Assembly: GCA_020073005.1 (NCBI GenBank)
Contig: JAIQFX010000020.1
Location: forward strand, 1-64,000
Source of the DNA: Terriglobia bacterium
GTDB taxonomy: Bacteria > Acidobacteriota > Vicinamibacteria > Vicinamibacterales > CAVVIG01
Reading direction: 5' to 3'
DNA: 64,000 nt
Made by a program: the position numbers and the translations under genes. The notes beneath the pieces were generated by a model that saw nothing but the letters and a program-made list of their open reading frames with translations, did no database searches and was not told where the DNA came from. Positions 1 through 64,000 of this stretch are shown one piece after another (the stretch's first letter is position 1; the number at the start of each line of letters is the position of its first letter).

Positions 1-19
1 GGCATTTTTCCCTGCCGGA

Positions 20-50
20 TTGCCGAAGTACCGGCTCGCCCGGCTACAAT
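20..50 (+). promoter_or_regulatory. Possible promoter of the Rieske/cytochrome operon
   Basis: TTGCCG at 20-25 and TACAAT at 45-50, 19 bases apart, resemble sigma-70 -35 and -10 boxes. They lie about 55 bases before the first cytochrome start, which has a strong ribosome site (GGAGGG at 95-100, five bases before ATG 106). The -35 is weak and the spacing long, so this is tentative. Confidence 0.35.
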
Positions 51-105
51 CAGCTGATTAGCGACTGATTCCTTTTGGCGTCGTCTTTGCTATCGGAGGG
101 CCTCC

Positions 106-441
106 ATGACACGACTACTGACCGTTACCGCCGCCATCCTTGCGTCCGTTTTCCTTTATTCAACGTCCGCCGCCGCGCAGGACAAGGTCACGATCGGCAC
201 CGGCCTGATCAGTTCGCAGAAGTGCATCCTCTGCCACTCGATCGGCGAGCGCGGCAATAAGAAAGGTCCGCTCGACGGCATCGCCAAGAAACTGAAGCCG
301 GAAGAGATCCGCCAGTGGCTGACCAACCCGGAGGAAATGCGGGCGAAGGCCAAGGCGACCCGGACCCCGGCCATGAAGGATCCGAAGCTGACGCCGGAGC
401 AGCTGGACGCGCTCGTCACCTATCTCGAAACACTCAAATGA
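106..441 (+). CDS. Small secreted mono-heme c-type cytochrome
   Basis: A 111-residue protein with an N-terminal signal peptide (hydrophobic residues 4-18, Ala-rich cleavage region near 24). It has one heme-binding CILCH motif at residues 40-44 and a likely axial methionine at M90 in TPAM. The compact size and the C-terminal helix fit a class I cytochrome c that shuttles electrons in the periplasm. It opens an operon with a Rieske protein and cytochrome b: its TGA overlaps the next ATG as ATGA. It is probably a component of, or electron acceptor for, that quinol-oxidising complex. The start is chosen on the GGAGGG ribosome site five bases upstream. The family call is secure; its exact electron partner is inferred. 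Confidence 0.88.
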   Translation: MTRLLTVTAAILASVFLYSTSAAAQDKVTIGTGLISSQKCILCHSIGERGNKKGPLDGIAKKLKPEEIRQWLTNPEEMRAKAKATRTPAMKDPKLTPEQLDALVTYLETLK

Positions 442-884
442 CGGCGGATTTCGACCGCCGGGCCTTTCTCGACGGCCTGCTCGCGGTGGGGTTCGTCTCC
501 ACCGCGGCGGCGATGGCCTACCCGGTGGCGCGGTACCTCGTGCCGCCGGTGAGCGGTGAGCCGGAGACCGCGAGCGCGGTCGCCGCGAAGGCCAGCGAGC
601 TCAAGCCGAACTCGGGGAAGGTCTTCAAGTTCGGCAACCGGCCGGGCATCGTCGTGCGCACGCCCGAAGGCGAACTGGTGGCGTTCAGCGCCGTGTGCAC
701 GCACCTCGACTGCACGGTGCAATTCAAGGCGGACACGTCGCAGCTCTGGTGCGCGTGCCACAACGGCACGTACGACCTGGGCGGCAACGTGGTGTCCGGC
801 CCGCCGCCGCGCGGCCTCGAGAAGTTCGCCGTCAACGTGCGCGGCGAAGGCGCCGACGCGGAGATCGTCGTCTCTCGGGCGTGA
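438..884 (+). CDS. Rieske [2Fe-2S] protein of a cytochrome bc/b6f-like complex
   Basis: A 148-residue protein with a twin-arginine motif (R7-R8) followed by a hydrophobic anchor at about 11-33, so it is probably Tat-exported and membrane-anchored. The cluster boxes are intact: box I CTHLDC at 87-92 and box II CACHNG at 105-110. These give C87, H89, C105 and H108 as ligands and C92/C107 as the family disulphide. In bc complexes the Rieske centre takes the first electron from quinol and passes it to a c-type cytochrome. The start at 438 overlaps the preceding stop; a longer upstream reading in this frame would run inside the cytochrome gene and lacks a signal sequence. Cytochrome b follows six bases downstream. 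Confidence 0.93.
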
Positions 885-889
885 CCGCC

Positions 890-1969
890 ATGCTGCAAAA
901 GACCATCGACTGGCTGGACGAACGCGTCGACCTGAGCGAGATCCGGCATTTCGTCGCCGAGAAGGGCGTCCCGGTTCACACGCAGAAGGTCTGGTACTAC
1001 CTCGGCGGCATGACGCTGTTCCTGTTCGGCGTCCAGGTCGCGACGGGCATCCTGCTCCTCCTTTATTACAGGCCGAGCGCCGCGGAAGCCTACGAGAGCG
1101 TCCAGTTCATCGTCACGAAGGTCGAGTTCGGCTGGCTGATTCGCAACATCCACAGCTGGTCGGCGAATCTGCTGGTCGCCCTGGCCTTCGCGCATTTCTT
1201 CAGCGTGTTCTTCCTCAAGTCGTACCGCAAGCCGCGCGAGCTGACGTGGCTGTCCGGCATCCTGCTGCTCTTCCTGATGCTGGGCTTCGGCTTCAGCGGG
1301 TATCTCTTGCCGTGGAACGAGCTGTCGTTCTTCGCGACGAAGGTCGGCACGGGCAGCGCGGGCGCGATGCCGATCATGGGCCACTTCCTGCTGCGGCTGC
1401 TGCGCGGCGGCGACGATGTCACGGGCGCGACGTTGTCGCGCTTCTACGGATTGCACGTCGCGATTCTGCCGGCGATGGCGACGGCGCTCGTCGCCGGACA
1501 TCTGCTGCTGGTCCAGCGTCAGGGCATGAGCGTGCCGCTGTCGATCGAAAAAAAGCTGAAGCCGGGCGAGAAACTGCCGCAGATGCCGTTCTTCCCGAAC
1601 TACATCATGCGCGACGTGCTCGCGTGGTACGTCCTGATCGCCGTCCTCGCGGCGCTCGCGGCGTTCTATCCGTGGGAGCTCGGCAACAAGGCGGATCCGT
1701 TCGCCGTCGTGCCGCCCGGCATCCGGCCCGAGTGGTACTTCCTCGCGGTGTTCTACACGCTGAAACTGATTCCGAGCCACATCCTGGGATTCGAGGGCGA
1801 GAAGATCGGCGTGATCGCGTTCGGCATCGTGGCGCTGTTCCTGGTCGTCGTGCCGTTCCTGGATCGGAAGTCGCTCAGAGGCGAGCGCAGTCCGGTGTTC
1901 ACCGTGCTCGCCGTGCTGGGGCTCGTGTATCTCGTGACGTTCACCATCATCGGTCACTACGCGAAGTAG
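890..1969 (+). CDS. Cytochrome b, fused b6/subunit IV type
   Basis: A 359-residue polytopic membrane protein holding both halves of cytochrome b. The first heme-ligand pair is H-x13-H (in NIHSW...FAHFF) and the second is H-x14-H (in GLHVA...AGHLL). The x14 spacing is characteristic of cytochrome b6 rather than the x13 of mitochondrial-type bc1. PEWY (in RPEWYFL) is the quinol-oxidation-site motif, so the subunit IV half is present in the same chain. It should oxidise a quinol and move electrons through two b hemes across the membrane. ATG 890 is preferred to GTG 881. It is co-transcribed with the Rieske gene and a nine-heme cytochrome, with no cytochrome c1 or f gene in view. Confidence 0.93.
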
Positions 1970-1976
1970 GCCTGAT

Positions 1977-3257
1977 ATGAGACGCGGTCTCTGCGTTCAG
2001 TTTCTCGTCGCGCTGGTTCTGGTCGCGGCGCGCGCGTCCGCGCAGCCCGCGAATTCGTGCCTGACGTGTCACGCGACGCAGCAGGACGCGCGCATCGCGT
2101 CGCCCGCCGCGCTCTTCTCGCAGCAGGACGTCCACCGCGAGCGCGGCTTCGCGTGCGCGGACTGCCACGGCGGCAACCCGGCCGCGACCGCCAAGGCGCA
2201 GGCGCACGACGCCGCGAAGGGCTACAAAGGCAAGCCGACCGGACCGCAGATCATCGCGACGTGCGCGCGCTGCCACAGCGACGCCGAGCTGATGCGCCGC
2301 TTCGCGCCCAAGCAGCGCGTCGACCAGGCGACCGAGTACGCGACGAGCGTGCACGGCAAGCGCCTCGCGTCGGGCGACACCAACGTCGCGACGTGCGTCA
2401 GCTGCCACGGCGCCCACGGCATCCGCCTCGTGTCGGACGCCAAGTCGCCCGTGTTCCCCACCAACGTCGCCACGACGTGCGCGAACTGCCACGCGGACGC
2501 GAAGCGCATGGCGGGCTACAAGCTGCCGGACGGCTCGCCGCTGCCCACGCATCAGCTCGCCGACTATCAGACGAGCGTGCACTACAACGCGCTGACCAAG
2601 GGCAACGATCTGTCGGCGCCGACGTGCAACGACTGCCACGGGAATCACGGCGCGGTGCCGCCGGGCGTCGGCGCGATCGCGAACGTGTGCGGCTCGTGCC
2701 ACGCCGTCTTCGCCGAGAAATTCGCGACGAGCGTGCACAAGCAGATCTTCGACAAGGGCTGCGTCGAGTGCCACAGCAACCACGCCGTGCAGAAGCCGTC
2801 GGACGCGATGCTCGGCGTGACCGGCAAGGGCATCTGCCAGCCCTGCCACACGGCCGAGGACAAAGGCGACAAGGGCGCCGCGGCCGCCGAAACGATGCGG
2901 ACCGAGTTCGAGCAGCTCAAGGCCGCCATCGACACGTCGCACGCGCTGATCGCGCGCGTCAAGAACGCGGGCATCGAAGTCAGCGATCAGGAGCTGGCGC
3001 TGCGCGAGGCCGCCACGAAGCTGACGCTCGCCCACACGGAAATGCACGCGTTCGAACCGACGCTGGTCGCGCCCATCATCGCGGACGGCACGAAGATCGC
3101 CGCGGCCGTCGACGTGGCGGGCCAGAAGGGCGTCAGCGAGCTGGAGTTCCGCCGCCGCGGTCTCGCGTGGTCGCTCGCCGCGATCGTGCTCGTCGTCGTG
3201 GGGCTGGCGTTGAAGGTCAGGCAGATCGATCAACGACGTCAGAAGTCTGACGTGTGA
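1977..3257 (+). CDS. Nine-heme c-type cytochrome with C-terminal membrane anchor
   Basis: A 426-residue protein with a signal peptide (cleavage after about residue 22). Nine CxxCH motifs are visible in order: CLTCH (28-32), CADCH, CARCH, CVSCH, CANCH, CNDCH, CGSCH, CVECH, CQPCH. The SVH/HxNH spacing resembles decaheme/NrfH-NapC-like multiheme proteins. After the hemes come a helical region of about 100 residues and a single C-terminal transmembrane helix (LAAIVLVVVGLAL) with a basic tail. It starts seven bases after cytochrome b, so it probably replaces cytochrome c1/f as the electron acceptor of this complex. Which terminal acceptor it serves cannot be told from sequence. Confidence 0.9.
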   Translation: MRRGLCVQFLVALVLVAARASAQPANSCLTCHATQQDARIASPAALFSQQDVHRERGFACADCHGGNPAATAKAQAHDAAKGYKGKPTGPQIIATCARCHSDAELMRRFAPKQRVDQATEYATSVHGKRLASGDTNVATCVSCHGAHGIRLVSDAKSPVFPTNVATTCANCHADAKRMAGYKLPDGSPLPTHQLADYQTSVHYNALTKGNDLSAPTCNDCHGNHGAVPPGVGAIANVCGSCHAVFAEKFATSVHKQIFDKGCVECHSNHAVQKPSDAMLGVTGKGICQPCHTAEDKGDKGAAAAETMRTEFEQLKAAIDTSHALIARVKNAGIEVSDQELALREAATKLTLAHTEMHAFEPTLVAPIIADGTKIAAAVDVAGQKGVSELEFRRRGLAWSLAAIVLVVVGLALKVRQIDQRRQKSDV

Positions 3258-3278
3258 AGGCTGAAGTGGTCGCTCGGT

Positions 3279-5033
3279 ATGGACGACCGCCTTTCGCGCC
3301 TCGAATCCACCGTCCGCCGGCTTGAAGAGCGCCTCGCCTCGCTCGAACGCGAGCGCGGCGCCTACGTCGCCGGCGCCCCCGGAGCAGTCGAGCCGCCCGC
3401 CGACGAAGAAGAGGCGGCCCCGCGCCTCGCGCGCGACGAGTTCGTCACCATCCTCTCGTACATCGGCCGCACGCTCGTCGCGCTGGGCGGCGCGTACCTG
3501 CTGCGGGCGCTCACGGACTCCGCGATCCTTCCGCAGGCGGCCGGCATCGCGCTGGGCCTGGCGTACGCGCTGTCGTGGCTCGTCTTCGCCGACCGCGCGG
3601 GCGCGCCGGCGCGGGCGCCCGTGGCGTCCGGCTTCCCTGGCCGCCGGAGCGCGGTGCGCGAAGGCGGCAGCCGGACCGCTCCCGTCAACGCGGCGTTCCA
3701 CGGGATCGTGTTCGCGATCATCGCGTTCCCGCTGCTGTGGGAAGCCACGGTCAAGTTCAAGTTCCTCGGCCCCGAGGCGACCGCGCTCGCCCTGACGCTC
3801 GTGACCGCGGTCGCGTTCGGCGTCGCGATCCACCGGCGCCTTCAGGCGCTCGCCTGGATCGTCGTCGGCGCGGCGCTGCCGATCTCTCTCGCCCTGATCG
3901 CCTCGACGGCGGTCGTCGTGCCGTTCGCGGTGTTTCTGGTGCTGCTCGGCGTCGCGACGTTGTGGCTCGGCTACGCGCTCCACTGGGTCTGGCTGCGCTG
4001 GCCCGTCGCGCTGATCGCCGACGTCGTCGTCTACGCGCTGACCCTGCGCGTGTCGAACGGCGCGTGGGCCGAGTCGCCGCTGCGCGTCCTCGGCGTGCAG
4101 ATGCTGCTGCTGAACGGCTATCTCGCGAGCATCGTCGTGCGGACGCTGTTTCGCGCCCGCGACGTGATCGGATTCGAGATCGTGCAGACGATCGCCGTCC
4201 TCGCGGCGGGCTTCGGCGGCGCCGTCTACGTCGCGCAGTCGACGGGATCCGGCGTCGCGACGCTGGCGCTCATCAATCTGGCGTTCGGCGCGGGCTGCTA
4301 CGCCGTGGCGTTCGCGTTCATCGCGCGGCGGCAGGGACTGCGCCGGAACTTCCACTTCTACACGGCGCTCGGACTGATCCTGATTCTCGTGAGCAGCCGG
4401 CTGCTGCTCGGCGACGCCGCGCTCTCCGCCGCCTGCGCCGCGCTCGCGCTCGTCTCCACCTGGGGCGCGCGGCGGGTCGATCGCGTGTCGCTCGCCATTC
4501 ACGGCGCGATCTACGTCATCGTGGCCGGCGCCGTCTCCGGGTTGCTGACGTCGGCGGGCTACGCGCTCATCGGCTCCGCGGCCAGCGCCTGGAGTCCGTT
4601 CACGACGTCCGCGCTGATCGTGCTCGTGACGTCGGCCGTGTGCTGGGCGCTGCCGTCGGCCGACGGCCGGCCGTACGCGCGACTGCCGCGGCTGGTCGTC
4701 GCGATCGTGTTTGTCTGGTCGGCGGGCGGAAGTCTGGTCGCGCTGCTGACGCCGGTGGTGTCGGGCGTGCCAGGCGCAGGCGCCGACGCGGGCGTCGTCG
4801 CGACGGTGCGCACGACGGTGCTCGCGGGCGCCGCCGTCTTTCTCGCGTGGACCACGCGCTACCAGCGCTTCCGCGAATCGGCGTGGCTGCTCTATCCCGT
4901 GCTGGTGATCGGCGGGCTCAAGCTGCTCGCCGAAGATCTGCCGCGCTCGCGGCCCGCCACGCTGTTCATCGCGTTCGCGCTCTACGGCGGCGCGCTGATC
5001 GCCGCCCCGCGTCTCGTGAACCGGCGCGCCTGA
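3279..5033 (+). CDS. Multi-pass membrane protein, DUF2339-like
   Basis: A 584-residue protein. The first 30 residues form a short charged coiled coil (LSRLESTVRRLEERLASLER), then come an acidic linker and about a dozen or more hydrophobic helices filling the rest. A coiled-coil head followed by a very hydrophobic body is the layout of DUF2339 proteins, whose function is unknown; I have not been able to confirm the family. It begins 21 bases after the nine-heme cytochrome on the same strand and could be in the same transcript, but nothing in it binds heme or looks redox-active. No catalytic motif is seen. Confidence 0.65.
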   Translation: MDDRLSRLESTVRRLEERLASLERERGAYVAGAPGAVEPPADEEEAAPRLARDEFVTILSYIGRTLVALGGAYLLRALTDSAILPQAAGIALGLAYALSWLVFADRAGAPARAPVASGFPGRRSAVREGGSRTAPVNAAFHGIVFAIIAFPLLWEATVKFKFLGPEATALALTLVTAVAFGVAIHRRLQALAWIVVGAALPISLALIASTAVVVPFAVFLVLLGVATLWLGYALHWVWLRWPVALIADVVVYALTLRVSNGAWAESPLRVLGVQMLLLNGYLASIVVRTLFRARDVIGFEIVQTIAVLAAGFGGAVYVAQSTGSGVATLALINLAFGAGCYAVAFAFIARRQGLRRNFHFYTALGLILILVSSRLLLGDAALSAACAALALVSTWGARRVDRVSLAIHGAIYVIVAGAVSGLLTSAGYALIGSAASAWSPFTTSALIVLVTSAVCWALPSADGRPYARLPRLVVAIVFVWSAGGSLVALLTPVVSGVPGAGADAGVVATVRTTVLAGAAVFLAWTTRYQRFRESAWLLYPVLVIGGLKLLAEDLPRSRPATLFIAFALYGGALIAAPRLVNRRA

Positions 5034-5051
5034 CGTTGACGAGATCGGGTG

Positions 5052-5546
5052 ATGCCCATTCACATCCTCGTCACCGGCGGCACCTTCGACAAGCAGTACA
5101 ACGAGCTCACCGGCGCCCTCGCGTTCGGCGGGACGCATCTGCCCGAGATGCTGCGCCTCGGGCGATCGCGCGTCGACGTGGCGATCACGACGCTGATGAT
5201 GATCGACAGCCTGGACATGACCGCCGCCGATCGCGCGCGGATCGTCCAGCAGTGCCGCGAGATTGCCGAGCCGCGGATCGTCGTCACGCACGGCACCGAT
5301 ACGATGGTGGAGACGGCGGCCGCCCTCGCGACGGCGGCACCGCCGCTCGGCGCGAAGACAATCGTCCTGACCGGCGCGATGGTGCCCTACGCGTTCGGCA
5401 GCTCGGACGGCCTGTTCAATCTCGGGAGCGCGCTGTCGTTCGTCCAGGTGCTGCCGCCCGGCGTCTACCTCGCGATGAACGGGCGGTACTTCACGTGGGA
5501 TCGCGTGCGGAAGAATCGAGAGACGGGAGTGTTCGAGGCGTTATGA
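5052..5546 (+). CDS. Single-domain asparaginase-like protein
   Basis: A 164-residue protein matching only the N-terminal domain of the L-asparaginase family. TGGTFD (start of strand 1, with the nucleophile-type Thr), a following Tyr, and HGTDTM (the second Thr-Asp pair) are all present, as is TGAM. The C-terminal domain of classical enzymes (about 330 residues) is absent, and so is the usual late catalytic Lys. Stand-alone proteins of this length exist in bacteria, so this is not necessarily a truncation. ATG 5052 is used; GTG 5049 is the only nearby alternative. Its stop overlaps the start of the M20 peptidase (ATGA), so the two are translationally coupled. Confidence 0.8.
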   Translation: MPIHILVTGGTFDKQYNELTGALAFGGTHLPEMLRLGRSRVDVAITTLMMIDSLDMTAADRARIVQQCREIAEPRIVVTHGTDTMVETAAALATAAPPLGAKTIVLTGAMVPYAFGSSDGLFNLGSALSFVQVLPPGVYLAMNGRYFTWDRVRKNRETGVFEAL

Positions 5547-6967
5547 CCGACGAACGAAATGAACCACTGAGGACACGGAGGGTACGGAGGATGGGAAGTG
5601 TGATCTCCTGCCTCGCGGCCTTCGTCTTCGTTTCTTCCCTATTCCCTTCTTCCTCCGTGTCCTCTGTGTCCTCCGTGGTTGCTCTTCTTGCCCAAGCGCC
5701 GGACGAAGCGACGCGCCTGCTCCAGGAGTACGTCCGCCTCGATACCTCGAATCCGCCTGGCGACACGCGCAAGACCGCCGACTTCCTCGCGGGCGTGCTC
5801 GAGCGCGAGGGGATCCCGGTCACGCGCTACGAGTCAGAGCCGGGCAAGGCGATCGTGTACGGCCGCCTCACGGCGACGGTCTCTCCTCCGGCCGGCAACG
5901 CCATCGTGCTGCTGCACCACATGGACGTCGTGCCCGCCGATCGCGCGCAGTGGAAAACGGATCCGTTCACGCCGACAATCCGCGACAACGAGTTGTGGGG
6001 CCGCGGCGCGTTCGACATGAAGGGCCAGGGTGTCGCGCAGCTGATGGCGTTCCTGATGCTGAAGCGGCAGCGCGTGCCGCTGGCGCGCGACGTGATTCTG
6101 CTCGCGGAGCCGGACGAGGAAGTCGGCGGCGCCGCCGGCGCGCGGTGGATGATCGCGAACCACTACGCCGAGCTCGATCCCGAGTACGTGATCGACGAAG
6201 GCGGGTTCGGCAGCCGCGAGATGTTCGCGCCGGGGAAGCTCGTCTTCGGCATTTCGGTCGCGGAAAAGAAGATCGTCTGGCTCAAGATCCGCGCCGAAGG
6301 CATCGCCGGCCACGGCAGCCAGCCGATCGAGCAGAACGCGAACGATCATCTGGTCAACGCGCTGCAGCGGCTGCTCGCCGAACCGCCCGGCGCCCGCAAC
6401 GTGCCGGCAAAGGACAGCATCGTCGAGATCATGAGAACGCGCGTCGGCGCGCTGGCGCAAAACAAGTTCACCAACGCCATTCAGCGATCGACCATCTCGC
6501 TGACGTGGTTCACATCGGGCGTCGGCGATCCGCCGAAGATCAACGTCATCCCGTCGATTGCCGAAGCGGGCCTCGACTGCCGCGTGCTGCCGGGCACGAC
6601 GCGCGATCAGTGGATTGCGGACGTCCGCCGGCGGCTCGGCGATCCCGCGCTGAAGATCGAAGTCGTCAACGAGTCCGACGATCCGATCGTGACGCCGCAG
6701 GACACCGCGCTCTATCGGAATCTGGAGTCCGCCATCCTTCGCCGCCATCCCGAGGCGATCGTGACGCCGATCCTGATCCCGTACGGCACCGACTCGAACG
6801 CGTTCCGCCCGAAGGGCGTGAAGAGCTACGGCGTCTTCCCGGCGATTCTGCCCGCGGACGCCGTCGCGCAGATGCACGGCGACGCCGAGCGTATGCCGCT
6901 CGACGCCGTCGCCGAAGCGGCGCAGGTGCTCTTCGACGCGCTGCGCGCAACCGTGGAACAGAAGTAG
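5543..6967 (+). CDS. Secreted M20 family metallopeptidase
   Basis: About 474 residues. The body is a di-zinc M20 peptidase: HHMDVVP (His and Asp ligands), GAFDMKG, EPDEEVGG (general base and ligand Glu), and a dimerisation insert containing GHGSQP. The N-terminus is odd: residues 1-16 and the hydrophobic signal region (SSLFPSSSVSSVSSVV) are encoded by inverted copies of a CACGGAGG tandem repeat rather than by ordinary coding sequence. ATG 5543 overlaps the asparaginase stop; ATG 5591 (MGSVIS) is an alternative that gives a cleaner signal peptide. It probably removes amino acids from periplasmic peptides, or deacylates amino acids. The substrate cannot be read from sequence. Confidence 0.87.
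   Translation: MTDERNEPLRTRRVRRMGSVISCLAAFVFVSSLFPSSSVSSVSSVVALLAQAPDEATRLLQEYVRLDTSNPPGDTRKTADFLAGVLEREGIPVTRYESEPGKAIVYGRLTATVSPPAGNAIVLLHHMDVVPADRAQWKTDPFTPTIRDNELWGRGAFDMKGQGVAQLMAFLMLKRQRVPLARDVILLAEPDEEVGGAAGARWMIANHYAELDPEYVIDEGGFGSREMFAPGKLVFGISVAEKKIVWLKIRAEGIAGHGSQPIEQNANDHLVNALQRLLAEPPGARNVPAKDSIVEIMRTRVGALAQNKFTNAIQRSTISLTWFTSGVGDPPKINVIPSIAEAGLDCRVLPGTTRDQWIADVRRRLGDPALKIEVVNESDDPIVTPQDTALYRNLESAILRRHPEAIVTPILIPYGTDSNAFRPKGVKSYGVFPAILPADAVAQMHGDAERMPLDAVAEAAQVLFDALRATVEQK
5561..5680 (+). repeat. Inverted pair of CACGGAGG tandem repeats inside the M20 signal-peptide region
   Basis: The left block at 5561-5590 (units like GGACACGGAG and GGTACGGAGG) is answered at 5651-5680 by the reverse complement (CCTCCGTGT, CCTCTGTGT, CCTCCGTGG). 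The same repeat occurs at 19941, 23088, 55684, 55850 and 62800. Here it is translated as part of a real protein. Confidence 0.85.
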
Positions 6968-6986
6968 CGCGAAGGCCCTTGCCGCC

Positions 6987-7469
6987 CTACAACCTGTCGA
7001 TCGCCTCAATCTGCGACAGGTGGTGAATCTCGTGACCGGCGATCTGATGCAGGATCCAGTCGACCGTCAGCGCGCCGTATTCGGGATGCGCGAGCGGCGT
7101 CGCGCGTTCGGCCGGCGATAGCGACTCGAACATCGAGCGGTTCATCGCGACGAGCGCGAGGAAGACGTCGAGCGCGTCGCGGCCGCTCAGGCCGCGTTCG
7201 AACCCGACCCACGCTTCCTGATCGAAATTCTGCGCGATGTAGTTCGGCGTGGCGAGGGCCATCCGCGCGCGCGTGCCGAGCGCGAGCTCGGCCTGCGCGA
7301 GATGAATCAGCACCTGCCGCGCCGTCCACTTGCCCGGCGCGTAGCTGCGCTCGAACTGCGCGGCCGTCCAGTTGCCCGCGATCGCCCGGTAGCGGGCCGC
7401 CGACTCGCGCATGGCGAGAAGCGGATCACGGTTGCCGAGGTCGGAGGAATAGGGAGTCGTTGGTGGCAT
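6987..7469 (-). CDS. DinB-like metal-binding four-helix protein
   Basis: A 160-residue protein with DinB/YfiT features: HLAQAE near residue 56 and a C-terminal HEIHH motif give the three-histidine metal site. The YAPGKWTARQVLIHL segment is typical of the first two helices. Members include thiol-dependent transferases and damage-inducible proteins; the reaction here is unknown. The gene converges with the M20 peptidase (17 bases between their ends). Its upstream side is a block of GGGTTCA-type tandem repeats shared with the end of the neighbouring ADOP gene. Confidence 0.85.
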   Translation of the reverse strand: MPPTTPYSSDLGNRDPLLAMRESAARYRAIAGNWTAAQFERSYAPGKWTARQVLIHLAQAELALGTRARMALATPNYIAQNFDQEAWVGFERGLSGRDALDVFLALVAMNRSMFESLSPAERATPLAHPEYGALTVDWILHQIAGHEIHHLSQIEAIDRL

Positions 7470-7485
7470 GCCAACGATCTTACTA

Positions 7486-7545
7486 TTCCGGATTCAGGGT
7501 GCCGGGTACCGGGTTCAGGATTCTTGGTTCAGGTTCCTGGTTCAC
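7486..7545. repeat. Tandem repeat, GGGTTCAGG / GGTTCCTGG units
   Basis: Degenerate 7-9 base units (GATTCAGGGT, CCGGGTTCAGG, TTGGTTCAGG, TTCCTGGTTCA) fill the gap between dinB and the ADOP gene. On the minus strand the last unit supplies the TGA stop of the ADOP gene (7542-7544). Related blocks lie at 40231-40270 and 46369-46391. Confidence 0.8.
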
Positions 7546-10229
7546 TCTTCATTCAACGCGACGACTGGATCGATTCGCGCGGCTCTCCGCGCTGGGAGAT
7601 AGCAGGCGATGAGCGAGACGGCCGAGAGAATGACTGCCGCCGCCGCGAGCGACTGCGGATCGCCCGGCGCGACCTGAAAGAGGACCGCGCCCGCGAGGCG
7701 GCCCATCGCGACCGCGGCGGCGAGGCCGACCGCGACGGCGACGAGCGTCAGGCGGACGCCGTGGCCGACCACCTCGCCCAGCACGCGCTCGCTCGACGCG
7801 CCGAGCGCGAGGCGGATCCCGATCTCGTGCGTCCGCTGCGCGACCCCGTACGAGGTCATGCCGTAGATGCCGACGCCCGCCAGCAGCAGGGCGACGCCCG
7901 CGAAAATTCCGAGCAGCAGCGCGAGGAAGCGCGATTGCCCCTGCGTGCGCGCGACTGCCGTCTCGAGCGAGTAGATCGACCAGACGGGCTGATCCTTGTC
8001 GACGGCCCAGATCGCCCTGCGCACCTCGTTGGTGATCGTCATCGGCGGCACCGACGTTCGCGCGACGAGCGAACAGAAAATGAGCGGCACCTGGTAGTGC
8101 GCGACGTACAACTGCGGCACCGCCGGCTCGGTCGCCGTGTAGTGCTTCGTGTCGCCGACGACGCCGACCACCGTGACCGGCGTCGGCGTATCGGGCGTCG
8201 TGAAGCGCTTGCCGATCGCGTCCCCGTCCGGCCAGTTCCGCCGCGCGAACGTCTCGTTGATCACCGCCACGAGCGGCGTCGTCAGATCGTCGCGATCGGT
8301 GAAGTCCCGGCCTTTCAGCAACGGGATCCGCAGCGTCTTGAAATAGTCGGGCGTGACGAAGTGCAGCCGGGCCTGCGGCAGCGACGCCGGATCCGCCGGC
8401 GTGCCTTCGACCGCGTAGCCCGTCGTGCCGCCGTTGCCGCTGAACGGCACCGCGCGCACGAGCGCGGCCGACTGGACACCGGGCACGGCCCGCACGTTTT
8501 CGATCGCGCTCTTGAAGAAGCGCGCGATGTCCTCGGGCTTCGTGTACTTCGTCTGCGGCAGGCGGAACTGCAGCGTGAACACGTTCGACGCGTCGAAGCC
8601 GAGCGGCGCGTTCTGCGCGGCCAGCAGACTCTGAATCAGCAGCGCCGAGACGGCGACGAGCGCGACCGACATCGCCATTTCCGCGACGACGAGAACGTCG
8701 CGCGTCCGGCGGCCGGCGGCCGACGCGCGCCGCGCGCCCGCCTGCAGCACGCGGCTGATGTCCGTCCGCGACGACTTGAGCGCCGGCGCGAGGCCGCACA
8801 GCATCGCGACGCCGATCGCGATGCCGCCCGTGAAGAGCAGCACCGTCCGGTCGAGCGGCACGTGCGCGGGAATCGGCACTGACGGCGGCCGCAGCCACGC
8901 GAGCCCCGCCAGCGCCCAGCGGCCGAGCAGGAAGCCGGCGACGGCGGCGGCCGCCGCCACCATCGCGGCCTCGACGGCGAGTTGCCGCGTCACCGCCGCG
9001 CGGCTGGCGCCGAGCGCCGCGCGCAGCGCCATTTCCTTCTGCCGATCCATCGCGCGCGCGAGCAGCAGATGGCTGACGTTGACGCACGCGATGAGCAGCA
9101 CGACGCCGACCGACGCGAACAGCAGGAACAGCGCCGTCCGCGACGATCCGACGATGTTCTCCTGGGCCGAGCCGACCTCGATCGTGCGCCCGGCCTGCGC
9201 GTCCGGATCGGCCGCCGTCAACCGCCTCGCGATGACGTCGATATCCGCGCCCGCAGTCCGGATCGCCACGCCGGGCTTCAGCCGCCCGACGGCGAGCATC
9301 TGCGCGCCCGCGCTTCGCAGCCCTCGCGGCGTCGGATATTGCGCCGCCGGGAGAAACACGTCGCCGTCGATGAAGTACCCCGCGCCAGGCACCGTCGTCG
9401 CGTCGAAAGGCGGCGCCATCACGCCGACAATCGTCAGCGGAATCCCGTTCAGCGCGATCGACCGTCCGACGATGTCCGGCGCGCCGCCGAAACGCTGCTG
9501 CCAGAACTGGCGCGTGATCACCACGACGGGCTTGACGCCGCCCGGCGCGCTTTCGTCCTCGGTGAAGAGTCGGCCGCGCTCCGCTTTCAGTCCGAGCACG
9601 TCGAAGAAAGATCCGGTCACGAAAATGCCGACGAGACGCTGGGGCTCGGCCACGCCGGTCAGGTTGACGCTCTGCGCAAGGTAGAGCGCGAGCGCCTCCA
9701 GCGATCCGCTCTGCTTCTGCAGCTCCTCGTATTCCTGGTACGACAGCAGCCCGCGCGGAAATTGCGCCGTGCGGCTCCAGACGGAGACGAGCCGCTCGGC
9801 GTTCGCGTACGGCAGCGACCGCAGCAGCACGGCGTTGACGATGCTGAACATCGCCGTGTTCGCGCCGACGCCGAGCGCGAGCGTGAGAATCGCGATGCAC
9901 GCGAACGCGGGCCGCTTCCGCCAGAGGCGGAGCGCGTAGCGGACGTCCTGCAGCAGCGTGTCCATCATGGTGCGTTCTCCAGCGGTCAGGGCGTGATGGC
10001 GCGATCGCGCGTGCCGCGCGTCCAGCCACGCGCGCGCGCGTTCGGCGGGCGCGTGCCGCAGCGTGTCGGCCAGCGCGACGATCCAGATCGCGGCCATCGG
10101 CCATCCGCGGCGGCGGCGATCGCGCATGCGATCGACCGAGGCGTCGACGAAGGCGTCGCCGACGGCATCGCGAAATTCGCGCGGGTAGGCGCGCAGGAGC
10201 AGCCGTGGGAGACGGGAGAGGTCACGCAC
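7542..10229 (-). CDS. ADOP family permease (MacB/FtsX-type) with N-terminal prefix domain
   Basis: An 895-residue acidobacterial duplicated orphan permease. The first 85 or so residues form the prefix domain seen in PadR-linked ADOPs (LLLRAYPREFRD...). Then comes the standard MacB-type start (DVRYALRLWRKRP, then LALGVGANTAMFSIVNAVLLR), a large periplasmic domain, and two FtsX permease modules; the second ends with THEIGIRLALGAS and LPARRAARIDP. No ATPase partner is adjacent, as is usual for orphan members. The GTG start at 10229 overlaps the PadR gene by 8 bases, so the regulator and permease form one operon. The TGA stop sits inside a tandem-repeat block. The transported or extruded substrate is unknown. 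Confidence 0.93.
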   Translation of the reverse strand: MRDLSRLPRLLLRAYPREFRDAVGDAFVDASVDRMRDRRRRGWPMAAIWIVALADTLRHAPAERARAWLDARHARSRHHALTAGERTMMDTLLQDVRYALRLWRKRPAFACIAILTLALGVGANTAMFSIVNAVLLRSLPYANAERLVSVWSRTAQFPRGLLSYQEYEELQKQSGSLEALALYLAQSVNLTGVAEPQRLVGIFVTGSFFDVLGLKAERGRLFTEDESAPGGVKPVVVITRQFWQQRFGGAPDIVGRSIALNGIPLTIVGVMAPPFDATTVPGAGYFIDGDVFLPAAQYPTPRGLRSAGAQMLAVGRLKPGVAIRTAGADIDVIARRLTAADPDAQAGRTIEVGSAQENIVGSSRTALFLLFASVGVVLLIACVNVSHLLLARAMDRQKEMALRAALGASRAAVTRQLAVEAAMVAAAAAVAGFLLGRWALAGLAWLRPPSVPIPAHVPLDRTVLLFTGGIAIGVAMLCGLAPALKSSRTDISRVLQAGARRASAAGRRTRDVLVVAEMAMSVALVAVSALLIQSLLAAQNAPLGFDASNVFTLQFRLPQTKYTKPEDIARFFKSAIENVRAVPGVQSAALVRAVPFSGNGGTTGYAVEGTPADPASLPQARLHFVTPDYFKTLRIPLLKGRDFTDRDDLTTPLVAVINETFARRNWPDGDAIGKRFTTPDTPTPVTVVGVVGDTKHYTATEPAVPQLYVAHYQVPLIFCSLVARTSVPPMTITNEVRRAIWAVDKDQPVWSIYSLETAVARTQGQSRFLALLLGIFAGVALLLAGVGIYGMTSYGVAQRTHEIGIRLALGASSERVLGEVVGHGVRLTLVAVAVGLAAAVAMGRLAGAVLFQVAPGDPQSLAAAAVILSAVSLIACYLPARRAARIDPVVALNEE

Positions 10230-10581
10230 GGGTCAGCAACCTGCCGGCGCGCGCGGCGGCGACCAGACGCGACAGCCGCTCGGCCTCCGCCGAGGCGACG
10301 CGGCGGCCGAGCGGCGTCAGCCGGTAGTAGCGCCGCCTGTCGTCATGTTCACTCCGGGGGCCCCTGTCCCCCGGATGCGCGGTGCGTGGCACCGGCCGTC
10401 GTTCGCATTCGGCCACCCAGCCGTCCTTCAGCATGCGGTGGAGGGCGCGATACAGCGTGCCCGGTTCGAGCCGCAGCTCGCCGCCCGTCAATCGCGCGGC
10501 TTCCTGCATGATGGCGTAGCCATGCCGCTCTTCAGCGGCCAGCGCGACGAGGATGTGGAACTCGACGGGTCGAAGCGGCAT
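10222..10581 (-). CDS. PadR family transcriptional regulator with an insert in the wing
   Basis: A 119-residue PadR winged-helix protein: N-terminal HILVALAAEERHGYAI, then LEPGTLYRALHRM (recognition helix region) and YYRLTPLGRR (wing strand). It is somewhat long because about 17 residues (roughly 63-79, PVPRTAHPGDRGPRSEH) interrupt the wing hairpin between ECERR and DDRRRYY. This insert is encoded by a double-hairpin repeat at 10346-10395, not by typical PadR sequence. The protein should bind the palindrome in its own promoter at 10594-10612 and control itself and the ADOP permease. The wing is a loop position that could tolerate the insert, but DNA binding may be altered. Confidence 0.9.
   Translation of the reverse strand: MPLRPVEFHILVALAAEERHGYAIMQEAARLTGGELRLEPGTLYRALHRMLKDGWVAECERRPVPRTAHPGDRGPRSEHDDRRRYYRLTPLGRRVASAEAERLSRLVAAARAGRLLTRA
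10346..10395. repeat. Double-hairpin element inserted in frame in padR
   Basis: Two small perfect hairpins stand in tandem: CCGGGGG-CCCCTGT-CCCCCGG (10354-10374) and GGTGC-GTG-GCACC (10381-10393). Removing the segment would join normal PadR wing residues. A related GGTGC...GCACC hairpin occurs at about 12356-12371, before the sulfatase gene. Confidence 0.6.
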
Positions 10582-10589
10582 GGCGCATC

Positions 10590-10618
10590 ACACTATGTGC
10601 GCCGCGCATATATGTCAA
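10590..10618 (-). promoter_or_regulatory. padR-ADOP promoter with PadR-type operator, near-leaderless
   Basis: Reading the minus strand, TTGACA (10618-10613) is followed after exactly 17 bases by TAGTGT (10595-10590). The spacer is almost entirely a palindrome at 10594-10612 with 9-base arms (TATGTGCGC / GCGCATATA, one mismatch). Transcription would start about 10583, within two or three bases of the padR ATG at 10581, so the message is predicted to be leaderless or nearly so. Confidence 0.7.
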
Positions 10619-10642
10619 GGGAATAAGGGAATGAAGAATTCG

Positions 10643-10689
10643 GAATTAAGAATTAAGAATTCGCAGAGTCCATTCTTAATTCTTAATTC
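10643..10689. repeat. AATTCTTA tandem repeats forming an 18-bp perfect hairpin
   Basis: Left arm 10643-10660 and right arm 10672-10689 are exact reverse complements (18 bases of GAATTAAG units), with an 11-base loop. More units continue to about 10710 and supply the last codons and TAA stop of the GNAT gene. It lies just past the GNAT stop, so it may act as a weak 3' end for that transcript; there is no clear U-tract. Confidence 0.8.
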
Positions 10690-10696
10690 CTAATTC

Positions 10697-11290
10697 TTAA
10701 TTCCTAATTTCAACGACCGACCTGGCGCTTCGATGTCTTCGCACCATCTCCGGCAGGAGCTTCTTGCTGAGGTACACCTTCGACTCGGCGTTGTCGCCGG
10801 TGTTGCGCTCGTACTTGACGACCTCGAATCGCAGGTGATCGAGCGTGCCGCGCATCTCGTAGAACTTGTTCTTCGTCTTGACGACGATCTCGTCGAAGCC
10901 CTGCTCGATCGCCCAGCTCTCCTGCTGCTCGGTCAGCGCGCGGAAGAAGCCCTGGCCGCGCCAGTCGCGCCGCGTGCCGCCGATCCATGTATAAAGGATG
11001 CGCCGCCCGGGGAACTGGATGTTGTCGCTGAGGCGGTGGACGATGTCCGCGAGCTTCGGCTCGGTCTCGCCCAGCGTGATCTCGTGCCCGACCTTGAATG
11101 ACACGGGAACGACGAGGCCGTCATCCGGCAGCGGCGCCGTGGCGAGCAGGATGAGGTGCCGCCGGCCTGAGAGGCGGCGGACGATTTCCGCCGCGGTCTT
11201 CTTGCGCGGGAACTCGCCGAAGAACTCTTCGATGTACTGGATCTCGAGCGCGCCTTGCTCGAGATCGTATTGCGTGATGTGATATTCCAC
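10697..11290 (-). CDS. GNAT family N-acetyltransferase
   Basis: About 197 residues. The C-terminal half has the acetyl-CoA-binding signature of GNAT proteins (RDWRGQGFFRALTEQQESWA, R/Q-x-x-G-x-G/A type), followed by FYEMRGTLDHLRFEVVKYERN, typical of the last strands. The N-terminal part (EYHITQYDLEQG...) is not assigned. The GTG start at 11290 is chosen because the same frame upstream is the antisense of the DUF4159 gene. A TACAAT box lies about 14 bases before the GTG on the minus strand. The final residues (VEIRN) and the stop are encoded by the AATTCTTA repeat. The substrate is unknown. Confidence 0.75.
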   Translation of the reverse strand: MEYHITQYDLEQGALEIQYIEEFFGEFPRKKTAAEIVRRLSGRRHLILLATAPLPDDGLVVPVSFKVGHEITLGETEPKLADIVHRLSDNIQFPGRRILYTWIGGTRRDWRGQGFFRALTEQQESWAIEQGFDEIVVKTKNKFYEMRGTLDHLRFEVVKYERNTGDNAESKVYLSKKLLPEMVRRHRSARSVVEIRN

Positions 11291-11302
11291 GGGAATCAGG
11301 AA

Positions 11303-12037
11303 TTGTACACGACCCGCCGGCAGTTCTTGCAGTTCGCCGCAGCACTCGGTGGCGTCCGGCTTCAGCCGGACCTTATTCGTGGCGTCCGCCTTCAGGCGGA
11401 CCAGAAGTCCGGCAAGCCGCGCGCCTCCGAGTTCGTGTTCGCGCGCCTGCGGTACGAGTCCGGCGACTGGGACTACAACCCCAAGGTCGCCGCGAACGTG
11501 CTCGACTCCATCGTCCAGTACACGTCGATCCCGATCTACAAGGAGGAAGTCGTCATCGCGGCGTCCTCGACCGAGCTGCTGTCGTTTCCCTTCGTGTTCA
11601 TGACCGGTCACACGCTCGTGCGCTTCACCGCAGCCGAGCGCGAGAACCTGCGCCGCTTCGCCGACGCGGGCGGGCTGCTCTTCTCGGACGACTGCAATCA
11701 CGACGTCAACGGTCTCTACGCAAGATCGTTCGAGCAGGAAATGCGCGCGACGTTCCCCGATGCGCCGCTCGCGAAGCTGCCCGCGTCGCACCCTTTGTTC
11801 CGCAGCTTCTTCACGTTCGCGGGCGGGCCGCCGCAGACGTCGCACGAGCTGAATGGCTGGGGCGACAACCTCGTCCACGAGTATCTGAAAGGGATCGAGC
11901 GCCGCGGGCGGCTCGCGGTCCTCTACAGCAACAAGGATTACGGCTGCGAGTGGGACTACGACTGGCGCAACAAGCGCTTTCTGCGCGAGGACAACACGAA
12001 GTTCGCGGTGAACGTCGTCGTCTACGCGATGAGCTGA
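11303..12037 (+). CDS. DUF4159 protein with a Tat signal interrupted by repeats
   Basis: About 244 residues. The body is DUF4159: FVFARLRYESGDWDYNPKVA, then SSTELLSFPFVFMTGH and GGLLFSDDCNHDVNG, ending with WDYDWRNKRF. The family is commonly found with MoxR/DUF58/BatA operons; such an operon is present here, 21 kb away. The N-terminus begins like a Tat signal (RRQFLQFAAALG), but residues about 16-34 are two 10-residue copies of VRLQPD/VRLQAD encoded by a hairpin repeat, so the hydrophobic core is cut short and export is doubtful. The start is probably TTG 11303 after an AGGA site. It is divergent from the GNAT gene, 12 bases apart. Confidence 0.8.
   Translation: MYTTRRQFLQFAAALGGVRLQPDLIRGVRLQADQKSGKPRASEFVFARLRYESGDWDYNPKVAANVLDSIVQYTSIPIYKEEVVIAASSTELLSFPFVFMTGHTLVRFTAAERENLRRFADAGGLLFSDDCNHDVNGLYARSFEQEMRATFPDAPLAKLPASHPLFRSFFTFAGGPPQTSHELNGWGDNLVHEYLKGIERRGRLAVLYSNKDYGCEWDYDWRNKRFLREDNTKFAVNVVVYAMS
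11349..11402. repeat. Two tandem 30-bp hairpin elements (VRLQPD-coding) in the DUF4159 gene
   Basis: Copy 1 has stem GTCCGGC (11354-11360), loop TTCA, stem GCCGGAC (11365-11371). Copy 2 has GTCCGCC (11384-11390), TTCA, GGCGGAC (11395-11401). The period is exactly 30 bases, so the reading frame is kept. The C/G swap in the stem is compensated on the other side, which indicates selection on, or copying of, a hairpin. Confidence 0.9.
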
Positions 12038-12047
12038 AGGAGACGCC

Positions 12048-12249
12048 GTGAAGCAAATCATCCACGCCGTTCACATTCACGCGGCGCCCTGAAACGATGC
12101 TGATGTTCTCACAGGATTACGCGCGCGAGCTGTCGAATGAAACCTACGGGACCTATAACTTCAACTGGGGCTATTACATGAACGGTCTGAAGCTGTTCTG
12201 CGAGAAAGGCGCTGGCGTCCCGTTCGCGCCTCCGACAACATCGAGGTAA
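12048..12249 (+). pseudogene. Remnant of an SRPBCC/AHSA1-type gene, centre deleted
   Basis: After a GGAGA ribosome site, GTG 12048 starts a 14-residue peptide (KQIIHAVHIHAAP) that looks like the first strand of an SRPBCC-domain protein and ends at TGA. From 12097 another frame gives about 50 residues containing FSQDYARELSNETYGTYNF and WGYYMNGLKLFCEKG, which resembles the C-terminal helix region of the same family. The roughly 100 residues that should join them are missing, together with a frame change. This is an internally deleted, dead gene downstream of the DUF4159 gene. Bases 12250-12373 are comparatively AT-rich and hold no gene that I can recognise. Confidence 0.6.
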
Positions 12250-12373
12250 TTAAGTGTGGCTTTACTACAACAAAATCCTTACGCCTCCTGCACGCTTTAA
12301 TTCTGTAATAGCTCCATTCAGATGTGACATCTCCACAAGACGGCGGTCTAATTGAGGTGCTGGGGGGCACCGC

Positions 12374-13759
12374 GTGCACACAGTACGGCGCTGGTTCTGC
12401 GTTCTCACCGTCGGGTTCCTGATAGCGACTCCATCGGCGTCCAGTCCCACACCGCCATCCGGACGAACCAGGCCGTCAGTCGTGCTCGTGGTGCTGGACG
12501 CCTGCCGCGCCGACCACCTGTCGTCGATGGGCTACGCGCGGCGAACGACACCCAACCTCGATCGGCTCGCAGCGAGCGGCCTGCTGTTCTCGCAGCATTA
12601 CAGCGGCAGCAACGGCACCATCATGGCCGTGTCGCAGCTCTTGATGAGCGCGCTGCGTCCGCTGCCATTGCTGTCCGCGCCCGGCGGACCCGAACCGCCG
12701 AGCGATAACGCGCTCGGCGCCCTGCCCTCGGTCCTCGGCGAGGGCGGCTATCGGACCGCGCTGTTTGCCGGTCATCCGTACTTTCATCCGCGCTTGTCGC
12801 CGGTGACACGGGTCTTCGATCAATTCACGAATGTCGCCTCGCCGGAATCCGGCGCCCCGAAGGGGAATCTCGACGACGTACTGGCTCGCTTCGAGCCGTG
12901 GCTCGCGGCCCAGCACACGCCGTTCTTCGCGTACCTCCACGCGATGGACACGCACTTTCCCCATCCGCTGCGGAGCCAGTCTCCGGTCTTCGTGGACCGG
13001 AGCGTCCGGCCTTCGTTTGCGAACGGCGCCGCGCCGGAGCAGGCCGCGCAGCTGAAGAGCCCGCGGGAACGCGAGTACGTGGTCGACCTGTACGACGAAG
13101 ATCTGCACGAAGCCGACCGCGCGATCGGGCACTTGATGGAGACGCTGCGCCAGCTCGGCCGCCTGGAGAACACCGTCGTCATCGTCACCGCCGACCACGG
13201 CGAGCAGCTGTACGAAGCCGGCTACGCGGGACACGGCGGCGGCATCGGCAATCTGCCCGACGCGGAGATTCACATTCCGCTGATCGTCAGCTACGGCAGC
13301 CACCTCCGCCCCGAGCGGATCACCGGCATCACTCGGTCGATCGACGTCGCGCCGTCGATTCTCGCGCTCGCCGGCCTCCCGATTCCGTCGTGGATGATGG
13401 GCAACGTGCTGATCCGGAGCACGGGAACGCAGATCGCCTTCGAGGCGCACAGTGCGTCACCGTTCGCGCCGGTCTTCAATCAGGATCGCGAGCCCGTGCG
13501 CGTGGCCCTTCGTTTCCCCCGCATGAAGTACTTCACCCGATGGGCCGCGAATCCCTCGGCGGCGTTGGCGACGGATGAAGCGCTCGTGACCGTGGGCGAC
13601 GGCGACTCGACGATCCCCGCCGGCGATCCGCGCTACTCGGAGGCGCGGGAGTCGTGGCGCAAGCTGATGGACCTGCTCCGCCGTCCGACGCGCGCCACGG
13701 ATGACACGCTCCGGCGTTTGCGCGAACGGCTGCGAACGCTGGGCTATGTGAGCGGCTAG
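12374..13759 (+). CDS. Sulfatase-fold (alkaline phosphatase superfamily) hydrolase lacking the formylglycine motif
   Basis: A 461-residue protein with an N-terminal signal peptide (VLTVGFLIATPSASS). The fold motifs are clear: VVLVVLDACRADHLSSMGY (first metal-binding Asp), TTPNLDRLAASG, and VTADHGEQLYEAGYAGHGGG (Asp-His metal site), then HIPLIV. At the usual nucleophile position, after the N-terminal strand, a true sulfatase has C/S-x-P-x-R; here the sequence is GSNGTIMAVS, so a Thr or Ser is more likely. That is closer to phosphoethanolamine/phosphoglycerol transferases or phosphodiesterases than to sulfatases. The GTG start at 12374 has GGGGGG seven bases upstream. Confidence 0.8.
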   Translation: MHTVRRWFCVLTVGFLIATPSASSPTPPSGRTRPSVVLVVLDACRADHLSSMGYARRTTPNLDRLAASGLLFSQHYSGSNGTIMAVSQLLMSALRPLPLLSAPGGPEPPSDNALGALPSVLGEGGYRTALFAGHPYFHPRLSPVTRVFDQFTNVASPESGAPKGNLDDVLARFEPWLAAQHTPFFAYLHAMDTHFPHPLRSQSPVFVDRSVRPSFANGAAPEQAAQLKSPREREYVVDLYDEDLHEADRAIGHLMETLRQLGRLENTVVIVTADHGEQLYEAGYAGHGGGIGNLPDAEIHIPLIVSYGSHLRPERITGITRSIDVAPSILALAGLPIPSWMMGNVLIRSTGTQIAFEAHSASPFAPVFNQDREPVRVALRFPRMKYFTRWAANPSAALATDEALVTVGDGDSTIPAGDPRYSEARESWRKLMDLLRRPTRATDDTLRRLRERLRTLGYVSG

Positions 13760-13796
13760 CAAGCACCTGCCGTCGTTCGTGCTCGTCAGTAGTCCC

Positions 13797-15174
13797 ATGC
13801 TCATTCAGGATCTTCGATTCAGCGTTCGCCTCGCCAGGCGCAATCCCCTTCTGACCTGCGCGGTCGTCGCGACACTCGCGCTTGGAGTGGGCCTCGACGC
13901 CGGCGTCTTCACGATCATGGACGGCGCGGTTCGCCGGCCGCGCGTGCAGAAGGAGCCCGAGTCCTTCGTCCACGTGCAGGTCGACGTCGACACGCCGAAC
14001 CGTAAGGCACAAGGCGAACCGTTCTCGACGACCGCGCCCGACTATGCCGTCTATCGCGACAGCGCCGAGAGCCTGAGCGATCTGGCGGCGTGGCACGTCG
14101 TCCGCGTGCCGATCGGGCGCGACGCGCGGCCGACGCTGGCCATGCTCGTGTCGTGCAACTTCTTTACGGTTTACGGACTCGAGCATCCGATCGCCGGCCG
14201 CGCGTTCACGCCGGCGGACTGCGCGGGGACCGGGCGCATCGTCGTGATCAGCGAAGAAGTGTGGCGCAGCCGCTCTTCTTCAAGAACGTCGATCTCACGC
14301 GCGACCCGAACACGCCGTGGCTCGCGCCGGCCAGCCTGACGCAGCGGGACGCCGAGAAGTCAGCGTCGGCGCGGTCTCATCCGAGTACTTTCAGACCGTG
14401 AAGCTGCCGGTGCTGCGCGGCCGGGTCTTCACTCGCACCGCGGTCTCGAATGAGATTGTGATTTCGCAGGCGCTGTCGCGCGCGCTCTGGGCGTCAGCCG
14501 ATCCGATCGGCCAGGAGCTGCTCGACGACGCGGGCCGCGCGTTCTCGGTGATCGGCGTGGTGCGCGACGTCGACCTGCTGTCCGCGCCGGCGCCGACGAT
14601 GTATCGATCGATGGCTGACGGCGAGCCCGGCGGCGTCCTGCTCGCCAGCGTCGAAGGATCGGTGACGGCCGTCGGACAGCAGATGCGTCAGGCGCTTCTG
14701 CAGATCGATCCTTCGTCGGCGGTGCAGCCGCGGACTCTAGCGTCGGCGTTCGAGGAACTCGCCACGCGGTTCTCCGTCCTCGTCACTTTCGTCAGCTTCC
14801 TGGGCGGCGTCGGCATCGTGCTCGCGATCATCGGCGTCTACGGCGTCGTCGCGTTCGCCGTCAGCCGTCGCACGAAAGAAGTCGGCATTCGGATGGCGCT
14901 CGGCGCGACCAAGCCGGTCATCGTGCGGCTGCTGTTGTCGTCAGGCGTCGCGCCAGTCATCGTGGGACTCGTGAGCGGCGTTCTCGTCGCGCTCGGCGCC
15001 GCCAGCGTCCTCGGCAAAGTGCTGACGGGAATGCCGGTGCCGATTGACGTCCGCGATCCCGCAGCGTTCGGACTCGTCACTGTCGTACTGATCGCAACGG
15101 TCGCCGGTGCGATGGGACTGCCGGCCTGGCGCGCGACCGAGCACAATCCGGTGGACGCTTTGCGGCAGGACTGA
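13797..15174 (+). pseudogene. ADOP permease pseudogene, central part deleted and frameshifted
   Basis: The N-terminal 160 or so residues are a normal ADOP start (MLIQDLRFSVRLARRNP, ATLALGVGLDAGVF) up to RIVVISEEVW. There the frame breaks near 14268, a short stretch in another frame follows (PLFFKNVDLTRDP), and from about 14340 a third segment continues as the second half of an ADOP (GAVSSEYFQTVKLPVLRGR, RTKEVGIRMALGATKP, LPAWRATEHNPVDALRQD). A complete member, such as the one just downstream, is about 820 residues; here the first permease module is gone. It is best read as a decayed paralogue of the neighbouring gene. Confidence 0.8.
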
Positions 15175-15246
15175 ATCCGCAGCGTGAAACTCTGAGAACC
15201 TGACCCAACCACGGACCGCGCCGGAGTGTCCTAAGATGTGCCGATC

Positions 15247-17715
15247 ATGTTGCAGGACATACAGCACGCACTCCGCGGGTTTCTGAAAACGCCGGTCTTC
15301 ACGGCAGTCGCGCTCGTCACACTGACGCTCGCCATCGGCGCGAACACCGCGATGTTCAGCCTGCTCAACGCGCTCGTGCTGCGCGATCTCCCGGTCCGCG
15401 ATCCACACACGCTCGTCCAGGTCTCCGCGGTCGCGCCTGACGCCACCTTCGAGGCGGGCCTGACGTTCCCGATGTACCGGGAGTTTCTGCGCCGTCAGCC
15501 GGTGTTTTCCGCCGTCATCGGATGGCTCGGCAACAGTGTGTTCAACATCGAAACAGACCGCGAGCAGACGAGTGGCGCAGTCTGGGTCGTCAGCGGCAAC
15601 TTCTTCTCCGACCTCGGCGTCCGGGCGTTCGCCGGTCGCGCGCTCGCGCCGCAGGATGTGAACGAAACCACACTTGAGCCCGCGCGCGTCGCCGTGCTCG
15701 GCTATGGCTTCTGGCAGCGGCATTTTGGCGGCGACGCGTCCGTAATCGGCCGGCGCGTGCGCGTCGAGGGGCAGCCGTTCGAGATTGTCGGCATCGCTCC
15801 CCAGGGGTTCGCAGCGCTGGGCCTGACGATCGAGCCCGATCTCACGATCCCCTTGACGGCGTTTCCACTCATCGCAAATACGCCAGCTGCGTCGCTCACG
15901 ACTGGCACGTCATTCTGGGTGCGCGTGACGGGGCGACTCAAGCCTGCCGTGACCATAGATCAGGCGCGCGCTGCGCTCGACACGCTCTGGCCGCAGCTCA
16001 AGGCCGACACTGTGCCGCCCGGCTACACGGGTGCGCAGCGCGATCGCTTTCTCGCGACGCGCCTGTCGGTCGCGTCCGCCGCGAAGGGCATCGAGCAGCG
16101 TCTGCGCGATCGCTACACGCAGCCACTGGTCATCGTCTTCGGCATCGCGGCGCTCGTGCTCCTCATCGCGTGCGTCAATCTCGCCAGCCTGATGTTGTCC
16201 CGCACTGCGTCACGCGCGCACGAGATCGGTGTCCGCCTTGCGCTGGGGGCCGGCCGGTGGCGCGTCGCGCGGCAACTACTCATCGAGGGCGTGCTGCTGT
16301 CGGTGGCCGGGGCGCTCCTCGGAATCGGGTTCGCGTGGTGGAGCAGCCAGGCGCTTGTTGCGCTGCTGTTCCGCGACTACCTGGTGCCGGCATCGCTGCG
16401 GGTCGGGCCAGACGCGCGGATTCTCGCGTTCACGACCGCCCTGGCGGTCGGCGTGGGCGTCTTCTTCACCGTCGTGCCCGCCTGGCGCGCGAGCCGGCTC
16501 ACCTTCCCCGAGCTCCTGCGGCAGAGCACGCGCACCGTGAGCGGATCCGGCCGCGCGGGCCGGTTCATGGTGGCCGCGCAGGTCGGACTGTCGCTGGTTC
16601 TGCTCACCAACGCCGGACTCCTCGTGCGCACGTTACTGCAGATTCGTGCCATGGACTCCGGCATGCGCTCCCAACACGTGCTGGTCGCCTATCCCTCTGC
16701 CCCGCCAGGCGGCTACGTCGGCGTCGACAACGACACGTACTACCCAGCCTTAGTCGAACGGTTGAAGGCGGTGCCCGGTGTGCAGCAAGCCGCCGTATCG
16801 CTCTTCAAGCCCGCAGGCGGCGGTGTTGTGGGCGAGGGCGAATCGGTGGCGCGCATCGACGTGCCATCGAGCGCGCTGGCGGCGCGGTCGCTATTCATGG
16901 CGATCTCGCCCGCGGTTTTCGACACGCTCGGCATCGGCGTCAGAGCGGGGCGCGATTTCTCGTGGAGCGATAATTCTCGGGGCCGGCGCGTCGCCATCGT
17001 GAGCGACAGTCTGGCGCGCCGCCTGTTTGGGAGCGGCGCGCCGATGGGACGGCACATCAGCATCGGCGTTCTGCCTCGGCGTCAGGACCTCGAGATCGTT
17101 GGCGTGGTCGCGGACGCCCGCATCTACAACCTCAAGGATCCGAACACGTCCGCGGTGTACGTGCCGGCGCTTCAGGATGGCGACAACGCGAATTGGAAAT
17201 GCTTCGTAATCCGGGGTGGTGGGGTTTCTCTGGTTGACCTCAATCGCGCGGTAGAGCCCTTTGGGCACGAGCACATCCGCTCGACTGAAACGATGCCGTA
17301 CATCACCGACCGCGTGCTGCTGCAGGAACGGATTGTCGCCATGCTGGCGGCGTTCTTCGGAGCGCTGGCGCTGTTGCTGGCCGCCGTGGGCCTCTACGGG
17401 TTGATGTCCTACGCCGTCGCTCAACGGCGGCGCGACATCGGCATCCGGATCGCTCTCGGCGCTGATCGGGGGCGCATTATCCGCGCGGTTGTGGGCGATG
17501 GACTGGCCGTTACCATGGCTGGCGTCACATGCGGGTTTGCAGCGGCGTTCGGAACGGTACGTCTGGTGAAGTCGCTATTATTTGGCGTGACGACGTCCGA
17601 TCCGGTCACGCTCGCGGGCGCGCCGGCGACGCTGGTCGCGGTCGCGCTCATCGCGTGTCTGCTCCCTGCCGTGCGCGCGAGCCACGTCGATCCCATCACG
17701 ACGCTCCGAGACTGA
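15247..17715 (+). CDS. ADOP family permease (MacB/FtsX-type)
   Basis: A complete acidobacterial orphan permease of 822 residues: MLQDIQHALRGFLKTPVF, then LTLAIGANTAMFSLLNALVLR, a periplasmic domain, a first FtsX module around 290-420 (RAHEIGVRLALGAGRWRV), a second periplasmic domain, and a second FtsX module (QRRRDIGIRIALGADRGR) ending at VRASHVDPITTLRD. It lacks the prefix domain and PadR partner of the first ADOP. A paralogue in the process of loss lies directly upstream. ATG 15247 is preferred to GTG 15238 because family members begin at MLQD. It is probably a membrane exporter component without a known ATPase. Confidence 0.92.
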   Translation: MLQDIQHALRGFLKTPVFTAVALVTLTLAIGANTAMFSLLNALVLRDLPVRDPHTLVQVSAVAPDATFEAGLTFPMYREFLRRQPVFSAVIGWLGNSVFNIETDREQTSGAVWVVSGNFFSDLGVRAFAGRALAPQDVNETTLEPARVAVLGYGFWQRHFGGDASVIGRRVRVEGQPFEIVGIAPQGFAALGLTIEPDLTIPLTAFPLIANTPAASLTTGTSFWVRVTGRLKPAVTIDQARAALDTLWPQLKADTVPPGYTGAQRDRFLATRLSVASAAKGIEQRLRDRYTQPLVIVFGIAALVLLIACVNLASLMLSRTASRAHEIGVRLALGAGRWRVARQLLIEGVLLSVAGALLGIGFAWWSSQALVALLFRDYLVPASLRVGPDARILAFTTALAVGVGVFFTVVPAWRASRLTFPELLRQSTRTVSGSGRAGRFMVAAQVGLSLVLLTNAGLLVRTLLQIRAMDSGMRSQHVLVAYPSAPPGGYVGVDNDTYYPALVERLKAVPGVQQAAVSLFKPAGGGVVGEGESVARIDVPSSALAARSLFMAISPAVFDTLGIGVRAGRDFSWSDNSRGRRVAIVSDSLARRLFGSGAPMGRHISIGVLPRRQDLEIVGVVADARIYNLKDPNTSAVYVPALQDGDNANWKCFVIRGGGVSLVDLNRAVEPFGHEHIRSTETMPYITDRVLLQERIVAMLAAFFGALALLLAAVGLYGLMSYAVAQRRRDIGIRIALGADRGRIIRAVVGDGLAVTMAGVTCGFAAAFGTVRLVKSLLFGVTTSDPVTLAGAPATLVAVALIACLLPAVRASHVDPITTLRD

Positions 17716-17750
17716 CGCCAGACAGTCGGGACCCGGCATCAGCAACGATC

Positions 17751-17806
17751 AACGCACGCATGTGCTCTGCGTGCTCTGCGGTCTCTGCGTTGTACGTCGT
17801 CAATTC
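17751..17806. repeat. CTCTGCG tandem repeat
   Basis: Units GTGCTCTGC, GTGCTCTGC, GGTCTCTGC run into GTTGTACGTCGT. The same string, ending in the same GTTGTACGTCGT, reappears on the minus strand at 23036-23060, where it encodes the signal peptide of the TonB-type receptor. Here it separates the ADOP gene from the convergent VWFA gene. Confidence 0.75.
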
Positions 17807-17816
17807 GTGAAGGACT

Positions 17817-19973
17817 CTACGGCACGAGCGCGACGTCCGCGCGCCAGAACGCGACCTTCTGACCGCCGGGATTCAGCACGGTGACCTGACACTCGTACCT
17901 GCCGGGTGGGAAGCCGCTCAACGGCACGCTGAATCGCAGCGGCACCGCTCGCGTCTTCGGATCGAAGCTCCCCGTCACGGCGAGCGGCGCCGTCTCGAAC
18001 GCCTTGACGTCGCCGCGGTAGAAGCTGACGAAGGCGACGAGCGGCGGCATCGCGGGCTCGGTCCGCTCGTACGCCTGAAGGAAGACGTAGAGATCGCGGC
18101 TCGTGCTGAACACGCGCGTCACGCTCGGGATCAGTTTCGCGCCGTCGTACACGAGCGGATCGACCGACGGCGCCGCGCCTTTCTTCACCGAGTACAGCGC
18201 GCCGGCCATCGGCACGCGCTGGCTGCTCAGGACGACCGAGCTGATCGGCACACGCTTGATCTCGCGATTCAGATTTGGAATCGTGAAGCCGGCCTGGTAC
18301 GTGCCGATGCGCCCGGTCTCCGCATCGCGCGCGAGGATCTTGATCACGTACTTGCCCGGCAGCAGCGTGAAGCCGGTCTCGTACTGAATCGGACGCTTCG
18401 CGAGCTGCGCCGCAGTCTCGTCGCTCAACGTGATGTCCAGCTTGTCGCGGACGTTCTGGATCGTGATCCCGTAATCGTCTTTCACTTCGCCGATGAAGTC
18501 GATCACGGTCCGCGCCGCGCCGCCGCGTCGCGCGAGCGCGAGCTCGCTGCCGGGAATCTTCACGGCGACCGGGACGAAATACTCGGCGCGATCGAGCTGG
18601 AAGTAGTTCACCTCCATCGCGATCGTGATGTCGGTGACCGGGTTTTCCAGCATCAGCGCTTCTTCGAGCTGGCGTTCCTTGTCCGCGGCCGTGAACTTGC
18701 CGAACTCCTTGTCGGCGAAATAGCCCTGACGGAACGACAGCTCGGCCGACAGTCCGCCGTTCAGCGCGACCTTCACGCGGCGGAACTTGCCGTCGCGCGC
18801 CGTGTGCGTGCTGTAGTAGCCGATGATGTAGTAGCTGCTGACCGACTCGGCCGCCTGCACGATCCCGAGCGCCAGATCGTTGTTGTCGAAGAGCGCCCTG
18901 CCGCCCGTGTCCTTGGCGAGGCTGTAGAGCGTGTCCTGCGATCGCTGGAAGTTCGTCTGTATCGCGGTGGCGATCTGACCGGTGAACGTGCCGATGCCGC
19001 CCGGCGATGCCTGCGTCGCGTCGCCGAGCGGCACCGACGCCACGAGCCCGCGCGCGTCGACCGGGAAGATCGCCACGTTCGCGCGAATCGCGGCGTTCGT
19101 CGTCGCGCGCAGCTGCGCCTGGTTGTCGACGCCGTTCAGCCGCAGGCCGCTCGCGAAGTACACGAGCTGCTTCTGCTCCGGCAACGCCCGCAGCAGCGTC
19201 ACGCCCGTCTGCAGCGCGGACAACTGGCGATCGGTATTGAGAATGTTGAACTCGGCATCGTCCTGGCCGAACGCCGTGCCGGTGTCGGGCGTGTAGTCGG
19301 GAATGCCGTCGCCGTCGAGATCGTCGCCGTAGATGAGGCGCAGGAAGACCTCTTCGAGCTGCGCGCGATCGGCCGTGAAGTCGTGCTTCACCTTCACCGC
19401 GCCGCCCTGGAACGTCATGATCGCGATGAGGTCCTGCGGCTGCAGCTGGTCCTTGATGAACCTTCGCGCGGCCGCGTACGCGCGCGTGAGATCGGGCGGC
19501 GGCATCGCCGTGAGATCGAAGTACAGAACGATCAGCCGGCGATCGCGGTAGCGCGTGTCACCCGGCGGCGGCGTGGAGATCTGGTACGCGACCGCCGGCG
19601 GCGCCCCCGTGGGAACGGCCGGCGCGGCAACTGGCTCGGCAACCGCCGGCGCCGATCGGATCGGGGTCGGCGCGCGCTCGACCTTCTGGAACTCGACGAA
19701 GCTGATCGCCTGCGGCACGCCGTCTTCGGTGACGGTGAAATCCTTCGCCGTCAGCCCTTCGACGACCTTGCCGTCCTTGTCCTCGACCGTGACCGTCTCG
19801 ACGATCAGCTGCGCGCCGCTGCGAAACACCGGCTGCGCGGGCGGCGCCTGCTGCGCGGCGAGCTGCGGCGCGGACACCGCCGACAGCGCACAGAGCGTCG
19901 CGGCGATCGCGGCACCTACATCCGTGATCGTACCCAACCCCCTCCGCGTCCTCCGTGTCCTCCGTGGTTTCAT
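17817..19973 (-). CDS. VWFA-related acidobacterial secreted protein (TIGR03436-like)
   Basis: A 718-residue protein. The start, MKPRRTRRTRRG, is encoded by the CACGGAGG repeat; a hydrophobic signal follows (GAAIAATLCALSAVSA), then a domain with VTVEDKDGKVVEGLTAKDF and EDGVPQ. The von Willebrand A part (RRLIVLYFDLTAMPPPD, LIAIMTFQGGAVKVKHDFT) has a MIDAS-like D-x-T start and runs to about residue 400, with YYIIGYYSTHTARDGKFRRVKV. The C-terminal 300 residues are beta-rich and unassigned. This architecture is a lineage-specific secreted family of unknown role. It follows the TonB-type receptor gene by 18 bases on the same strand, suggesting an envelope or adhesion function, which is inference. 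Confidence 0.87.
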   Translation of the reverse strand: MKPRRTRRTRRGLGTITDVGAAIAATLCALSAVSAPQLAAQQAPPAQPVFRSGAQLIVETVTVEDKDGKVVEGLTAKDFTVTEDGVPQAISFVEFQKVERAPTPIRSAPAVAEPVAAPAVPTGAPPAVAYQISTPPPGDTRYRDRRLIVLYFDLTAMPPPDLTRAYAAARRFIKDQLQPQDLIAIMTFQGGAVKVKHDFTADRAQLEEVFLRLIYGDDLDGDGIPDYTPDTGTAFGQDDAEFNILNTDRQLSALQTGVTLLRALPEQKQLVYFASGLRLNGVDNQAQLRATTNAAIRANVAIFPVDARGLVASVPLGDATQASPGGIGTFTGQIATAIQTNFQRSQDTLYSLAKDTGGRALFDNNDLALGIVQAAESVSSYYIIGYYSTHTARDGKFRRVKVALNGGLSAELSFRQGYFADKEFGKFTAADKERQLEEALMLENPVTDITIAMEVNYFQLDRAEYFVPVAVKIPGSELALARRGGAARTVIDFIGEVKDDYGITIQNVRDKLDITLSDETAAQLAKRPIQYETGFTLLPGKYVIKILARDAETGRIGTYQAGFTIPNLNREIKRVPISSVVLSSQRVPMAGALYSVKKGAAPSVDPLVYDGAKLIPSVTRVFSTSRDLYVFLQAYERTEPAMPPLVAFVSFYRGDVKAFETAPLAVTGSFDPKTRAVPLRFSVPLSGFPPGRYECQVTVLNPGGQKVAFWRADVALVP

Positions 19974-19974
19974 C
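19941..19974. repeat. CACGGAGG repeat supplying the VWFA start codon
   Basis: CCTCCGCGT, CCTCCGTGT, CCTCCGTGG, TTTCAT on the plus strand; on the minus strand the block begins ATGAAACCACGGAGG and is the start of the VWFA gene. It is identical in type to copies at 5561, 55850 and 62800. Confidence 0.85.
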
Positions 19975-19991
19975 TTCTTCCTCGTCCGCCT

Positions 19992-22900
19992 TCAGAACCT
20001 CACCCGCAGACTACTCTGCAGCTTCCGCATCGTGTTCGCCTGGATGGGCAGGCCGAACTGCGGACTGCCGACGATCGTGCTCACGGCCGAATAGGTAACA
20101 CGGTTCAGCACATTCGTCGCGTCGATTCTCCAATCCGCCGTGAGCCGATTGCCCCACAGAAACGATCGGCCGAGGCCGCCGTTCAGCGAGAACTGCGCAG
20201 GACCGTGGATCGAATTGCGGCCGGCCGTGCCCCACTGGCCCGGCAACGGCGCCGAGAACGCGGACGGATTCGCAGAGAAGCCGTCGGGAATCGCCGTCGA
20301 CGCGCCGGTCTCGTTCGCGCGAATCGTCCCCGTCACGCCGGTGCCGGCGACCGACGTCAGGTAGATCGGCGTCAGCGGCAGACCGCTACCCGCGGTCAAC
20401 TGACTCGTGATCGTCCAGCCCTTGAGCAGCGCGCCCTTCAGGCCGTCCACCAGCGTGCCCCCGCCCGTGCCAACGCCCGACGTGTACTGAAACTGCGCGG
20501 TGAGCACGTGACGCTGATCGAAGCTCGACGGTCCCTGCTCCGCCTCGAGATTCCGCCAGTCCTGCGCGATCGACGCGCCGCTGAGGCTCGCTCCCGTGAA
20601 CGCCGCCGGCGCATCGTCTGTCGCCCTGGACAACGTGTACTGCGCCATCGCCGTCAGGCCGTTGCGCAGACGGCGCCGCAGCTGCAGTTGTCCTGACTGG
20701 CGATTCGAGCTGCCGTTCGACGTCAGGTACGCAAACCCGGCCGGACACAAGGGACACGGATTGACCGCGCCAATCGGATTCGTGTTCGGCAGGAACTCCT
20801 GCATCAGGTGCCGGCCCGCGGTCCCGAGATACGTCGCCGTTACCGTCATCGATGCAGGAAGATCGCGCTGCGCGAGCACCTGCCAGTTGTGCGCGTAGCC
20901 GACGCGGAAGTCCGGATCGACCGCGAACGTGTTCGCCACGTTCGGCGGCGCGCTGAATCCGTTCGCGAGCGTCAGCGGATGCGCGGCGCTGGTCTCGACG
21001 CTGAGCGTCTTCGAGAGCGGCGGCTGCTGCGCGAGCAGCATCGCGATCGACTGGTAGACCGCCGTGTTGCGATAGACGCCGTACCCGGCGCGAATCACGA
21101 GCGACGATCCGGGCACCGGACGCCAGGAGATGCCGGCACGCGGCTCGAATCCGCGTTTGTCGCCGCGGATGAGCGCGTCCGGGTACCGCTGCCCGGTGGT
21201 GGTGCCGACGGGATTCGACGCGACGACGGCGCTCGCCGACGTGAAATTCGAGGCGACGTCCAGGTTGACAAGTCTCCCAAACGCTTCGCTCAGAGGCGAT
21301 TCGTACTCCCATCGCATGCCGATGTTCGCCGTGAACGTCGGGCTCACCCGCCAGTCGTCTGTGATGTACGCGTCGGGCATGACGCCGCGGAAATTCTTGT
21401 CCGCGTTGCCGAAGGCGATCGCGCTCGTGTGTGGAAGGCCGAGCAGGAAGTCAGCGAGATCGGATCCGGTGGCGGCGCCGTTGAAGCCGAACGTGCCGCG
21501 CGCGTCCTGTTGCGAGAAGACGTCCAGCCGGCGGATTTTGAAGTCGCCGCCGAAGGTGACGTTGTGGCGGCCGCGGTTCACGATGCTCTCCGCGGTCCAC
21601 GCGTGCGTGGCGTCGTGATTCGACGCGTACTGCGCGCTGCTGAGGCCGGCGACGCCGCTCGAGAAAATCAGATTCGGCGGTCCCCAGTTCACCGGATCCT
21701 GGTTGTTGCCGGCGATGCCGGCGGCGCCGGAGACGTTCACGGACGTGGCGAAGTTCGGCGTGACGTTCGTCGCGAGACCCGTGTACTGGTAGCGCGTGCG
21801 CAGCGAGAAGAACTGGTTGAAGCGATGCGACCAGTTGATCGCCGTGTCGAGCCCGGAGACGCGATTGGAATCGACGAAGTTGAACACGTTCGCGTTGTCC
21901 GTCGTCGTGCGCTGGAACGAGACGTTGCCGAACAGCTGATTCTTCGCGTTGACCGTTTCCGCGAGCCGCGTCTGCAGCGCGTCCTGATGCGTCGTCAGCA
22001 GCACGGGCGTCTGGTAGTTGTACCGGCCTCCGCCGTCGACGTTCGGCGCCGGGTAGTAGCCGAGCAGCGACGCGGCCTGCGGGCTGATGCGCCCGGCCGG
22101 AATCACGCTGCCCGGAAACGGCCGCCCGGTCGTCGGATCGACGATGCTGATCGCTCGCCCCGACGCGTCGACGCTCTGCGAGAAATGTCCGCTCCGCTCG
22201 AGTGCGGTCGGCATCAGCGCCGACTGCGCCGTCGCGTTGTGGTTCGCCGTGTGCTGGTAGCCCAGAAACACAGTCGGCGCGTTCTTGAACAGCCTGGGAA
22301 TTCTCAGCGGACCGGCGAAGCTGCCGACGATCTGCGCGTCGCTGTAATCCGGCTTCGGCGCGTCCTGACCCGTGAACGAAAACGGGCGCGTGTCGAACGC
22401 CGAGTTACCGAGCATGATGCCGACGCCGCCGTTGTAGAGCGAACGCGCGCCGCGGCGATTGTTGCCGAACGCCGCGAGCTGCGCGAACGGCGACGCGGCG
22501 CCGTTGTTGACGCTGCCGTTGATCAGGAATCCGTCGGCCGCGTCTTCGGCATTCGCGGCGTTCGCATCGGGGCCGGATGCGCCCGGACTGCTGGCGGCTG
22601 CGGCTCGACCAGCATCACTGGAAGTCGCGTTGACCGCGGCGCGCTGAAACCCGCCCTGCGCGCCGGCCGGCGCCGGTGAGCCACGCGCCGTCGCGGGCGC
22701 CTGAGCGTTCGCCGTCGCGGGCGCTGCGGGGGGCGAGACGTCGGCCGGCGTGATTCCGGCCGTGATCTCGTCGAACGATCGCAGCGTGAGCGTGATGGTT
22801 GGAGGCGGCGCCGTCGACGGAATCGTGACGTCCTGAGTCACGCTCGCGAAGCCCAGCATCTCGACTTTGATGGTCCACGCGCCGTCTGCGAGATCCGTGA

Positions 22901-23105
22901 AGTGATAGACGCCCTGTTGATCCGTGACCGTGACGCGTTTCGTGTCGCCCTGCGTCGCCGTCACCGACGCGCCCGGCACGGGCAGGTCCGCGAACGTCAC
23001 GCGCCCGTACTGATCCGCCGCGGCGAACACCGAGACGACGTACAACGCAGAAATCGCGGAACACACAGAGGCGTACAGGAGTTTCCGTTTCCTCCGTGGT
23101 TCCAT
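19992..23105 (-). CDS. TonB-dependent-type outer membrane receptor with carboxypeptidase-regulatory domain
   Basis: A 1037-residue protein. The N-terminus (MEPRRKRKLLYASVCSAIS) comes from repeat DNA. A carboxypeptidase-regulatory-like beta domain follows at about 30-110 (GASVTATQGDTKRVTV, GVYHFTDLADGAW), then a low-complexity Ala/Pro linker, a plug-like segment, and a long beta barrel ending in an aromatic strand (LQSSLRVRF) typical of outer membrane proteins. Large receptors of this form are abundant in acidobacteria and are thought to import polymers or chelates. The ligand is unknown. It lies between the M56 sensor gene and the VWFA gene on the same strand and may be controlled with them. 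Confidence 0.88.
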   Translation of the reverse strand: MEPRRKRKLLYASVCSAISALYVVSVFAAADQYGRVTFADLPVPGASVTATQGDTKRVTVTDQQGVYHFTDLADGAWTIKVEMLGFASVTQDVTIPSTAPPPTITLTLRSFDEITAGITPADVSPPAAPATANAQAPATARGSPAPAGAQGGFQRAAVNATSSDAGRAAAASSPGASGPDANAANAEDAADGFLINGSVNNGAASPFAQLAAFGNNRRGARSLYNGGVGIMLGNSAFDTRPFSFTGQDAPKPDYSDAQIVGSFAGPLRIPRLFKNAPTVFLGYQHTANHNATAQSALMPTALERSGHFSQSVDASGRAISIVDPTTGRPFPGSVIPAGRISPQAASLLGYYPAPNVDGGGRYNYQTPVLLTTHQDALQTRLAETVNAKNQLFGNVSFQRTTTDNANVFNFVDSNRVSGLDTAINWSHRFNQFFSLRTRYQYTGLATNVTPNFATSVNVSGAAGIAGNNQDPVNWGPPNLIFSSGVAGLSSAQYASNHDATHAWTAESIVNRGRHNVTFGGDFKIRRLDVFSQQDARGTFGFNGAATGSDLADFLLGLPHTSAIAFGNADKNFRGVMPDAYITDDWRVSPTFTANIGMRWEYESPLSEAFGRLVNLDVASNFTSASAVVASNPVGTTTGQRYPDALIRGDKRGFEPRAGISWRPVPGSSLVIRAGYGVYRNTAVYQSIAMLLAQQPPLSKTLSVETSAAHPLTLANGFSAPPNVANTFAVDPDFRVGYAHNWQVLAQRDLPASMTVTATYLGTAGRHLMQEFLPNTNPIGAVNPCPLCPAGFAYLTSNGSSNRQSGQLQLRRRLRNGLTAMAQYTLSRATDDAPAAFTGASLSGASIAQDWRNLEAEQGPSSFDQRHVLTAQFQYTSGVGTGGGTLVDGLKGALLKGWTITSQLTAGSGLPLTPIYLTSVAGTGVTGTIRANETGASTAIPDGFSANPSAFSAPLPGQWGTAGRNSIHGPAQFSLNGGLGRSFLWGNRLTADWRIDATNVLNRVTYSAVSTIVGSPQFGLPIQANTMRKLQSSLRVRF

Positions 23106-23137
23106 CTTCTCTGCGCTTTCTGCGAGTTCTGCGTTGA
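23036..23137. repeat. Mixed CTCTGCG and CACGGAGG repeats at the receptor start
   Basis: On the minus strand, units such as GCAGAACTCGCAGAAAGCG precede the ATG, the ATG itself lies in ATGGAACCACGGAGG, and GCCTCTGTGTGTTCCGC units then encode the signal peptide. It is the same repeat chain as at 17751-17806 joined to the CACGGAGG family. Confidence 0.7.
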
Positions 23138-23150
23138 TCGTCGTCTGTCT

Positions 23151-25034
23151 TCAGTTGGGCGTCGGATGCTCGGCCTTGTCAATCACGAGAACATCGACGG
23201 GCCCGCGCTGCGAATCGAGCTTGAGCCCGAGCTGTTCCTGGATCGCGGTGAAGATCGACGGACCATTCGGATCGATCGCCGCGCCGTTGACGAGCGGTTC
23301 CGGCGCGCCCGCCGGGCGCTGCGGCAGGTTGTCCGGCGTCCACGTGAGGTTGAGGTCCCACCCGCCCGTGAGGCCGGTCTTGTCCAGCACCATGCGGCCG
23401 ACGAACGTCGCCAGGCTGGTCGCGAACTGCGACATGCTCGCGCCGCCCATGTTCAGGTTGCCAAAGCCGATCTGAATGCCGCACGCGATCGGCTGGCCCG
23501 GTGCCGGCGGCCCGCCAAGCCCCCCGGGACCGCGGCCGCGGCCGCGGCCGGCCGCCGCGAGCGCCGCGCAGTCGGTGTCCGACTTCTTCAGCTGCGGGCC
23601 AAGCTTTCCATCACTGCGCGCCACGATCAGCGCGTAGATCGGCATCTCTTTCGTCTCGTTGTGCATGACGACCCCGAACCGCTCCGCGAGCAGTGCGCGA
23701 AGCGCCAGCTGAAGCGGCGTGGGGCCGCCGCCGCGCTGCGCGAAGAATGCCTCCTGCGGCGTCCCGTCCAGCTTCGCGACGAGGTCGAAGTGATCGTCGG
23801 CGAGCCAGCCGGGTCCTCCGGTGATCTGAGAATCCTGAAGCTGATACGCCTGGCGGATCAGCATGCGCAGCGTGACGTTGGTCGCCGTGAAACGGCCTGG
23901 CTGATTCTGAAACATGACGCGGCCGTCGCCCGAGTTGTTGGGTTTGACCGACGCGACTTCGAACGCCGGGCCCGCAGCCGGCGCCTGCGTCTGCGATCTG
24001 CCGACGGCGCGCAGCGGTGAGATCGTCAGCGCGAGAAGCGCGACGAGCCCGGCGACGCTGGCTGCCCTCGGAAATCCGGCGCGCCCGCGGGCCTGACGGC
24101 TGTCGAGGAGCGCCCTGACGCGGGCGGACAGATCGCTGCGGCCCGCCATCGAGAGCGCCGGCTGATATGACTGGAATGTTTGATGCGAGACGCGCGCGGC
24201 CAGCGTGACGAGCTGCTCCGCGTAGTCCGCGCTCTCCGTGCCCCTGAGCACCGCATCGTCGCACGCGCGCTCGGATTCGAGGCACAGGTGGCGCCACGCG
24301 ATCCACGCGAGCGGATGGAACCAGTACAGCGCGCAGACGACGCGCGCGGCGAACTGGACCGGCCAGTCGGCGCGGCGGACGTGCTCGAGCTCGTGGACCA
24401 TCGCGCGCCTGACGTCGGTGTCCGACCACGATTGCGCGTCGGCCGGCATGACGATCGCGGGTCGCACGAAGCCGCACGTCAGCGGCGTCGCGATCTTTTC
24501 GCTGAGAAGCACGTCGATCGGCCGAGCGACGCCGGCGTGCCGCGCGATCATGCGTGCGATCGGCGTCGCGGCCAGCCACGGCACGCCGTTCCGCCGCAGG
24601 CCGCGAAGCCGCCACAGCGCCACACCAACCGGCGCGAGAAAAAGAATCGCACCGGTGACCCACGCGACGCGCATGAGCGTCGAGATCCTGGCCGACGGTC
24701 CTGGGATCGGCGGGGCGGGCAAATCCTCGACAATCTTCGAGAGGTACAGCAGATCGTTCCCGCCTACCGCGTTCAGGCGTATTTCCCGATGAGCAGTGAC
24801 CGGAGCATCAGGAACGGCGACCGCGACCGGCGGCATGAGCAACGCGACGGCCGGCAACGTCAGCAACACGCCGAACGCCGACGCCAGCAGCACGTGGCGC
24901 ACCGAGGCGCGGGCGCGCCTGGCGGCCCAGGCGCCGGCGAGCGTCAGCGCGAGCACGATGGTCGCTTTCACGATGAGGGACAGCTCGCCCGAGTTGCTGA
25001 CCGCCAGAGCCATCCTTGCCAACATGTCCGTCAT
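23151..25034 (-). CDS. BlaR1-like M56 metallopeptidase sensor fused to a TIGR03435 domain
   Basis: A 627-residue protein. Residues 1-350 are a BlaR1/MecR1-type module: membrane helices (about 20-36, 48-72, 122-145), a cytoplasmic zinc protease loop with HELEH at 214-218 and a downstream LESERACDD, and a last helix (AGLVALLALTISPL) near 328-341. Instead of the penicillin-sensing domain of BlaR1, residues about 357-627 form a TIGR03435 domain (FEVASVKPNN, TLRMLIRQAYQL, FDLVAKLDG, LDKTGLTGGWDLNLTW, LGLKLDSQRGPVDVLVIDKAEHPTPN). Expected role: a signal perceived by the outer domain activates the protease, which inactivates the BlaI-type repressor encoded by the overlapping upstream gene (4-base overlap). 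The ligand is unknown. Confidence 0.9.
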   Translation of the reverse strand: MTDMLARMALAVSNSGELSLIVKATIVLALTLAGAWAARRARASVRHVLLASAFGVLLTLPAVALLMPPVAVAVPDAPVTAHREIRLNAVGGNDLLYLSKIVEDLPAPPIPGPSARISTLMRVAWVTGAILFLAPVGVALWRLRGLRRNGVPWLAATPIARMIARHAGVARPIDVLLSEKIATPLTCGFVRPAIVMPADAQSWSDTDVRRAMVHELEHVRRADWPVQFAARVVCALYWFHPLAWIAWRHLCLESERACDDAVLRGTESADYAEQLVTLAARVSHQTFQSYQPALSMAGRSDLSARVRALLDSRQARGRAGFPRAASVAGLVALLALTISPLRAVGRSQTQAPAAGPAFEVASVKPNNSGDGRVMFQNQPGRFTATNVTLRMLIRQAYQLQDSQITGGPGWLADDHFDLVAKLDGTPQEAFFAQRGGGPTPLQLALRALLAERFGVVMHNETKEMPIYALIVARSDGKLGPQLKKSDTDCAALAAAGRGRGRGPGGLGGPPAPGQPIACGIQIGFGNLNMGGASMSQFATSLATFVGRMVLDKTGLTGGWDLNLTWTPDNLPQRPAGAPEPLVNGAAIDPNGPSIFTAIQEQLGLKLDSQRGPVDVLVIDKAEHPTPN

Positions 25035-25423
25035 GACTGTTTCCTTCCCTTGCGTACGCGATCGATTTCGGTGCGAAGCGAGTCGAGCTCTTCGTCGGTC
25101 CAGGCTTCCTGTCTGACGAGCGCGGTCATCATTTGGCCGAGGGATCCGTCGAAAAACACGCGGAGGTACTGCTGCAGGGCCGCGCGGCGGGCGGCGGCGT
25201 GCGACGTGGTGGCCGAGTAGACGTAGCGGACGCCGTCCTCCTGATGGCGGAGGTAGCCCTTGTGTTCGAGCCGGACGAGCATCGCGCGGACGGCCGAATA
25301 GCTGGGCGGATCCGAGAGGCGCGCGCGGATGTCCTCGGCGGTCGCCTTGTTCGCCAGCGCGAACAGCGCGTTCATGATCTCGCGCTCGCGGCGCGACAGT
25401 TTCTCGGCGGGCGGTGTGCGCAT
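25031..25423 (-). CDS. BlaI/MecI/CopY family repressor
   Basis: A 130-residue winged-helix repressor: LSRREREIMNALFALANKA (first helix), DIRARLSDPPSYSAVRAMLVRLEHKGYLRH (recognition helix and wing), and a C-terminal dimerisation and cleavage region ending in VRKGRKQS. It is translationally coupled to the M56 sensor gene. The upstream region has two TACA-N2-TGTA-type palindromes on a strong promoter, the operator form known for BlaI/MecI, so it should repress its own operon until the sensor is activated. The ATG at 25423 has AGGGA about six bases upstream. Confidence 0.93.
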   Translation of the reverse strand: MRTPPAEKLSRREREIMNALFALANKATAEDIRARLSDPPSYSAVRAMLVRLEHKGYLRHQEDGVRYVYSATTSHAAARRAALQQYLRVFFDGSLGQMMTALVRQEAWTDEELDSLRTEIDRVRKGRKQS

Positions 25424-25450
25424 GCGGTCCCTGTGACAGGTGCCACGAGT

Positions 25451-25493
25451 GCTACAAGTGCAGCATCTTATTGCTACAGGTGTAGCATGTCAA
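25451..25493 (-). promoter_or_regulatory. blaI promoter with two BlaI-type operators
   Basis: On the minus strand a consensus TTGACA (25493-25488) and TAAGAT (25470-25465) are 17 bases apart. GCTACAGGTGTAGC, a perfect-armed palindrome at 25473-25486, fills the spacer. GCTACAAGTGCAGC at 25451-25464 covers the expected transcription start. Both contain the TACA-N2-TG(T/C)A core of BlaI/MecI operators. Their centres are 22 bases apart, two helical turns, so two dimers would sit on the same face. Confidence 0.88.
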
Positions 25494-25501
25494 CCTTGGA
25501 C

Positions 25502-25539
25502 GAATTGGGGAAGTGAATAGTTGGGTCATGGGGTAATGG
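25502..25539. repeat. Degenerate AATTGGGT-type repeat
   Basis: GAATTGGGG, ATAGTTGGGT and ATGGGGTAATGG resemble the cleaner AATTGGGT array at 31591-31628. It lies between the blaI promoter and the end of the next minus-strand gene. Confidence 0.55.
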
Positions 25540-25552
25540 CGGCGGCGCTGCC

Positions 25553-26098
25553 TCAATCAGTTCCCGAAAGCTCCAGCCAGTGACCGCTGGACCAGTACCA
25601 GACCGTCGAGCCCTTTTCCACGAAGGCATCAGTGATGCCGTCATGATCCGGCGACGGAATCTTCGGATCGTTACGGTTGTGCTGACGGATGGATGCCGCA
25701 GTCGCCACGCCGATCGCCCGCGAGTACCCAATCGCCTGATTCGGGCCGACGACCTGCAAATAGTTCAAGTCGGGATGCGTGGCGAGCACGTCGACGGATG
25801 ACGTCGAGCCGCCTCTGAATACCAGAATCGACGATGCCTGCTTGATCGAGCACAACGCCGCCCAATCGGCGGCCGTCGCGGACGTGAACCGGCCGCTGAC
25901 GACGTTGCCCGGACGCCTTGCATTGAAAGGCTGAGGGACCGTGCACCCGCGCCGCTCCAGCTCCCCACGAATGGCCGCGGGCAGACTCGTGAATGCAGAT
26001 GGAGACAGCCGCGCCGTCTCGCGATCCGCTTTGGCCCAGTCCAGCGCGGACGTCTGCGCAACGAGTGCGAGCGTGATGACGAAGATGAGCTCAGCCAT
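25553..26098 (-). CDS. Putative secreted protein of unknown function
   Basis: A 181-residue protein with a short signal peptide (LIFVITLALVAQTSA). The mature part has two cysteines (RGCTVPQ and LCSIKQAS), a hydrophobic VDVLATHPDLNYLQVVG strand region and a Trp/Tyr-rich end (VWYWSSGHWLEL). I do not recognise a domain. The ATG follows immediately after the TAG of the short ankyrin-like gene upstream, so the two would be translated together. Codon use matches the neighbours. It could be a small periplasmic or lipid-independent envelope protein. Confidence 0.55.
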   Translation of the reverse strand: MAELIFVITLALVAQTSALDWAKADRETARLSPSAFTSLPAAIRGELERRGCTVPQPFNARRPGNVVSGRFTSATAADWAALCSIKQASSILVFRGGSTSSVDVLATHPDLNYLQVVGPNQAIGYSRAIGVATAASIRQHNRNDPKIPSPDHDGITDAFVEKGSTVWYWSSGHWLELSGTD

Positions 26099-26356
26099 CT
26101 AAAGCGCCGCGAGAAATCGCTTGCCTCGTTTCCGCGAGGCCTTCAGTCTGGCCGACTCACGCAGGAGGTTGACCGTGCGGGCGGAGACGGCCTCGGAGAT
26201 CTTCAGGTCCTCACAGGACGCCGAGCACGCAAGGTGCAGCAGGTTGAGCCCGCGGCGATCCGTTACGGTGAGGAGCGACGGCCTGGCGTCCAGCAGGGCC
26301 TTGGCCGATTCCAAATCCAGCGTCTTCACCGCCTCGATGATTCTGGCTTTCGACAT
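26099..26356 (-). pseudogene. Truncated ankyrin-repeat-like protein
   Basis: 85 residues. The first 48 look like one and a half ankyrin repeats (ALLDARPSLLTVTDRRGLNLLHLACSAS), as at the start of ankyrin-family proteins that normally continue for 150 or more residues. After VNLLRESA the sequence turns into a basic stretch (RLKASRKRGKRFLAAL) with no repeat character and stops. It is likely a truncation or frameshift; it could still be expressed, since the next gene starts directly at its stop codon. Confidence 0.5.
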
Positions 26357-26421
26357 GAGAAGCGCTCCGCCGATTCTACCGGGCTTCGCAGGACGACATG
26401 GCTGCCCGGGGCCTCCTGGGA

Positions 26422-26437
26422 TAGCACGAATGTGCTA
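26422..26437 (+). promoter_or_regulatory. Candidate operator of the AbrB-Fic toxin-antitoxin pair
   Basis: TAGCAC-GAAT-GTGCTA is an inverted repeat with perfect 6-base arms, 33 bases before the antitoxin start. Antitoxins of this kind usually autoregulate through such palindromes. A GAGGAG ribosome site lies five bases before ATG 26471. Confidence 0.55.
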
Positions 26438-26470
26438 CTCTCATCGCGGACGAGCCGAACGAGGAGTGTC

Positions 26471-26698
26471 ATGACCAAGGAAGTCACGCTTCGACAAGCT
26501 GGAGGATCCGTGAGCGCCACCCTTCCGAAGGACATGGCCGATCGGCTCCGCTTCGAGGCCGGTGATCGCGTGCTGGCGATCGAAACCGACCGCGGCATCC
26601 TGCTGACACATTACGCCGAGGAGACGGAGCGTGCGCTGAAAGTCGCCGCAAGGGTTGCCAAGAAGCATCGCCACGCCCTTCGCGAACTCGCCAGGTAG
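26471..26698 (+). CDS. AbrB/MazE-type antitoxin
   Basis: A 75-residue protein with the swapped-hairpin SpoVT-AbrB fold: TLRQAGGSVSATLPKDMADRL followed by FEAGDRVLAIETDRGILLT, then a charged C-terminal helix expected to wrap the toxin. The start at 26471 is chosen on GAGGAG. It is immediately followed by the Fic/Doc toxin (ATG directly after its TAG). The N-terminal domain should bind the 26422-26437 palindrome and the C-terminal helix should neutralise the toxin. This pairing (AbrB with Doc) is a known combination. Confidence 0.87.
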   Translation: MTKEVTLRQAGGSVSATLPKDMADRLRFEAGDRVLAIETDRGILLTHYAEETERALKVAARVAKKHRHALRELAR

Positions 26699-27106
26699 AT
26701 GGCGAAACGCCGAAAGCAGCCGCGCTGGCTGAGCCGCGTGGTGGTCGATGCCATCCACAACGAGCAAGTGCGTGAGCATGGCGGGCTGGTCGGACTCCGG
26801 GATGAAAATGCGCTCGAGTCGGCGCTGGCACGACCGCAGCAGAAGTGGCAATACACGGACGGCGTTGATCTCGCGACGCTGGCCGCGGCGTACGGCTTCG
26901 GGCTCGTGAAGAACCACCCGTATCGTGATGGCAACAAGCGCATCGGCTTCCTCGCGATCGCCACGTTCCTTGGCCTCAACGGCTACGAGCTCGAGGCAAC
27001 AGACGGCGAGATCGTTGCCGAAATCGTGAGCCTCGCAGACGGTCGTGTGTCAGAGGAACAACTGGCCGGCTGGATTCGAGATCATTCGGCAAGAGAGAAG
27101 AAGTAG
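26699..27106 (+). CDS. Fic/Doc family toxin
   Basis: A 135-residue death-on-curing-type protein. The Fic motif is intact as HPYRDGNKR at 73-81 (H73 catalytic; D77, N79 and R81 in the phosphate/metal-binding part). The preceding helix (LAAAYGFGLVKNHP) and the early LRDENALESALARPQ flap match Doc. Doc proteins phosphorylate EF-Tu, whereas many Fic proteins transfer AMP; which applies here cannot be read from sequence. No inhibitory glutamate motif is apparent in the protein, so control is by the upstream antitoxin. Confidence 0.9.
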   Translation: MAKRRKQPRWLSRVVVDAIHNEQVREHGGLVGLRDENALESALARPQQKWQYTDGVDLATLAAAYGFGLVKNHPYRDGNKRIGFLAIATFLGLNGYELEATDGEIVAEIVSLADGRVSEEQLAGWIRDHSAREKK

Positions 27107-27123
27107 GCATGCCCACACAAGCC

Positions 27124-27336
27124 TCATGGTGATGAATCGCTGCGCCGTTCAAGGTTGCTGATCAGCGCAGGTACCTTGGGGGCGTGGCCCTCTGGCCAGT
27201 TCGATTGCGGCAACAAGTCGTCAACAAGGAGCGCTCCGACCTTCGGCTCGGACACCATGTTGAAGCCGAGCGTCTCAGTTTCGCTCAGGATGGCGTCGAA
27301 GGCACTCGGCTTCCGAATGATTCCGTGATCGTTCAT
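27124..27336 (-). pseudogene. N-terminal remnant of an O-methyltransferase-like gene
   Basis: 70 residues: a start (NDHGIIRKPSAFDAILSETE, then LGFNMVSEP.VGALL) that resembles the leader of a small SAM-dependent O-methyltransferase family, in which the glycine-rich SAM motif should follow within a few residues. Here VDDLLPQSNWPEGHAPKVPA follows instead and the frame stops without any SAM site. It is probably a fused or truncated fragment. Upstream bases 27337-27480 show nothing recognisable except a hairpin repeat at the end. Confidence 0.45.
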
Positions 27337-27480
27337 TGAGTGTTCGTCCGGCTGACTATGAGTAGGCTGACCTGCACAAAACCAATACGCAAGCGGCCGC
27401 CGCAGTCTCACGTAGCTGGGAGAGACGTGCAATCAGGTGACACGTTGTTCGCGCGGCGTTACTTCTGCAGAGGGAGTCTT

Positions 27481-27506
27481 CGCTCGCCTGAAAGGCTCGC
27501 GCTACG
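27481..27506. repeat. Hairpin repeat, CGCTCGCCTGAAAGGCTCGC type
   Basis: An intergenic copy of the TGTAGCGCGAG family (inverse orientation, inner stem GCC/GGC around TGAAA, ending GCGCTAC). It lies immediately before the stop codon of the ABC permease gene. Other copies: 33142, 36691, 41291, 41323, 55053. Confidence 0.8.
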
Positions 27507-27509
27507 ACT

Positions 27510-29195
27510 CTACTGGCTCATCTGTTCCAGCGCGCGGATGCCTGAGCGCATCGACGTGATCCAGATTGTCAGGCTCATCGCCATTGCTCCGCCGAAACAG
27601 AGCGCCATCAGGAACTGCTGCCACACGCTGAGTGGAAGATGACGGAACTGCGCCAGCAGATAGACCGATGACGGCCAGCCGAGCAGCGCGATCGTCACGA
27701 TGATCAACAGCACGGCCTGGACCATGAACATGACGCCGCCGTACGAGCCGGCAGCCTGCGTCGCGTCCGCGCCGAACCGCGGGTAGCGCGCGCCCAGGCC
27801 GGTCGCGAGGCCGACGAGCGCGAGGCTCATGAACACGATGGCGACCGCGGCCGTCACCTTCATGAACGGATCGACGCCGAGGAATTCATTGGCGACGATG
27901 GTCAGGCTCTCGGTCAGGACGAACACGGGCACGAGTCCCGTCCAGAACTTGGACCACAGGAAGTCGCGCAGCGAGATCGGCGCCGTGCGAATGATCCAGA
28001 ACGCGGAGCCTTCGGCCGACACGGCGGGAAACACGAAGCGCACGGCGACCGTCGCCATCACGAAGCCCGCCATCCCGAGATTCACGAACGCGTACGTGTT
28101 CTTGATGAACACGCTCATATACGGAATCCGGTCGAGGTCCAGCACGCGGAAGTTGTAGAGATAGACGAGCACGAGCGCGAGCAGGAGCAGCAACTGCGAC
28201 CACTGGCCGACGTCGCGCAGGAAGATCTTGAGGTCCTTTATCAACAGCTGCCGCCGCACCGCCGACATCGGCAGCGCGCGCACGCCGGCGTCGAGGATGC
28301 GCAGCTGGTTGAAGCGCGCCTTCGACGCCTCCTGCGACCGGCTGTACCCGGTGAAGTACCACCGCTCCCCCGCCATCCGCAGCAACACGACAGACGCGAG
28401 CGCCGTCGACCAGAGCGCCGCCGTGTGCAGCAGATCGCGCTCGCCGCGCAGCGTCGAGAACAGCATCTCCCCCGCCCAGAACGACGGCAGCATCGGCGTG
28501 ACCGGCGACTGCAGGGTCGCGAAAAATCCCGTCAGGTCCGGCAGCGACTCGACGCGCATCAGCTGTTCCGGCCGGATGAACCGCAGCAGGATCACGATGG
28601 TCGCCGCGAACAGGAGGCCCATCAGCATCAGGAGATCGCGCGCGCGCCGCGCCGGAAACGTGTTCACGAGCAGCAGCGTGATCGCGGAGCCGGCCGCGAC
28701 CGGAATCACCGCGAACGGCGCGACCGTGAGCATCGCCATCACGTAGAACCACGGACCCGCGCACCGCGCCCAGCCGATGCCCATGAGCACCGGCGCGAGA
28801 AAAATCACGACCATCCACGACGCCTGCGCCACGGTCCGCAGGAAGCGCGCGTGAAAGATCCGTCGCACGGCGACCGGCGCCGCGAGCAGCAACCGCAGAT
28901 CGTCGGAGAGAAAGAACGTCGAGAGGGCGGTCACGACGCCGCTGAACGCGAGGAACGAGAGAAACGTCAGGAACAGCCACGACAGCCCCATCCGCAGCAG
29001 ATAGTCGCCCAGCTCCGCGTAATCCTCGAGCTGTCCCGTCAGCCAGTACGCGCCCTGGAACAGCGCGATGAACACGACGATGGCGATGCCGCCGAAGAGG
29101 ACGGCGCGCGTGAGATCGCCGCGCTCGCGCCGCTCGGCGCGGTTGCGCGCGGACAGAAATGCCGGCCGGAGGAGGAACGTGAAGTCGTGGGTCAT
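27510..29195 (-). CDS. ABC exporter permease, large polytopic protein
   Basis: A 561-residue membrane protein with about a dozen hydrophobic helices (for example GGIAIVVFIALFQGAYWLTG, LLLLLALVLVYLYNF, VMFMVQAVLLIIVTIALLGW). It resembles the putative ABC-exporter permeases that pair with a single ATPase. Its ATG overlaps the TGA of the ATPase gene by one base, so the two are coupled. The sequence upstream of 29195 in this frame is antisense to the ATPase and is not part of the gene. The substrate is unknown; the adjacent transglutaminase-like gene suggests a cell-envelope role. Confidence 0.85.
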   Translation of the reverse strand: MTHDFTFLLRPAFLSARNRAERRERGDLTRAVLFGGIAIVVFIALFQGAYWLTGQLEDYAELGDYLLRMGLSWLFLTFLSFLAFSGVVTALSTFFLSDDLRLLLAAPVAVRRIFHARFLRTVAQASWMVVIFLAPVLMGIGWARCAGPWFYVMAMLTVAPFAVIPVAAGSAITLLLVNTFPARRARDLLMLMGLLFAATIVILLRFIRPEQLMRVESLPDLTGFFATLQSPVTPMLPSFWAGEMLFSTLRGERDLLHTAALWSTALASVVLLRMAGERWYFTGYSRSQEASKARFNQLRILDAGVRALPMSAVRRQLLIKDLKIFLRDVGQWSQLLLLLALVLVYLYNFRVLDLDRIPYMSVFIKNTYAFVNLGMAGFVMATVAVRFVFPAVSAEGSAFWIIRTAPISLRDFLWSKFWTGLVPVFVLTESLTIVANEFLGVDPFMKVTAAVAIVFMSLALVGLATGLGARYPRFGADATQAAGSYGGVMFMVQAVLLIIVTIALLGWPSSVYLLAQFRHLPLSVWQQFLMALCFGGAMAMSLTIWITSMRSGIRALEQMSQ

Positions 29196-29947
29196 CAAAT
29201 GACCTCGTCGATCTCCTGGAGACCCGATCCACCGGTGAGCTTCAAGAACACTTCCGTCAGGTGCGCATCGCCGCCGCCGGACAACGCGCGCAGCTCGTCG
29301 ACCGTCCCGCGCGCGATGATCCGGCCTTTGAGAATGATGCTGATGCGGTCGCACATCTCGTGCGCGACCTCGAGCGTGTGCGTGCTCATGAGAATCGCGA
29401 CGCCCTTCTGGCTCATCCGGCGGAAGACATCCTTGATGAGCCGCGCGCCGCGCGGATCGAGCCCGACCATCGGCTCGTCGACGACCACCGACTGCGGCCG
29501 GTGCAGGAACGCGGCGCTCATGACGAGCCGCTGCTTCATGCCGTGCGAGAACGCCTCGACGAGCTCGTTTTCCCACCGGCCCAGCTCGAAGAGCTCCAGC
29601 ATCTCGTGCACGCGATCGCCGACGCCGATGCCGTCGATCCCGTAGAGGCCCGCGTGAAAGCGCAGGAACTCGCCCGCCGTCAGCTTCTCGTAGATGAACG
29701 GCCGATCGGGAATGAACCCGAGCGACGCCTTCGCCGCCTCGGCCTCCGTCGCGAGATCATGATTGTTCACGATGATGCGGCCGGACGTCGGTTTCAGCAG
29801 ACCGGCAATCATGCGGAGCGTCGTCGTCTTGCCCGCGCCGTTCGGGCCGAGGAAGCCGTGGATCTCCCCCGCCGCGACATCAAGGCTGACATCGTCGACC
29901 GCCGTGAACGTGCCGTACGTCTTCACGAGATGCTGCAGAGAGATCAT
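29195..29947 (-). CDS. ABC transporter ATP-binding protein
   Basis: A 250-residue ATPase with all motifs: Walker A GPNGAGKTT near residue 40, the Q-loop region, signature FSHGMKQRL (in place of LSGGQ), Walker B SVVVDEPMVGLDP and H-loop STHTLEV. It is closest to exporter ATPases of the CcmA/NatA type. It starts inside the last codons of the upstream transglutaminase-like gene (4-base overlap) and its TGA overlaps the permease ATG, giving a three-gene operon: transglutaminase-like protein, ATPase, permease. Confidence 0.93.
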   Translation of the reverse strand: MISLQHLVKTYGTFTAVDDVSLDVAAGEIHGFLGPNGAGKTTTLRMIAGLLKPTSGRIIVNNHDLATEAEAAKASLGFIPDRPFIYEKLTAGEFLRFHAGLYGIDGIGVGDRVHEMLELFELGRWENELVEAFSHGMKQRLVMSAAFLHRPQSVVVDEPMVGLDPRGARLIKDVFRRMSQKGVAILMSTHTLEVAHEMCDRISIILKGRIIARGTVDELRALSGGGDAHLTEVFLKLTGGSGLQEIDEVI

Positions 29948-31572
29948 CGGCCTCGCACCGGACGCTCGGGTGGTGCCGGCTTGCAGAGGCAGCACGACTC
30001 GCGTTTGGGAATCGGAATCGCCAGCGGACCGAGATCGGCCGGCGGCTTGCCGACGAGAATCGGCGTGGAGTTGGGCGCCAGCTCGAGATCCAGAATCCGC
30101 ATCTTCAGCTTGCCGATGAGCGGCAGGATCATCGCCTGCTTCTCGAGGCCGCCGCGCGTGAGGCGCAGGTGCGTGCCGTCGGCCGGGAACTGGTTCAGCG
30201 TCGGATCGACCGGCAGCCACAGTCCGCGGTTCGATCCTTCGTCGAGGTAGACCTCGGGCCACGCGTGGTAATAGAACGCGCCGTGGATGTAGACCATGCC
30301 GACCGCGATGCGCGACGGAATGTGCTGCGCGCGCGCCATGGCGACGTAGAGCGCCGTGTGCTCGTTGCAGTCGCCGACGCGCGTCCGCAGGACTTCGCGC
30401 GCCGACGGCAGGCTGACGGTCGGCTTCTTGTCGAGAATCGCGTTGACGTAGCGCGTGATCTTCTCCGCGCGATCGCGGACGTCGGTCGCGCCGCGCGCGG
30501 CGATTGCTGATTCGGCGATGATCTCGGGCGCGTCGCTTTCGATGAACGCCTCCGGCGCGAGGTACTTCGCCGCGTCGGGATCGGCGCGCTCGGCCTTGAA
30601 GCTCTGCGGATCGCGGATCTCGACGATCGAGTCCGCGAACGTCTGGCCGACGCCGTTCAGGTCGAAGCCGGACAGATCCGCATTCGTCAATTGCAGACGG
30701 ATGCGACGAACATCGCGCGGCTCGTCGATCCGCCAGGTCACGCCCACCGGCACGACGGCTGCCGCGCGGAGCATGTCCACCTGCGTGCGGCGCGAGACAG
30801 CCATCGCTCTCGCCGCCTCGGCGGTCTCGCGCACGGTGATGAGGCCCATCGGACTCTCTTCGCGCAGGACCTCGCCGGTGTCGGTCACCCACGACGTCGT
30901 CCGCAGGCCGGCGTACTCCATCTCGACGTGCGTCGCCGGAATCGGCGTCGTGACGCCAGGCACGAACTCGCGCTTGCCGACGCGGACGATGACGGGCGCG
31001 TTGCGCAGCGTGGCGGGATCGAAGATGGACCATTCGTAGCGCGCGCCGGTGACGAGACCGCCGTTCGCGAGCTTTCGCGACAGGTTGAGCGACAGCGCGG
31101 GCGGCTCGGGCAAATCGCGTTCTTCGTTGCGCGTGCCGCTCGGCGTCGTCACGCTCAGCGCGAGATGACGTCCGTTCACCTGGCCGCGGACCGCGACCGG
31201 ACCCGTGCCGGGATCGAGTGAGAACTCGAAGGAGCGCAGCGCGAAGCTCGCGTCGACGCGCGCGGTCGTGTGGATCGTCGCCGCCGTCGTCGCGCCGAGC
31301 ATCGCCATCTGCAGCCGGCCGTCTTCCTCGAGCTCGAAGCCGTCGTCTTTCTGCAGCGTCTGGCTGACGGTGAAGCCGATCTTCTCGCCGCGGTAGTACA
31401 CGCCGCGCCACTGCGCGCCGGAGCCGTAGCGCGCAAGATCCGTCGCGAGGCTCGCCGACGAGGCCTGGATGTACGACCGGTTGACGAGCACGGCCAGCAC
31501 GGCGACCCAGGCGACGAGGATAAGTATTGATACCGGGCGGGTTATGGCTCGGGGCAGAGGCCTGAAGAGCAT
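29944..31572 (-). CDS. Membrane-anchored transglutaminase-like protein
   Basis: A 542-residue protein with one N-terminal transmembrane helix (ISILILVAWVAVLAVLV). A long beta-rich domain of about 300 residues is followed by a transglutaminase-like protease core with catalytic triad C402 (RVGDCNEHT), H436 (YYHAWPEVY) and D456 (VDPTLNQF). The C-terminal end contains a CC pair (ESCCLCKP). Bacterial members are thought to be cysteine proteases or amide-bond enzymes in the periplasm. It is the first gene of the operon with the ABC exporter and may process the exported material. ATG 31572 follows TATATATAAGG, so the leader is very short. Confidence 0.87.
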   Translation of the reverse strand: MLFRPLPRAITRPVSILILVAWVAVLAVLVNRSYIQASSASLATDLARYGSGAQWRGVYYRGEKIGFTVSQTLQKDDGFELEEDGRLQMAMLGATTAATIHTTARVDASFALRSFEFSLDPGTGPVAVRGQVNGRHLALSVTTPSGTRNEERDLPEPPALSLNLSRKLANGGLVTGARYEWSIFDPATLRNAPVIVRVGKREFVPGVTTPIPATHVEMEYAGLRTTSWVTDTGEVLREESPMGLITVRETAEAARAMAVSRRTQVDMLRAAAVVPVGVTWRIDEPRDVRRIRLQLTNADLSGFDLNGVGQTFADSIVEIRDPQSFKAERADPDAAKYLAPEAFIESDAPEIIAESAIAARGATDVRDRAEKITRYVNAILDKKPTVSLPSAREVLRTRVGDCNEHTALYVAMARAQHIPSRIAVGMVYIHGAFYYHAWPEVYLDEGSNRGLWLPVDPTLNQFPADGTHLRLTRGGLEKQAMILPLIGKLKMRILDLELAPNSTPILVGKPPADLGPLAIPIPKRESCCLCKPAPPERPVRGR

Positions 31573-31590
31573 CCTTATATATATCGGGTC

Positions 31591-31628
31591 GAATTGGGGA
31601 ATTGGGTAGTTGGGTAATTGGGTAATGG
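31591..31628. repeat. AATTGGGT tandem repeat
   Basis: Units AATTGGGG, AATTGGGT, AGTTGGGT, AATTGGGT, AATGG follow one another between two divergent genes. The block overlaps the promoter space of both the transglutaminase-like gene and the TIGR03067 gene. It resembles the heptamer-type repeats known from cyanobacteria. Confidence 0.85.
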
Positions 31629-31648
31629 TGCTAGGATTCCGCGCGTTT

Positions 31649-32452
31649 ATGGCGACGGATCTCGACAAACTGCAGGGCTCCTGGGACGTCACGTCGCTCG
31701 AGATGGACGGTCGGAAGATGCCCGCCGTCCCCGGCGCGAAGATCGTCATCAAGGGCGGCCGGTTCACGTCGCTCGGAATGGGCCAGACGTACGAGGGAAA
31801 GATCGAGATCGATCAGAAAAAGACGCCGAGAGCGATCGACCTCGTCTTCACCGCCGGGCCGCAGACGGGCACGCGGAATCTCGGGATCTACACGTTCGGC
31901 CGCGATCGGTGGACGCTGTGCCTCGCGACGTACGGCGACACGCGGCCGCGGACGTTCGCGACGAAGCCCGGTACGGGCGTCGCGCTGGAAACGCTCGAAC
32001 GCGAAGGCGCCGTGACGAAGGTTTCGAAAAAGGCGCCGGCGAAGCAGACGGCGAGCCGGATCGCCAAGGCGCGCGCGGCGGAGGCCGGTCCAGTGACTCC
32101 GCTCGAAGGCGACTGGAAGATGGTCTCCGGCGTGTTCAACGGCGCCGCGCTCGCCGACAACATGGTCGAGTGGTGCAGACGCACGACGCGCGGCGGCCTG
32201 ACCACCGTCATGGCCGGACCGCAGACGATGGTCAAGGCGACGTTCACGCTCGACACATCGACGCATCCGCACGCGATCGACTACGTGAACCTCGCCGGCG
32301 CGAGCAGAGGTAAATCGCAGGCTGGCATCTTCGAGATCGCCGGCGGCGAGCTGCGAATCTGCATGGCCGCGCCAGGCAAACCGCGGCCCACCGCCTTTGC
32401 CTCGAAGTCCGGCGACGGCAGATCGATGACGAGCTGGAAGCGATCGGATTGA
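31649..32452 (+). CDS. TIGR03067 two-repeat protein
   Basis: A 267-residue cytoplasmic-looking protein with two copies of the same domain. Residues about 3-105 (DKLQGSWDVTSLEMDGRKMP, KIVIKGGRFTS, ...LCLA) and about 145-265 (LEGDWKMVSGVFNGAAL, GELRICMAAPGKPRPTAF) are joined by a Lys/Ala-rich linker. The opening matches TIGR03067, a family common in Planctomycetes and also in acidobacteria, of unknown function. ATG 31649 begins the family's typical ATDLDKLQG; the frame is open further upstream into repeat DNA, but that part is not domain-like. It converges with the long minus-strand operon. Confidence 0.8.
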   Translation: MATDLDKLQGSWDVTSLEMDGRKMPAVPGAKIVIKGGRFTSLGMGQTYEGKIEIDQKKTPRAIDLVFTAGPQTGTRNLGIYTFGRDRWTLCLATYGDTRPRTFATKPGTGVALETLEREGAVTKVSKKAPAKQTASRIAKARAAEAGPVTPLEGDWKMVSGVFNGAALADNMVEWCRRTTRGGLTTVMAGPQTMVKATFTLDTSTHPHAIDYVNLAGASRGKSQAGIFEIAGGELRICMAAPGKPRPTAFASKSGDGRSMTSWKRSD

Positions 32453-32453
32453 G

Positions 32454-34166
32454 TCAACGCTGCCCGGCGCGCCGGCGCAGCCACCACTCCCCCGCCAGAC
32501 ACGCGGTGAAAGGAATCATCCACCACGCCGATCGCATCGGATGACGGGCCTCGCGGGTTGCGGGCGTCGATACGGCGCCGCGCGCCCATTGCTCGATCGT
32601 GTCCAGGCGATCGGGCGTCGCGTCCACGCCGCCGTGCGACGTCGCCAGCATCGAGAGCGGTGCGGGCGATTCGGGATCGACGCGATGCGCGTCTTGATCG
32701 ACGACGATCGTCGCCGACGCGGACTGCGCGCGCGTGCCGTCGACACGCACGTCGACGCGAGAACGGCCCGGCGTGTCGCGCGCGACGAACGTGCCTCTGT
32801 AGACACCGGCTTCGGGATCCGGCCGGAGCCTGATCGGTGTGCCGTCGATCGTCGCGCTGGCTGGCGCGGCGTCGTTCAAGGGGCGCGATCGGACGCGGAC
32901 GATGACGTCGCCGGTCTCGTGCGGCGCGAGGAGCGGCGGTTCGATGCGGACGTCGACCGGCGGCGGCACGGCCAGCGCGAGGCCCGCAATCGTCGACTGC
33001 CAGAACCGATCGAACGCGCCATCGTCGTTCGCGCGAAAGCGCCAGGCGTCCATCGCGCCCGACCACACGAGTCGACCGGCGCCACGCGGCGCCGACACGA
33101 CGACGGGCGCGGCGTCGCCGCCGGTCGTGCTCGCGATGACGTGTAGCGCGAGCCTTTCAGGCGAGCGATCCGTTGCGACCAGCAATTCCGATGCCTCGAA
33201 CGCCGGCGACGGCGCCTGCGTCGCGAGCTTCGTCGGGCGCTCCAGCAATCGTTCTTTCAACTCGACAGGAATCAGATCGCGCGCCGGGCCGGCCTCGAGA
33301 CGCGCGTCCGGCAGCAGGAAGACGGCGCCCCCGCGCTCGCGCATGAAACGATCGACGGCGCGCACGTCAGCAGCAGTCAATCTATCGAGACCGCCGATCG
33401 CGACGACGTCGAAGCGGTCGAGATTCGCATCGATGAGCGGCACGGCCTCACCCGCGCGCGACGCGATGCCGCGGGACGTCATGCTGACGCTCGCCACCTG
33501 AAACCGCGGATCGGTTTCGAGCGCGCGACGGACGAACGTCGATGCCCACGAGGGCCGCGGTTCGTAGATCTCGACGCGAAGCGGCCGGCGTCGAGCGCCG
33601 ACAACGATCGCGCGATCCGCGACACGAACGATGTACGGCGGATCGCCGACCGGCACAGCATCGAACGCCGCACGCCAGCGCTCGCGCGCCGACGTCCACG
33701 CGTGGGACGCGCGGCCCATTTCGATCCCGGCGATCGAGACGCGCACGTCGCTCGACTGTCCCGCCATGCCAGTCCCCTCGACACCGACATCGAGGTGAAT
33801 CGCCGTTCCAGGCGGCACTTCCGCCGGCGCGTCGATGCGAACGATCCGCATGCCGGTCGCGGCCGGCGCCACGGTCACCGTCGAGACGCGTATCGCATCC
33901 GGAATCGACTCGGGCGGATAGCGGTCGCCGATCACGATCGCCGCGGCCGCGTCGGACGTGATCTGCGGAACGATCTCGAATGACGAGCCCAGGTCGCGCA
34001 CGAGCCGATCGCGTACGACATGTAGGGCGGGTCCTATTGGACCCGCAGGGTCCAACTCGACGACCGCAAGACGAGCGCGCGTCGAACCCGAGAGCGAGAT
34101 CGCCGGATCGACCAGCGCGATGACGGCAATAGCGATCGCGATCGAGCGCAAGATGAGGCGCGTCAT
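32454..34166 (-). CDS. Membrane-anchored periplasmic protein, last gene of the MoxR/BatA operon
   Basis: A 570-residue protein with an N-terminal hydrophobic segment (SIAIAIAVIALVDPAISLSG) and a C-terminal membrane helix (MIPFTACLAGEWWL) with a basic tail. The middle has a glutamine-amidotransferase-like stretch (FDVVAIGGLDRLTAADVRAVDRF) and Ig-like beta regions. I do not recognise a named family, but this type of protein commonly ends operons with MoxR, DUF58 and BatA. Two repeat elements are translated within it: residues 41-47 (hairpin at 34027-34046) and about 333-342 (DRSPERLALH, element at 33142-33170). It overlaps the DUF4175 gene by four bases. Confidence 0.75.
   Translation of the reverse strand: MTRLILRSIAIAIAVIALVDPAISLSGSTRARLAVVELDPAGPIGPALHVVRDRLVRDLGSSFEIVPQITSDAAAAIVIGDRYPPESIPDAIRVSTVTVAPAATGMRIVRIDAPAEVPPGTAIHLDVGVEGTGMAGQSSDVRVSIAGIEMGRASHAWTSARERWRAAFDAVPVGDPPYIVRVADRAIVVGARRRPLRVEIYEPRPSWASTFVRRALETDPRFQVASVSMTSRGIASRAGEAVPLIDANLDRFDVVAIGGLDRLTAADVRAVDRFMRERGGAVFLLPDARLEAGPARDLIPVELKERLLERPTKLATQAPSPAFEASELLVATDRSPERLALHVIASTTGGDAAPVVVSAPRGAGRLVWSGAMDAWRFRANDDGAFDRFWQSTIAGLALAVPPPVDVRIEPPLLAPHETGDVIVRVRSRPLNDAAPASATIDGTPIRLRPDPEAGVYRGTFVARDTPGRSRVDVRVDGTRAQSASATIVVDQDAHRVDPESPAPLSMLATSHGGVDATPDRLDTIEQWARGAVSTPATREARHPMRSAWWMIPFTACLAGEWWLRRRAGQR
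33142..33170. repeat. TGTAGCGCGAG-family element, in frame in the operon's last gene
   Basis: TGTAGCGCGAGCC-TTTCA-GGCGAGCGATC: inner stem GCC/GGC. On the coding strand it reads DRSPERLALH. The copy at 36691 has GGC/GCC at the same place, a compensated change. Confidence 0.85.
34027..34046. repeat. Perfect 8-bp hairpin in coding sequence
   Basis: GCGGGTCC-TATT-GGACCCGC, preceded by TGTAGG as in the TGTAGCGCG family. It adds about seven residues (DPAGPIGPA region) near the N-terminus of the protein encoded at 34166-32454. Confidence 0.7.
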
Positions 34167-36187
34167 TTCCGCCCGCCACCGGTCCGGCTGAAGCCGGACG
34201 CCACGGGATTGAGCGCGTCATTGAACGCGCCGCGCAGCGCGGGCGCGACCATCGGGGCCGCAAGCGTGCCGCCGGCGTGCGCTCGCTGCGCCTCGACCGC
34301 AGCCAACGTCGCAGCGGACGCGAGCGCACTCGACCGCGCGGCGGCCGTCATGTCAGCGGCGCGCTGCAGGCCCGTCGCGATCTGCCGCAGCGATGCAGAG
34401 GCCGGATCGATGCGCAGCGCCTGCTCGGCCAGCACGAGAGCGCGCGATCGCCAGTCGCGCGTGCCGGTCGCAGCCGTCAGCTCGGAGATGCCGCGGAGCA
34501 GATCGTCGAGTTGCGCGAGGCGCCGGTTCGCCGCGGGATCCGGCGGGACGCGATGCCAGTCCGCGGCCTGCGACAGATTGCCGGTCAGCCGGCGCGTCTG
34601 ATCGAGCTGACTTCTCGCGCCGAGCGCCCGCAGGATGTAGCGGTCTTTCGAGAACGCGCGCTGCAGCGCCGCCACGGCGGCACGCTCAGCCACCAGCGCT
34701 TCGACAGTATTCGCGCCCGTGAGGAGCTTCTCGGCCTGGCTCATCGCCACCGTCGCCGCGCGCAGATCGCGCTGCCCGCGGTTCTGCAGTCTGCCCTCCT
34801 GCAGCTCGTTCGACTGCGCGGCCTCGACGTCCTCGTCTTCGATCTCGCCGCCGAGCATGAACACGAACTCCGCGCGGATCATCCGCTGCTCGACCGCGAG
34901 ATTCTGCGCGGCCTCATTGAAATCGCCCGCCGGCATCGACGGGCGCTGCTGCGTGAGACGCTCGGTCTTCATGATCAGCATCTGCTGACTCAGCGCGTAC
35001 TTCGTCTCTTCTTCGGGCAGCGTGAACGCGTCGCCGGCCGTCGCGCCGAGTGTCGACATCTCGATGAAGAACGCGTCGGAGCTCGCGCTGCCGTCGCCCG
35101 GACGCGCGTCCGACGCGACCGCGCGGTAGACGAGCATGTCGCCGTCCTTGAGATTCAGCTCCGCGAGCGATCGCGAGACGCTGCCCGTCCAGTCGCGCCC
35201 GCTCGCCTGCGTCACGCGGAGCGGCAGCTCGCCTTCCTGGAAATCGAACTGCTCGCCCGACCCGGACACCTTCGTATAGCGCAGCGCCAGCGACTTCAGG
35301 CCGAAGTCGTCTGTCGCGCGCGCCTCGATGGCGATGTTCGTGATGCTCGGATTCCCGGCGGCGTAGCGCAGATCGCGGCCCGGCGCCGTGAGCTTCACGG
35401 CCGGCAGTGCGTCCGGCGAGACGACGACCGGAACGAGACGGCGTGCGCCCGTGTCGGCAGTGATCAGGAGGTAGCCGGTCTTCGTCAGCTCGGCCCTGCT
35501 GGTGAAGCGTCCGTCCGGCGTCCGCGCGAGTGTGCGAGACGCGCCGTCCTGCTCGACCGTGATCGCGGGCGTCGCCGACTCGATCGAGAGGCTCAGCGTG
35601 CTGCCTTCGATCGCCTGCAGCTGCGACGGATCGACCAGCGTTGTCGCGGCGAGGCCGGTGTACGACGGCGGCTGGATCGTCGCGGTCACGCGCATCGCGC
35701 CTGGCGCAGTCGCCGTGGATGTCGAGAACGTCAGGCGATTGAACAGCGGCACGCGCGTCATCGTTCCGAGCGGCGCTCGCGCGGCGACGACGATCCAGAC
35801 GATGGAGGCGAGCGTCAGAGCGCGGACGAACGGCGTGAGCGAAAACGCGCGACGGCGATCGAGCTGGCGCGCGCGCGCGGCGGCGTCCGCGAACACGCGA
35901 TCGCGGATCGCCGGCTTCGCGACCATGCGGCCGTTCGATAACTCGTGAGCCGTGATCATCACGTTGCGCGCGTCAGGGTGCGCGCGCTCGAGCGCGCGGA
36001 CGACAGCGCCGCGAGTCACCGCGCGGGATCGCCAGACGGCGAGCGCCAGCGCGACAATTGCCCCGCCGGCCGGCCAGATGGCGGCCACAGCCGCGCCCCA
36101 TGCGGCCGCTTCGGCGGCAGCCAACAGACCGGCACGGCGCCGGGCCGCGTCGATCGTGTCGCGGATGAAGCGTTCGTCAGGCGACAC
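34163..36187 (-). CDS. DUF4175-like membrane protein
   Basis: A 674-residue protein. Two or three helices near the N-terminus (AAAWGAAVAAIWPAGGAIVA, LTLASIVWIVVAARAPL) precede a beta-rich periplasmic domain (VTATIQPPSYTGL...VKLTAPGRDLRYAAG...ARATDDFGLKSLALRY) and a helical, coiled-coil-prone C-terminal half rich in Gln/Glu/Ala. The ATIQPPSYT...ATDDFGLK pattern is typical of the DUF4175 family found in MoxR/BatA operons. The last residues (NPVASGFSRTGGGRK) are encoded by a hairpin repeat lying across the stop. It overlaps its neighbours by 11 and 4 bases. Confidence 0.78.
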   Translation of the reverse strand: MSPDERFIRDTIDAARRRAGLLAAAEAAAWGAAVAAIWPAGGAIVALALAVWRSRAVTRGAVVRALERAHPDARNVMITAHELSNGRMVAKPAIRDRVFADAAARARQLDRRRAFSLTPFVRALTLASIVWIVVAARAPLGTMTRVPLFNRLTFSTSTATAPGAMRVTATIQPPSYTGLAATTLVDPSQLQAIEGSTLSLSIESATPAITVEQDGASRTLARTPDGRFTSRAELTKTGYLLITADTGARRLVPVVVSPDALPAVKLTAPGRDLRYAAGNPSITNIAIEARATDDFGLKSLALRYTKVSGSGEQFDFQEGELPLRVTQASGRDWTGSVSRSLAELNLKDGDMLVYRAVASDARPGDGSASSDAFFIEMSTLGATAGDAFTLPEEETKYALSQQMLIMKTERLTQQRPSMPAGDFNEAAQNLAVEQRMIRAEFVFMLGGEIEDEDVEAAQSNELQEGRLQNRGQRDLRAATVAMSQAEKLLTGANTVEALVAERAAVAALQRAFSKDRYILRALGARSQLDQTRRLTGNLSQAADWHRVPPDPAANRRLAQLDDLLRGISELTAATGTRDWRSRALVLAEQALRIDPASASLRQIATGLQRAADMTAAARSSALASAATLAAVEAQRAHAGGTLAAPMVAPALRGAFNDALNPVASGFSRTGGGRK
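34182..34205. repeat. GTCCGGC-TGAA-GCCGGAC hairpin at the DUF4175 C-terminus
   Basis: A perfect 7-bp stem with TGAA loop, followed by GCCACG, the same element as at 38052 and 11349. It encodes the C-terminal VASGFSRT peptide a few codons before the stop. Confidence 0.88.
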
Positions 36188-37433
36188 GAGCCACGTCCTC
36201 TACCACGGCAGCGCCGCGCGTCGCGCGCGCGCGGCGCATCCACGTCTCGAGCGCGAGCAGAACGAGCCCACCGGCCCACAGCCAGCGCCGGTCGTCCCGG
36301 TCGATGTTCTCCAGCCGCGGCGCGGTCGGCTCGGGCGCGGGGCGCGACCACGCGCGGAGCTGCGCGTCGGAAATCGTGACGACCTCGGCTTGCCGGAGAT
36401 CGGGAACGGCCGCGAGGCTGTTGACGATCGATCGCAGCAGCAGCGGCGTGACGAAATCGAACGCGCCGGCCGCGCTGGCCCCGTAAGCGACGAGCAACTC
36501 GGACGCCGAGCCGGCCGCGGCGATCAGCGGGGTTCCGTCGGCGGCCGCGGCGACAGCGTGCCACGGCGCCGCGGTGAATCGCGCGTCGCTCAGACCCGTC
36601 GTCGCGCCCGACGCCGCGGTCTGCAGATCCCCGTCGCGCGTCATCCGCGCGATGGCCTCCGCCATCCACGGCGTCCGGATGGGCGTGACTTGTAGCGCGA
36701 GGCTTTCAGCCGAGCGATCAATGATGACCACCCTCGCCCGCCGATCCGCGGGCGGCGCCCAGACGCGCTGAGACAGGACGGCCGCGATCGCCGCGTCGAT
36801 CGCGGGCTTCGATTCTGGCGGCGCGTCGATCTCGATCGGAAACGGCGCGCGGTCCGACACGCGAGTCTCGCGAACGCTCGTGCGCGCGCCGGCGAGCGTC
36901 AGTTCCCTCGATAGCAGCATGCCGGCCTCTGCCAGCACGCGCGCGTCGGCGACCGTGCGCGAGTCGGGCAGCGCGCCGGTCCGTTCGAAGCGAAGGCCGA
37001 TAGTCGCTGGCACTGCGGCGATGTCGGCGGCCGTCAGCGATCCGATCGGGAAGACCGACGAGACGACAATTTCCCGCCGCGCGGGCGGCGCATGATCGAG
37101 CGCGGCGACGGCCCGGCGGATGCCGTCGCGCAGGTCGGCGCCGGCCACGGTCTCGCGGACGGCGCGCGCATTCCACTCGCGCTGGCGCGCGAAAGTGATC
37201 AGAAGCGGCCCCGCCAGCGCGGCGATCGCCGCCAGGAGAATCGCGACGCGCACGGCGAGCAGTGGAATGTCGTCCAGCATCCGGCGGCGCATCGACGCGA
37301 GGCGCGACGGCTGGATGAACCTCAGCGTCGGAAACACGAGCCGCTCCGCGCGCCTGTGCACGAGGAGATGAATGAGGATCGGCGCGGCGATCGCGGCCGC
37401 CGCGAACCATGCGGATGGGTTGAGCCAGGTCAT
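36177..37433 (-). CDS. BatA-domain membrane protein
   Basis: A 418-residue protein. The N-terminal 90 residues are the BatA domain: TWLNPSAWFAAAAIAAPILIHLLVHRR, then FPTLRFIQPS and a second helix (VRVAILLAAIAALAGPLL). A central periplasmic region and a final membrane helix (WLWAGGLVLLALETWM) with an RRARATR tail follow. A repeat-encoded insert (DRSAESLALQV, residues about 238-248) lies in the middle. In characterised relatives BatA-type proteins act with MoxR ATPases and von Willebrand proteins at the membrane. It overlaps DUF4175 by 11 bases and follows DUF58 after a 39-base gap containing a hairpin. Confidence 0.85.
   Translation of the reverse strand: MTWLNPSAWFAAAAIAAPILIHLLVHRRAERLVFPTLRFIQPSRLASMRRRMLDDIPLLAVRVAILLAAIAALAGPLLITFARQREWNARAVRETVAGADLRDGIRRAVAALDHAPPARREIVVSSVFPIGSLTAADIAAVPATIGLRFERTGALPDSRTVADARVLAEAGMLLSRELTLAGARTSVRETRVSDRAPFPIEIDAPPESKPAIDAAIAAVLSQRVWAPPADRRARVVIIDRSAESLALQVTPIRTPWMAEAIARMTRDGDLQTAASGATTGLSDARFTAAPWHAVAAAADGTPLIAAAGSASELLVAYGASAAGAFDFVTPLLLRSIVNSLAAVPDLRQAEVVTISDAQLRAWSRPAPEPTAPRLENIDRDDRRWLWAGGLVLLALETWMRRARATRGAAVVEDVARVA
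36691..36719. repeat. TGTAGCGCGAG-family element in the BatA-domain gene
   Basis: TGTAGCGCGAGGC-TTTCA-GCCGAGCGATC; the inner stem is GGC/GCC, the compensated version of the copy at 33142. It is translated as DRSAESLALQ. Confidence 0.85.
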
Positions 37434-37453
37434 CAGCGTACGTTCGACTGCAG

Positions 37454-37476
37454 GCAGGCCTGAAGGCCTGCGCTAC
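37454..37476. repeat. GCAGGCC-TGAA-GGCCTGC hairpin at the DUF58/BatA junction
   Basis: A perfect 7-bp stem with TGAA loop, followed by GCTAC. On the minus strand that GTAGC contains the TAG stop of the DUF58 gene, so the element supplies the stop codon. Confidence 0.85.
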
Positions 37477-38389
37477 CTGACCCTCCGGGCCAGCAGGAAG
37501 TTGCGGAGCGCGCGGTCGGGCGGCGTGTCCGTCACGATGAGCGAGTACTGAAAACCCTCCGCGCCCGCGCGGCTGCGCCACCGCTCGAGAAAGGCGGCCA
37601 CCTCGTCTTTGTACTCGCGCCGCGCGACCGCGGCGTTGACCGCGACGGACCGCCCGGTTTCGAGATCCGTGAACTCGAAATCGTTCCTGTACGGAAACTC
37701 GAGCTCGTCCCGGCTGAGAATCTGGAACAGCACGACCTCGTGTCCCATCCGCGCCGCCCGCCGCAGCTCCGCGAACGCGCGATCCTCATCGTCGTAGAAA
37801 TCCGAGAAGACGAGCAGCAGGCCGCGGCGCGTCATGCGATCGGCCGCGCGCCGGATCGTCTGCCCCGCCGGCCACGCGCCGCGAGGCTCGAGCGCGCTCA
37901 GCGCCGCCAGCAGCCCGCGCAGATGCTGCCGGCCCGTGCGCGGCGCGATGAATCGTCCGCCGGCCGCGACGAGGCCAACCGCGTCGCCTTGCGTCGAGAT
38001 CAGATGCGCGAGCGCGGCGGAGGCGAGCACGGCGTAGCGGAATTTGGTCACGTCCGGCTGAAGCCGGACGCCACGAGTGGGAAAGTTCATCGACGCGCTC
38101 GTGTCGACGACGAGCGTGGCCGCCATGTTCGTCGTCTCGCGGAACTGCTTCGTGTAAATGCGATCGGTCCGCGCCGCCAGCTTCCAGTCGACGTACTTGA
38201 GATCGTCGCCCGGCCGATAGTGGCGGTACTGGCTGAACTCGGCGCTGTAGCCGTGAAACGGGCTGCGATGCAGGCCGGAGACGAGGCCCTCGACGATGAT
38301 TTTCGCGACCAGCTCGAGGTCCGCGAGGCCGGCGAGCAGCACGGGATCGAGCGCGCTCAGCGCCGCGGCTGTGGGCTTCGTCGCGGTGC

Positions 38390-38393
<4 letters not shown>
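37473..38393 (-). CDS. DUF58 von Willebrand-like protein of a MoxR operon
   Basis: A 306-residue protein with the DUF58 core: YSAEFSQYRHYRPGDDLKYVDWKLAARTDRIYTKQF near residues 45-80, then a MIDAS-type DTSAS just before residue 105 and LLVFSDFYDDED later. Directly after the MIDAS comes a repeat-encoded insert (GVRLQPDVT, about 107-114) from the hairpin at 38052-38075. The GTG start at 38393 overlaps the MoxR stop (GTGA). DUF58 proteins act downstream of MoxR chaperone-like ATPases and may present or fold envelope proteins. The insert is next to the metal site, so its effect on function is worth testing. Confidence 0.9.
38052..38075. repeat. GTCCGGC-TGAA-GCCGGAC hairpin in the DUF58 gene
   Basis: A perfect 7-bp stem and TGAA loop followed by GCCACGAG, identical over its core to the copy at 34182-34205. 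It is translated in frame as VRLQPD on the coding (minus) strand. Confidence 0.9.
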
Positions 38394-39448
<1,055 letters not shown>

Positions 39449-39451
39449 GGC

Positions 39452-39470
39452 GCGGGCCCTTCAGGCCCGC
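39452..39470. repeat. GCGGGCC/GGCCCGC hairpin upstream of moxR
   Basis: A 7-bp stem around CTTCA, another member of the 7-bp/TGAA-type elements, four bases before the moxR ATG and shared by the divergent kinase pseudogene. Confidence 0.8.
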
Positions 39471-39493
39471 GAACGGCTGGAATCCTCACACCG

Positions 39494-40230
39494 ATGATCG
39501 GCAAGACGATCGGCCAGTACGAGATCCAGAGCCTGCTGGGCCAGGGCGGCATGGGCGAGGTCTACCAGGCCCGCGATTCGCGGCTCGGCCGCCGTGAACA
39601 CCGGCGCCGCGTTTTTCGGTTTTTCCAGCAACGGATCGCTGGCATTCATCCCTGGACGCAGCCGTACTTCCAGCCGCGCATTTCACCGGATGGCCGCCAG
39701 CTCGCCGTCGCGGTGAACGACGGCAAGGAGGCGAACATCTGGGTGTACGACCTGTCGGGTACGACGTCCATGCGCCGCCTGACGTTTGCCGGGAAGAACC
39801 GATCGCCGATCTGGACGCGTGACGGACAGCGCGTGGTGTTCACGTCCGACCGCGAGGGTGATTCCGGATTGTTCTGGCAGCGTGCCGATGGCAGTGGAGA
39901 GGCAGAGCGATTGCCGACGGCCGAAGCCGGTGTCTTCCATACTCACGGTCGCCGTTGATGGACAGGCTCCAGATGCTCATGTGCCCGTTGGTGCTCTGCC
40001 TGTCGAATTGCAGTGAGCCATCCGGCGACGATGAGTCCGCCGGATGGCAGGCAGATCATCTACGTGGACAGAGCGCTCTCGCGATCGACGCTGGCGGCGG
40101 TCGACGTTCAGACACAGCCGAGCTTCGCGGTCGGCAAGCCGGCGCTGCTGCCGATCGAAGGCTTCGTGCAACGCGGAGCGCGTGCTGAACTGGTTTCAGG
40201 ATCTGAAGCAGAGGGTACCTGCGAAATAAG
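39494..40230 (+). pseudogene. Broken serine/threonine kinase with TolB-like propeller
   Basis: ATG 39494 starts a typical Pkn-type kinase (IGQYEIQSLLGQGGMGEVYQARDSRLGR), but after 33 residues the kinase domain ends. About 20 residues in a second frame (GAAFFGFSSNGSLAFIPG, from 39594) match the far C-terminal beta-propeller part. A third piece in the first frame (FQPRISPDGRQLAVAV, FTSDREGDSGLFWQRADGS) runs to 39958, and another (PDGRQIIYVDRAL, GKPALLPIEGFVQRG) lies at 40030-40200. The whole catalytic core and most of the propeller are gone. This was a kinase-propeller fusion of about 850 residues reduced to scattered ends. Confidence 0.78.
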
Positions 40231-40270
40231 TTTCAGGGTACCGGGTTCAGGGTTCCGGGTTCATGGTTCA
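40231..40270. repeat. GGGTTCAGG tandem repeat
   Basis: TTTCAGGGTACC, GGGTTCAGGG, TTCCGGGTTC, ATGGTTCA. On the minus strand the final TGAACC supplies the stop codon of the acetamidase gene (40268-40270). Same family as 7486-7545 and 46369-46391. Confidence 0.85.
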
Positions 40271-41269
40271 TTTCCGCGGCAGATACTTCTTGTCGATCCC
40301 CGCGATGACGACGTAGTTCGGATCCACCATCTCGACGAGATGGATCTTCGCGACTTTCGACAGCAGCTCGTACGCGTCGAGCTCCGACAACCCGTAGTCG
40401 CCGTGGATCCAGCCGACCAGCTCCGTGAACGCAATCCGCAGCGCATCGTCGAGCGGACGGTAGGCGCCGACCGCCATCAGCGACGACTCGCTCTCGAAGC
40501 GCGGCCACGCGATCTTCTTTCGCTTGATCAGATCGACCTGCAGCCGCACGCGCAGCGGGACTTCGATCGCCGTGCCGGCGACTTCCCCGTCGCCCTGCGC
40601 CGCGTGGCCGTCGCCGATGTACAGCAGCGCGCCCGGCGCGTTCACGGGCAGGTAGAGCGTGTAGCCCGGCCGGACTTCCGGCGCGTCCATGTTGCCGCCG
40701 AACTCCGCGGGGACGATCGAGCTGCGCGCCTCGCCGCCGGCGGGCGCGACGCCGATGCATCCGAGGAACGGCTGCATGGGAATGTTCACGCTGAAGTTCG
40801 AGTCGTGCGCGTGGAAGGTCGCCTGGTTCTTCGCGCGGTCGATGTCGTAGAACCAGATGCGCTCGGGCAGGTTCGCGTTCAACATCGGCGTGTAGGACGT
40901 CGTGTTCAGCGCGCCGAATCCCGGCGCGAGCGCGCCCACGCCGCGCGGCGAGTCGACGGTGAGATCGAGAATTTTCACGACGAGCGTGTCGCCCGGCTCG
41001 GCACCCGCAATCGCGAACGGTCCCGTCAGCGGGTTGTCGCCTTTCACCATCGCCATCGTGTCGCCGGGTTTCTGAATCGCGTTGCCGAACGCGTCGACGG
41101 TCTTCGTCTCGAGCGTGTCGCCGGGCCGGAGCGTCGCGACCGGCGACACTGTCGCGTAGACGTACTTGAGATCCTTGTCGCCGGGCTCGTAGCGGACGAC
41201 CTGCTGGGCGAACGCGCGCGGCGCAGTGACGGACAAGGCGAGCGCGAGGGCAATCAGGCGTGTCGACAT
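40268..41269 (-). CDS. Secreted acetamidase/formamidase family protein
   Basis: A 333-residue protein with a clean signal peptide (LIALALALSVTAPRAFA). The FmdA/AmdA fold is recognised by ETKTVDAFGNAI, GDTLVVKILDL, HAHDSNFSVNIPMQPFLGCIGVAPAGG and GYTLYLPVNAPGALLYIGDGHAAQGDGEVAG; the last is the conserved metal/active-site loop. Family members hydrolyse formamide, acetamide or related amides to the acid and ammonia. Being exported is less usual for the family, though similar secreted forms occur. Two hairpin repeats lie upstream (41291-41347) and a tandem repeat supplies its stop. Confidence 0.87.
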   Translation of the reverse strand: MSTRLIALALALSVTAPRAFAQQVVRYEPGDKDLKYVYATVSPVATLRPGDTLETKTVDAFGNAIQKPGDTMAMVKGDNPLTGPFAIAGAEPGDTLVVKILDLTVDSPRGVGALAPGFGALNTTSYTPMLNANLPERIWFYDIDRAKNQATFHAHDSNFSVNIPMQPFLGCIGVAPAGGEARSSIVPAEFGGNMDAPEVRPGYTLYLPVNAPGALLYIGDGHAAQGDGEVAGTAIEVPLRVRLQVDLIKRKKIAWPRFESESSLMAVGAYRPLDDALRIAFTELVGWIHGDYGLSELDAYELLSKVAKIHLVEMVDPNYVVIAGIDKKYLPRK

Positions 41270-41290
41270 GGGGGGAGTCTACTGCCGCTC

Positions 41291-41347
41291 ACGCTCGGCT
41301 GAAAGCCTCGCGCTACAACGTCGGCTCGCCTGGGAGGCTCGCCCTAC
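41291..41347. repeat. Two tandem hairpin elements of the TGTAGCGCGAG family
   Basis: Copy 1 (about 41293-41316) has GCTCGGC-TGAAA-GCCTCGCGCTAC; copy 2 (about 41323-41347) has GCTCGCC-TGGGA-GGCTCGCCCTAC. The inner stems are GGC/GCC and GCC/GGC. The period is again 30 bases, as in the 11349 pair. They occupy the space between the acetamidase promoter and the end of the receptor gene. Confidence 0.85.
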
Positions 41348-41413
41348 AGCCACTACCGTGGCGAGCAGGGCGCCCGTGACCGGCACGAGCGCCCTGCCCA
41401 CCGCGCGTTACAC

Positions 41414-44400
41414 CTAGAACAGTAACTTCGCCGCGAGCTGCACGTTGAACGGCTCGCCCGATCCGATCCCGGGCGCGTTGGACGCGTTGCGCGTGCTGCT
41501 CATCAACCCGAACGTCGTCGAGCTCCCCAGTGACGCGCCCGGATTCGCCCAGTTGATGATGTTGAAGACGTTGAAGATCTCGCAGCGCAGCTGCAGCGAC
41601 ATCCCATGGTCGAGCTTCGTCGTCTTGAACACCGACACGTCGACGGTCTTGAACCACGGCCCGTAGTACGCGTTCCGCGCCAGGTTGCCGTAGGTGCCCG
41701 CCGCCGGCAGCGCGAAGGCTGCGGGATCGAACCACCGCACGGATGTTCCGGTCGTCGGCTGCGTGACGTTGGCGAACGGATCGCCGACGAGGTTCGGACG
41801 ATCCTGGCGATCGCCCGTGCCGTCGGTGTCGGCGCCGGTGGTGATGTTGAACGGCGACCCGCTCTGAATCGTCGAGATGACGTTGAACTGCCAGCCGTCG
41901 CCCAGCCGGCCCGATCCCACCGCCGGCAGGTTGTACGTGAAGCCTGCGCTGATCACGTGACGGATGTCGAACGAGGCGTTGCCCCAGTCCGCATTGATGT
42001 CCGCCGAGTTCATCGGCAGCGTGTTGCGCGCTTCCGACCCGTTGTCCATCGCGTGGCTCAGCGTGTAGTTGAGCCGGCCGGACATGCCGTGCCACGAGCT
42101 CTGGATGAGCGACATCTGGAGCGAGTTGTACTCGGAGCTGCCGATCGAATCGAGCTCGTTGATGGCCGCGAGCGTCGGATACTGCGAGTTGTACGGCCGC
42201 GCCGCCTGCGAGACGCCGCCGGCGCGCGGCGCCGGCGCGTTGATGTCGCGCATCAGCCCGAGACGATGGCCGCGCGTGCCGACGTAGGCGATCTGGGCGA
42301 TCATCGTCGGCGCGAGCTGCTGCTGCACGTTGAGGTTGAAGTTGATGACGTACGGCAGCTTCAGGTCCTGGCTGACGGCGAACGCGCCGTACGGCGGATT
42401 CGGCGTCGCGCCGAACACGGGCGCGCCGTTCACGAGGTTGAACTTCGTCTGCGTGATCGAGAACACGGGCGACGAACCGCCCGGATTGTTGCCGACGCCC
42501 AGCGCCCCGCCGTTGGCGAAGCCCGTGTTCGCCGTGAAGAAGTTCACCGCGAACATGTCGTAGAAGAGCCCCCAGCCGCCGCGAATCACGGTCTTGCGGC
42601 TGTCGGTCGGCGCGAACGTGAACCCGGCGCGCGGCGACAGGTCCGTCTTGTCGGGCGGATACAGCGTGTCGGTCGAGACCATCCCCTGGCCGGGAATGAA
42701 TTCCGTGAGCTGGCCGTCGGTGGCGCCCAGCACGCCGGGGTACGTGTACCGCAGCCCGGCATTGACCGTCAGTTTCGGCGTGACCGTCCAGACGTCCTGC
42801 GCGTAGATGTCGAACGAATCCTGGATGTAGTCATGATGCGTGTTGCCGCGGACGATGCTGCCCGTCGCGACGCGGCCGGCCATGAAGTCGGCCAGCGACT
42901 TGAGCGCCGAGCTTGCCTGCGCCGCCGGCAGCGAGGCCCACGGACCGACGGTGCCGTCGAAGGTGAACGTGCCGCGCTTGTTGCTGTCGTAGAAGACGAA
43001 CAGCTTGGCGATGCGCGCTTCGCCGCCGATCTTGATCTGGTGCGCGCCGGTCGCGTACGTCATCGAGTCGGTGACCTGAAACGTCTTGTCGATCCGCCCG
43101 AGCGGCTGCGTGCCGCCGACCGCCGCGAAGCCGTTGATCGTGATGTTGGGCGGCCCGACCAGCGTCGCGTCGTCGCTGACGCCCGTGTTGAGCCCCATCG
43201 ACACCGGATCGGCCGACGTGTCGAACGAGTTGAACGTCTGCTTGAAGTAGTTGTAGCCGACGACCAGCTGGTTCACCAGGTGGGACGTGTAGACGCCCGT
43301 CGTCACCACCGACACGTTGTGCATGCGGCTCGGCACCGCCTGGAAGTACGCGAGGTACGGCGAATTGATCTGCGCGACCTGATCGCCGCCGCCGCCGAAG
43401 TACCGCGCCGACACGCTGTGCACCGAGTTGAACTGGTGATCGACTTTGACGATGCCGTTGTAGCTGTTGTACGTGTTCGGATCGGCGCTCACGAAATTCA
43501 ATGCCGTGGCCGGTCCGGTCATGCTGTCCGCGGGCCAGAGGGCGAGCAGCTTCTGCGACACCGGATTCACCGGCACCGAGAACTGATTGAGGAGCTGTGT
43601 CGCGCTCGCGACCCAGGCCGGCGACGGCGCCGTGTCCGGGAGCGAGTTGGCGGCGGTCAGCTTCTGGATTTCGAGCGTCGAGAAGTAGAACGTCTTGTTC
43701 TTGGTGATCGGTCCGCCGAGCGAGAAGCCGTACTGGTTGTTGCGAATCTCCCGCTTCGACGAGCCCGGGGCGGCCGTCGGCGAATTCGCGGACAGCGCCT
43801 CGTTGCGGTTGAAGTAGTACACGCTGCCCTTGACGTCGTTGGTCCCGGACTTCATGACGAGGTTGACCGTCGAGCCGGCGTTGCGGCCCTGCTCGGCCTC
43901 GCCGCCCGACTGCACGGAAAACTGATCGATGGCCTCGATCGGCAGCAGCGTGCCGGCGATGCCCGAGACGCCGCCCTGGTTGACCGCGGCCACGTTCTGG
44001 AACGCGTCGTTGTTGTCGGCGCCGTCGATCTGGTAGTTGTTGCCGCGGCCGCGCACGCCGTTCACCGACGTCCCGGCGACGCCCGGCGAGAGCTGCAGCA
44101 TGCGCGTGAAATCGCGGCCGTTGAGCGGCAGATCCTGCACCTGCTTCGGATTGATCACGTTGGCCAGCGACGTCGACTTCGTGTCGAGCGTGATCGCGGT
44201 CGCCGACACGGTGACCGTCTCCGAGACGCTCGACAGCCCCATCTTCATCGTGATTTCCGAGATGCGCGAGACCGTGACTTCCAGTGTGGCAGTCTGCGTC
44301 TGGAAGCCCTGCAGGCTGAATTCGACTTTGTAGATGCCCAGCGCGAGATCCGGGAGCGAGAAATCGCCCGTGTCGGACGACGTCGTCGTCCGCCCGACGC

Positions 44401-44572
44401 CGGTCGCGTTGTTGGTCGCGGTCACGGTCACGCCGGGCAGCACCGCGCCGGTCGAGTCAACGACCCTTCCCGAGATTCCGCCGCGAAACGTCTGGGCCCC
44501 GGCGACCGAGGCCGTAGCAAGTATCAGAACCACCACACTCAACGCCGACGAGAACCGCTTCAGGCAGGACAT
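41414..44572 (-). CDS. TonB-dependent-type outer membrane receptor with carboxypeptidase-regulatory domain
   Basis: A 1052-residue protein. It has a signal peptide (SALSVVVLILATASVAGAQ), a regulatory beta domain (GGISGRVVDSTGAVLPGVTV, GDFSLPDLALGIYKVEFSL), a plug (ATAITLDTKSTSLANVI, QDLPLNGRDFTRMLQLSPG, GRGNNYQIDGADNN, SVQSGGEAEQGRNAGS) and a long C-terminal barrel ending in FNVQLAAKLLF. It is a complete member of the large acidobacterial receptor family; the ligand is unknown. The start at 44572 is fixed by GGAGG nine bases upstream and a consensus promoter; the frame is open further up only because it runs through that promoter. Confidence 0.92.
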   Translation of the reverse strand: MSCLKRFSSALSVVVLILATASVAGAQTFRGGISGRVVDSTGAVLPGVTVTATNNATGVGRTTTSSDTGDFSLPDLALGIYKVEFSLQGFQTQTATLEVTVSRISEITMKMGLSSVSETVTVSATAITLDTKSTSLANVINPKQVQDLPLNGRDFTRMLQLSPGVAGTSVNGVRGRGNNYQIDGADNNDAFQNVAAVNQGGVSGIAGTLLPIEAIDQFSVQSGGEAEQGRNAGSTVNLVMKSGTNDVKGSVYYFNRNEALSANSPTAAPGSSKREIRNNQYGFSLGGPITKNKTFYFSTLEIQKLTAANSLPDTAPSPAWVASATQLLNQFSVPVNPVSQKLLALWPADSMTGPATALNFVSADPNTYNSYNGIVKVDHQFNSVHSVSARYFGGGGDQVAQINSPYLAYFQAVPSRMHNVSVVTTGVYTSHLVNQLVVGYNYFKQTFNSFDTSADPVSMGLNTGVSDDATLVGPPNITINGFAAVGGTQPLGRIDKTFQVTDSMTYATGAHQIKIGGEARIAKLFVFYDSNKRGTFTFDGTVGPWASLPAAQASSALKSLADFMAGRVATGSIVRGNTHHDYIQDSFDIYAQDVWTVTPKLTVNAGLRYTYPGVLGATDGQLTEFIPGQGMVSTDTLYPPDKTDLSPRAGFTFAPTDSRKTVIRGGWGLFYDMFAVNFFTANTGFANGGALGVGNNPGGSSPVFSITQTKFNLVNGAPVFGATPNPPYGAFAVSQDLKLPYVINFNLNVQQQLAPTMIAQIAYVGTRGHRLGLMRDINAPAPRAGGVSQAARPYNSQYPTLAAINELDSIGSSEYNSLQMSLIQSSWHGMSGRLNYTLSHAMDNGSEARNTLPMNSADINADWGNASFDIRHVISAGFTYNLPAVGSGRLGDGWQFNVISTIQSGSPFNITTGADTDGTGDRQDRPNLVGDPFANVTQPTTGTSVRWFDPAAFALPAAGTYGNLARNAYYGPWFKTVDVSVFKTTKLDHGMSLQLRCEIFNVFNIINWANPGASLGSSTTFGLMSSTRNASNAPGIGSGEPFNVQLAAKLLF

Positions 44573-44594
44573 GCGCACCTCCGGGTGTGGGTCG

Positions 44595-44623
44595 AATTTA
44601 TGGCCCGCCTGTCGTGGTGTCAA
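44595..44623 (-). promoter_or_regulatory. Consensus promoter of the TonB-type receptor gene
   Basis: On the minus strand TTGACA (44623-44618) and TAAATT (44600-44595) are exactly 17 bases apart. Transcription would begin about 44588, giving a leader of about 16 bases that holds the GGAGG ribosome site before ATG 44572. Confidence 0.8.
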
Positions 44624-44691
44624 TGGATCAAGACGCCGATCGCGGCGTGATGTGCGAAGACACTACGGGTTGATGGATCGCGGTCGCGAAT

Positions 44692-46386
<1,695 letters not shown>

Positions 46387-46416
46387 GGTTCAGCGTCGTG
46401 CTGGGGTGCGACTATT

Positions 46417-46833
46417 CTAGTGCGGCAGGCGCGGGCGTAGAAATCCGTAAAGCCACGTCCCCGCGAGGGCGCTCGCGAGCGCGACCGCCATCACGGGAAC
46501 GCCGCCGCCGATGAGCGCGACGAGCGGACCTGGGCACGCGCCGGTCAGCGCCCAGCCGAGACCGAAGATCGTGCCGCCCGCGATGTAGCGGACGCCGGTC
46601 CCGAGCCGTTTCGGCTCGAGCGCAAGCGGCGATCCGTCCGGCGCGCGCAGGCCGAGCTTCTTGATCGCGAGCAGCGAAAAGCCCGCGACGACGACCGCCG
46701 ATCCGATGATCCCGTACATGTGGAACGCGTCGAAGCGGAACATCTCCTGGATCCGGAACCAGGAGATGACTTCGGCTTCCATCAGCACGGCGCCGAACGC
46801 GGATCCGATCAGGAAGTACGGAATGAGCGACAT
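46417..46833 (-). CDS. YeeE/YedE-type membrane transporter half, second gene
   Basis: A 138-residue protein with four hydrophobic helices. The motif FGLGWALTGACPGPLVALIGGG near residue 95 has the conserved cysteine of the YeeE/YedE (sulphur-compound uptake, PmpB-like) family. It is the short partner of the preceding gene; its start directly follows that gene's TAG. Two-gene versions of this system are thought to import thiosulfate or persulfide-type sulphur. Nearby sulphur-transfer genes are far away (61.4 kb), so the substrate is inferred only from family. Confidence 0.87.
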   Translation of the reverse strand: MSLIPYFLIGSAFGAVLMEAEVISWFRIQEMFRFDAFHMYGIIGSAVVVAGFSLLAIKKLGLRAPDGSPLALEPKRLGTGVRYIAGGTIFGLGWALTGACPGPLVALIGGGVPVMAVALASALAGTWLYGFLRPRLPH

Positions 46834-47376
46834 CTAGCCCAGGAGCCTCGGCAGAATGAGATACGTCGTCGCCAGGCCGCCCGCGAAGAAACCGACGACG
46901 GCGATCAGCGACGGGAACTGCAGATCCGCCAGCCCCGCGATCGCATGGCCGGACGTGCAGCCGCCGGCGTACGCCGTGCCGAAGCCCACGAGAAATCCGC
47001 CGACGACGATGCAGACGAACCCGCGCAGCGTGAGCAGCGACGCCCACGTGAAGAGTTCCTTCGGCACGAGCCCGCCCGTCTCGTGCAGCCCCAGTCCGTG
47101 CAGCGTATCGATCGTGTGCTGCGCGATCGCGACCGGCGGCGGCGCCAGCCACGCGGCGAGCGTGGCGCCGGTGAAGACGCCGGCGAGAAACACCAGGTTC
47201 CAGAGTCCGCTTTTCTTCCAGTCGTGGCCGAAGAAGTCGAGCCCGCACGGCGCGACGGCCGCGCAAATGTGACGGAAGTTGCTCGAGATGCCGAACGACT
47301 TGTTGCCGAGCAGCAGCAACGCCGGCACGACGAGGCCGATCAGCGGTCCGGCGATGTACCAAGGGAGAGGGTGCAT
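46834..47376 (-). CDS. YeeE/YedE-type membrane transporter half, first gene
   Basis: A 180-residue protein with about five helices. [23 protein letters not shown] carries the family's conserved GGCTSGHA motif with the cysteine that relays sulphur in YeeE. A second cysteine ([15 protein letters not shown]) lies near residue 37. It is followed without a gap by the short partner gene. Probable inner-membrane uptake of thiosulfate-type sulphur. The region upstream of ATG 47376 is a tandem repeat, so its promoter is unclear. Confidence 0.88.
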
Positions 47377-47377
47377 G

Positions 47378-47445
47378 GATGGCTAAGGGCTGATGGCTGA
47401 TGGCTGATGGTTTGATGGTTTGATGGTTTCAGTTTTCTGTTTTCA
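47378..47445. repeat. GGCTGATGG / GGTTTGATGG tandem repeat
   Basis: Units ATGGCTAAGGGCTG, ATGGCTG, ATGGCTG, ATGGTTTG, ATGGTTTG, ATGGTTTC. The array ends in TTTTCACTTTG, where on the minus strand the TGA stop of the beta-lactamase gene lies. It bridges the beta-lactamase stop and the transporter start. Confidence 0.85.
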
Positions 47446-48378
47446 CTTTGCCCAGTAGTCGTAGGCCGCCCTGGCGATCTGCGCGATGACGCCTTCGCGC
47501 ATCTCGATCGGCTTCGATGACGTCGCGACGAACACGGCGACCGCGATGTGCCGGCCGTTGGGCAGCGTGATCAAGCCGATGTCGTTCGTCACCGCGTTGA
47601 TGCCGGCGACGTCGGGTCCCGTGCCCGTCTTGTGCGCGACGACGGTCCCCGCCGGCAGCCGGCCCTTGATGCGCGACGCCGGCGTCTGCGTCTCGATCAT
47701 CCACTTCAGCAGCCGGTCGTGGCTGGCGGGCGCGAGCTGATCTTCGTTGCGCGCGATCTTCGCGAGGAGATCGACCGCCGCGTCCGGCGCGGCCGTGTCG
47801 CGCAGGTCGTGCGCGTAGCGGGCGAACGCCGACCGCTGCTTCGCCGGCGTCGGCCCGCTCAGATCCCGCGCGAGCTCGCGCTCGCCGCGATCGACGCGGA
47901 TGCCGCGGATCCCGAGCGCCACAAGCCGGCGCGTGACCGCGACCGGACCCCCGGCCAGCGCCATCAGCGCGTCGACGGCCGTGTTGTCGCTGTTGGACAC
48001 CATGCGGCGCGCCAGCTCTTCGATGCTGAGCGACACGCCGTCGGGCCAGCGCACGGCGATGGGATCGATCCCGCCGGCGCCCCGCATGTCGGCCTTCGTC
48101 AGCGCGATCTCGCGCGACAGCTGGATGCGGCCCGCGTCCGCCTCGTGCAGGACGTGCAGCGCCACCGGCAGCTTGAACGCGCTCTGCATCGGGAAGCGCT
48201 CGTCGCCGCGCAGCGACGCGCGCTCGCCGGTCTCGACGAGCATGGCCGCGGCGCCCACACGTCCGCCGGCCGGCTTGGCGATGGCCGCGAACTGCTGGGC
48301 GAGCGACGGAGGCCGCGCCCCTGGAAAAGGTGTCAGAGTGAGAAGCGCGAGCGCGCTCGCGCCGAGAATACGCGCCAT
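47443..48378 (-). CDS. Class A beta-lactamase-like serine hydrolase
   Basis: A 311-residue protein with a signal sequence (LGASALALLTLTPFPGA). The class A motifs are present: SAFK (S-x-x-K, nucleophile serine), SDN in VSNSDNTAV, omega-loop DRGERELA and HKTGTG. Aligned with the standard DRWEPELN loop, the general-base Glu is kept but the Asn that helps hold the deacylating water is replaced by Ala, so hydrolysis of beta-lactams may be weak or specific. Its start overlaps the HAD gene stop by one base, so it is not in a typical resistance context. It could equally act on another cell-wall substrate. Confidence 0.87.
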   Translation of the reverse strand: MARILGASALALLTLTPFPGARPPSLAQQFAAIAKPAGGRVGAAAMLVETGERASLRGDERFPMQSAFKLPVALHVLHEADAGRIQLSREIALTKADMRGAGGIDPIAVRWPDGVSLSIEELARRMVSNSDNTAVDALMALAGGPVAVTRRLVALGIRGIRVDRGERELARDLSGPTPAKQRSAFARYAHDLRDTAAPDAAVDLLAKIARNEDQLAPASHDRLLKWMIETQTPASRIKGRLPAGTVVAHKTGTGPDVAGINAVTNDIGLITLPNGRHIAVAVFVATSSKPIEMREGVIAQIARAAYDYWAK

Positions 48379-49046
48379 CACGGAATCAATAGTGTAGCCA
48401 ATCTGTCGAGCGTCAGCTCGCCCGCGTGGGCGACGCGGAGATCGGCGGCGCTCAGGTCGTGCCGCTCGGTGAGCCAGTGCGGAATCGCGACGGTCTTCAT
48501 GCCGGCGGCGCGCGCCGACGTGATGCCGGGCGCCGAATCCTCGACGGCAATCGATCGCGCCGGATCGACGCCGAGCCGCCGCGCCGCTTCGAGATACACG
48601 TCCGGCGCCGGCTTGCGCCGCTCGACATCGTCTCCGGTCACCACGGTCGCGAATCTCGCGCGAACGCCGAGGCGCTCGGCCGCCGGCACGACCCAGCGCG
48701 ACGTGGACGTCGACGCGATCGCCATCGGCACCGCGGCGCCGGTCAGCGCGTCGAGCAGATCGAGGATGCCGCGCATCGGCTCGCGCGGCACGAGCGCGTC
48801 GAAAATCCGCTTGCGCTCCGCGTCGAACGTCGCCCGATCGGGCGGGGCCGGCGACTGCGCGCGCAGCCGCATGAACCACTGCGTCTCGTGATCGACGTGG
48901 TAGAGCCCGACGTGGCGGAGGTAGTCGTCGAGCGACAGCGGGACGCCGAACATCTCGAAGACCTGCTTGTGCGATTCGTACTCGGGCGTTTCGCTGTCGA
49001 GGATGACGCCGTCGAAATCGAAAATAACCGCGCCTAATCTGGTCAT
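48378..49046 (-). CDS. HAD family phosphatase (beta-phosphoglucomutase-like subgroup)
   Basis: A 222-residue protein with motif I DFDGVILDSE (nucleophile Asp and acid-base Asp), motif II STSTSR, motif III lysine in ERRKPAPDVYLEAA, and motif IV VEDSAPGITSARAAGM. The helical cap after motif I is complete. Likely a sugar-phosphate phosphatase or phosphomutase; the substrate is unknown. The first codons (ATGACCAGA) belong to the ATGACCAGAT repeat array upstream. It is coupled to the beta-lactamase gene by a one-base overlap (TGATG). Confidence 0.92.
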   Translation of the reverse strand: MTRLGAVIFDFDGVILDSETPEYESHKQVFEMFGVPLSLDDYLRHVGLYHVDHETQWFMRLRAQSPAPPDRATFDAERKRIFDALVPREPMRGILDLLDALTGAAVPMAIASTSTSRWVVPAAERLGVRARFATVVTGDDVERRKPAPDVYLEAARRLGVDPARSIAVEDSAPGITSARAAGMKTVAIPHWLTERHDLSAADLRVAHAGELTLDRLATLLIP

Positions 49047-49126
49047 GGAGTCATCTGGTTATCTAGTCATTGTAATGGCCGAATTCAATGACCAGATCAA
49101 ATGACCAGATAACCAGATGACTCGAT
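49033..49126. repeat. ATGACCAGAT repeats in head-to-head arrangement
   Basis: The left arm 49048-49064 and right arm 49107-49123 are exact 17-base reverse complements (GAGTCATCTGGTTATCT). The interval holds further half-matching units (AGTCATTG / CAATGACCAG). On the minus strand a unit provides the ATG of the HAD gene, so the hairpin sits just before that start. Confidence 0.88.
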
Positions 49127-49134
49127 GCCCAAAT

Positions 49135-49680
49135 TCACCCGTCGGTCCTGCGTGCGATGAACCAGGTCACGCAGCAGCCGACGGCCAACTTCACCATCTC
49201 GAGCGTCGTGTAGACGGCGTGCAGGATCCAGAAGCGCGACATGCCGGGCGGCGCGGGATCGCGCGGGACGAAATCCAGCGCGCGCCCGAGCGACACGATG
49301 GCGGGCGTGAGATATCCGAGCATCAGGAGCACGATGGCGAGCATCGCGACGAGGCCCCAGTCGGCGAATCCGAACGGGCGGGCGCGGCGCCAGATCAGCC
49401 GCAGCGCGAGCGGGCCGAGGACGAGCTGCGCGACGTTCCAGATCCGGAAGTAGAGCCGGTTGAGCTCCGACGAGAGGTAGCGCAGCAGCTCGCGCGTCTG
49501 CGGAAAACCGAGCTTCTGCACGTTCCTGTAGAACTCGACGTTCGTCGATCCAGTCAGCATGCGGTCGACGGTGTAGAAGTTTTCAGTGGCGACGACGGAC
49601 GAGGCGATCGATCCCATCAGCCACATCCCCATCACCACGAGCGCCAGTCGAGTCTTCACGTCATAGCCTTTCGACATCAT
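49135..49680 (-). CDS. Small multi-pass membrane protein of unknown function
   Basis: A 181-residue protein with about four hydrophobic helices (ALVVMGMWLMGSIASSVV, LVLGPLALRL, GLVAMLAIVLLMLGYL, TLEMVKLAVGCCVTWFIA). A soluble loop (NFYTVDRMLTGSTNVEFYRNVQKLG) lies between helices 1 and 2. I do not recognise the family. ATG 49680 overlaps the end of the PIN toxin gene by 20 bases on the same strand, so it may be the third gene of that operon or simply share DNA with it. Its stop lies at the edge of the repeat array. Confidence 0.65.
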   Translation of the reverse strand: MMSKGYDVKTRLALVVMGMWLMGSIASSVVATENFYTVDRMLTGSTNVEFYRNVQKLGFPQTRELLRYLSSELNRLYFRIWNVAQLVLGPLALRLIWRRARPFGFADWGLVAMLAIVLLMLGYLTPAIVSLGRALDFVPRDPAPPGMSRFWILHAVYTTLEMVKLAVGCCVTWFIARRTDG

Positions 49681-50041
49681 CGAGCCTGCCGAGATCGCGG
49701 TCGAACGTGCCGAGCGGCACGTGGCCGGCCTTGCGCGCGACTTCGAGGACCAGGCAATCGGAGAAGCCAAGCGCGGGCCGTTTACGAAAACGCTGCACGG
49801 CCGCGGCAACGGCATCCGCGTCCTGCAGCGTCAGGTCTTGGTGGTTCAGCAGCATTTCGACGGCGACGGCGATGTCACCGGCATCGCGGCCGTAGACCGA
49901 CGACAGGACCCGCGTCGCTTCGGCGAGCACGAGATGCGGAACCCACGCGCCACGCGCGACGAACGCTTCGGCCGCCGCCACCTGCCTGGCATCGTCCCGG
50001 GTCACGAGGCGGACGAGAACGTTCGTGTCAATCGCGCGCAC
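49661..50041 (-). CDS. PIN-domain toxin (VapC-like)
   Basis: A 126-residue PIN ribonuclease: AIDTNVLVRLVTRDD at the N-terminus (first metal Asp), EATRVLSS in the centre (Glu), and LGFSDCLVLEVAR then LGTFDRDLGRL (later acidic residues). All expected acidic positions are present. It overlaps the AbrB-type antitoxin gene by 14 bases, the usual antitoxin-first order. VapC toxins cut specific RNAs such as initiator tRNA; the target here is unknown. Confidence 0.92.
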   Translation of the reverse strand: MRAIDTNVLVRLVTRDDARQVAAAEAFVARGAWVPHLVLAEATRVLSSVYGRDAGDIAVAVEMLLNHQDLTLQDADAVAAAVQRFRKRPALGFSDCLVLEVARKAGHVPLGTFDRDLGRLDDVERL

Positions 50042-50285
50042 GGCGCCTCTTGACGTCGCGGCGCACGCCCTCTTTCAATTCGGCGAGGGTGCGGGACTTC
50101 GGCGGCCTCTGAAACACGGAGCGGTGAATGTCTTCGGACGTGAAACGGCCCGCGCGCCGCACGACAACGCGCTCGCCGTCATCGTCCCATTCCAGCACCG
50201 AGCCGGGCCCGACGCCGAGCTTCCGGCGGATCCTGGCGGGGACCGAGATCTGCCCCTGCGCGGTGAGTCTCGAATGGATCGGCAT
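50028..50285 (-). CDS. AbrB-type antitoxin (VapB-like)
   Basis: An 85-residue protein: SpoVT-AbrB swapped-hairpin domain (TAQGQISVPARIRRKLGVGPGSVLEWDDDGE) followed by a charged tail (FTSEDIHRSVFQRP, RTLAELKEGVRRDVKRRR) that should bind the PIN toxin. The palindrome immediately upstream (50293-50308) is its probable operator. Together with 49661-50041 it forms a complete toxin-antitoxin module. Confidence 0.92.
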   Translation of the reverse strand: MPIHSRLTAQGQISVPARIRRKLGVGPGSVLEWDDDGERVVVRRAGRFTSEDIHRSVFQRPPKSRTLAELKEGVRRDVKRRRARD

Positions 50286-50292
50286 ACGAATA

Positions 50293-50308
50293 CATTACCA
50301 CGGTAATG
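50293..50308 (-). promoter_or_regulatory. Operator palindrome of the VapBC-like module
   Basis: CATTACC-AC-GGTAATG, perfect 7-base arms, ends eight bases before the antitoxin ATG (50285). Its position suits autorepression by the antitoxin-toxin complex. Confidence 0.7.
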
Positions 50309-50343
50309 AGGCTATCGATCCCGCCCGGGCACGGTGAAGCTCG

Positions 50344-51321
50344 TCATAGAACGTTGTCGGAGTCACTCTCCTGCGCATCAGTGACGATCGTGAGCAACGG
50401 CCTCGGCCGGCGATGGACGATCAGCTCGAAGACGTCGGGGCGCGCGTAGTGGCCGGCGACGTCGAGCTGCCCTCTGGGCCCGGAGATCATCGCGGGATCC
50501 ACGTCCGCGTAGAGGATCGTCTCCTGCTCGCGCGCAGGACCGGCGATGACCTTGCCGTCCGGATTCACGATCACACTGTCGCCCGGATTGATCCATCCGT
50601 CGACGCCGGCCATGAAATCCTTCTTGAACGCGAATCGATCGGGCACATCATCTTTGCGCATCGCGCTGCAGCAGCCGACGACGTAGCAGCGCGTTTCCTT
50701 CGCCGAGTGGCGCATCGTCGAGAGCCACGGCTCGCCGCGGTCCCAGGTCGGCGCGGCGAGAATCTCCGCGCCCCACGCGGAGAGCGCGTAGCGCGCGAGC
50801 GGCATGTAGTTCTCCCAGCAAATCAAACCGCTCACGCGGCCGACCGGCGTCGGATAGACGGCGAGGTCGCTGCCGTCGCCCCATGCCCACACGAGGCGCT
50901 CGCCGCCGGTGGGAATCAGCTTGCGATGCTCGCCGAGGATCGCGCCATCAGCCCCAACAAAGAGCAACGTGTTGTAAACGGTTGTCCCGCTCGCTTCGGC
51001 ATTCAGCTCGTTGATGCCGATCGCGACCGTGACGCCCGCTTTCTTCGCGGCCTGGCACAGTCGGTCGGTCGCGGCGCTCGGAACGGTGACGGCGTTGGCG
51101 ACGAGCTCCGCGTACATTGCGCGGAGCGGGTGCGTCTGGCCCGCGGGGATGAACCAGGACCAGATCGGATATCCGGGAATGAAGGCTTCGGGAAACACCG
51201 CGAGCGCGCCGCCGGCCGCGCCGACCTGCGCGATGAGGTCGCAGGCCTTGGCGACAGTCGCGTCGCGATCCATGTACACCGGACATGCCTGAACCGCGGC
51301 GATCTTCAGTGGGCGCTGCAT
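50344..51321 (-). CDS. Nitrilase family hydrolase
   Basis: A 325-residue carbon-nitrogen hydrolase. The catalytic triad is visible: E45 in FPEAFIPGYP, Lys in EHRKLIPTGGER, and Cys in GLICWENYMPLARYAL. The GYP and CWENYMPLAR context and the length are those of true nitrilases (nitrile to acid plus ammonia) rather than amidases. The C-terminal part (DVDPAMISGPRGQLDVAGHYARPDVFEL) is the typical nitrilase oligomerisation tail. No nitrile hydratase or aldoxime dehydratase gene is near, so the natural substrate is unknown. It is followed by a decayed methyltransferase on its upstream side. Confidence 0.93.
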   Translation of the reverse strand: MQRPLKIAAVQACPVYMDRDATVAKACDLIAQVGAAGGALAVFPEAFIPGYPIWSWFIPAGQTHPLRAMYAELVANAVTVPSAATDRLCQAAKKAGVTVAIGINELNAEASGTTVYNTLLFVGADGAILGEHRKLIPTGGERLVWAWGDGSDLAVYPTPVGRVSGLICWENYMPLARYALSAWGAEILAAPTWDRGEPWLSTMRHSAKETRCYVVGCCSAMRKDDVPDRFAFKKDFMAGVDGWINPGDSVIVNPDGKVIAGPAREQETILYADVDPAMISGPRGQLDVAGHYARPDVFELIVHRRPRPLLTIVTDAQESDSDNVL

Positions 51322-51356
51322 GCAGTTCTCTCCCGTCGTGTGCCGGTGATGCTACC

Positions 51357-51670
51357 TCATCGGACCGCACCGGGCTTCGCCCGCACGCGCATCATCTGAT
51401 TGCCGCCGCGCTGAAACTCGTACGGCACCGTTTCGATCGAGACGTTCAGCGCCAACGCGCGCAGGGACTCGGCGACGGGCGTGACGTGAGACGAGGGCCG
51501 GCCGCCGAGACGACGCGGGTTCCACGCCGGGTGGCGTCGGCGTTGAAGCTCGCCGGACCGTCCGCACATCCGAGAATGTGTGATTCGAGATCGGCGCCGC
51601 TCAGCGCGAACATCCGGCAGTACTCATCGAACGATCGACCCCATGGTACGACCTGGTCGAGTGTGAACAT
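51357..51670 (-). pseudogene. Methyltransferase-like gene with central deletion
   Basis: The N-terminal piece, starting at ATG 51670 (FTLDQVVPWGRSFDEYCRMF, ILGCADGPASFNADATRRG), matches the start of a small SAM-dependent-methyltransferase-like family with its DGPASFN motif. It then runs into GPRLTS and stops. The matching C-terminal piece lies in another frame down to 51357 (SSHVTPVAESLRALAL, IETVPYEFQRGGNQMMRVR). Around 130 residues between them are missing. The AT-rich TATATATA at about 51728-51737 may be its old promoter. The ends are recognisable, so the decay looks recent. Confidence 0.72.
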
Positions 51671-51757
51671 GTGCGCCGGGGCGAAGGCTGTCAGGTGGAA
51701 GTGTCACTTCATCGAGACTCTACCTTTATATATAGGACTCCGCGCCGGCACCGACCG

Positions 51758-53041
51758 TCACTCCCTCATCTTTCCCATCGCAACCGACATCGACTGCCGG
51801 CCGGTCGCGGGATCGTAGACGATCACGGGCATCATGCGGCCGCGAATCGGGCTCGGGTGCGCGCGCGCGTAGCCCATCAGCGTCTGGGCAAGCGCTCTCC
51901 GCTCGGTATTCTTCGAATCATCAGCCGGCACGCCGGTCAGCAGATCGTTCAGCGTCAGCGGCCACGGCTCGCCGCGCAGGAGCGCATCGACCACGGTGCC
52001 CTTGAGGACGTTGTGCGAGAAGTTGAAGAAGAACGCGAGCGGCGAATAGCCCTCGTCTTGCGGACGAAAGCGCTCGAACTCGTCGAGCAGCGCGGACCGG
52101 TGTTTCCGGAAGAGATCGCGAAATTCGACGCGCTCGGCCTCGGACGTCAGCAGCGACGCGGGCGGATGATCGCCGACGAACGCGCGCGCGTCCGGCGACA
52201 GCCCATTCAGCAGCGCTTCGACGATGCGGTCGCGCTCGAGACCGTGAACGTCCGCCGCCTGCATGCGCGCGTATTCGCGCATCAGCGTCGCGAGCGCGAA
52301 GCACAGCCACGGATAGTCGGCGACGTTGTCGTCGCGCGTCTTCGTCGTGTCGCGCGCGTACGTCGCCTCGAAGCCGAAGCGGAGATGGCTGCCGATGCTC
52401 GCCGCGTGCCCGAGCGCGATCTGCACTCGATGCGCGTGACTGAGCGTCTGCACGCGCTCGAGCAGCAGATCGTACCCGCGCTCCTCGCGCTCGTAGTGGC
52501 ACGTCGCGATCAGGATCAGCGACTCGGCGTCCGCCGCGAACAGCTGCCCGCTGCCGTTCGATCCCTGCAGATCCCGCAGCAGCGACTGCAGCCGATCGAG
52601 CTGCTCGTCGGCGCGCCCTTCGTCCCACACGCGCAGGGACGCCAGCGCCAGGACGTGCATGAAGTAATAGTCCAGCAGGATCGCGAGGGCGATGGGGTCC
52701 GGCGGACCCTCTCCGCGGTTCTCGATCAGAAAGTTCAGGACGTCGACGGGAATCGTGTCGGCGTTGACGTGATCGGTCAGGCCGTCCCAGTCGTTGAGCG
52801 CGTGAAAGCCTTCCTGCCGCGTCTTCGTGTCGTACCGCGAGACGCTGGACGCCAGATTCAGCGGGAGCGAGGCGGTCGTCCACGCGTGCGCGCGCATGCC
52901 GTCGCGCAGGCGCACGAGCGCGCGGCGGAAGTCCGTCGCCGTCGCGGCGTGCTCGACGATCTCCTGGCGGGTCGCGCCGCGCAGCGCGGTCTCCAGCAGC
53001 GCGCACACCGCGTCGAAGCCGACCGCCGGTCTGCTATTCAC
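51758..53041 (-). CDS. Unknown 427-residue protein downstream of the E1 gene
   Basis: A soluble-looking protein, mostly helical, with no signal peptide and no motif I can name. Notable segments: DILLDYYFMHVLALASLRVWDEG-like region with several Trp/Tyr (near 115-145), RLQSLLRDLQGSNGSGQLFAADAESLILIATCHYE, and a late HNVLKGTVVDAL. The C-terminus ends in a charged beta region (MMPVIVYDPATGRQSMSVAMGK). It starts with GTG 53041, 12 bases after the stop of the 2-oxoacid dehydrogenase E1, so the two are probably co-transcribed. Function unknown; a partner or quality-control role for E1 is only a guess. Confidence 0.75.
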   Translation of the reverse strand: MNSRPAVGFDAVCALLETALRGATRQEIVEHAATATDFRRALVRLRDGMRAHAWTTASLPLNLASSVSRYDTKTRQEGFHALNDWDGLTDHVNADTIPVDVLNFLIENRGEGPPDPIALAILLDYYFMHVLALASLRVWDEGRADEQLDRLQSLLRDLQGSNGSGQLFAADAESLILIATCHYEREERGYDLLLERVQTLSHAHRVQIALGHAASIGSHLRFGFEATYARDTTKTRDDNVADYPWLCFALATLMREYARMQAADVHGLERDRIVEALLNGLSPDARAFVGDHPPASLLTSEAERVEFRDLFRKHRSALLDEFERFRPQDEGYSPLAFFFNFSHNVLKGTVVDALLRGEPWPLTLNDLLTGVPADDSKNTERRALAQTLMGYARAHPSPIRGRMMPVIVYDPATGRQSMSVAMGKMRE

Positions 53042-53053
53042 GATGAATGACCG

Positions 53054-55609
53054 TCAGTACGCGATCAGCAGGCGCGCCGCGCGTTCGATCATCGCCTCGC
53101 TCGGGAGATACCCGTCCTCGAGCGCGGGCGAGTACGGCACGGGCGTGTCCAGCGCACAGACGATACGGACGGGCGCGTCGAGGGATTCGAAGGCTTCTTC
53201 CTGAACGATCGCCGCGAGGCTTTCGCCGATGCCGCCGGTGCGCGCGTCCTCGTGAATGATGAGGACGCGGTGACAGTGCCGCGCGAGCGCGAGGACCGCC
53301 GGCCGATCGAGCGGCGCGAGGCTGCGGAGATCGAGGACGCTCGCGTCGATGCCGTCCGCCGCCAGTTTCGCCGCGACGCGCATGCCGACGTGGACGAACG
53401 CGCCGTACGAAATGATCGCGAGATCGCCGCCCGCGCGGCGCAGCGCGGCCTTGCCGATCGGAATCGGCGCGGGCGGCGCGTCCGCGATCGCCTGCTTGAC
53501 GCGCGGGTCGCGATAGAGCGCGATGTGCTCGTAATAGAGGACCGGATCCGGATCGGCGACGGCCGACGCCATCAGCGCGCGCGCGTCGTGCGGCGTCGAT
53601 GGCGTGACGATCTTCAGGCCTGGCGTGCGATAGAACCACGCCTCCGTGTTCTGCGAGTGGTACGGCCCGGCGTGGCGCAAGCCGCCCCACGGCATGCGCA
53701 CGACCATCGGCGTCCCGCCGCCCCAGCGATAGCGGTTCTTCGCCGCGTTGTTGACGAGCTGATTGAAGCCGGTCGCGACGAAATCGTTGAACTGCATTTC
53801 GCCGATGGGCCGCTGCCCCGCGATCGCCGCGCCGACGCAGACGCCCAGCACGCCGCTCTCGCCGATCGGCGAGTTGATCAGGCGGTCGCCGAATTCCTCG
53901 AGCAGCGGTCGCAGCAGCAGAAATGCGTTGCCGTAGCGGCCGCCGACGTCCTCGCCGTAGACGAAGACGCGCGGGTCGGCGCGCAGCGCGTCGCCGACGC
54001 CGAGCATCACGGCTTCGAGGAACGTGCGGCCCTTCGGATCGAACGGCGGCGCTGATTCGACGGTCTGGCTGAAGCCAGACCCCACGTCACTGGTCGCGGC
54101 GTCCACATTGGTCGTGGCGTCCGCCTTCAGGCGGACCTCCGGATCCAGCACCTCCACGTGCACGCGCGTCGGCTCGTTCGCGAACACGCCTGCGCCCGCG
54201 TTCGCGGACTCGGGCCACGGCGCGTCGATGACCGCGCGCGCTTCTCGTTCGACGATCGCCTCGGCCTCCTGCTTCATGCGATCGAGCTCGCCGGATTTCA
54301 ACAGGCCGTCCGCGCTCAGCTTCGCGGCGTAGAGCGCGATCGGATCCTTCGCCGCCCAGTACTCGTAGAGCTCGCGGTTGGCGTAGCCGGAGCCGCTTGT
54401 CTCAAAATTGTCGGGCAGCGGCGGCACGTCCCACGTCGTGTGCGGATCGCGGCCCAGGTACAGCATGTCGTCGTGATGCGCGTGGCCGCAGAGGCGCATC
54501 GCGACGAGCTCGATGAGCGTCGGGCCGAGGCCGGCGCGCGCGCGTTCCGCGGCCCAGCCGAACGCGCCCGCAATCGCTTCGGGATCGGTGCCGTCGAGCG
54601 TGATGCCGGGCACGCCGTAGCCGGCGGCCTTGTCCGCGAACACGCGCGTGGCGGATTGTTCGGCGACCGGCGTCGAGAGCGCCGTCTGGTTGTTCTGGAC
54701 GCAGAAGATCATCGGCAGCTTGCGCGCGGCGCAGAGATTGATCGCCTCGTGCCATTCGCCGAGCGACGATCCGCCTTCGCCGATGAACGAGACCGCGAGG
54801 CGGCCCGAGCCGTCGCGCGTGAAGGCCATCGCCATGCCCGCGAGGGTGAGGGTCGCGATCGTCAGCGGCGAGGCCGGCAGCAGGATGCCGTGCTCGAGAT
54901 CGCCGTAGCCGAAGTCCTTGCCGTCGGTCGGCGGACCTGACTTCGCCATCTGCGAATTCAGGATCATGTAAACCGTGTCCGGATCGGACCGCATCGCGTA
55001 GGTCGCGCCGAGGTCGCGAATCATCGGACCGATGACATCGCCCCGCCAAACCGATCGCTCGCCTGGAAGGCTCGCGCCACAAAATGCAGGACCGCGGCGC
55101 AGGCGCATGCACGCGCCGTAGATCGCTTCCTGGCCGAGCGACCGGAACCCTTTGCCTTGAAACGCGGTCGCGCCGTAGCGCACTTCGCCGCCGAGAAAAA
55201 ATGCTTTGAGGCGCAGGTCGGTCGCGCGCGTCAGGACCATGCCGCGGAGGATCTCGAGACGCTCGTCGCGCGTGAGCGACGCCGCGATCGCGGCGCGGCG
55301 GAGGAAGCCGTCGCAGGCCTCGATGAGCTCGGCGTGCGCCTGCTCGATGCGCGTCGCGGCGCTGGTGCGCGGCGTGGCGTCCGGCAGGCCCTGCGGGACT
55401 GGATGCGCCGCGAGCCGGCGCGTCAGCTCGTTCCTCAATGCGGGCCGCAGCGCCTCAATCGCGGCCTCGTCGCGCGGCGAGCGCGCGGGGGCGACGGCTT
55501 CAAAAGCGGCGAGCGCGTCCGCCAGCGCGAACGGATGGCGCTCGGCGACGAAGGCGCCAAGGCGGGCGGCGATCCCGGTCAGCTTCTCGAGCTCCGCGTG
55601 TTTCGGCAT
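53054..55609 (-). CDS. Fused alpha/beta 2-oxoacid dehydrogenase E1
   Basis: An 851-residue single chain. An N-terminal helical extension of about 120 residues precedes the alpha half, where the thiamine diphosphate motif runs from GEGGSSLGEWHEAIN to CVQNNQTA, with HGHAHHDD-like phosphorylation-loop residues later (GHAHHDDMLYLGRDP). The beta half starts around residue 525 (FLEAVMLGVGDALRADPRVFVYGEDVGG) and ends with the C-terminal domain (GFVHVG-type, DLRSLAPLDRPAVLA). It decarboxylates a branched-chain or pyruvate-like 2-oxoacid. No E2 or E3 gene is adjacent. Two repeat elements are translated: residues about 177-186 (ASLPGERS) and the inter-domain linker about 492-516 (VRLKADATT...GSGFSQT). 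Confidence 0.92.
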   Translation of the reverse strand: MPKHAELEKLTGIAARLGAFVAERHPFALADALAAFEAVAPARSPRDEAAIEALRPALRNELTRRLAAHPVPQGLPDATPRTSAATRIEQAHAELIEACDGFLRRAAIAASLTRDERLEILRGMVLTRATDLRLKAFFLGGEVRYGATAFQGKGFRSLGQEAIYGACMRLRRGPAFCGASLPGERSVWRGDVIGPMIRDLGATYAMRSDPDTVYMILNSQMAKSGPPTDGKDFGYGDLEHGILLPASPLTIATLTLAGMAMAFTRDGSGRLAVSFIGEGGSSLGEWHEAINLCAARKLPMIFCVQNNQTALSTPVAEQSATRVFADKAAGYGVPGITLDGTDPEAIAGAFGWAAERARAGLGPTLIELVAMRLCGHAHHDDMLYLGRDPHTTWDVPPLPDNFETSGSGYANRELYEYWAAKDPIALYAAKLSADGLLKSGELDRMKQEAEAIVEREARAVIDAPWPESANAGAGVFANEPTRVHVEVLDPEVRLKADATTNVDAATSDVGSGFSQTVESAPPFDPKGRTFLEAVMLGVGDALRADPRVFVYGEDVGGRYGNAFLLLRPLLEEFGDRLINSPIGESGVLGVCVGAAIAGQRPIGEMQFNDFVATGFNQLVNNAAKNRYRWGGGTPMVVRMPWGGLRHAGPYHSQNTEAWFYRTPGLKIVTPSTPHDARALMASAVADPDPVLYYEHIALYRDPRVKQAIADAPPAPIPIGKAALRRAGGDLAIISYGAFVHVGMRVAAKLAADGIDASVLDLRSLAPLDRPAVLALARHCHRVLIIHEDARTGGIGESLAAIVQEEAFESLDAPVRIVCALDTPVPYSPALEDGYLPSEAMIERAARLLIAY
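54063..54136. repeat. Two opposed hairpin elements coding the E1 inter-domain linker
   Basis: Copy A: GTCTGGC-TGAA-GCCAGAC (54063-54080). Copy B: GTCCGCC-TTCA-GGCGGAC (54119-54136), in the opposite orientation. Both have perfect 7-bp stems although their sequences differ. They are translated as the linker between the alpha and beta halves. Confidence 0.9.
55053..55081. repeat. TGTAGCGCGAG-family element in the E1 alpha half
   Basis: GATCGCTCGCC-TGGAA-GGCTCGCGCCACA: inner stem GCC/GGC. It interrupts a conserved stretch (GPAF ... RGDVIGPMIRDLG) and is translated as ASLPGERSVW, in frame. Confidence 0.85.
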
Positions 55610-55639
55610 GTGAGTCAAATCGTATCAAATGCGGACGAT

Positions 55640-55885
55640 AAGCAGATGCCATCGCGAAGGCACGAAGACCACGAAGAAGAACGAAGAAATGGAACCACGG
55701 AGGACGCGGAGGAATGGAGGATCAGCGTGTTCGACGCGGGCGGCCTGCCGAGCAGGCCGCGTGTGTCGGCCGACGCCGCTTCGCGGCGCCGTGTCGAACA
55801 CGATCTGCCGAGTCTCTCTTCTCCGTGTCTCGGTGTCTCCATGGCCAACTTCCGTCCGTGTCCTCCGTGTCCTCCGTGGTTTCAC
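55640..55885. repeat. Repeat island between the E1 and AcnX genes
   Basis: In order: CACGAAGACCACGAAG units (55656-55685), CACGGAGG units (about 55688-55712), a nested structure whose outer 9-base arms GTGTTCGAC/GTCGAACAC (55728 and 55793) enclose hairpins GCGGCCTGCC...AGGCCGC and GCCGCTTCGCGGC, then CTCCGTGTCTCGGTGTCTCC, then inverted CCTCCGTGT units (55856-55885). The last block supplies the TGA stop of the DUF126 gene. There is no credible gene in this stretch. Confidence 0.75.
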
Positions 55886-56301
55886 GTTCTGCGGATCTCT
55901 CCAGAGCGTGTGATGGACAGCCGTTCGCCCGTCCGGAGCAGCGCGAAGTCCTCGGCAGCGAGGGCAACGACAGGAAACGAGCGGCCGTACATCAGCTCGG
56001 CCACGATCGACGCGAGCGCGAAAAACGAATCGACGCCGGTCGTGACGATCGCGGCCGGCGCCGTCCCGGCCCTGACCGCCTCGAGCAGTACGGCGGTCGT
56101 CGTCGACGATCCTTTGCTGAACGGGACCGCGAGGACGCGCCCGCCGGCGCGGACGCCGGCCAGCGGGTGATGGCGATCGATGATCTCGCCCGTCTGGAAA
56201 TCGTACCCGCCCCAGAACGAGAGCGCGTCGTGCGTGACGAGCGCTTCGCCCTCGGCCTCGCCGGCGACGACCGCGCGGCCGGCGATTACGCGCTCCGCCA
56301 T
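55882..56301 (-). CDS. AcnX small subunit (DUF126 / aconitase X swivel domain)
   Basis: A 139-residue protein: GRAVVAGEAEGEALV, then LSFWGGYDFQTGEIIDRHHPLAG and LAVPFSKGSSTTTAVLLEAVRAG, the hallmark swivelling-domain motif with GKGSSTTS-like serines. It forms a dehydratase with the large subunit encoded just upstream, overlapping by 16 bases. In bacteria this two-gene arrangement is known for cis-3-hydroxy-L-proline dehydratase and in archaea for a mevalonate phosphate dehydratase. The stop codon lies in a repeat block. Confidence 0.92.
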   Translation of the reverse strand: MAERVIAGRAVVAGEAEGEALVTHDALSFWGGYDFQTGEIIDRHHPLAGVRAGGRVLAVPFSKGSSTTTAVLLEAVRAGTAPAAIVTTGVDSFFALASIVAELMYGRSFPVVALAAEDFALLRTGERLSITRSGEIRRT

Positions 56302-57548
56302 ACGCTCTCGTCGCGCACGACACGACCCTCGATCGCCGACCGCACGCAGTCGGCGAGACTCCCGAACGTCACGCGCGTGTTCAGCAGACTCGGCGCGTAG
56401 TACGCGTACTTCGCCGAGTTGGTCATCAGCGTCTTGATCTCCGGCGGCAGCATCGGCGACGCGAGAATGCACGTGTCCAGCGTGATCTGCGCGCCGAAGG
56501 CGACGATGGGCGCGAGGACGCCGGCCCGGTCCGCATCCTCTTTCATGAGGCGGCTCGACGTAATCAGGAACTTCACGCGCGGGTGCGCGTGCCTGCCCGC
56601 GACGAGCGGCGCGAGCTGCGCGAATTCCGCCAGCGAGAAATGCGGGCTGCCGAGGATCACCATGTCCAGCTCGCGCCCATCCGCCGTCGTCAGCTCCTTG
56701 CGAGCCGCGCGGAGATCCGCGGTCGTGATCTCCATGCTGCGCTCAGGCGATCGACCCTGGAACGCGGCGTCGAGCGTCGGCGCCTCTGGCGTCACGCCGA
56801 CCATGTGGAACAGCGCGACGCACCCGGACGAGGCGACGGCAGCGGCGAACGCCTTCAACTCGTCCTCGGCGGGCGTCACGACGATGCCCTCGATCACCGG
56901 GATGCGATCTTCGGCGAGCTTGCCGACCAGATGCCCGAGGACGGCGAAGAACTGCGCGTCCTGCTGCAGCGCGACAGGCACGTCAGTCAATCGCAACAGC
57001 ACCTGACCGGCGCGATTCTCCGTCAGGTGCAGACCGGACGCGGGCACGCGGCCCGTGATCGCGCAGCAGATGTCGAGGAGATCGGGATAGCGCTCGGTCC
57101 GCGCGCCGATGACGGAGTTGGCGAACGCGATCGCGTTCGACTCGCCCCAGGCGATCTGCTGACCGAACGCCGGGCGCATCTTCGTCTGGTACGGCGCGCA
57201 CGTCCACGTCGGCACCGTGCCCATCTTTTCGTACGCGAGCATCTGCCGCGCGGCCTTCGCGGCCCACTCGGGCGTGACGGCCCAGTTCTGCCAGCCGCAC
57301 TCGTCGACGCCGCTGACGTTCAGGCTCGTCGGGACGGCAACTTTCGCGCCGAGCGACGCAAGCTTCTCCGCGAACTCGAGGGTCGCGTCGCCCAGATAGA
57401 TCGTGCTGTCGATGTGCGCCTGCGAGATGTCCATCAGCTCGGAGGCGCCGTAGACCTCGGCCATGCGGACGAGGATCGACATCGCGAACGCCGCGGCGGG
57501 ACCGAGCGCGCCGTCGAGCATCGCTTGGTCTCTGGCGGACAGGAGCAT
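56286..57548 (-). CDS. AcnX large subunit (DUF521 / aconitase X catalytic domain)
   Basis: A 420-residue protein covering the aconitase X catalytic domain. Iron-sulphur ligands are plausible at the Cys in TWTCAPYQTKMRP, DICCAITGRVPASGLHL and TLDTCILAS; the substrate-binding SLNVSGVDECGW segment is conserved in the family. With the small subunit it should dehydrate a hydroxy acid or hydroxyproline. No hydroxyproline transport or proline-racemase gene is nearby, so the substrate is open. It probably starts a two-gene operon. Confidence 0.92.
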   Translation of the reverse strand: MLLSARDQAMLDGALGPAAAFAMSILVRMAEVYGASELMDISQAHIDSTIYLGDATLEFAEKLASLGAKVAVPTSLNVSGVDECGWQNWAVTPEWAAKAARQMLAYEKMGTVPTWTCAPYQTKMRPAFGQQIAWGESNAIAFANSVIGARTERYPDLLDICCAITGRVPASGLHLTENRAGQVLLRLTDVPVALQQDAQFFAVLGHLVGKLAEDRIPVIEGIVVTPAEDELKAFAAAVASSGCVALFHMVGVTPEAPTLDAAFQGRSPERSMEITTADLRAARKELTTADGRELDMVILGSPHFSLAEFAQLAPLVAGRHAHPRVKFLITSSRLMKEDADRAGVLAPIVAFGAQITLDTCILASPMLPPEIKTLMTNSAKYAYYAPSLLNTRVTFGSLADCVRSAIEGRVVRDESVWRSA

Positions 57549-57559
57549 GGCCTCATCAC

Positions 57560-57565
57560 TATAAT
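57560..57565 (+). promoter_or_regulatory. TATAAT box before the amidohydrolase remnant
   Basis: A perfect TATAAT lies eight bases before ATG 57573, which would make the message leaderless. No convincing -35 box is seen at the right distance. Confidence 0.35.
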
Positions 57566-57572
57566 GCGCGGC

Positions 57573-58818
57573 ATGAAGATGAGGCTGATACCCGCGCTTC
57601 TCGCGATCACCCTTCCCGCCCTGGCCGGCGCTCAGAGTTCACCGGCACCGGCAACAATTACCGTTCTCAAACCGGCGCGCGTGTTCGACGGCGATACGAT
57701 GCACGAGGGCTGGGCCGTGCGCGTGCGTGGCGAGCGGATCGACGCCGTGGGACCTGAAGCGAGCGTTGCCGCCGCTGGCGCCAAAGTGATCGACCTGCCC
57801 GGAACCACGTTGACGCCCGGGCTCGTCGAAGGCCACTCGCACATCCTGCTGCACGCGTATAGCGAGACGTCGTGGACCGATCAGGTGTCGAAGGAAGGGC
57901 TCGCGCTGCGCGTGGCGCGCGCGACGAACCATCTGCGCGCGACGCTGCAGGCCGGCTTCACGACCGTCCGCGATCTTGGCACCGAAGGCGCGCAGTACGC
58001 CGACGTCGAGCTTCGCGACGCGGTGCGGCAGGGCATCATTCCCGGCCCGCGCATCCTCGCGTCGACGAGAGCGATCGTCGTCACGGGCAGCTATCAGCCG
58101 CACTTCATTCCTGAATGGAACGTCCCGCAGGGCGCCGAGGAAGCCGACGGCGTGGACAGCCTGCTGCGCGTCGTCCGCGATCAGATCGGCCGCGGCGCCG
58201 ACTGGATCAAGATGTACGCGGACTATCGCTGGGGGCCGATGCCGGGCTCGCGTCCGACGTTCTCAGTCGAGGAATTGAAACTCGCCGTCGAGACGGCGAA
58301 GAGCGCTGGCGTTCCCGTCGCCGTGCATTCGAACACGGCGGAAGGCATGCGGCGCGCGACGCTCGCGGGCGTCGAGACGGCGTCGAGACCATCGAGCACG
58401 GCGGCGAGGGCACGCCTGAAGTCTTCAAGCTGATGGTCGAGCATCACGTCGCGCTCTGCCCGACGATCACCGCGGGTGCCGGTCCGTGGCCGCCGGCGAA
58501 TCCGAACTCACCGGCGAATCAGCGCAAGCGCGAGAGCTTCAAGGCCGCGCTCGATGCCGGCGTGACGATCATCAACGGCAGCGACGTCGGTACCTTTCCG
58601 CACGGCGACAACGCGCGCGAGCTCGAAGCGATGGTCGCGTACGGCATGCAGCCGACGGCCGCGCTCAAGAGCGCGACATCAGTCGCCGCGCGCGTGCTGC
58701 ACATGGAGAATCAAATCGGATCAGTGAAGCAGGGACTCTTCGCCGATCTCGAGACATTTCAGCGCTGCGGAAAGTGAAGTTCGTGATGAAGAACGGGGCG
58801 GTGTTCCGGCAGCGCTAA
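57573..58818 (+). pseudogene. Secreted amidohydrolase inactivated by an 11-bp tandem duplication
   Basis: The gene encodes a signal peptide (LIPALLAITLPALAGAQ) and a metal-dependent amidohydrolase: GLVEGHSHILLHAYSE (His-x-His), ADWIKMYADYRW (Lys), VAVHSNTAEG, IEHGGEG, GSDVGTFPHGDN (metal Asp). At 58368-58389 the 11-base unit GGCGTCGAGAC is present twice in tandem, shifting the frame; removing one copy restores GVETIEHGG. A second break near 58747 loses about eight residues (the VxGDPT region) before DISALRKVKFVMKNG. Two independent lesions make a sequencing error unlikely for both. As read, the gene cannot make a full product. Confidence 0.85.
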
Positions 58819-58833
58819 AGGGTCAGGCCTGCC

Positions 58834-61383
58834 TCAATAATTCAGCCAATACGCGAACTTCACGAGAAACACGTTCGTCGACGGCGCGCCGAAGATGCCA
58901 CGGAGATCGCGGCCGGCGTTGAAGCCGCCGGGCACCGCATCGTTCTCGCGCGCCTGCTGCCAGACGATGAACACTGTCGACCCGGGCTTGTATTCCCACC
59001 TGAGCACGTTCGTCGTCCGGAACGACTTCACGTTGAAGTTCGGATCGCCGTTCGCGATCGTGTCGTACGCGTACGGCGTGAACCGCGCGTCGTAGTCCGC
59101 GGCGCGCGCGCTGGCGACCTGCCGGAACTGGCTGTAGTCCCCCGCCGACACGAACGGCTGCGCGTACAGCTGGATCGACAGATTCGGCGTCAGCGTGTAG
59201 TTGAAGCGCCCGGTCAGCGCGACCGTCGTCTGATCGAGATGGGCGAACACGTAATGGTTCGCCGTGTCGGTGACGTTGTTCACCCACTGCGTGTCCGAGA
59301 TGTTGCGATTGAATCTGAGGCCCGTCGTCACCATCAGCGACGGCATCGGACGGAACGTGAGCTCGGGATTGACGTCCGCGCCGAGCGAGCCGTGCGGATC
59401 GCGGAAGTAGCTGCCGAAATAGGCGAGCGACACGGGGCGCCGGTTGTCCGAGTTCACGTAGTACCAGACGCCGTTGGCATTTTCCTGGTACACGGCCGGT
59501 CCGCCGCGCGTGACGCGATCGTCGAGGCCGAGGCCGTTGACGTTGTAGCCGCCGCCGATCGACCAGTTGTTCGTGAAGACCGCGTGCGCGTTGACGTTGC
59601 CGCCGTTCGAGACGAGATCGCCGTCCGCGTTCCACGTGGCGTACTCGTTGAAGTTGATCATGCGGCTGCGGAACCAGCGGTTCGGCTTGTCGCTGCGGAA
59701 CTGAATCCAGTTGCCGATGTTGCGCGTGTCCGCGCGGCGCAGGAACCCGACGTCGTTGATCTCGAAGCCCGGCGACTTGAATCCGTAGTTGAAGTTGAAG
59801 TGGACGTACTCGCCGCCGATCTTGCTGATGCCGATTTGCGCGGAGTCGCCAGACAGCGACGTCCGCGTCGGGTCCAGGGACGCGCTCTTCAGATCGGGCC
59901 GCTGATAATAGTGAACGCTGTCTTCCTGCACCGCGTCGATCGCCGGCGCGTCGCCGCGGACGGTGCTGCCCGCCCAATACCCGAACAGGGAGTAGAACCT
60001 TCTGAAGCGCAGATCCCAGTCGACACCGCCCGCCGTCGCGCTCGTCGGCAACACGTCGATCGCGCTGTCGGCCGACTGCCGCTTCGTGTTGGTCAGCATG
60101 AAGCCGATCGCGGACTGGTTCGCGAACTCGCGGCGCACGCGGCCGACCGTGTAGCTCGTCATCGGCTCGACCGGCTGCGTGGAGAACAGCGAGCCGTTCT
60201 GCACGCGCGCCTGCGCCTCTTCGCTGACCGCCTGCATGACGCCGATCGAGTAGTTGCCGACGCGTCCCGTCAGCTTCGCGGCGCCGAGGATCTTCGTCTG
60301 CGACGGCACGTCGGTGTACACGTTGTCGCCGTTCGGCAGATAGTCCGTGCCCTGCGGCGAGCGGCCGACGCGGCGCGAGTAGAACATGCCGCTGCACGCG
60401 CCGTCGTTGCAGTCGAGATTGAAATTGAAGTTGCCCGAGCCCTCGACGAAGAACGGCCGGCGCTCGTTGAAGTACGTCTCGAACGCCGACAGGTTGACGA
60501 CCGCCGGATCCGCTTCCACCTGCCCGAAATCCGGATTCACCGTCGTCGTCAGCGTCAGTCCAGGCGTCAGCGCGTACTTCATGTCCATGCCGAACGCGCC
60601 GCCGGGCGCCGCGCCCTTGAGGAGCGGATTGCCGGCGGTCGGCTGCGTCGTGACGTTCGCGACGGTGTAGGGCGTGATTTCCAGTTTCTTCGGCGATGCG
60701 GACATCGACAGGCCGCCGAGCTCGCCGAACGACGACACGTAGCCGTTCGCCTTGCGCGACAGCAGCGGCCACGTCGACGTCTCGTTCAGCCGGCCGATCT
60801 GCCGCGCGACGGCGAAGCCGAACGTGTTGGCGGGCGACGGATTGAATCGCAGCTGTGAGAACGGAATCCGGAATTCGGCCGACCAGCCGTCGGTCTCGCG
60901 CGACACGGTGACGTCCCACACGGCGTCCCAGCTGTCGTCGCTGTTGTTGTCGTTGTACCAGTAGCGATCGAATTTCACGCCCGAGGGATTGACCGCGAAC
61001 TCGTACGCCGTCCGCCGGTCGTGATACGAGTCGACGAAGACGCGGATCCAGTCGCAGGGCGAATCCTGATCGCGGCGCGTGAGGTACGTGACGATGCGAT
61101 CGGGCTGGCGATCGTAGGCGCGGACTTTCACGAAGAGCGTCGTCGCGTTGTAGGCGACGCGGAATTCCGTGCGCTCGCTCGGCTCGCCGCCGTCCTGCGG
61201 CTCGCGCTGCACGAAGGCGTCGATCGGGGCCGCGCCGCGCCAGACTTCGTCGCTCAGCTCGCCGTTCACACGCACCGCGTTCGGGCCGGAGACGGCGACC
61301 GCGTCGACGTGCGCCGTCGCGGTGACATCGCCCACGGGGGCCGCAACGGCGCTGAGCGCGAAAAGGGCGAGGGCTGCAAGCAT
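58834..61383 (-). CDS. DUF5916 outer-membrane-like protein with carbohydrate-binding-type N-terminus
   Basis: An 849-residue protein with a signal peptide (LAALALFALSAVAAPVG). The N-terminal domain (about 30-220) is a CBM9-like sandwich: VNGELSDEVWRGAAPIDAFVQREP, EFRVAYNATTLFVKVRAYD, GWSAEFRIPFSQLRF. The DUF5916 part follows: GLTLTTTVNPDFGQVEADPAVVNLSAFETYFNERRPFFVEG. The C-terminal half is a beta barrel ending in FLVKFAYWLNY. Such proteins are thought to sit in the outer membrane; the ligand is unknown. It converges with the broken amidohydrolase (15 bases apart). Confidence 0.9.
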   Translation of the reverse strand: MLAALALFALSAVAAPVGDVTATAHVDAVAVSGPNAVRVNGELSDEVWRGAAPIDAFVQREPQDGGEPSERTEFRVAYNATTLFVKVRAYDRQPDRIVTYLTRRDQDSPCDWIRVFVDSYHDRRTAYEFAVNPSGVKFDRYWYNDNNSDDSWDAVWDVTVSRETDGWSAEFRIPFSQLRFNPSPANTFGFAVARQIGRLNETSTWPLLSRKANGYVSSFGELGGLSMSASPKKLEITPYTVANVTTQPTAGNPLLKGAAPGGAFGMDMKYALTPGLTLTTTVNPDFGQVEADPAVVNLSAFETYFNERRPFFVEGSGNFNFNLDCNDGACSGMFYSRRVGRSPQGTDYLPNGDNVYTDVPSQTKILGAAKLTGRVGNYSIGVMQAVSEEAQARVQNGSLFSTQPVEPMTSYTVGRVRREFANQSAIGFMLTNTKRQSADSAIDVLPTSATAGGVDWDLRFRRFYSLFGYWAGSTVRGDAPAIDAVQEDSVHYYQRPDLKSASLDPTRTSLSGDSAQIGISKIGGEYVHFNFNYGFKSPGFEINDVGFLRRADTRNIGNWIQFRSDKPNRWFRSRMINFNEYATWNADGDLVSNGGNVNAHAVFTNNWSIGGGYNVNGLGLDDRVTRGGPAVYQENANGVWYYVNSDNRRPVSLAYFGSYFRDPHGSLGADVNPELTFRPMPSLMVTTGLRFNRNISDTQWVNNVTDTANHYVFAHLDQTTVALTGRFNYTLTPNLSIQLYAQPFVSAGDYSQFRQVASARAADYDARFTPYAYDTIANGDPNFNVKSFRTTNVLRWEYKPGSTVFIVWQQARENDAVPGGFNAGRDLRGIFGAPSTNVFLVKFAYWLNY

Positions 61384-61462
61384 CAGAGCGTGCCTTGCTT
61401 AGACGCGTACTGCGGGCGCTTGGTTGGCGGAAACGCTGGCCCCCGATGGTATCGTACGGCCC

Positions 61463-62311
61463 ATGGCTTTCACGACGCTGATATCGACGGATGTCCTCGC
61501 GTCCCGCATCCAGGATCCGGCCTTTGTCATCATCGATTGCCGCTTCAAGCTGGACGATGTCGCGTGGGGTGAGCGGGAATGGACGTCTTCACATATTCCG
61601 GGCGCCCTGTACGCGCATTTGGATCGGGATCTGTCGAGTGCAAAGACGGGCACCAACGGACGCCATCCCCTGCCGGACGCGCGCGCCCTCGCTGCGACCT
61701 TCGGAGGATTCGGGATCGCGAGCGGCGTCCAGGTGGTCGCCTACGATCAGAACAACGGGATGTTCGCGAGCCGGCTGTGGTGGCTGCTGCGGTGGCTCGG
61801 CCACGACGCCGTCGCCGTGCTGGACGGCGGAATCGCGAAATGGATCGCCGAAGGCCGGGCGACCACGAGCGGCGCGGAGCATCGCGCGCCGGCGGCGTTC
61901 GCGGGATCGCCGCGCGCGGACATGGTCGTCGACGTGAACGGCGTGGCCGCGCTCGCGGGCCGGAAGGACTGGCGGCTCGTCGACGCGCGCGCGCCCGAAC
62001 GCTTTCGCGGCGACGTCGAGCCGCTCGATCGCGTCGCGGGGCACATTCCCGGCGCGCGGAATCATTTCTTTCAAGGCAATCTCGACGAGCACGGGCTGCT
62101 GCGATCGCCGGAGGTGCTGCGCGCGCAGCTGCGCGCCTCCATCGGCGATGTCCCCGCCGATCGCATCGTCTGCTACTGCGGATCGGGCGTGACGGCGTGT
62201 CACAATCTGCTGGCGATGGAACACGCGGGCATGAAGGGCGCGAAGCTGTATCCCGGATCGTGGAGCGAGTGGAGCGCGGACGAGAAGAGACCTGTCGCGA
62301 AAGGTGACTAG
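61463..62311 (+). CDS. Thiosulfate/3-mercaptopyruvate sulfurtransferase
   Basis: A 282-residue tandem rhodanese. The inactive N-domain (ISTDVLASRIQDPAFVIIDCRF, HIPGALYAHLDRDL, GIASGVQVVAYDQNNGMFASRLWWLLRW) is followed by a catalytic C-domain with the active-site loop CGSGVTA after VCYC. Such enzymes move sulphur from thiosulfate or mercaptopyruvate to cyanide or thiols. CGSGVT is the loop of SseA-type enzymes, so 3-mercaptopyruvate is the more likely donor. ATG 61463 is used; an open stretch upstream is not family-like. Its stop (TAG) lies at the start of a GGTGGCT repeat. Confidence 0.92.
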   Translation: MAFTTLISTDVLASRIQDPAFVIIDCRFKLDDVAWGEREWTSSHIPGALYAHLDRDLSSAKTGTNGRHPLPDARALAATFGGFGIASGVQVVAYDQNNGMFASRLWWLLRWLGHDAVAVLDGGIAKWIAEGRATTSGAEHRAPAAFAGSPRADMVVDVNGVAALAGRKDWRLVDARAPERFRGDVEPLDRVAGHIPGARNHFFQGNLDEHGLLRSPEVLRAQLRASIGDVPADRIVCYCGSGVTACHNLLAMEHAGMKGAKLYPGSWSEWSADEKRPVAKGD

Positions 62312-62381
62312 TGGCTGGCTTGCCCGCCGAAGCTGGCGCAGCCGGCGAAGGCTGGTGGCTGGTGGCTGGTGGCTGGTGGCT
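62308..62381. repeat. GGTGGCT tandem repeat
   Basis: AGTGGCTGGCTTGCCCGCCG, then AAGCTGGCGCAGCCGGCGAAGG (a small hairpin) and four head-to-tail GGTGGCT units. On the plus strand its beginning supplies the TAG stop of the sulfurtransferase gene, and it ends 11 bases before the RidA start. Confidence 0.88.
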
Positions 62382-62392
62382 GAGGAAGAGAC

Positions 62393-62788
62393 ATGACACA
62401 TAAACCCGTACAAGCTCCGAACCTCCCGAAGCCCGCGGGTCCGTACTCGCCGGGCATGGGCTTCGAACGGCTGGTCTTCGTCTCCGGTCAGGGCGCGATG
62501 GATCCGGCGACCGGCAAGCTCGTCGCAGATGACATCGAACGGCAGACCGAACAGGTGCTGAGAAACGTCGAAGCGATTCTCAAGGCCGCGGGCTCGAGCC
62601 TGCAGCACGTCCTGCGCTGCGGCGTGTTCCTCGTCGACATGAGCGAGTTCCAGAAGATGAACGGCGTCTACTCGCGCATGTTCGGCGATCATCGTCCCGC
62701 GCGCACGACGGTGCAGGTCGCCGGGCTGCCAGGGCCCGGGCTGAGAGTCGAGATCGACGCGATCGCATATGTTCCGGATCGAAGTTAA
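62393..62788 (+). CDS. RidA family protein
   Basis: A 131-residue trimeric enamine/imine deaminase-type protein. PAGPYSPGMGFERLVFVSGQGAMDPATG at the N-terminus and RTTVQVAGLPGPGLRVEIDAIAYVP at the C-terminus are the family signature, including the Arg that binds the substrate carboxylate. RidA hydrolyses reactive 2-aminoacrylate and protects PLP enzymes. The position between a sulfurtransferase and a transporter does not suggest a special role. ATG 62393 is placed after a GGAAGAG ribosome site. Confidence 0.93.
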   Translation: MTHKPVQAPNLPKPAGPYSPGMGFERLVFVSGQGAMDPATGKLVADDIERQTEQVLRNVEAILKAAGSSLQHVLRCGVFLVDMSEFQKMNGVYSRMFGDHRPARTTVQVAGLPGPGLRVEIDAIAYVPDRS

Positions 62789-62799
62789 CCTCCACGAAC

Positions 62800-62846
62800 G
62801 TTAACCACGGAGGACACGGAGGGCACGGAGGTCCTCCGTGGTTAAC
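62800..62846. repeat. CACGGAGG repeats folded as a 16-bp perfect hairpin
   Basis: GTTAACCACGGAGGAC (62800-62815) and its exact reverse complement (62831-62846) flank a 15-base loop with two more CACGGAGG units. It lies between ridA and the MATE gene, 11 bases before the latter's ATG, and could act as a terminator for ridA or a structure in the MATE leader. Confidence 0.9.
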
Positions 62847-62857
62847 GCTTTCCTTCC

Positions 62858-64000
62858 ATGAGCGAGATCGAAGTCGCCGCATCGCCAGGTCTCTGGTCCA
62901 CCATCCGCGAATCGATCGCGGGATCGCACCGCGGCGAGTACACCGACGGCGCGATCGGGCGCGCGATCCTGCTGCTCGCGGTCCCGATGGTCCTCGAGCT
63001 CGTCCTCGAGTCGGTCTTCGCCGTCGTCGACGTGTTCTTCGTCTCGCGCCTCGGCGCCGACGCGATCGCGACGGTCGGCGTCACCGAGTCGATCCTCACG
63101 ATCATGTACGCGCTCGCGGTCGGCCTGAGCGTCGGCGCGATGGCCACGATCGCGCGTCGCGTCGGCGAACGCGATCCCGACGGCGCGGCGCGCGCGGCGG
63201 TTCAGGCGATCGCGCTCGGCGTGATCGTCTCGGTCCCGATCGGCCTGCTCGGCTTCTGGTACGCGCGGCCGCTTCTTGCGCTGATGGGCGCCGAGCCCGG
63301 CGTCCTCGCGCACTCGTCGTACACGGCCATCGTCCTCGGCCTGAACGGCGTGATCCTCATGATCTTCCTGATCAACGCCGTGTTCCGCGGCGCGGGTGAC
63401 GCGGCTGTGGCCATGCGCGTGCTCTGGATCGCCAACGTGTTCAACATCGTTCTCGATCCGTGCCTCATCTTCGGGCTGGGCCCGTTTCCGCGACTCGGCG
63501 TGACGGGCGCCGCGGTGGCGACCACGACCGGCCGCGGCATCGGCGTCCTGCTGCAGCTCTATATATTGTCCAGGGGCCAGGGCCGCGTGACGATCCGCCG
63601 CGAGCACCTGACGCTCGATCCAGCCGTCATGATGAGCATGCTGCGGCTGTCCGGCACGGCCGTGTTCCAGACGCTGATCGCGACGACGAGCTGGATCGGT
63701 CTCGTGCGGATCCTGGCCGCGTTCGGCAGCGACGTCCTCGCCGGCAACACGATCGCGATTCGCATCGTCGTCTTCGCGCTGCTTCCGTCGTGGGGGTTCG
63801 CGAATGCGGCCGCGACGCTCGTCGGCCAGAACCTCGGCGCCGGGAAACCCGACCGCGCGGAGACGAGCGTGTGGCGCGCGTCCTTCTACAACATGGTCGC
63901 GCTCGCCGGCATCGGGCTGCTCTTCGTCGTCTTCGCGGACCCCATCGTCGCCGGCTTCACCAGCGATCCCGGCGTCGCGCCGATCGCCGTGCGGGGCTTG
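62858..64000 (+). CDS. MATE family efflux transporter, cut by the window end
   Basis: At least 381 residues, open to the last base. The N-terminus (MSEIEVAASPGLW) is followed by the MATE body: AILLLAVPMVLELVLESVFAVVDVFFVSRLG, VGLSVGAMATIARRVGE, FRGAGDAAVAMRVLW, NIVLDPCLIFGLGPFPRLGVTGAA, and the second half beginning LRLSGTAVFQTLIA, PSWGFANAAATLVGQNLGAGKP. About ten of twelve expected helices are visible. It exports cationic drugs or metabolites using Na+ or H+. The last part and stop lie outside the window. No strong ribosome site precedes ATG 62858; a repeat hairpin does. Confidence 0.92.
   Translation, partial: MSEIEVAASPGLWSTIRESIAGSHRGEYTDGAIGRAILLLAVPMVLELVLESVFAVVDVFFVSRLGADAIATVGVTESILTIMYALAVGLSVGAMATIARRVGERDPDGAARAAVQAIALGVIVSVPIGLLGFWYARPLLALMGAEPGVLAHSSYTAIVLGLNGVILMIFLINAVFRGAGDAAVAMRVLWIANVFNIVLDPCLIFGLGPFPRLGVTGAAVATTTGRGIGVLLQLYILSRGQGRVTIRREHLTLDPAVMMSMLRLSGTAVFQTLIATTSWIGLVRILAAFGSDVLAGNTIAIRIVVFALLPSWGFANAAATLVGQNLGAGKPDRAETSVWRASFYNMVALAGIGLLFVVFADPIVAGFTSDPGVAPIAVRGL

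Follow-up and report, generated by a model that had tools for sequence, protein, structure and literature searches.

The closest described counterparts of the locus analysed here are the staphylococcal BlaI/BlaR1 and MecI/MecR1 systems, whose mechanism is summarised in PMC7593790. The locus resembles them in pairing a repressor with an M56 protease, apparently in one operon, with BlaI-type palindromes in the promoter, and in the order of protease domain, membrane segment and C-terminal extracytoplasmic domain. In BlaR1 and MecR1 this last domain is a class-D-like penicillin-binding domain, whereas here it is TIGR03435, and, unlike in BlaI/MecI systems, the genes predicted to be controlled encode an outer-membrane receptor and a VWFA protein. 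Control beyond beta-lactamase genes is described for mycobacterial BlaI (Rv1846c) in PMC12565901 and PMC8265638. A similar reach is predicted here, and would extend to a receptor cassette. No such cassette is known from the mycobacterial system, and the M56 partner of Rv1846c is not known to carry a TIGR03435 domain. FecA/FecR and PupB/PupR are cell-surface signalling pairs, and we propose the same logic for this circuit. One precedent is PupR (PMC7186176), which signals from the inner membrane, meets a receptor of the outer membrane and has an STN subdomain at its end. As in FecR/PupR signalling, the periplasmic domain of an inner-membrane regulator is encoded here beside an outer-membrane receptor, and TIGR03435 has a weak, at most suggestive resemblance to STN/N0; the output, however, is a repressor and a protease instead of an anti-sigma/sigma pair, and the receptor, unlike TonB-dependent transducers, has a CarboxypepD_reg N-terminus with no recognised STN or plug. 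Its N-terminal domain and large barrel recall Myxococcus Oar, which is needed for PopC secretion; unlike Oar, its barrel is of the OMP_b-brl_4 type with no Plug match, and it has VWFA and TIGR03435 partners, neither of which belongs to the Oar system as covered in the consulted part of PMC6434023.

Multiple copies of TIGR03435, of Oar-like receptors and of TIGR03436 proteins are a feature of the Acidobacteria, which are abundant in soil. In Solibacter, 'antirepressor' genes are expanded (12 versus 3), and the paralogue groups include a CopY-family repressor, a TonB receptor and VWFA, with no link drawn between them in the consulted part of PMC3174227. The names TIGR03435, DUF3738 and TIGR03436 are absent from 5.39 million open papers, and the open literature likewise holds nothing relevant joining M56, BlaI and Acidobacteria. 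The circuit is of a known type, and the locus represents a widespread variant of it that is apparently undescribed in the open literature.

The window, the whole stretch of 64,000 nt that we analysed, comprises positions 1-64,000 (forward strand) of contig JAIQFX010000020.1 from a Terriglobia bacterium (GenBank GCA_020073005.1; GTDB lineage Acidobacteriota; Vicinamibacteria; Vicinamibacterales; CAVVIG01), which we term a soil-type Acidobacterium. The assembly comprises 179 contigs (completeness 100, contamination 4.63) and a genome of 5.86 Mb, and an artefact is unlikely because a sister species (L033) has the same cassette. Four genes on the minus strand (Table 1) look like one transcript, judging by their spacing: the blaI stop overlaps the start of the fusion gene by 4 nt, 45 nt separate the fusion gene from the receptor gene, and 18 nt lie between the receptor and VWFA genes. 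The VWFA gene is the last in the putative operon, the next gene (15238-17715) lying on the plus strand. Just upstream of the operon is a 181-residue open frame with no family match (25553-26098, minus strand), at the place of which an unrelated, permease-like frame is found in the sister species.

Table 1. Positions in the window of the predicted operon, its promoter elements and protein domains
Feature	Position	Strand	Basis
-35 hexamer TTGACA	25488..25493	-	promoter scan
Operator 1, TGCTACA-CC-TGTAGCA, perfect palindrome in the -35/-10 spacer	25472..25487	-	palindrome and pattern searches, sister comparison
-10 hexamer TAAGAT	25465..25470	-	promoter scan
Operator 2, TGCTGCA-CT-TGTAGCA, one mismatch, just after -10	25450..25465	-	palindrome and pattern searches, sister comparison
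BlaI/MecI-family repressor, 130 aa (P0002)	25031..25423	-	Penicillinase_R E 6.7e-25; MecI E 9.9e-5
M56 protease-TIGR03435 fusion, 627 aa (P0001)	23151..25034	-	Peptidase_M56 and DUF3738 matches
Peptidase_M56 domain, residues 97-308	24111..24746	-	E 2e-30
Zinc motif HELEH, residues 214-218	24381..24395	-	sequence
Last hydrophobic segment, residues 327-345	24000..24056	-	hydrophobicity and positive-inside pattern
TIGR03435/DUF3738 periplasmic domain, residues 356-627	23154..23969	-	profile match; AlphaFold2
TIGR03435 C-terminal half, residues 512-627, weak STN/N0 resemblance	23154..23501	-	structure and profile comparison
Oar-like outer-membrane protein, 1037 aa	19992..23105	-	CarboxypepD_reg and OMP_b-brl_4
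TIGR03436 acidobacterial VWFA protein, 718 aa	17817..19973	-	TIGR03436 match

The promoter TTGACA-N17-TAAGAT proposed in a sequence-only reading of the window was recovered by scan (25493-25465; by chance a region would hold 0.5 such sites on average). That reading had placed on it two TACA-N2-TGTA palindromes 22 bases apart; the centres are indeed 22 bp apart and operator 1 (TGCTACACCTGTAGCA) is exact, whereas operator 2 (TGCTGCACTTGTAGCA) has one mismatch, TACA-N2-TGCA. Both are candidate BlaI sites, and TACA-N2-TGTA-type operators in a gene's own promoter are a mark of the BlaI family. A pattern search of the 5.86-Mb genome with up to two mismatches found the operator 16-mer at four places, two of them operators 1 and 2, whereas the control pattern, written backwards, had 70 matches, and the perfect 14-mer core of operator 1 (GCTACA-N2-TGTAGC) occurs only once. 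In the sister species the promoter and both operators are nearly unchanged, whereas the flanking intergenic DNA diverges. For the relatives, an exact TACA-N2-TGTA scan was too narrow and a general 7-2-7 palindrome test was used instead: inverted repeats with at least 6 of 7 pairs lie 5' of 21 of the 59 related blaI genes, where shuffled sequences would give 8.6, and an ACA-N2-TGT core is present in many of them (e.g. TGCGACA-N2-TGTCGCG, TACTACA-N2-TGTAGTA and TGTGACA-N2-TGTCACA). The operator is not repeated before the receptor gene, where the sequence-only reading had suggested looking: palindrome and promoter scans returned no TACA-type palindrome and no promoter-like site there. The 45- and 18-nt gaps join the receptor and VWFA genes to the operon, so that no second operator would be needed, and their place in it makes it very likely that the circuit controls both directly.

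Regulator and M56 protease are intact, as had been claimed: the Penicillinase_R match spans the whole of BlaI (profile positions 1-114 of 115), and the protease has both the Peptidase_M56 match and HExxH, which is kept in 69/69 fused relatives. The N-F dipeptide at the cleavage site of MecI is not conserved in BlaI here, the residues aligned with it being A-L. Hydrophobic segments of the fusion protein (~20-38, 48-66, 123-141 and 327-345) are flanked by basic residues on the cytoplasmic side, a predicted layout that fits BlaR1, and this positive-inside pattern places the TIGR03435 domain in the periplasm.

That the sensing half is TIGR03435 and not a penicillin-binding domain agrees with the sequence-only reading. 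DUF3738/Soli_TIGR03435 matches residues 356-627 (E 1.2e-64), the TIGR03435 model is covered at full length (positions 1-241 of 241; 218 bits, cutoff 40), and family profile searches found no penicillin-binding, transpeptidase or beta-lactamase domain in the fusion protein. The single SxxK is not conserved (S in 17/95 and K in 4/95 relatives), SxN is absent, the KTG lysine is present in 59/95 relatives, and the fusion protein scores 85.4 bits against the NCBIfam BlaR1 model, whose cutoff is 400. Homology of BlaI and M56 would favour a sensor of beta-lactams or peptidoglycan fragments, as in BlaR1/MecR1, but with these motif and domain results, and no beta-lactamase in the operon, such a sensor is very improbable.

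Structure prediction of the sensor domain, which had been proposed for residues 357-627, gave a confident AlphaFold2 model (95 relatives; pLDDT 89.8, pTM 0.83). The C-terminal half modelled by itself was less confident (pLDDT 79.7, pTM 0.63), so the two halves may depend on each other. Foldseek found no significant match in the PDB for the whole domain (best E 0.78) or the C-terminal half (best E 3.9), and at the sequence level the PDB held no match to the fusion, the receptor, the VWFA protein or the TIGR03435 profile (best E for the profile 0.72). With VIA-align, the top PDB hit for the whole domain was the N0 domain of PilQ (Z 3.9, rmsd 3.8, 71 aligned). It was also the sole match of the C-terminal half (Z 3.6, rmsd 3.0, 62 aligned), and both scores are low. 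The fold that marks STN and secretin N0 domains is beta-alpha-beta-beta-alpha-beta. Pfam STN does not match the TIGR03435 domain, and the STN and C-terminal-half profiles align weakly in register (P 0.0023; reversed control 0.019). Taken together, these weak fold and profile resemblances suggest, and do no more than suggest, that TIGR03435 consists of STN-like halves. Its N- and C-terminal halves align with each other over 95 profile columns (P 4.8e-4; reversed controls 0.055-0.089), which is suggestive of an internal duplication that we do not claim.

The gene after the fusion had been called a TonB-type receptor, a label borne out in part. It encodes an Oar architecture, with CarboxypepD_reg (E 2.9e-13) and a large OMP_b-brl_4 barrel (E 2.6e-156); the Plug domain (PF07715) did not match it at E up to 5, and a search at E up to 1 found none in seven relatives or in another protein of the window; without a recognised plug its energisation by TonB is putative. 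The VWFA gene expected behind it is present, its product scoring 235 bits against TIGR03436 (cutoff 81.25). The window holds a second CarboxypepD_reg and OMP_b-brl_4 outer-membrane protein (41414-44623, minus strand), and the barrel family has at least 68 matches in the genome (44 of 101 candidates scored).

We scanned 84,980 species genomes with a query that omitted receptor and VWFA and obtained 80 loci, nearly all in lineages labelled Acidobacteriota. The arrangement blaI, M56-TIGR03435 fusion, extra TIGR03435 copies in some cases, receptor and VWFA recurs in several subdivisions, with the culturable Acidicapsa dinghuensis (L077) among the carriers of the full cassette, and one scan yielded 71 fused TIGR03435 domains; the architecture is thus common across Acidobacteriota and not the local re-tooling of BlaI/BlaR1 that had been supposed. 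A receptor gene lies within 600 nt after TIGR03435 in 35 of the 65 loci with room downstream, and VWFA comes next after it in 26/26 such loci. Fused TIGR03435 without a receptor occurs in 28 of 52 loci with room downstream, and many fusions may therefore sense something else. Eight genomes contain 59 TIGR03435 genes, and for 9 of these a VWFA gene lies 3.2-3.4 kb downstream on the same strand (0.19 expected). A search with VWFA only, covering 149 genomes of the phylum, returned eight close relatives, the window included (the others ~49-74% identical). TIGR03435 adjoins VWFA in 8/8, seven in the order TIGR03435-receptor-VWFA; in G173 (L163 141-2382, G173:C8; VWFA 67% identical to that of the window) it lies downstream of VWFA, at a contig end. 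Among 11 distant VWFA relatives (34-39%), the receptor adjoins in 11/11 and TIGR03435 in 0/11 of the fetched stretches, tying TIGR03435 to one receptor-VWFA lineage. In two genomes (G105 and G180) a free TIGR03435 gene precedes receptor-VWFA with no BlaI or M56.

Comparison of loci points to two separately evolving modules, BlaI with M56 and TIGR03435 with receptor and VWFA. In L034, BlaI and M56 are 29% and 32% identical to those of the window, with TIGR03435 at 67%, receptor at 67% and VWFA at 73%; in L035, BlaI (69%) and M56 (47%) accompany a TIGR03435 of 37%, and receptor and VWFA are both absent. Fused and free states interchange at least 11 times on well-supported branches of a tree built from 118 TIGR03435 domains (71 fused), a quick tree with about half of its inner branches weakly supported. 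Both the exchange and these changes indicate that regulatory and receptor modules meet at the fusion joint and that TIGR03435 groups by descent with the receptor side. It is better seen as a component of the receptor system that was probably recruited to be the periplasmic domain of the protease than as a sensor domain swapped onto BlaR1. Other C-terminal partners occur. The second BlaI-M56 pair of the same genome (L116 4585-6614, G000:C153) has CarboxypepD_reg and TonB_C after the protease and no adjoining receptor or VWFA, and another M56 protein (L153 2383-4095) has a weak STN match inserted in CarboxypepD_reg, with a C-terminal TonB_C.

The occurrence of unfused TIGR03435 before the same receptor elsewhere in the phylum indicates that the switch probably monitors the receptor system and not antibiotics, and the circuit is best read as cell-surface signalling of a BlaI/M56 type. 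The sequence-only reading had suggested that it may sense an envelope or polymer signal instead of beta-lactams; the envelope link is probable, beta-lactams are unlikely, and a polymer signal stays conjectural. We hypothesize an autoregulated four-gene operon in which TIGR03435 reads the state of the receptor/VWFA system and M56 relieves repression by BlaI, a proposal whose chances we consider even. The scheme that we infer, from co-transcription through BlaI binding and cleavage to the contact of TIGR03435 with receptor or VWFA and the identity of the signal, would run as follows. Repression would come from BlaI dimers on the two palindromes, which would cover the -35/-10 region. Periplasmic TIGR03435 would act as a component of the receptor/VWFA system, or as a duplicate of one. 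When that system changes state (through ligand loading, or the binding or absence of a partner), TIGR03435 would alter M56 across the membrane, and the protease would inactivate BlaI, inducing receptor, VWFA, protease and repressor alike. A more specific version, in which TIGR03435 is a pair of STN-like modules reading receptor or VWFA directly, with M56 and BlaI in place of anti-sigma/sigma and the arrangement spread across Acidobacteriota, is conceivable and stays tentative.

DegS detects the C-termini of outer-membrane proteins, a parallel for a switch in which periplasmic TIGR03435 would respond to outer-membrane protein that is mis-assembled or overloaded and the circuit would adjust receptor expression. 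The same operon and module evidence would serve such an envelope-stress switch, which does not require a transported ligand; cleavage of BlaI, however, would induce the receptor and not shut it down, and the rest of the operon is free of protease and chaperone genes, leaving this reading rather unlikely. We give a similarly low probability to TIGR03435 being a working receptor/VWFA subunit that the fusion merely anchors, with BlaI/M56 responding elsewhere in the protein, for instance via the predicted periplasmic loop 67-122, or to a different signal. The free copies beside the receptor in G105 and G180 and the many fused/free changes speak for such a subunit, but the fused copy sits at the exact sensor position of BlaR1, after the last membrane segment, and the protease motif has been retained throughout the fusions. 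Under the signalling reading that we prefer, one regulated cassette joining TIGR03435, an Oar-like receptor and a TIGR03436 protein gives TIGR03435 a testable role, as partner of the receptor system and sensor of the protease. A BlaI/BlaR1 annotation in a soil genome does not have to imply beta-lactam resistance.

TIGR03435 also occurs in other settings. At L107 (5263-6852) a free-standing TIGR03435 gene directly follows the BlaI gene, with no M56 between, and at L113 (674-4218, G000:C149) another, in a second genomic setting, overlaps a long frame of permease-like appearance at its end. A complete cassette is present in a MAG labelled Acidimicrobiia (L041, contig VFYY01000013.1), its TIGR03435, receptor and VWFA 51-66% identical to those of the window, through either mis-binning or transfer.
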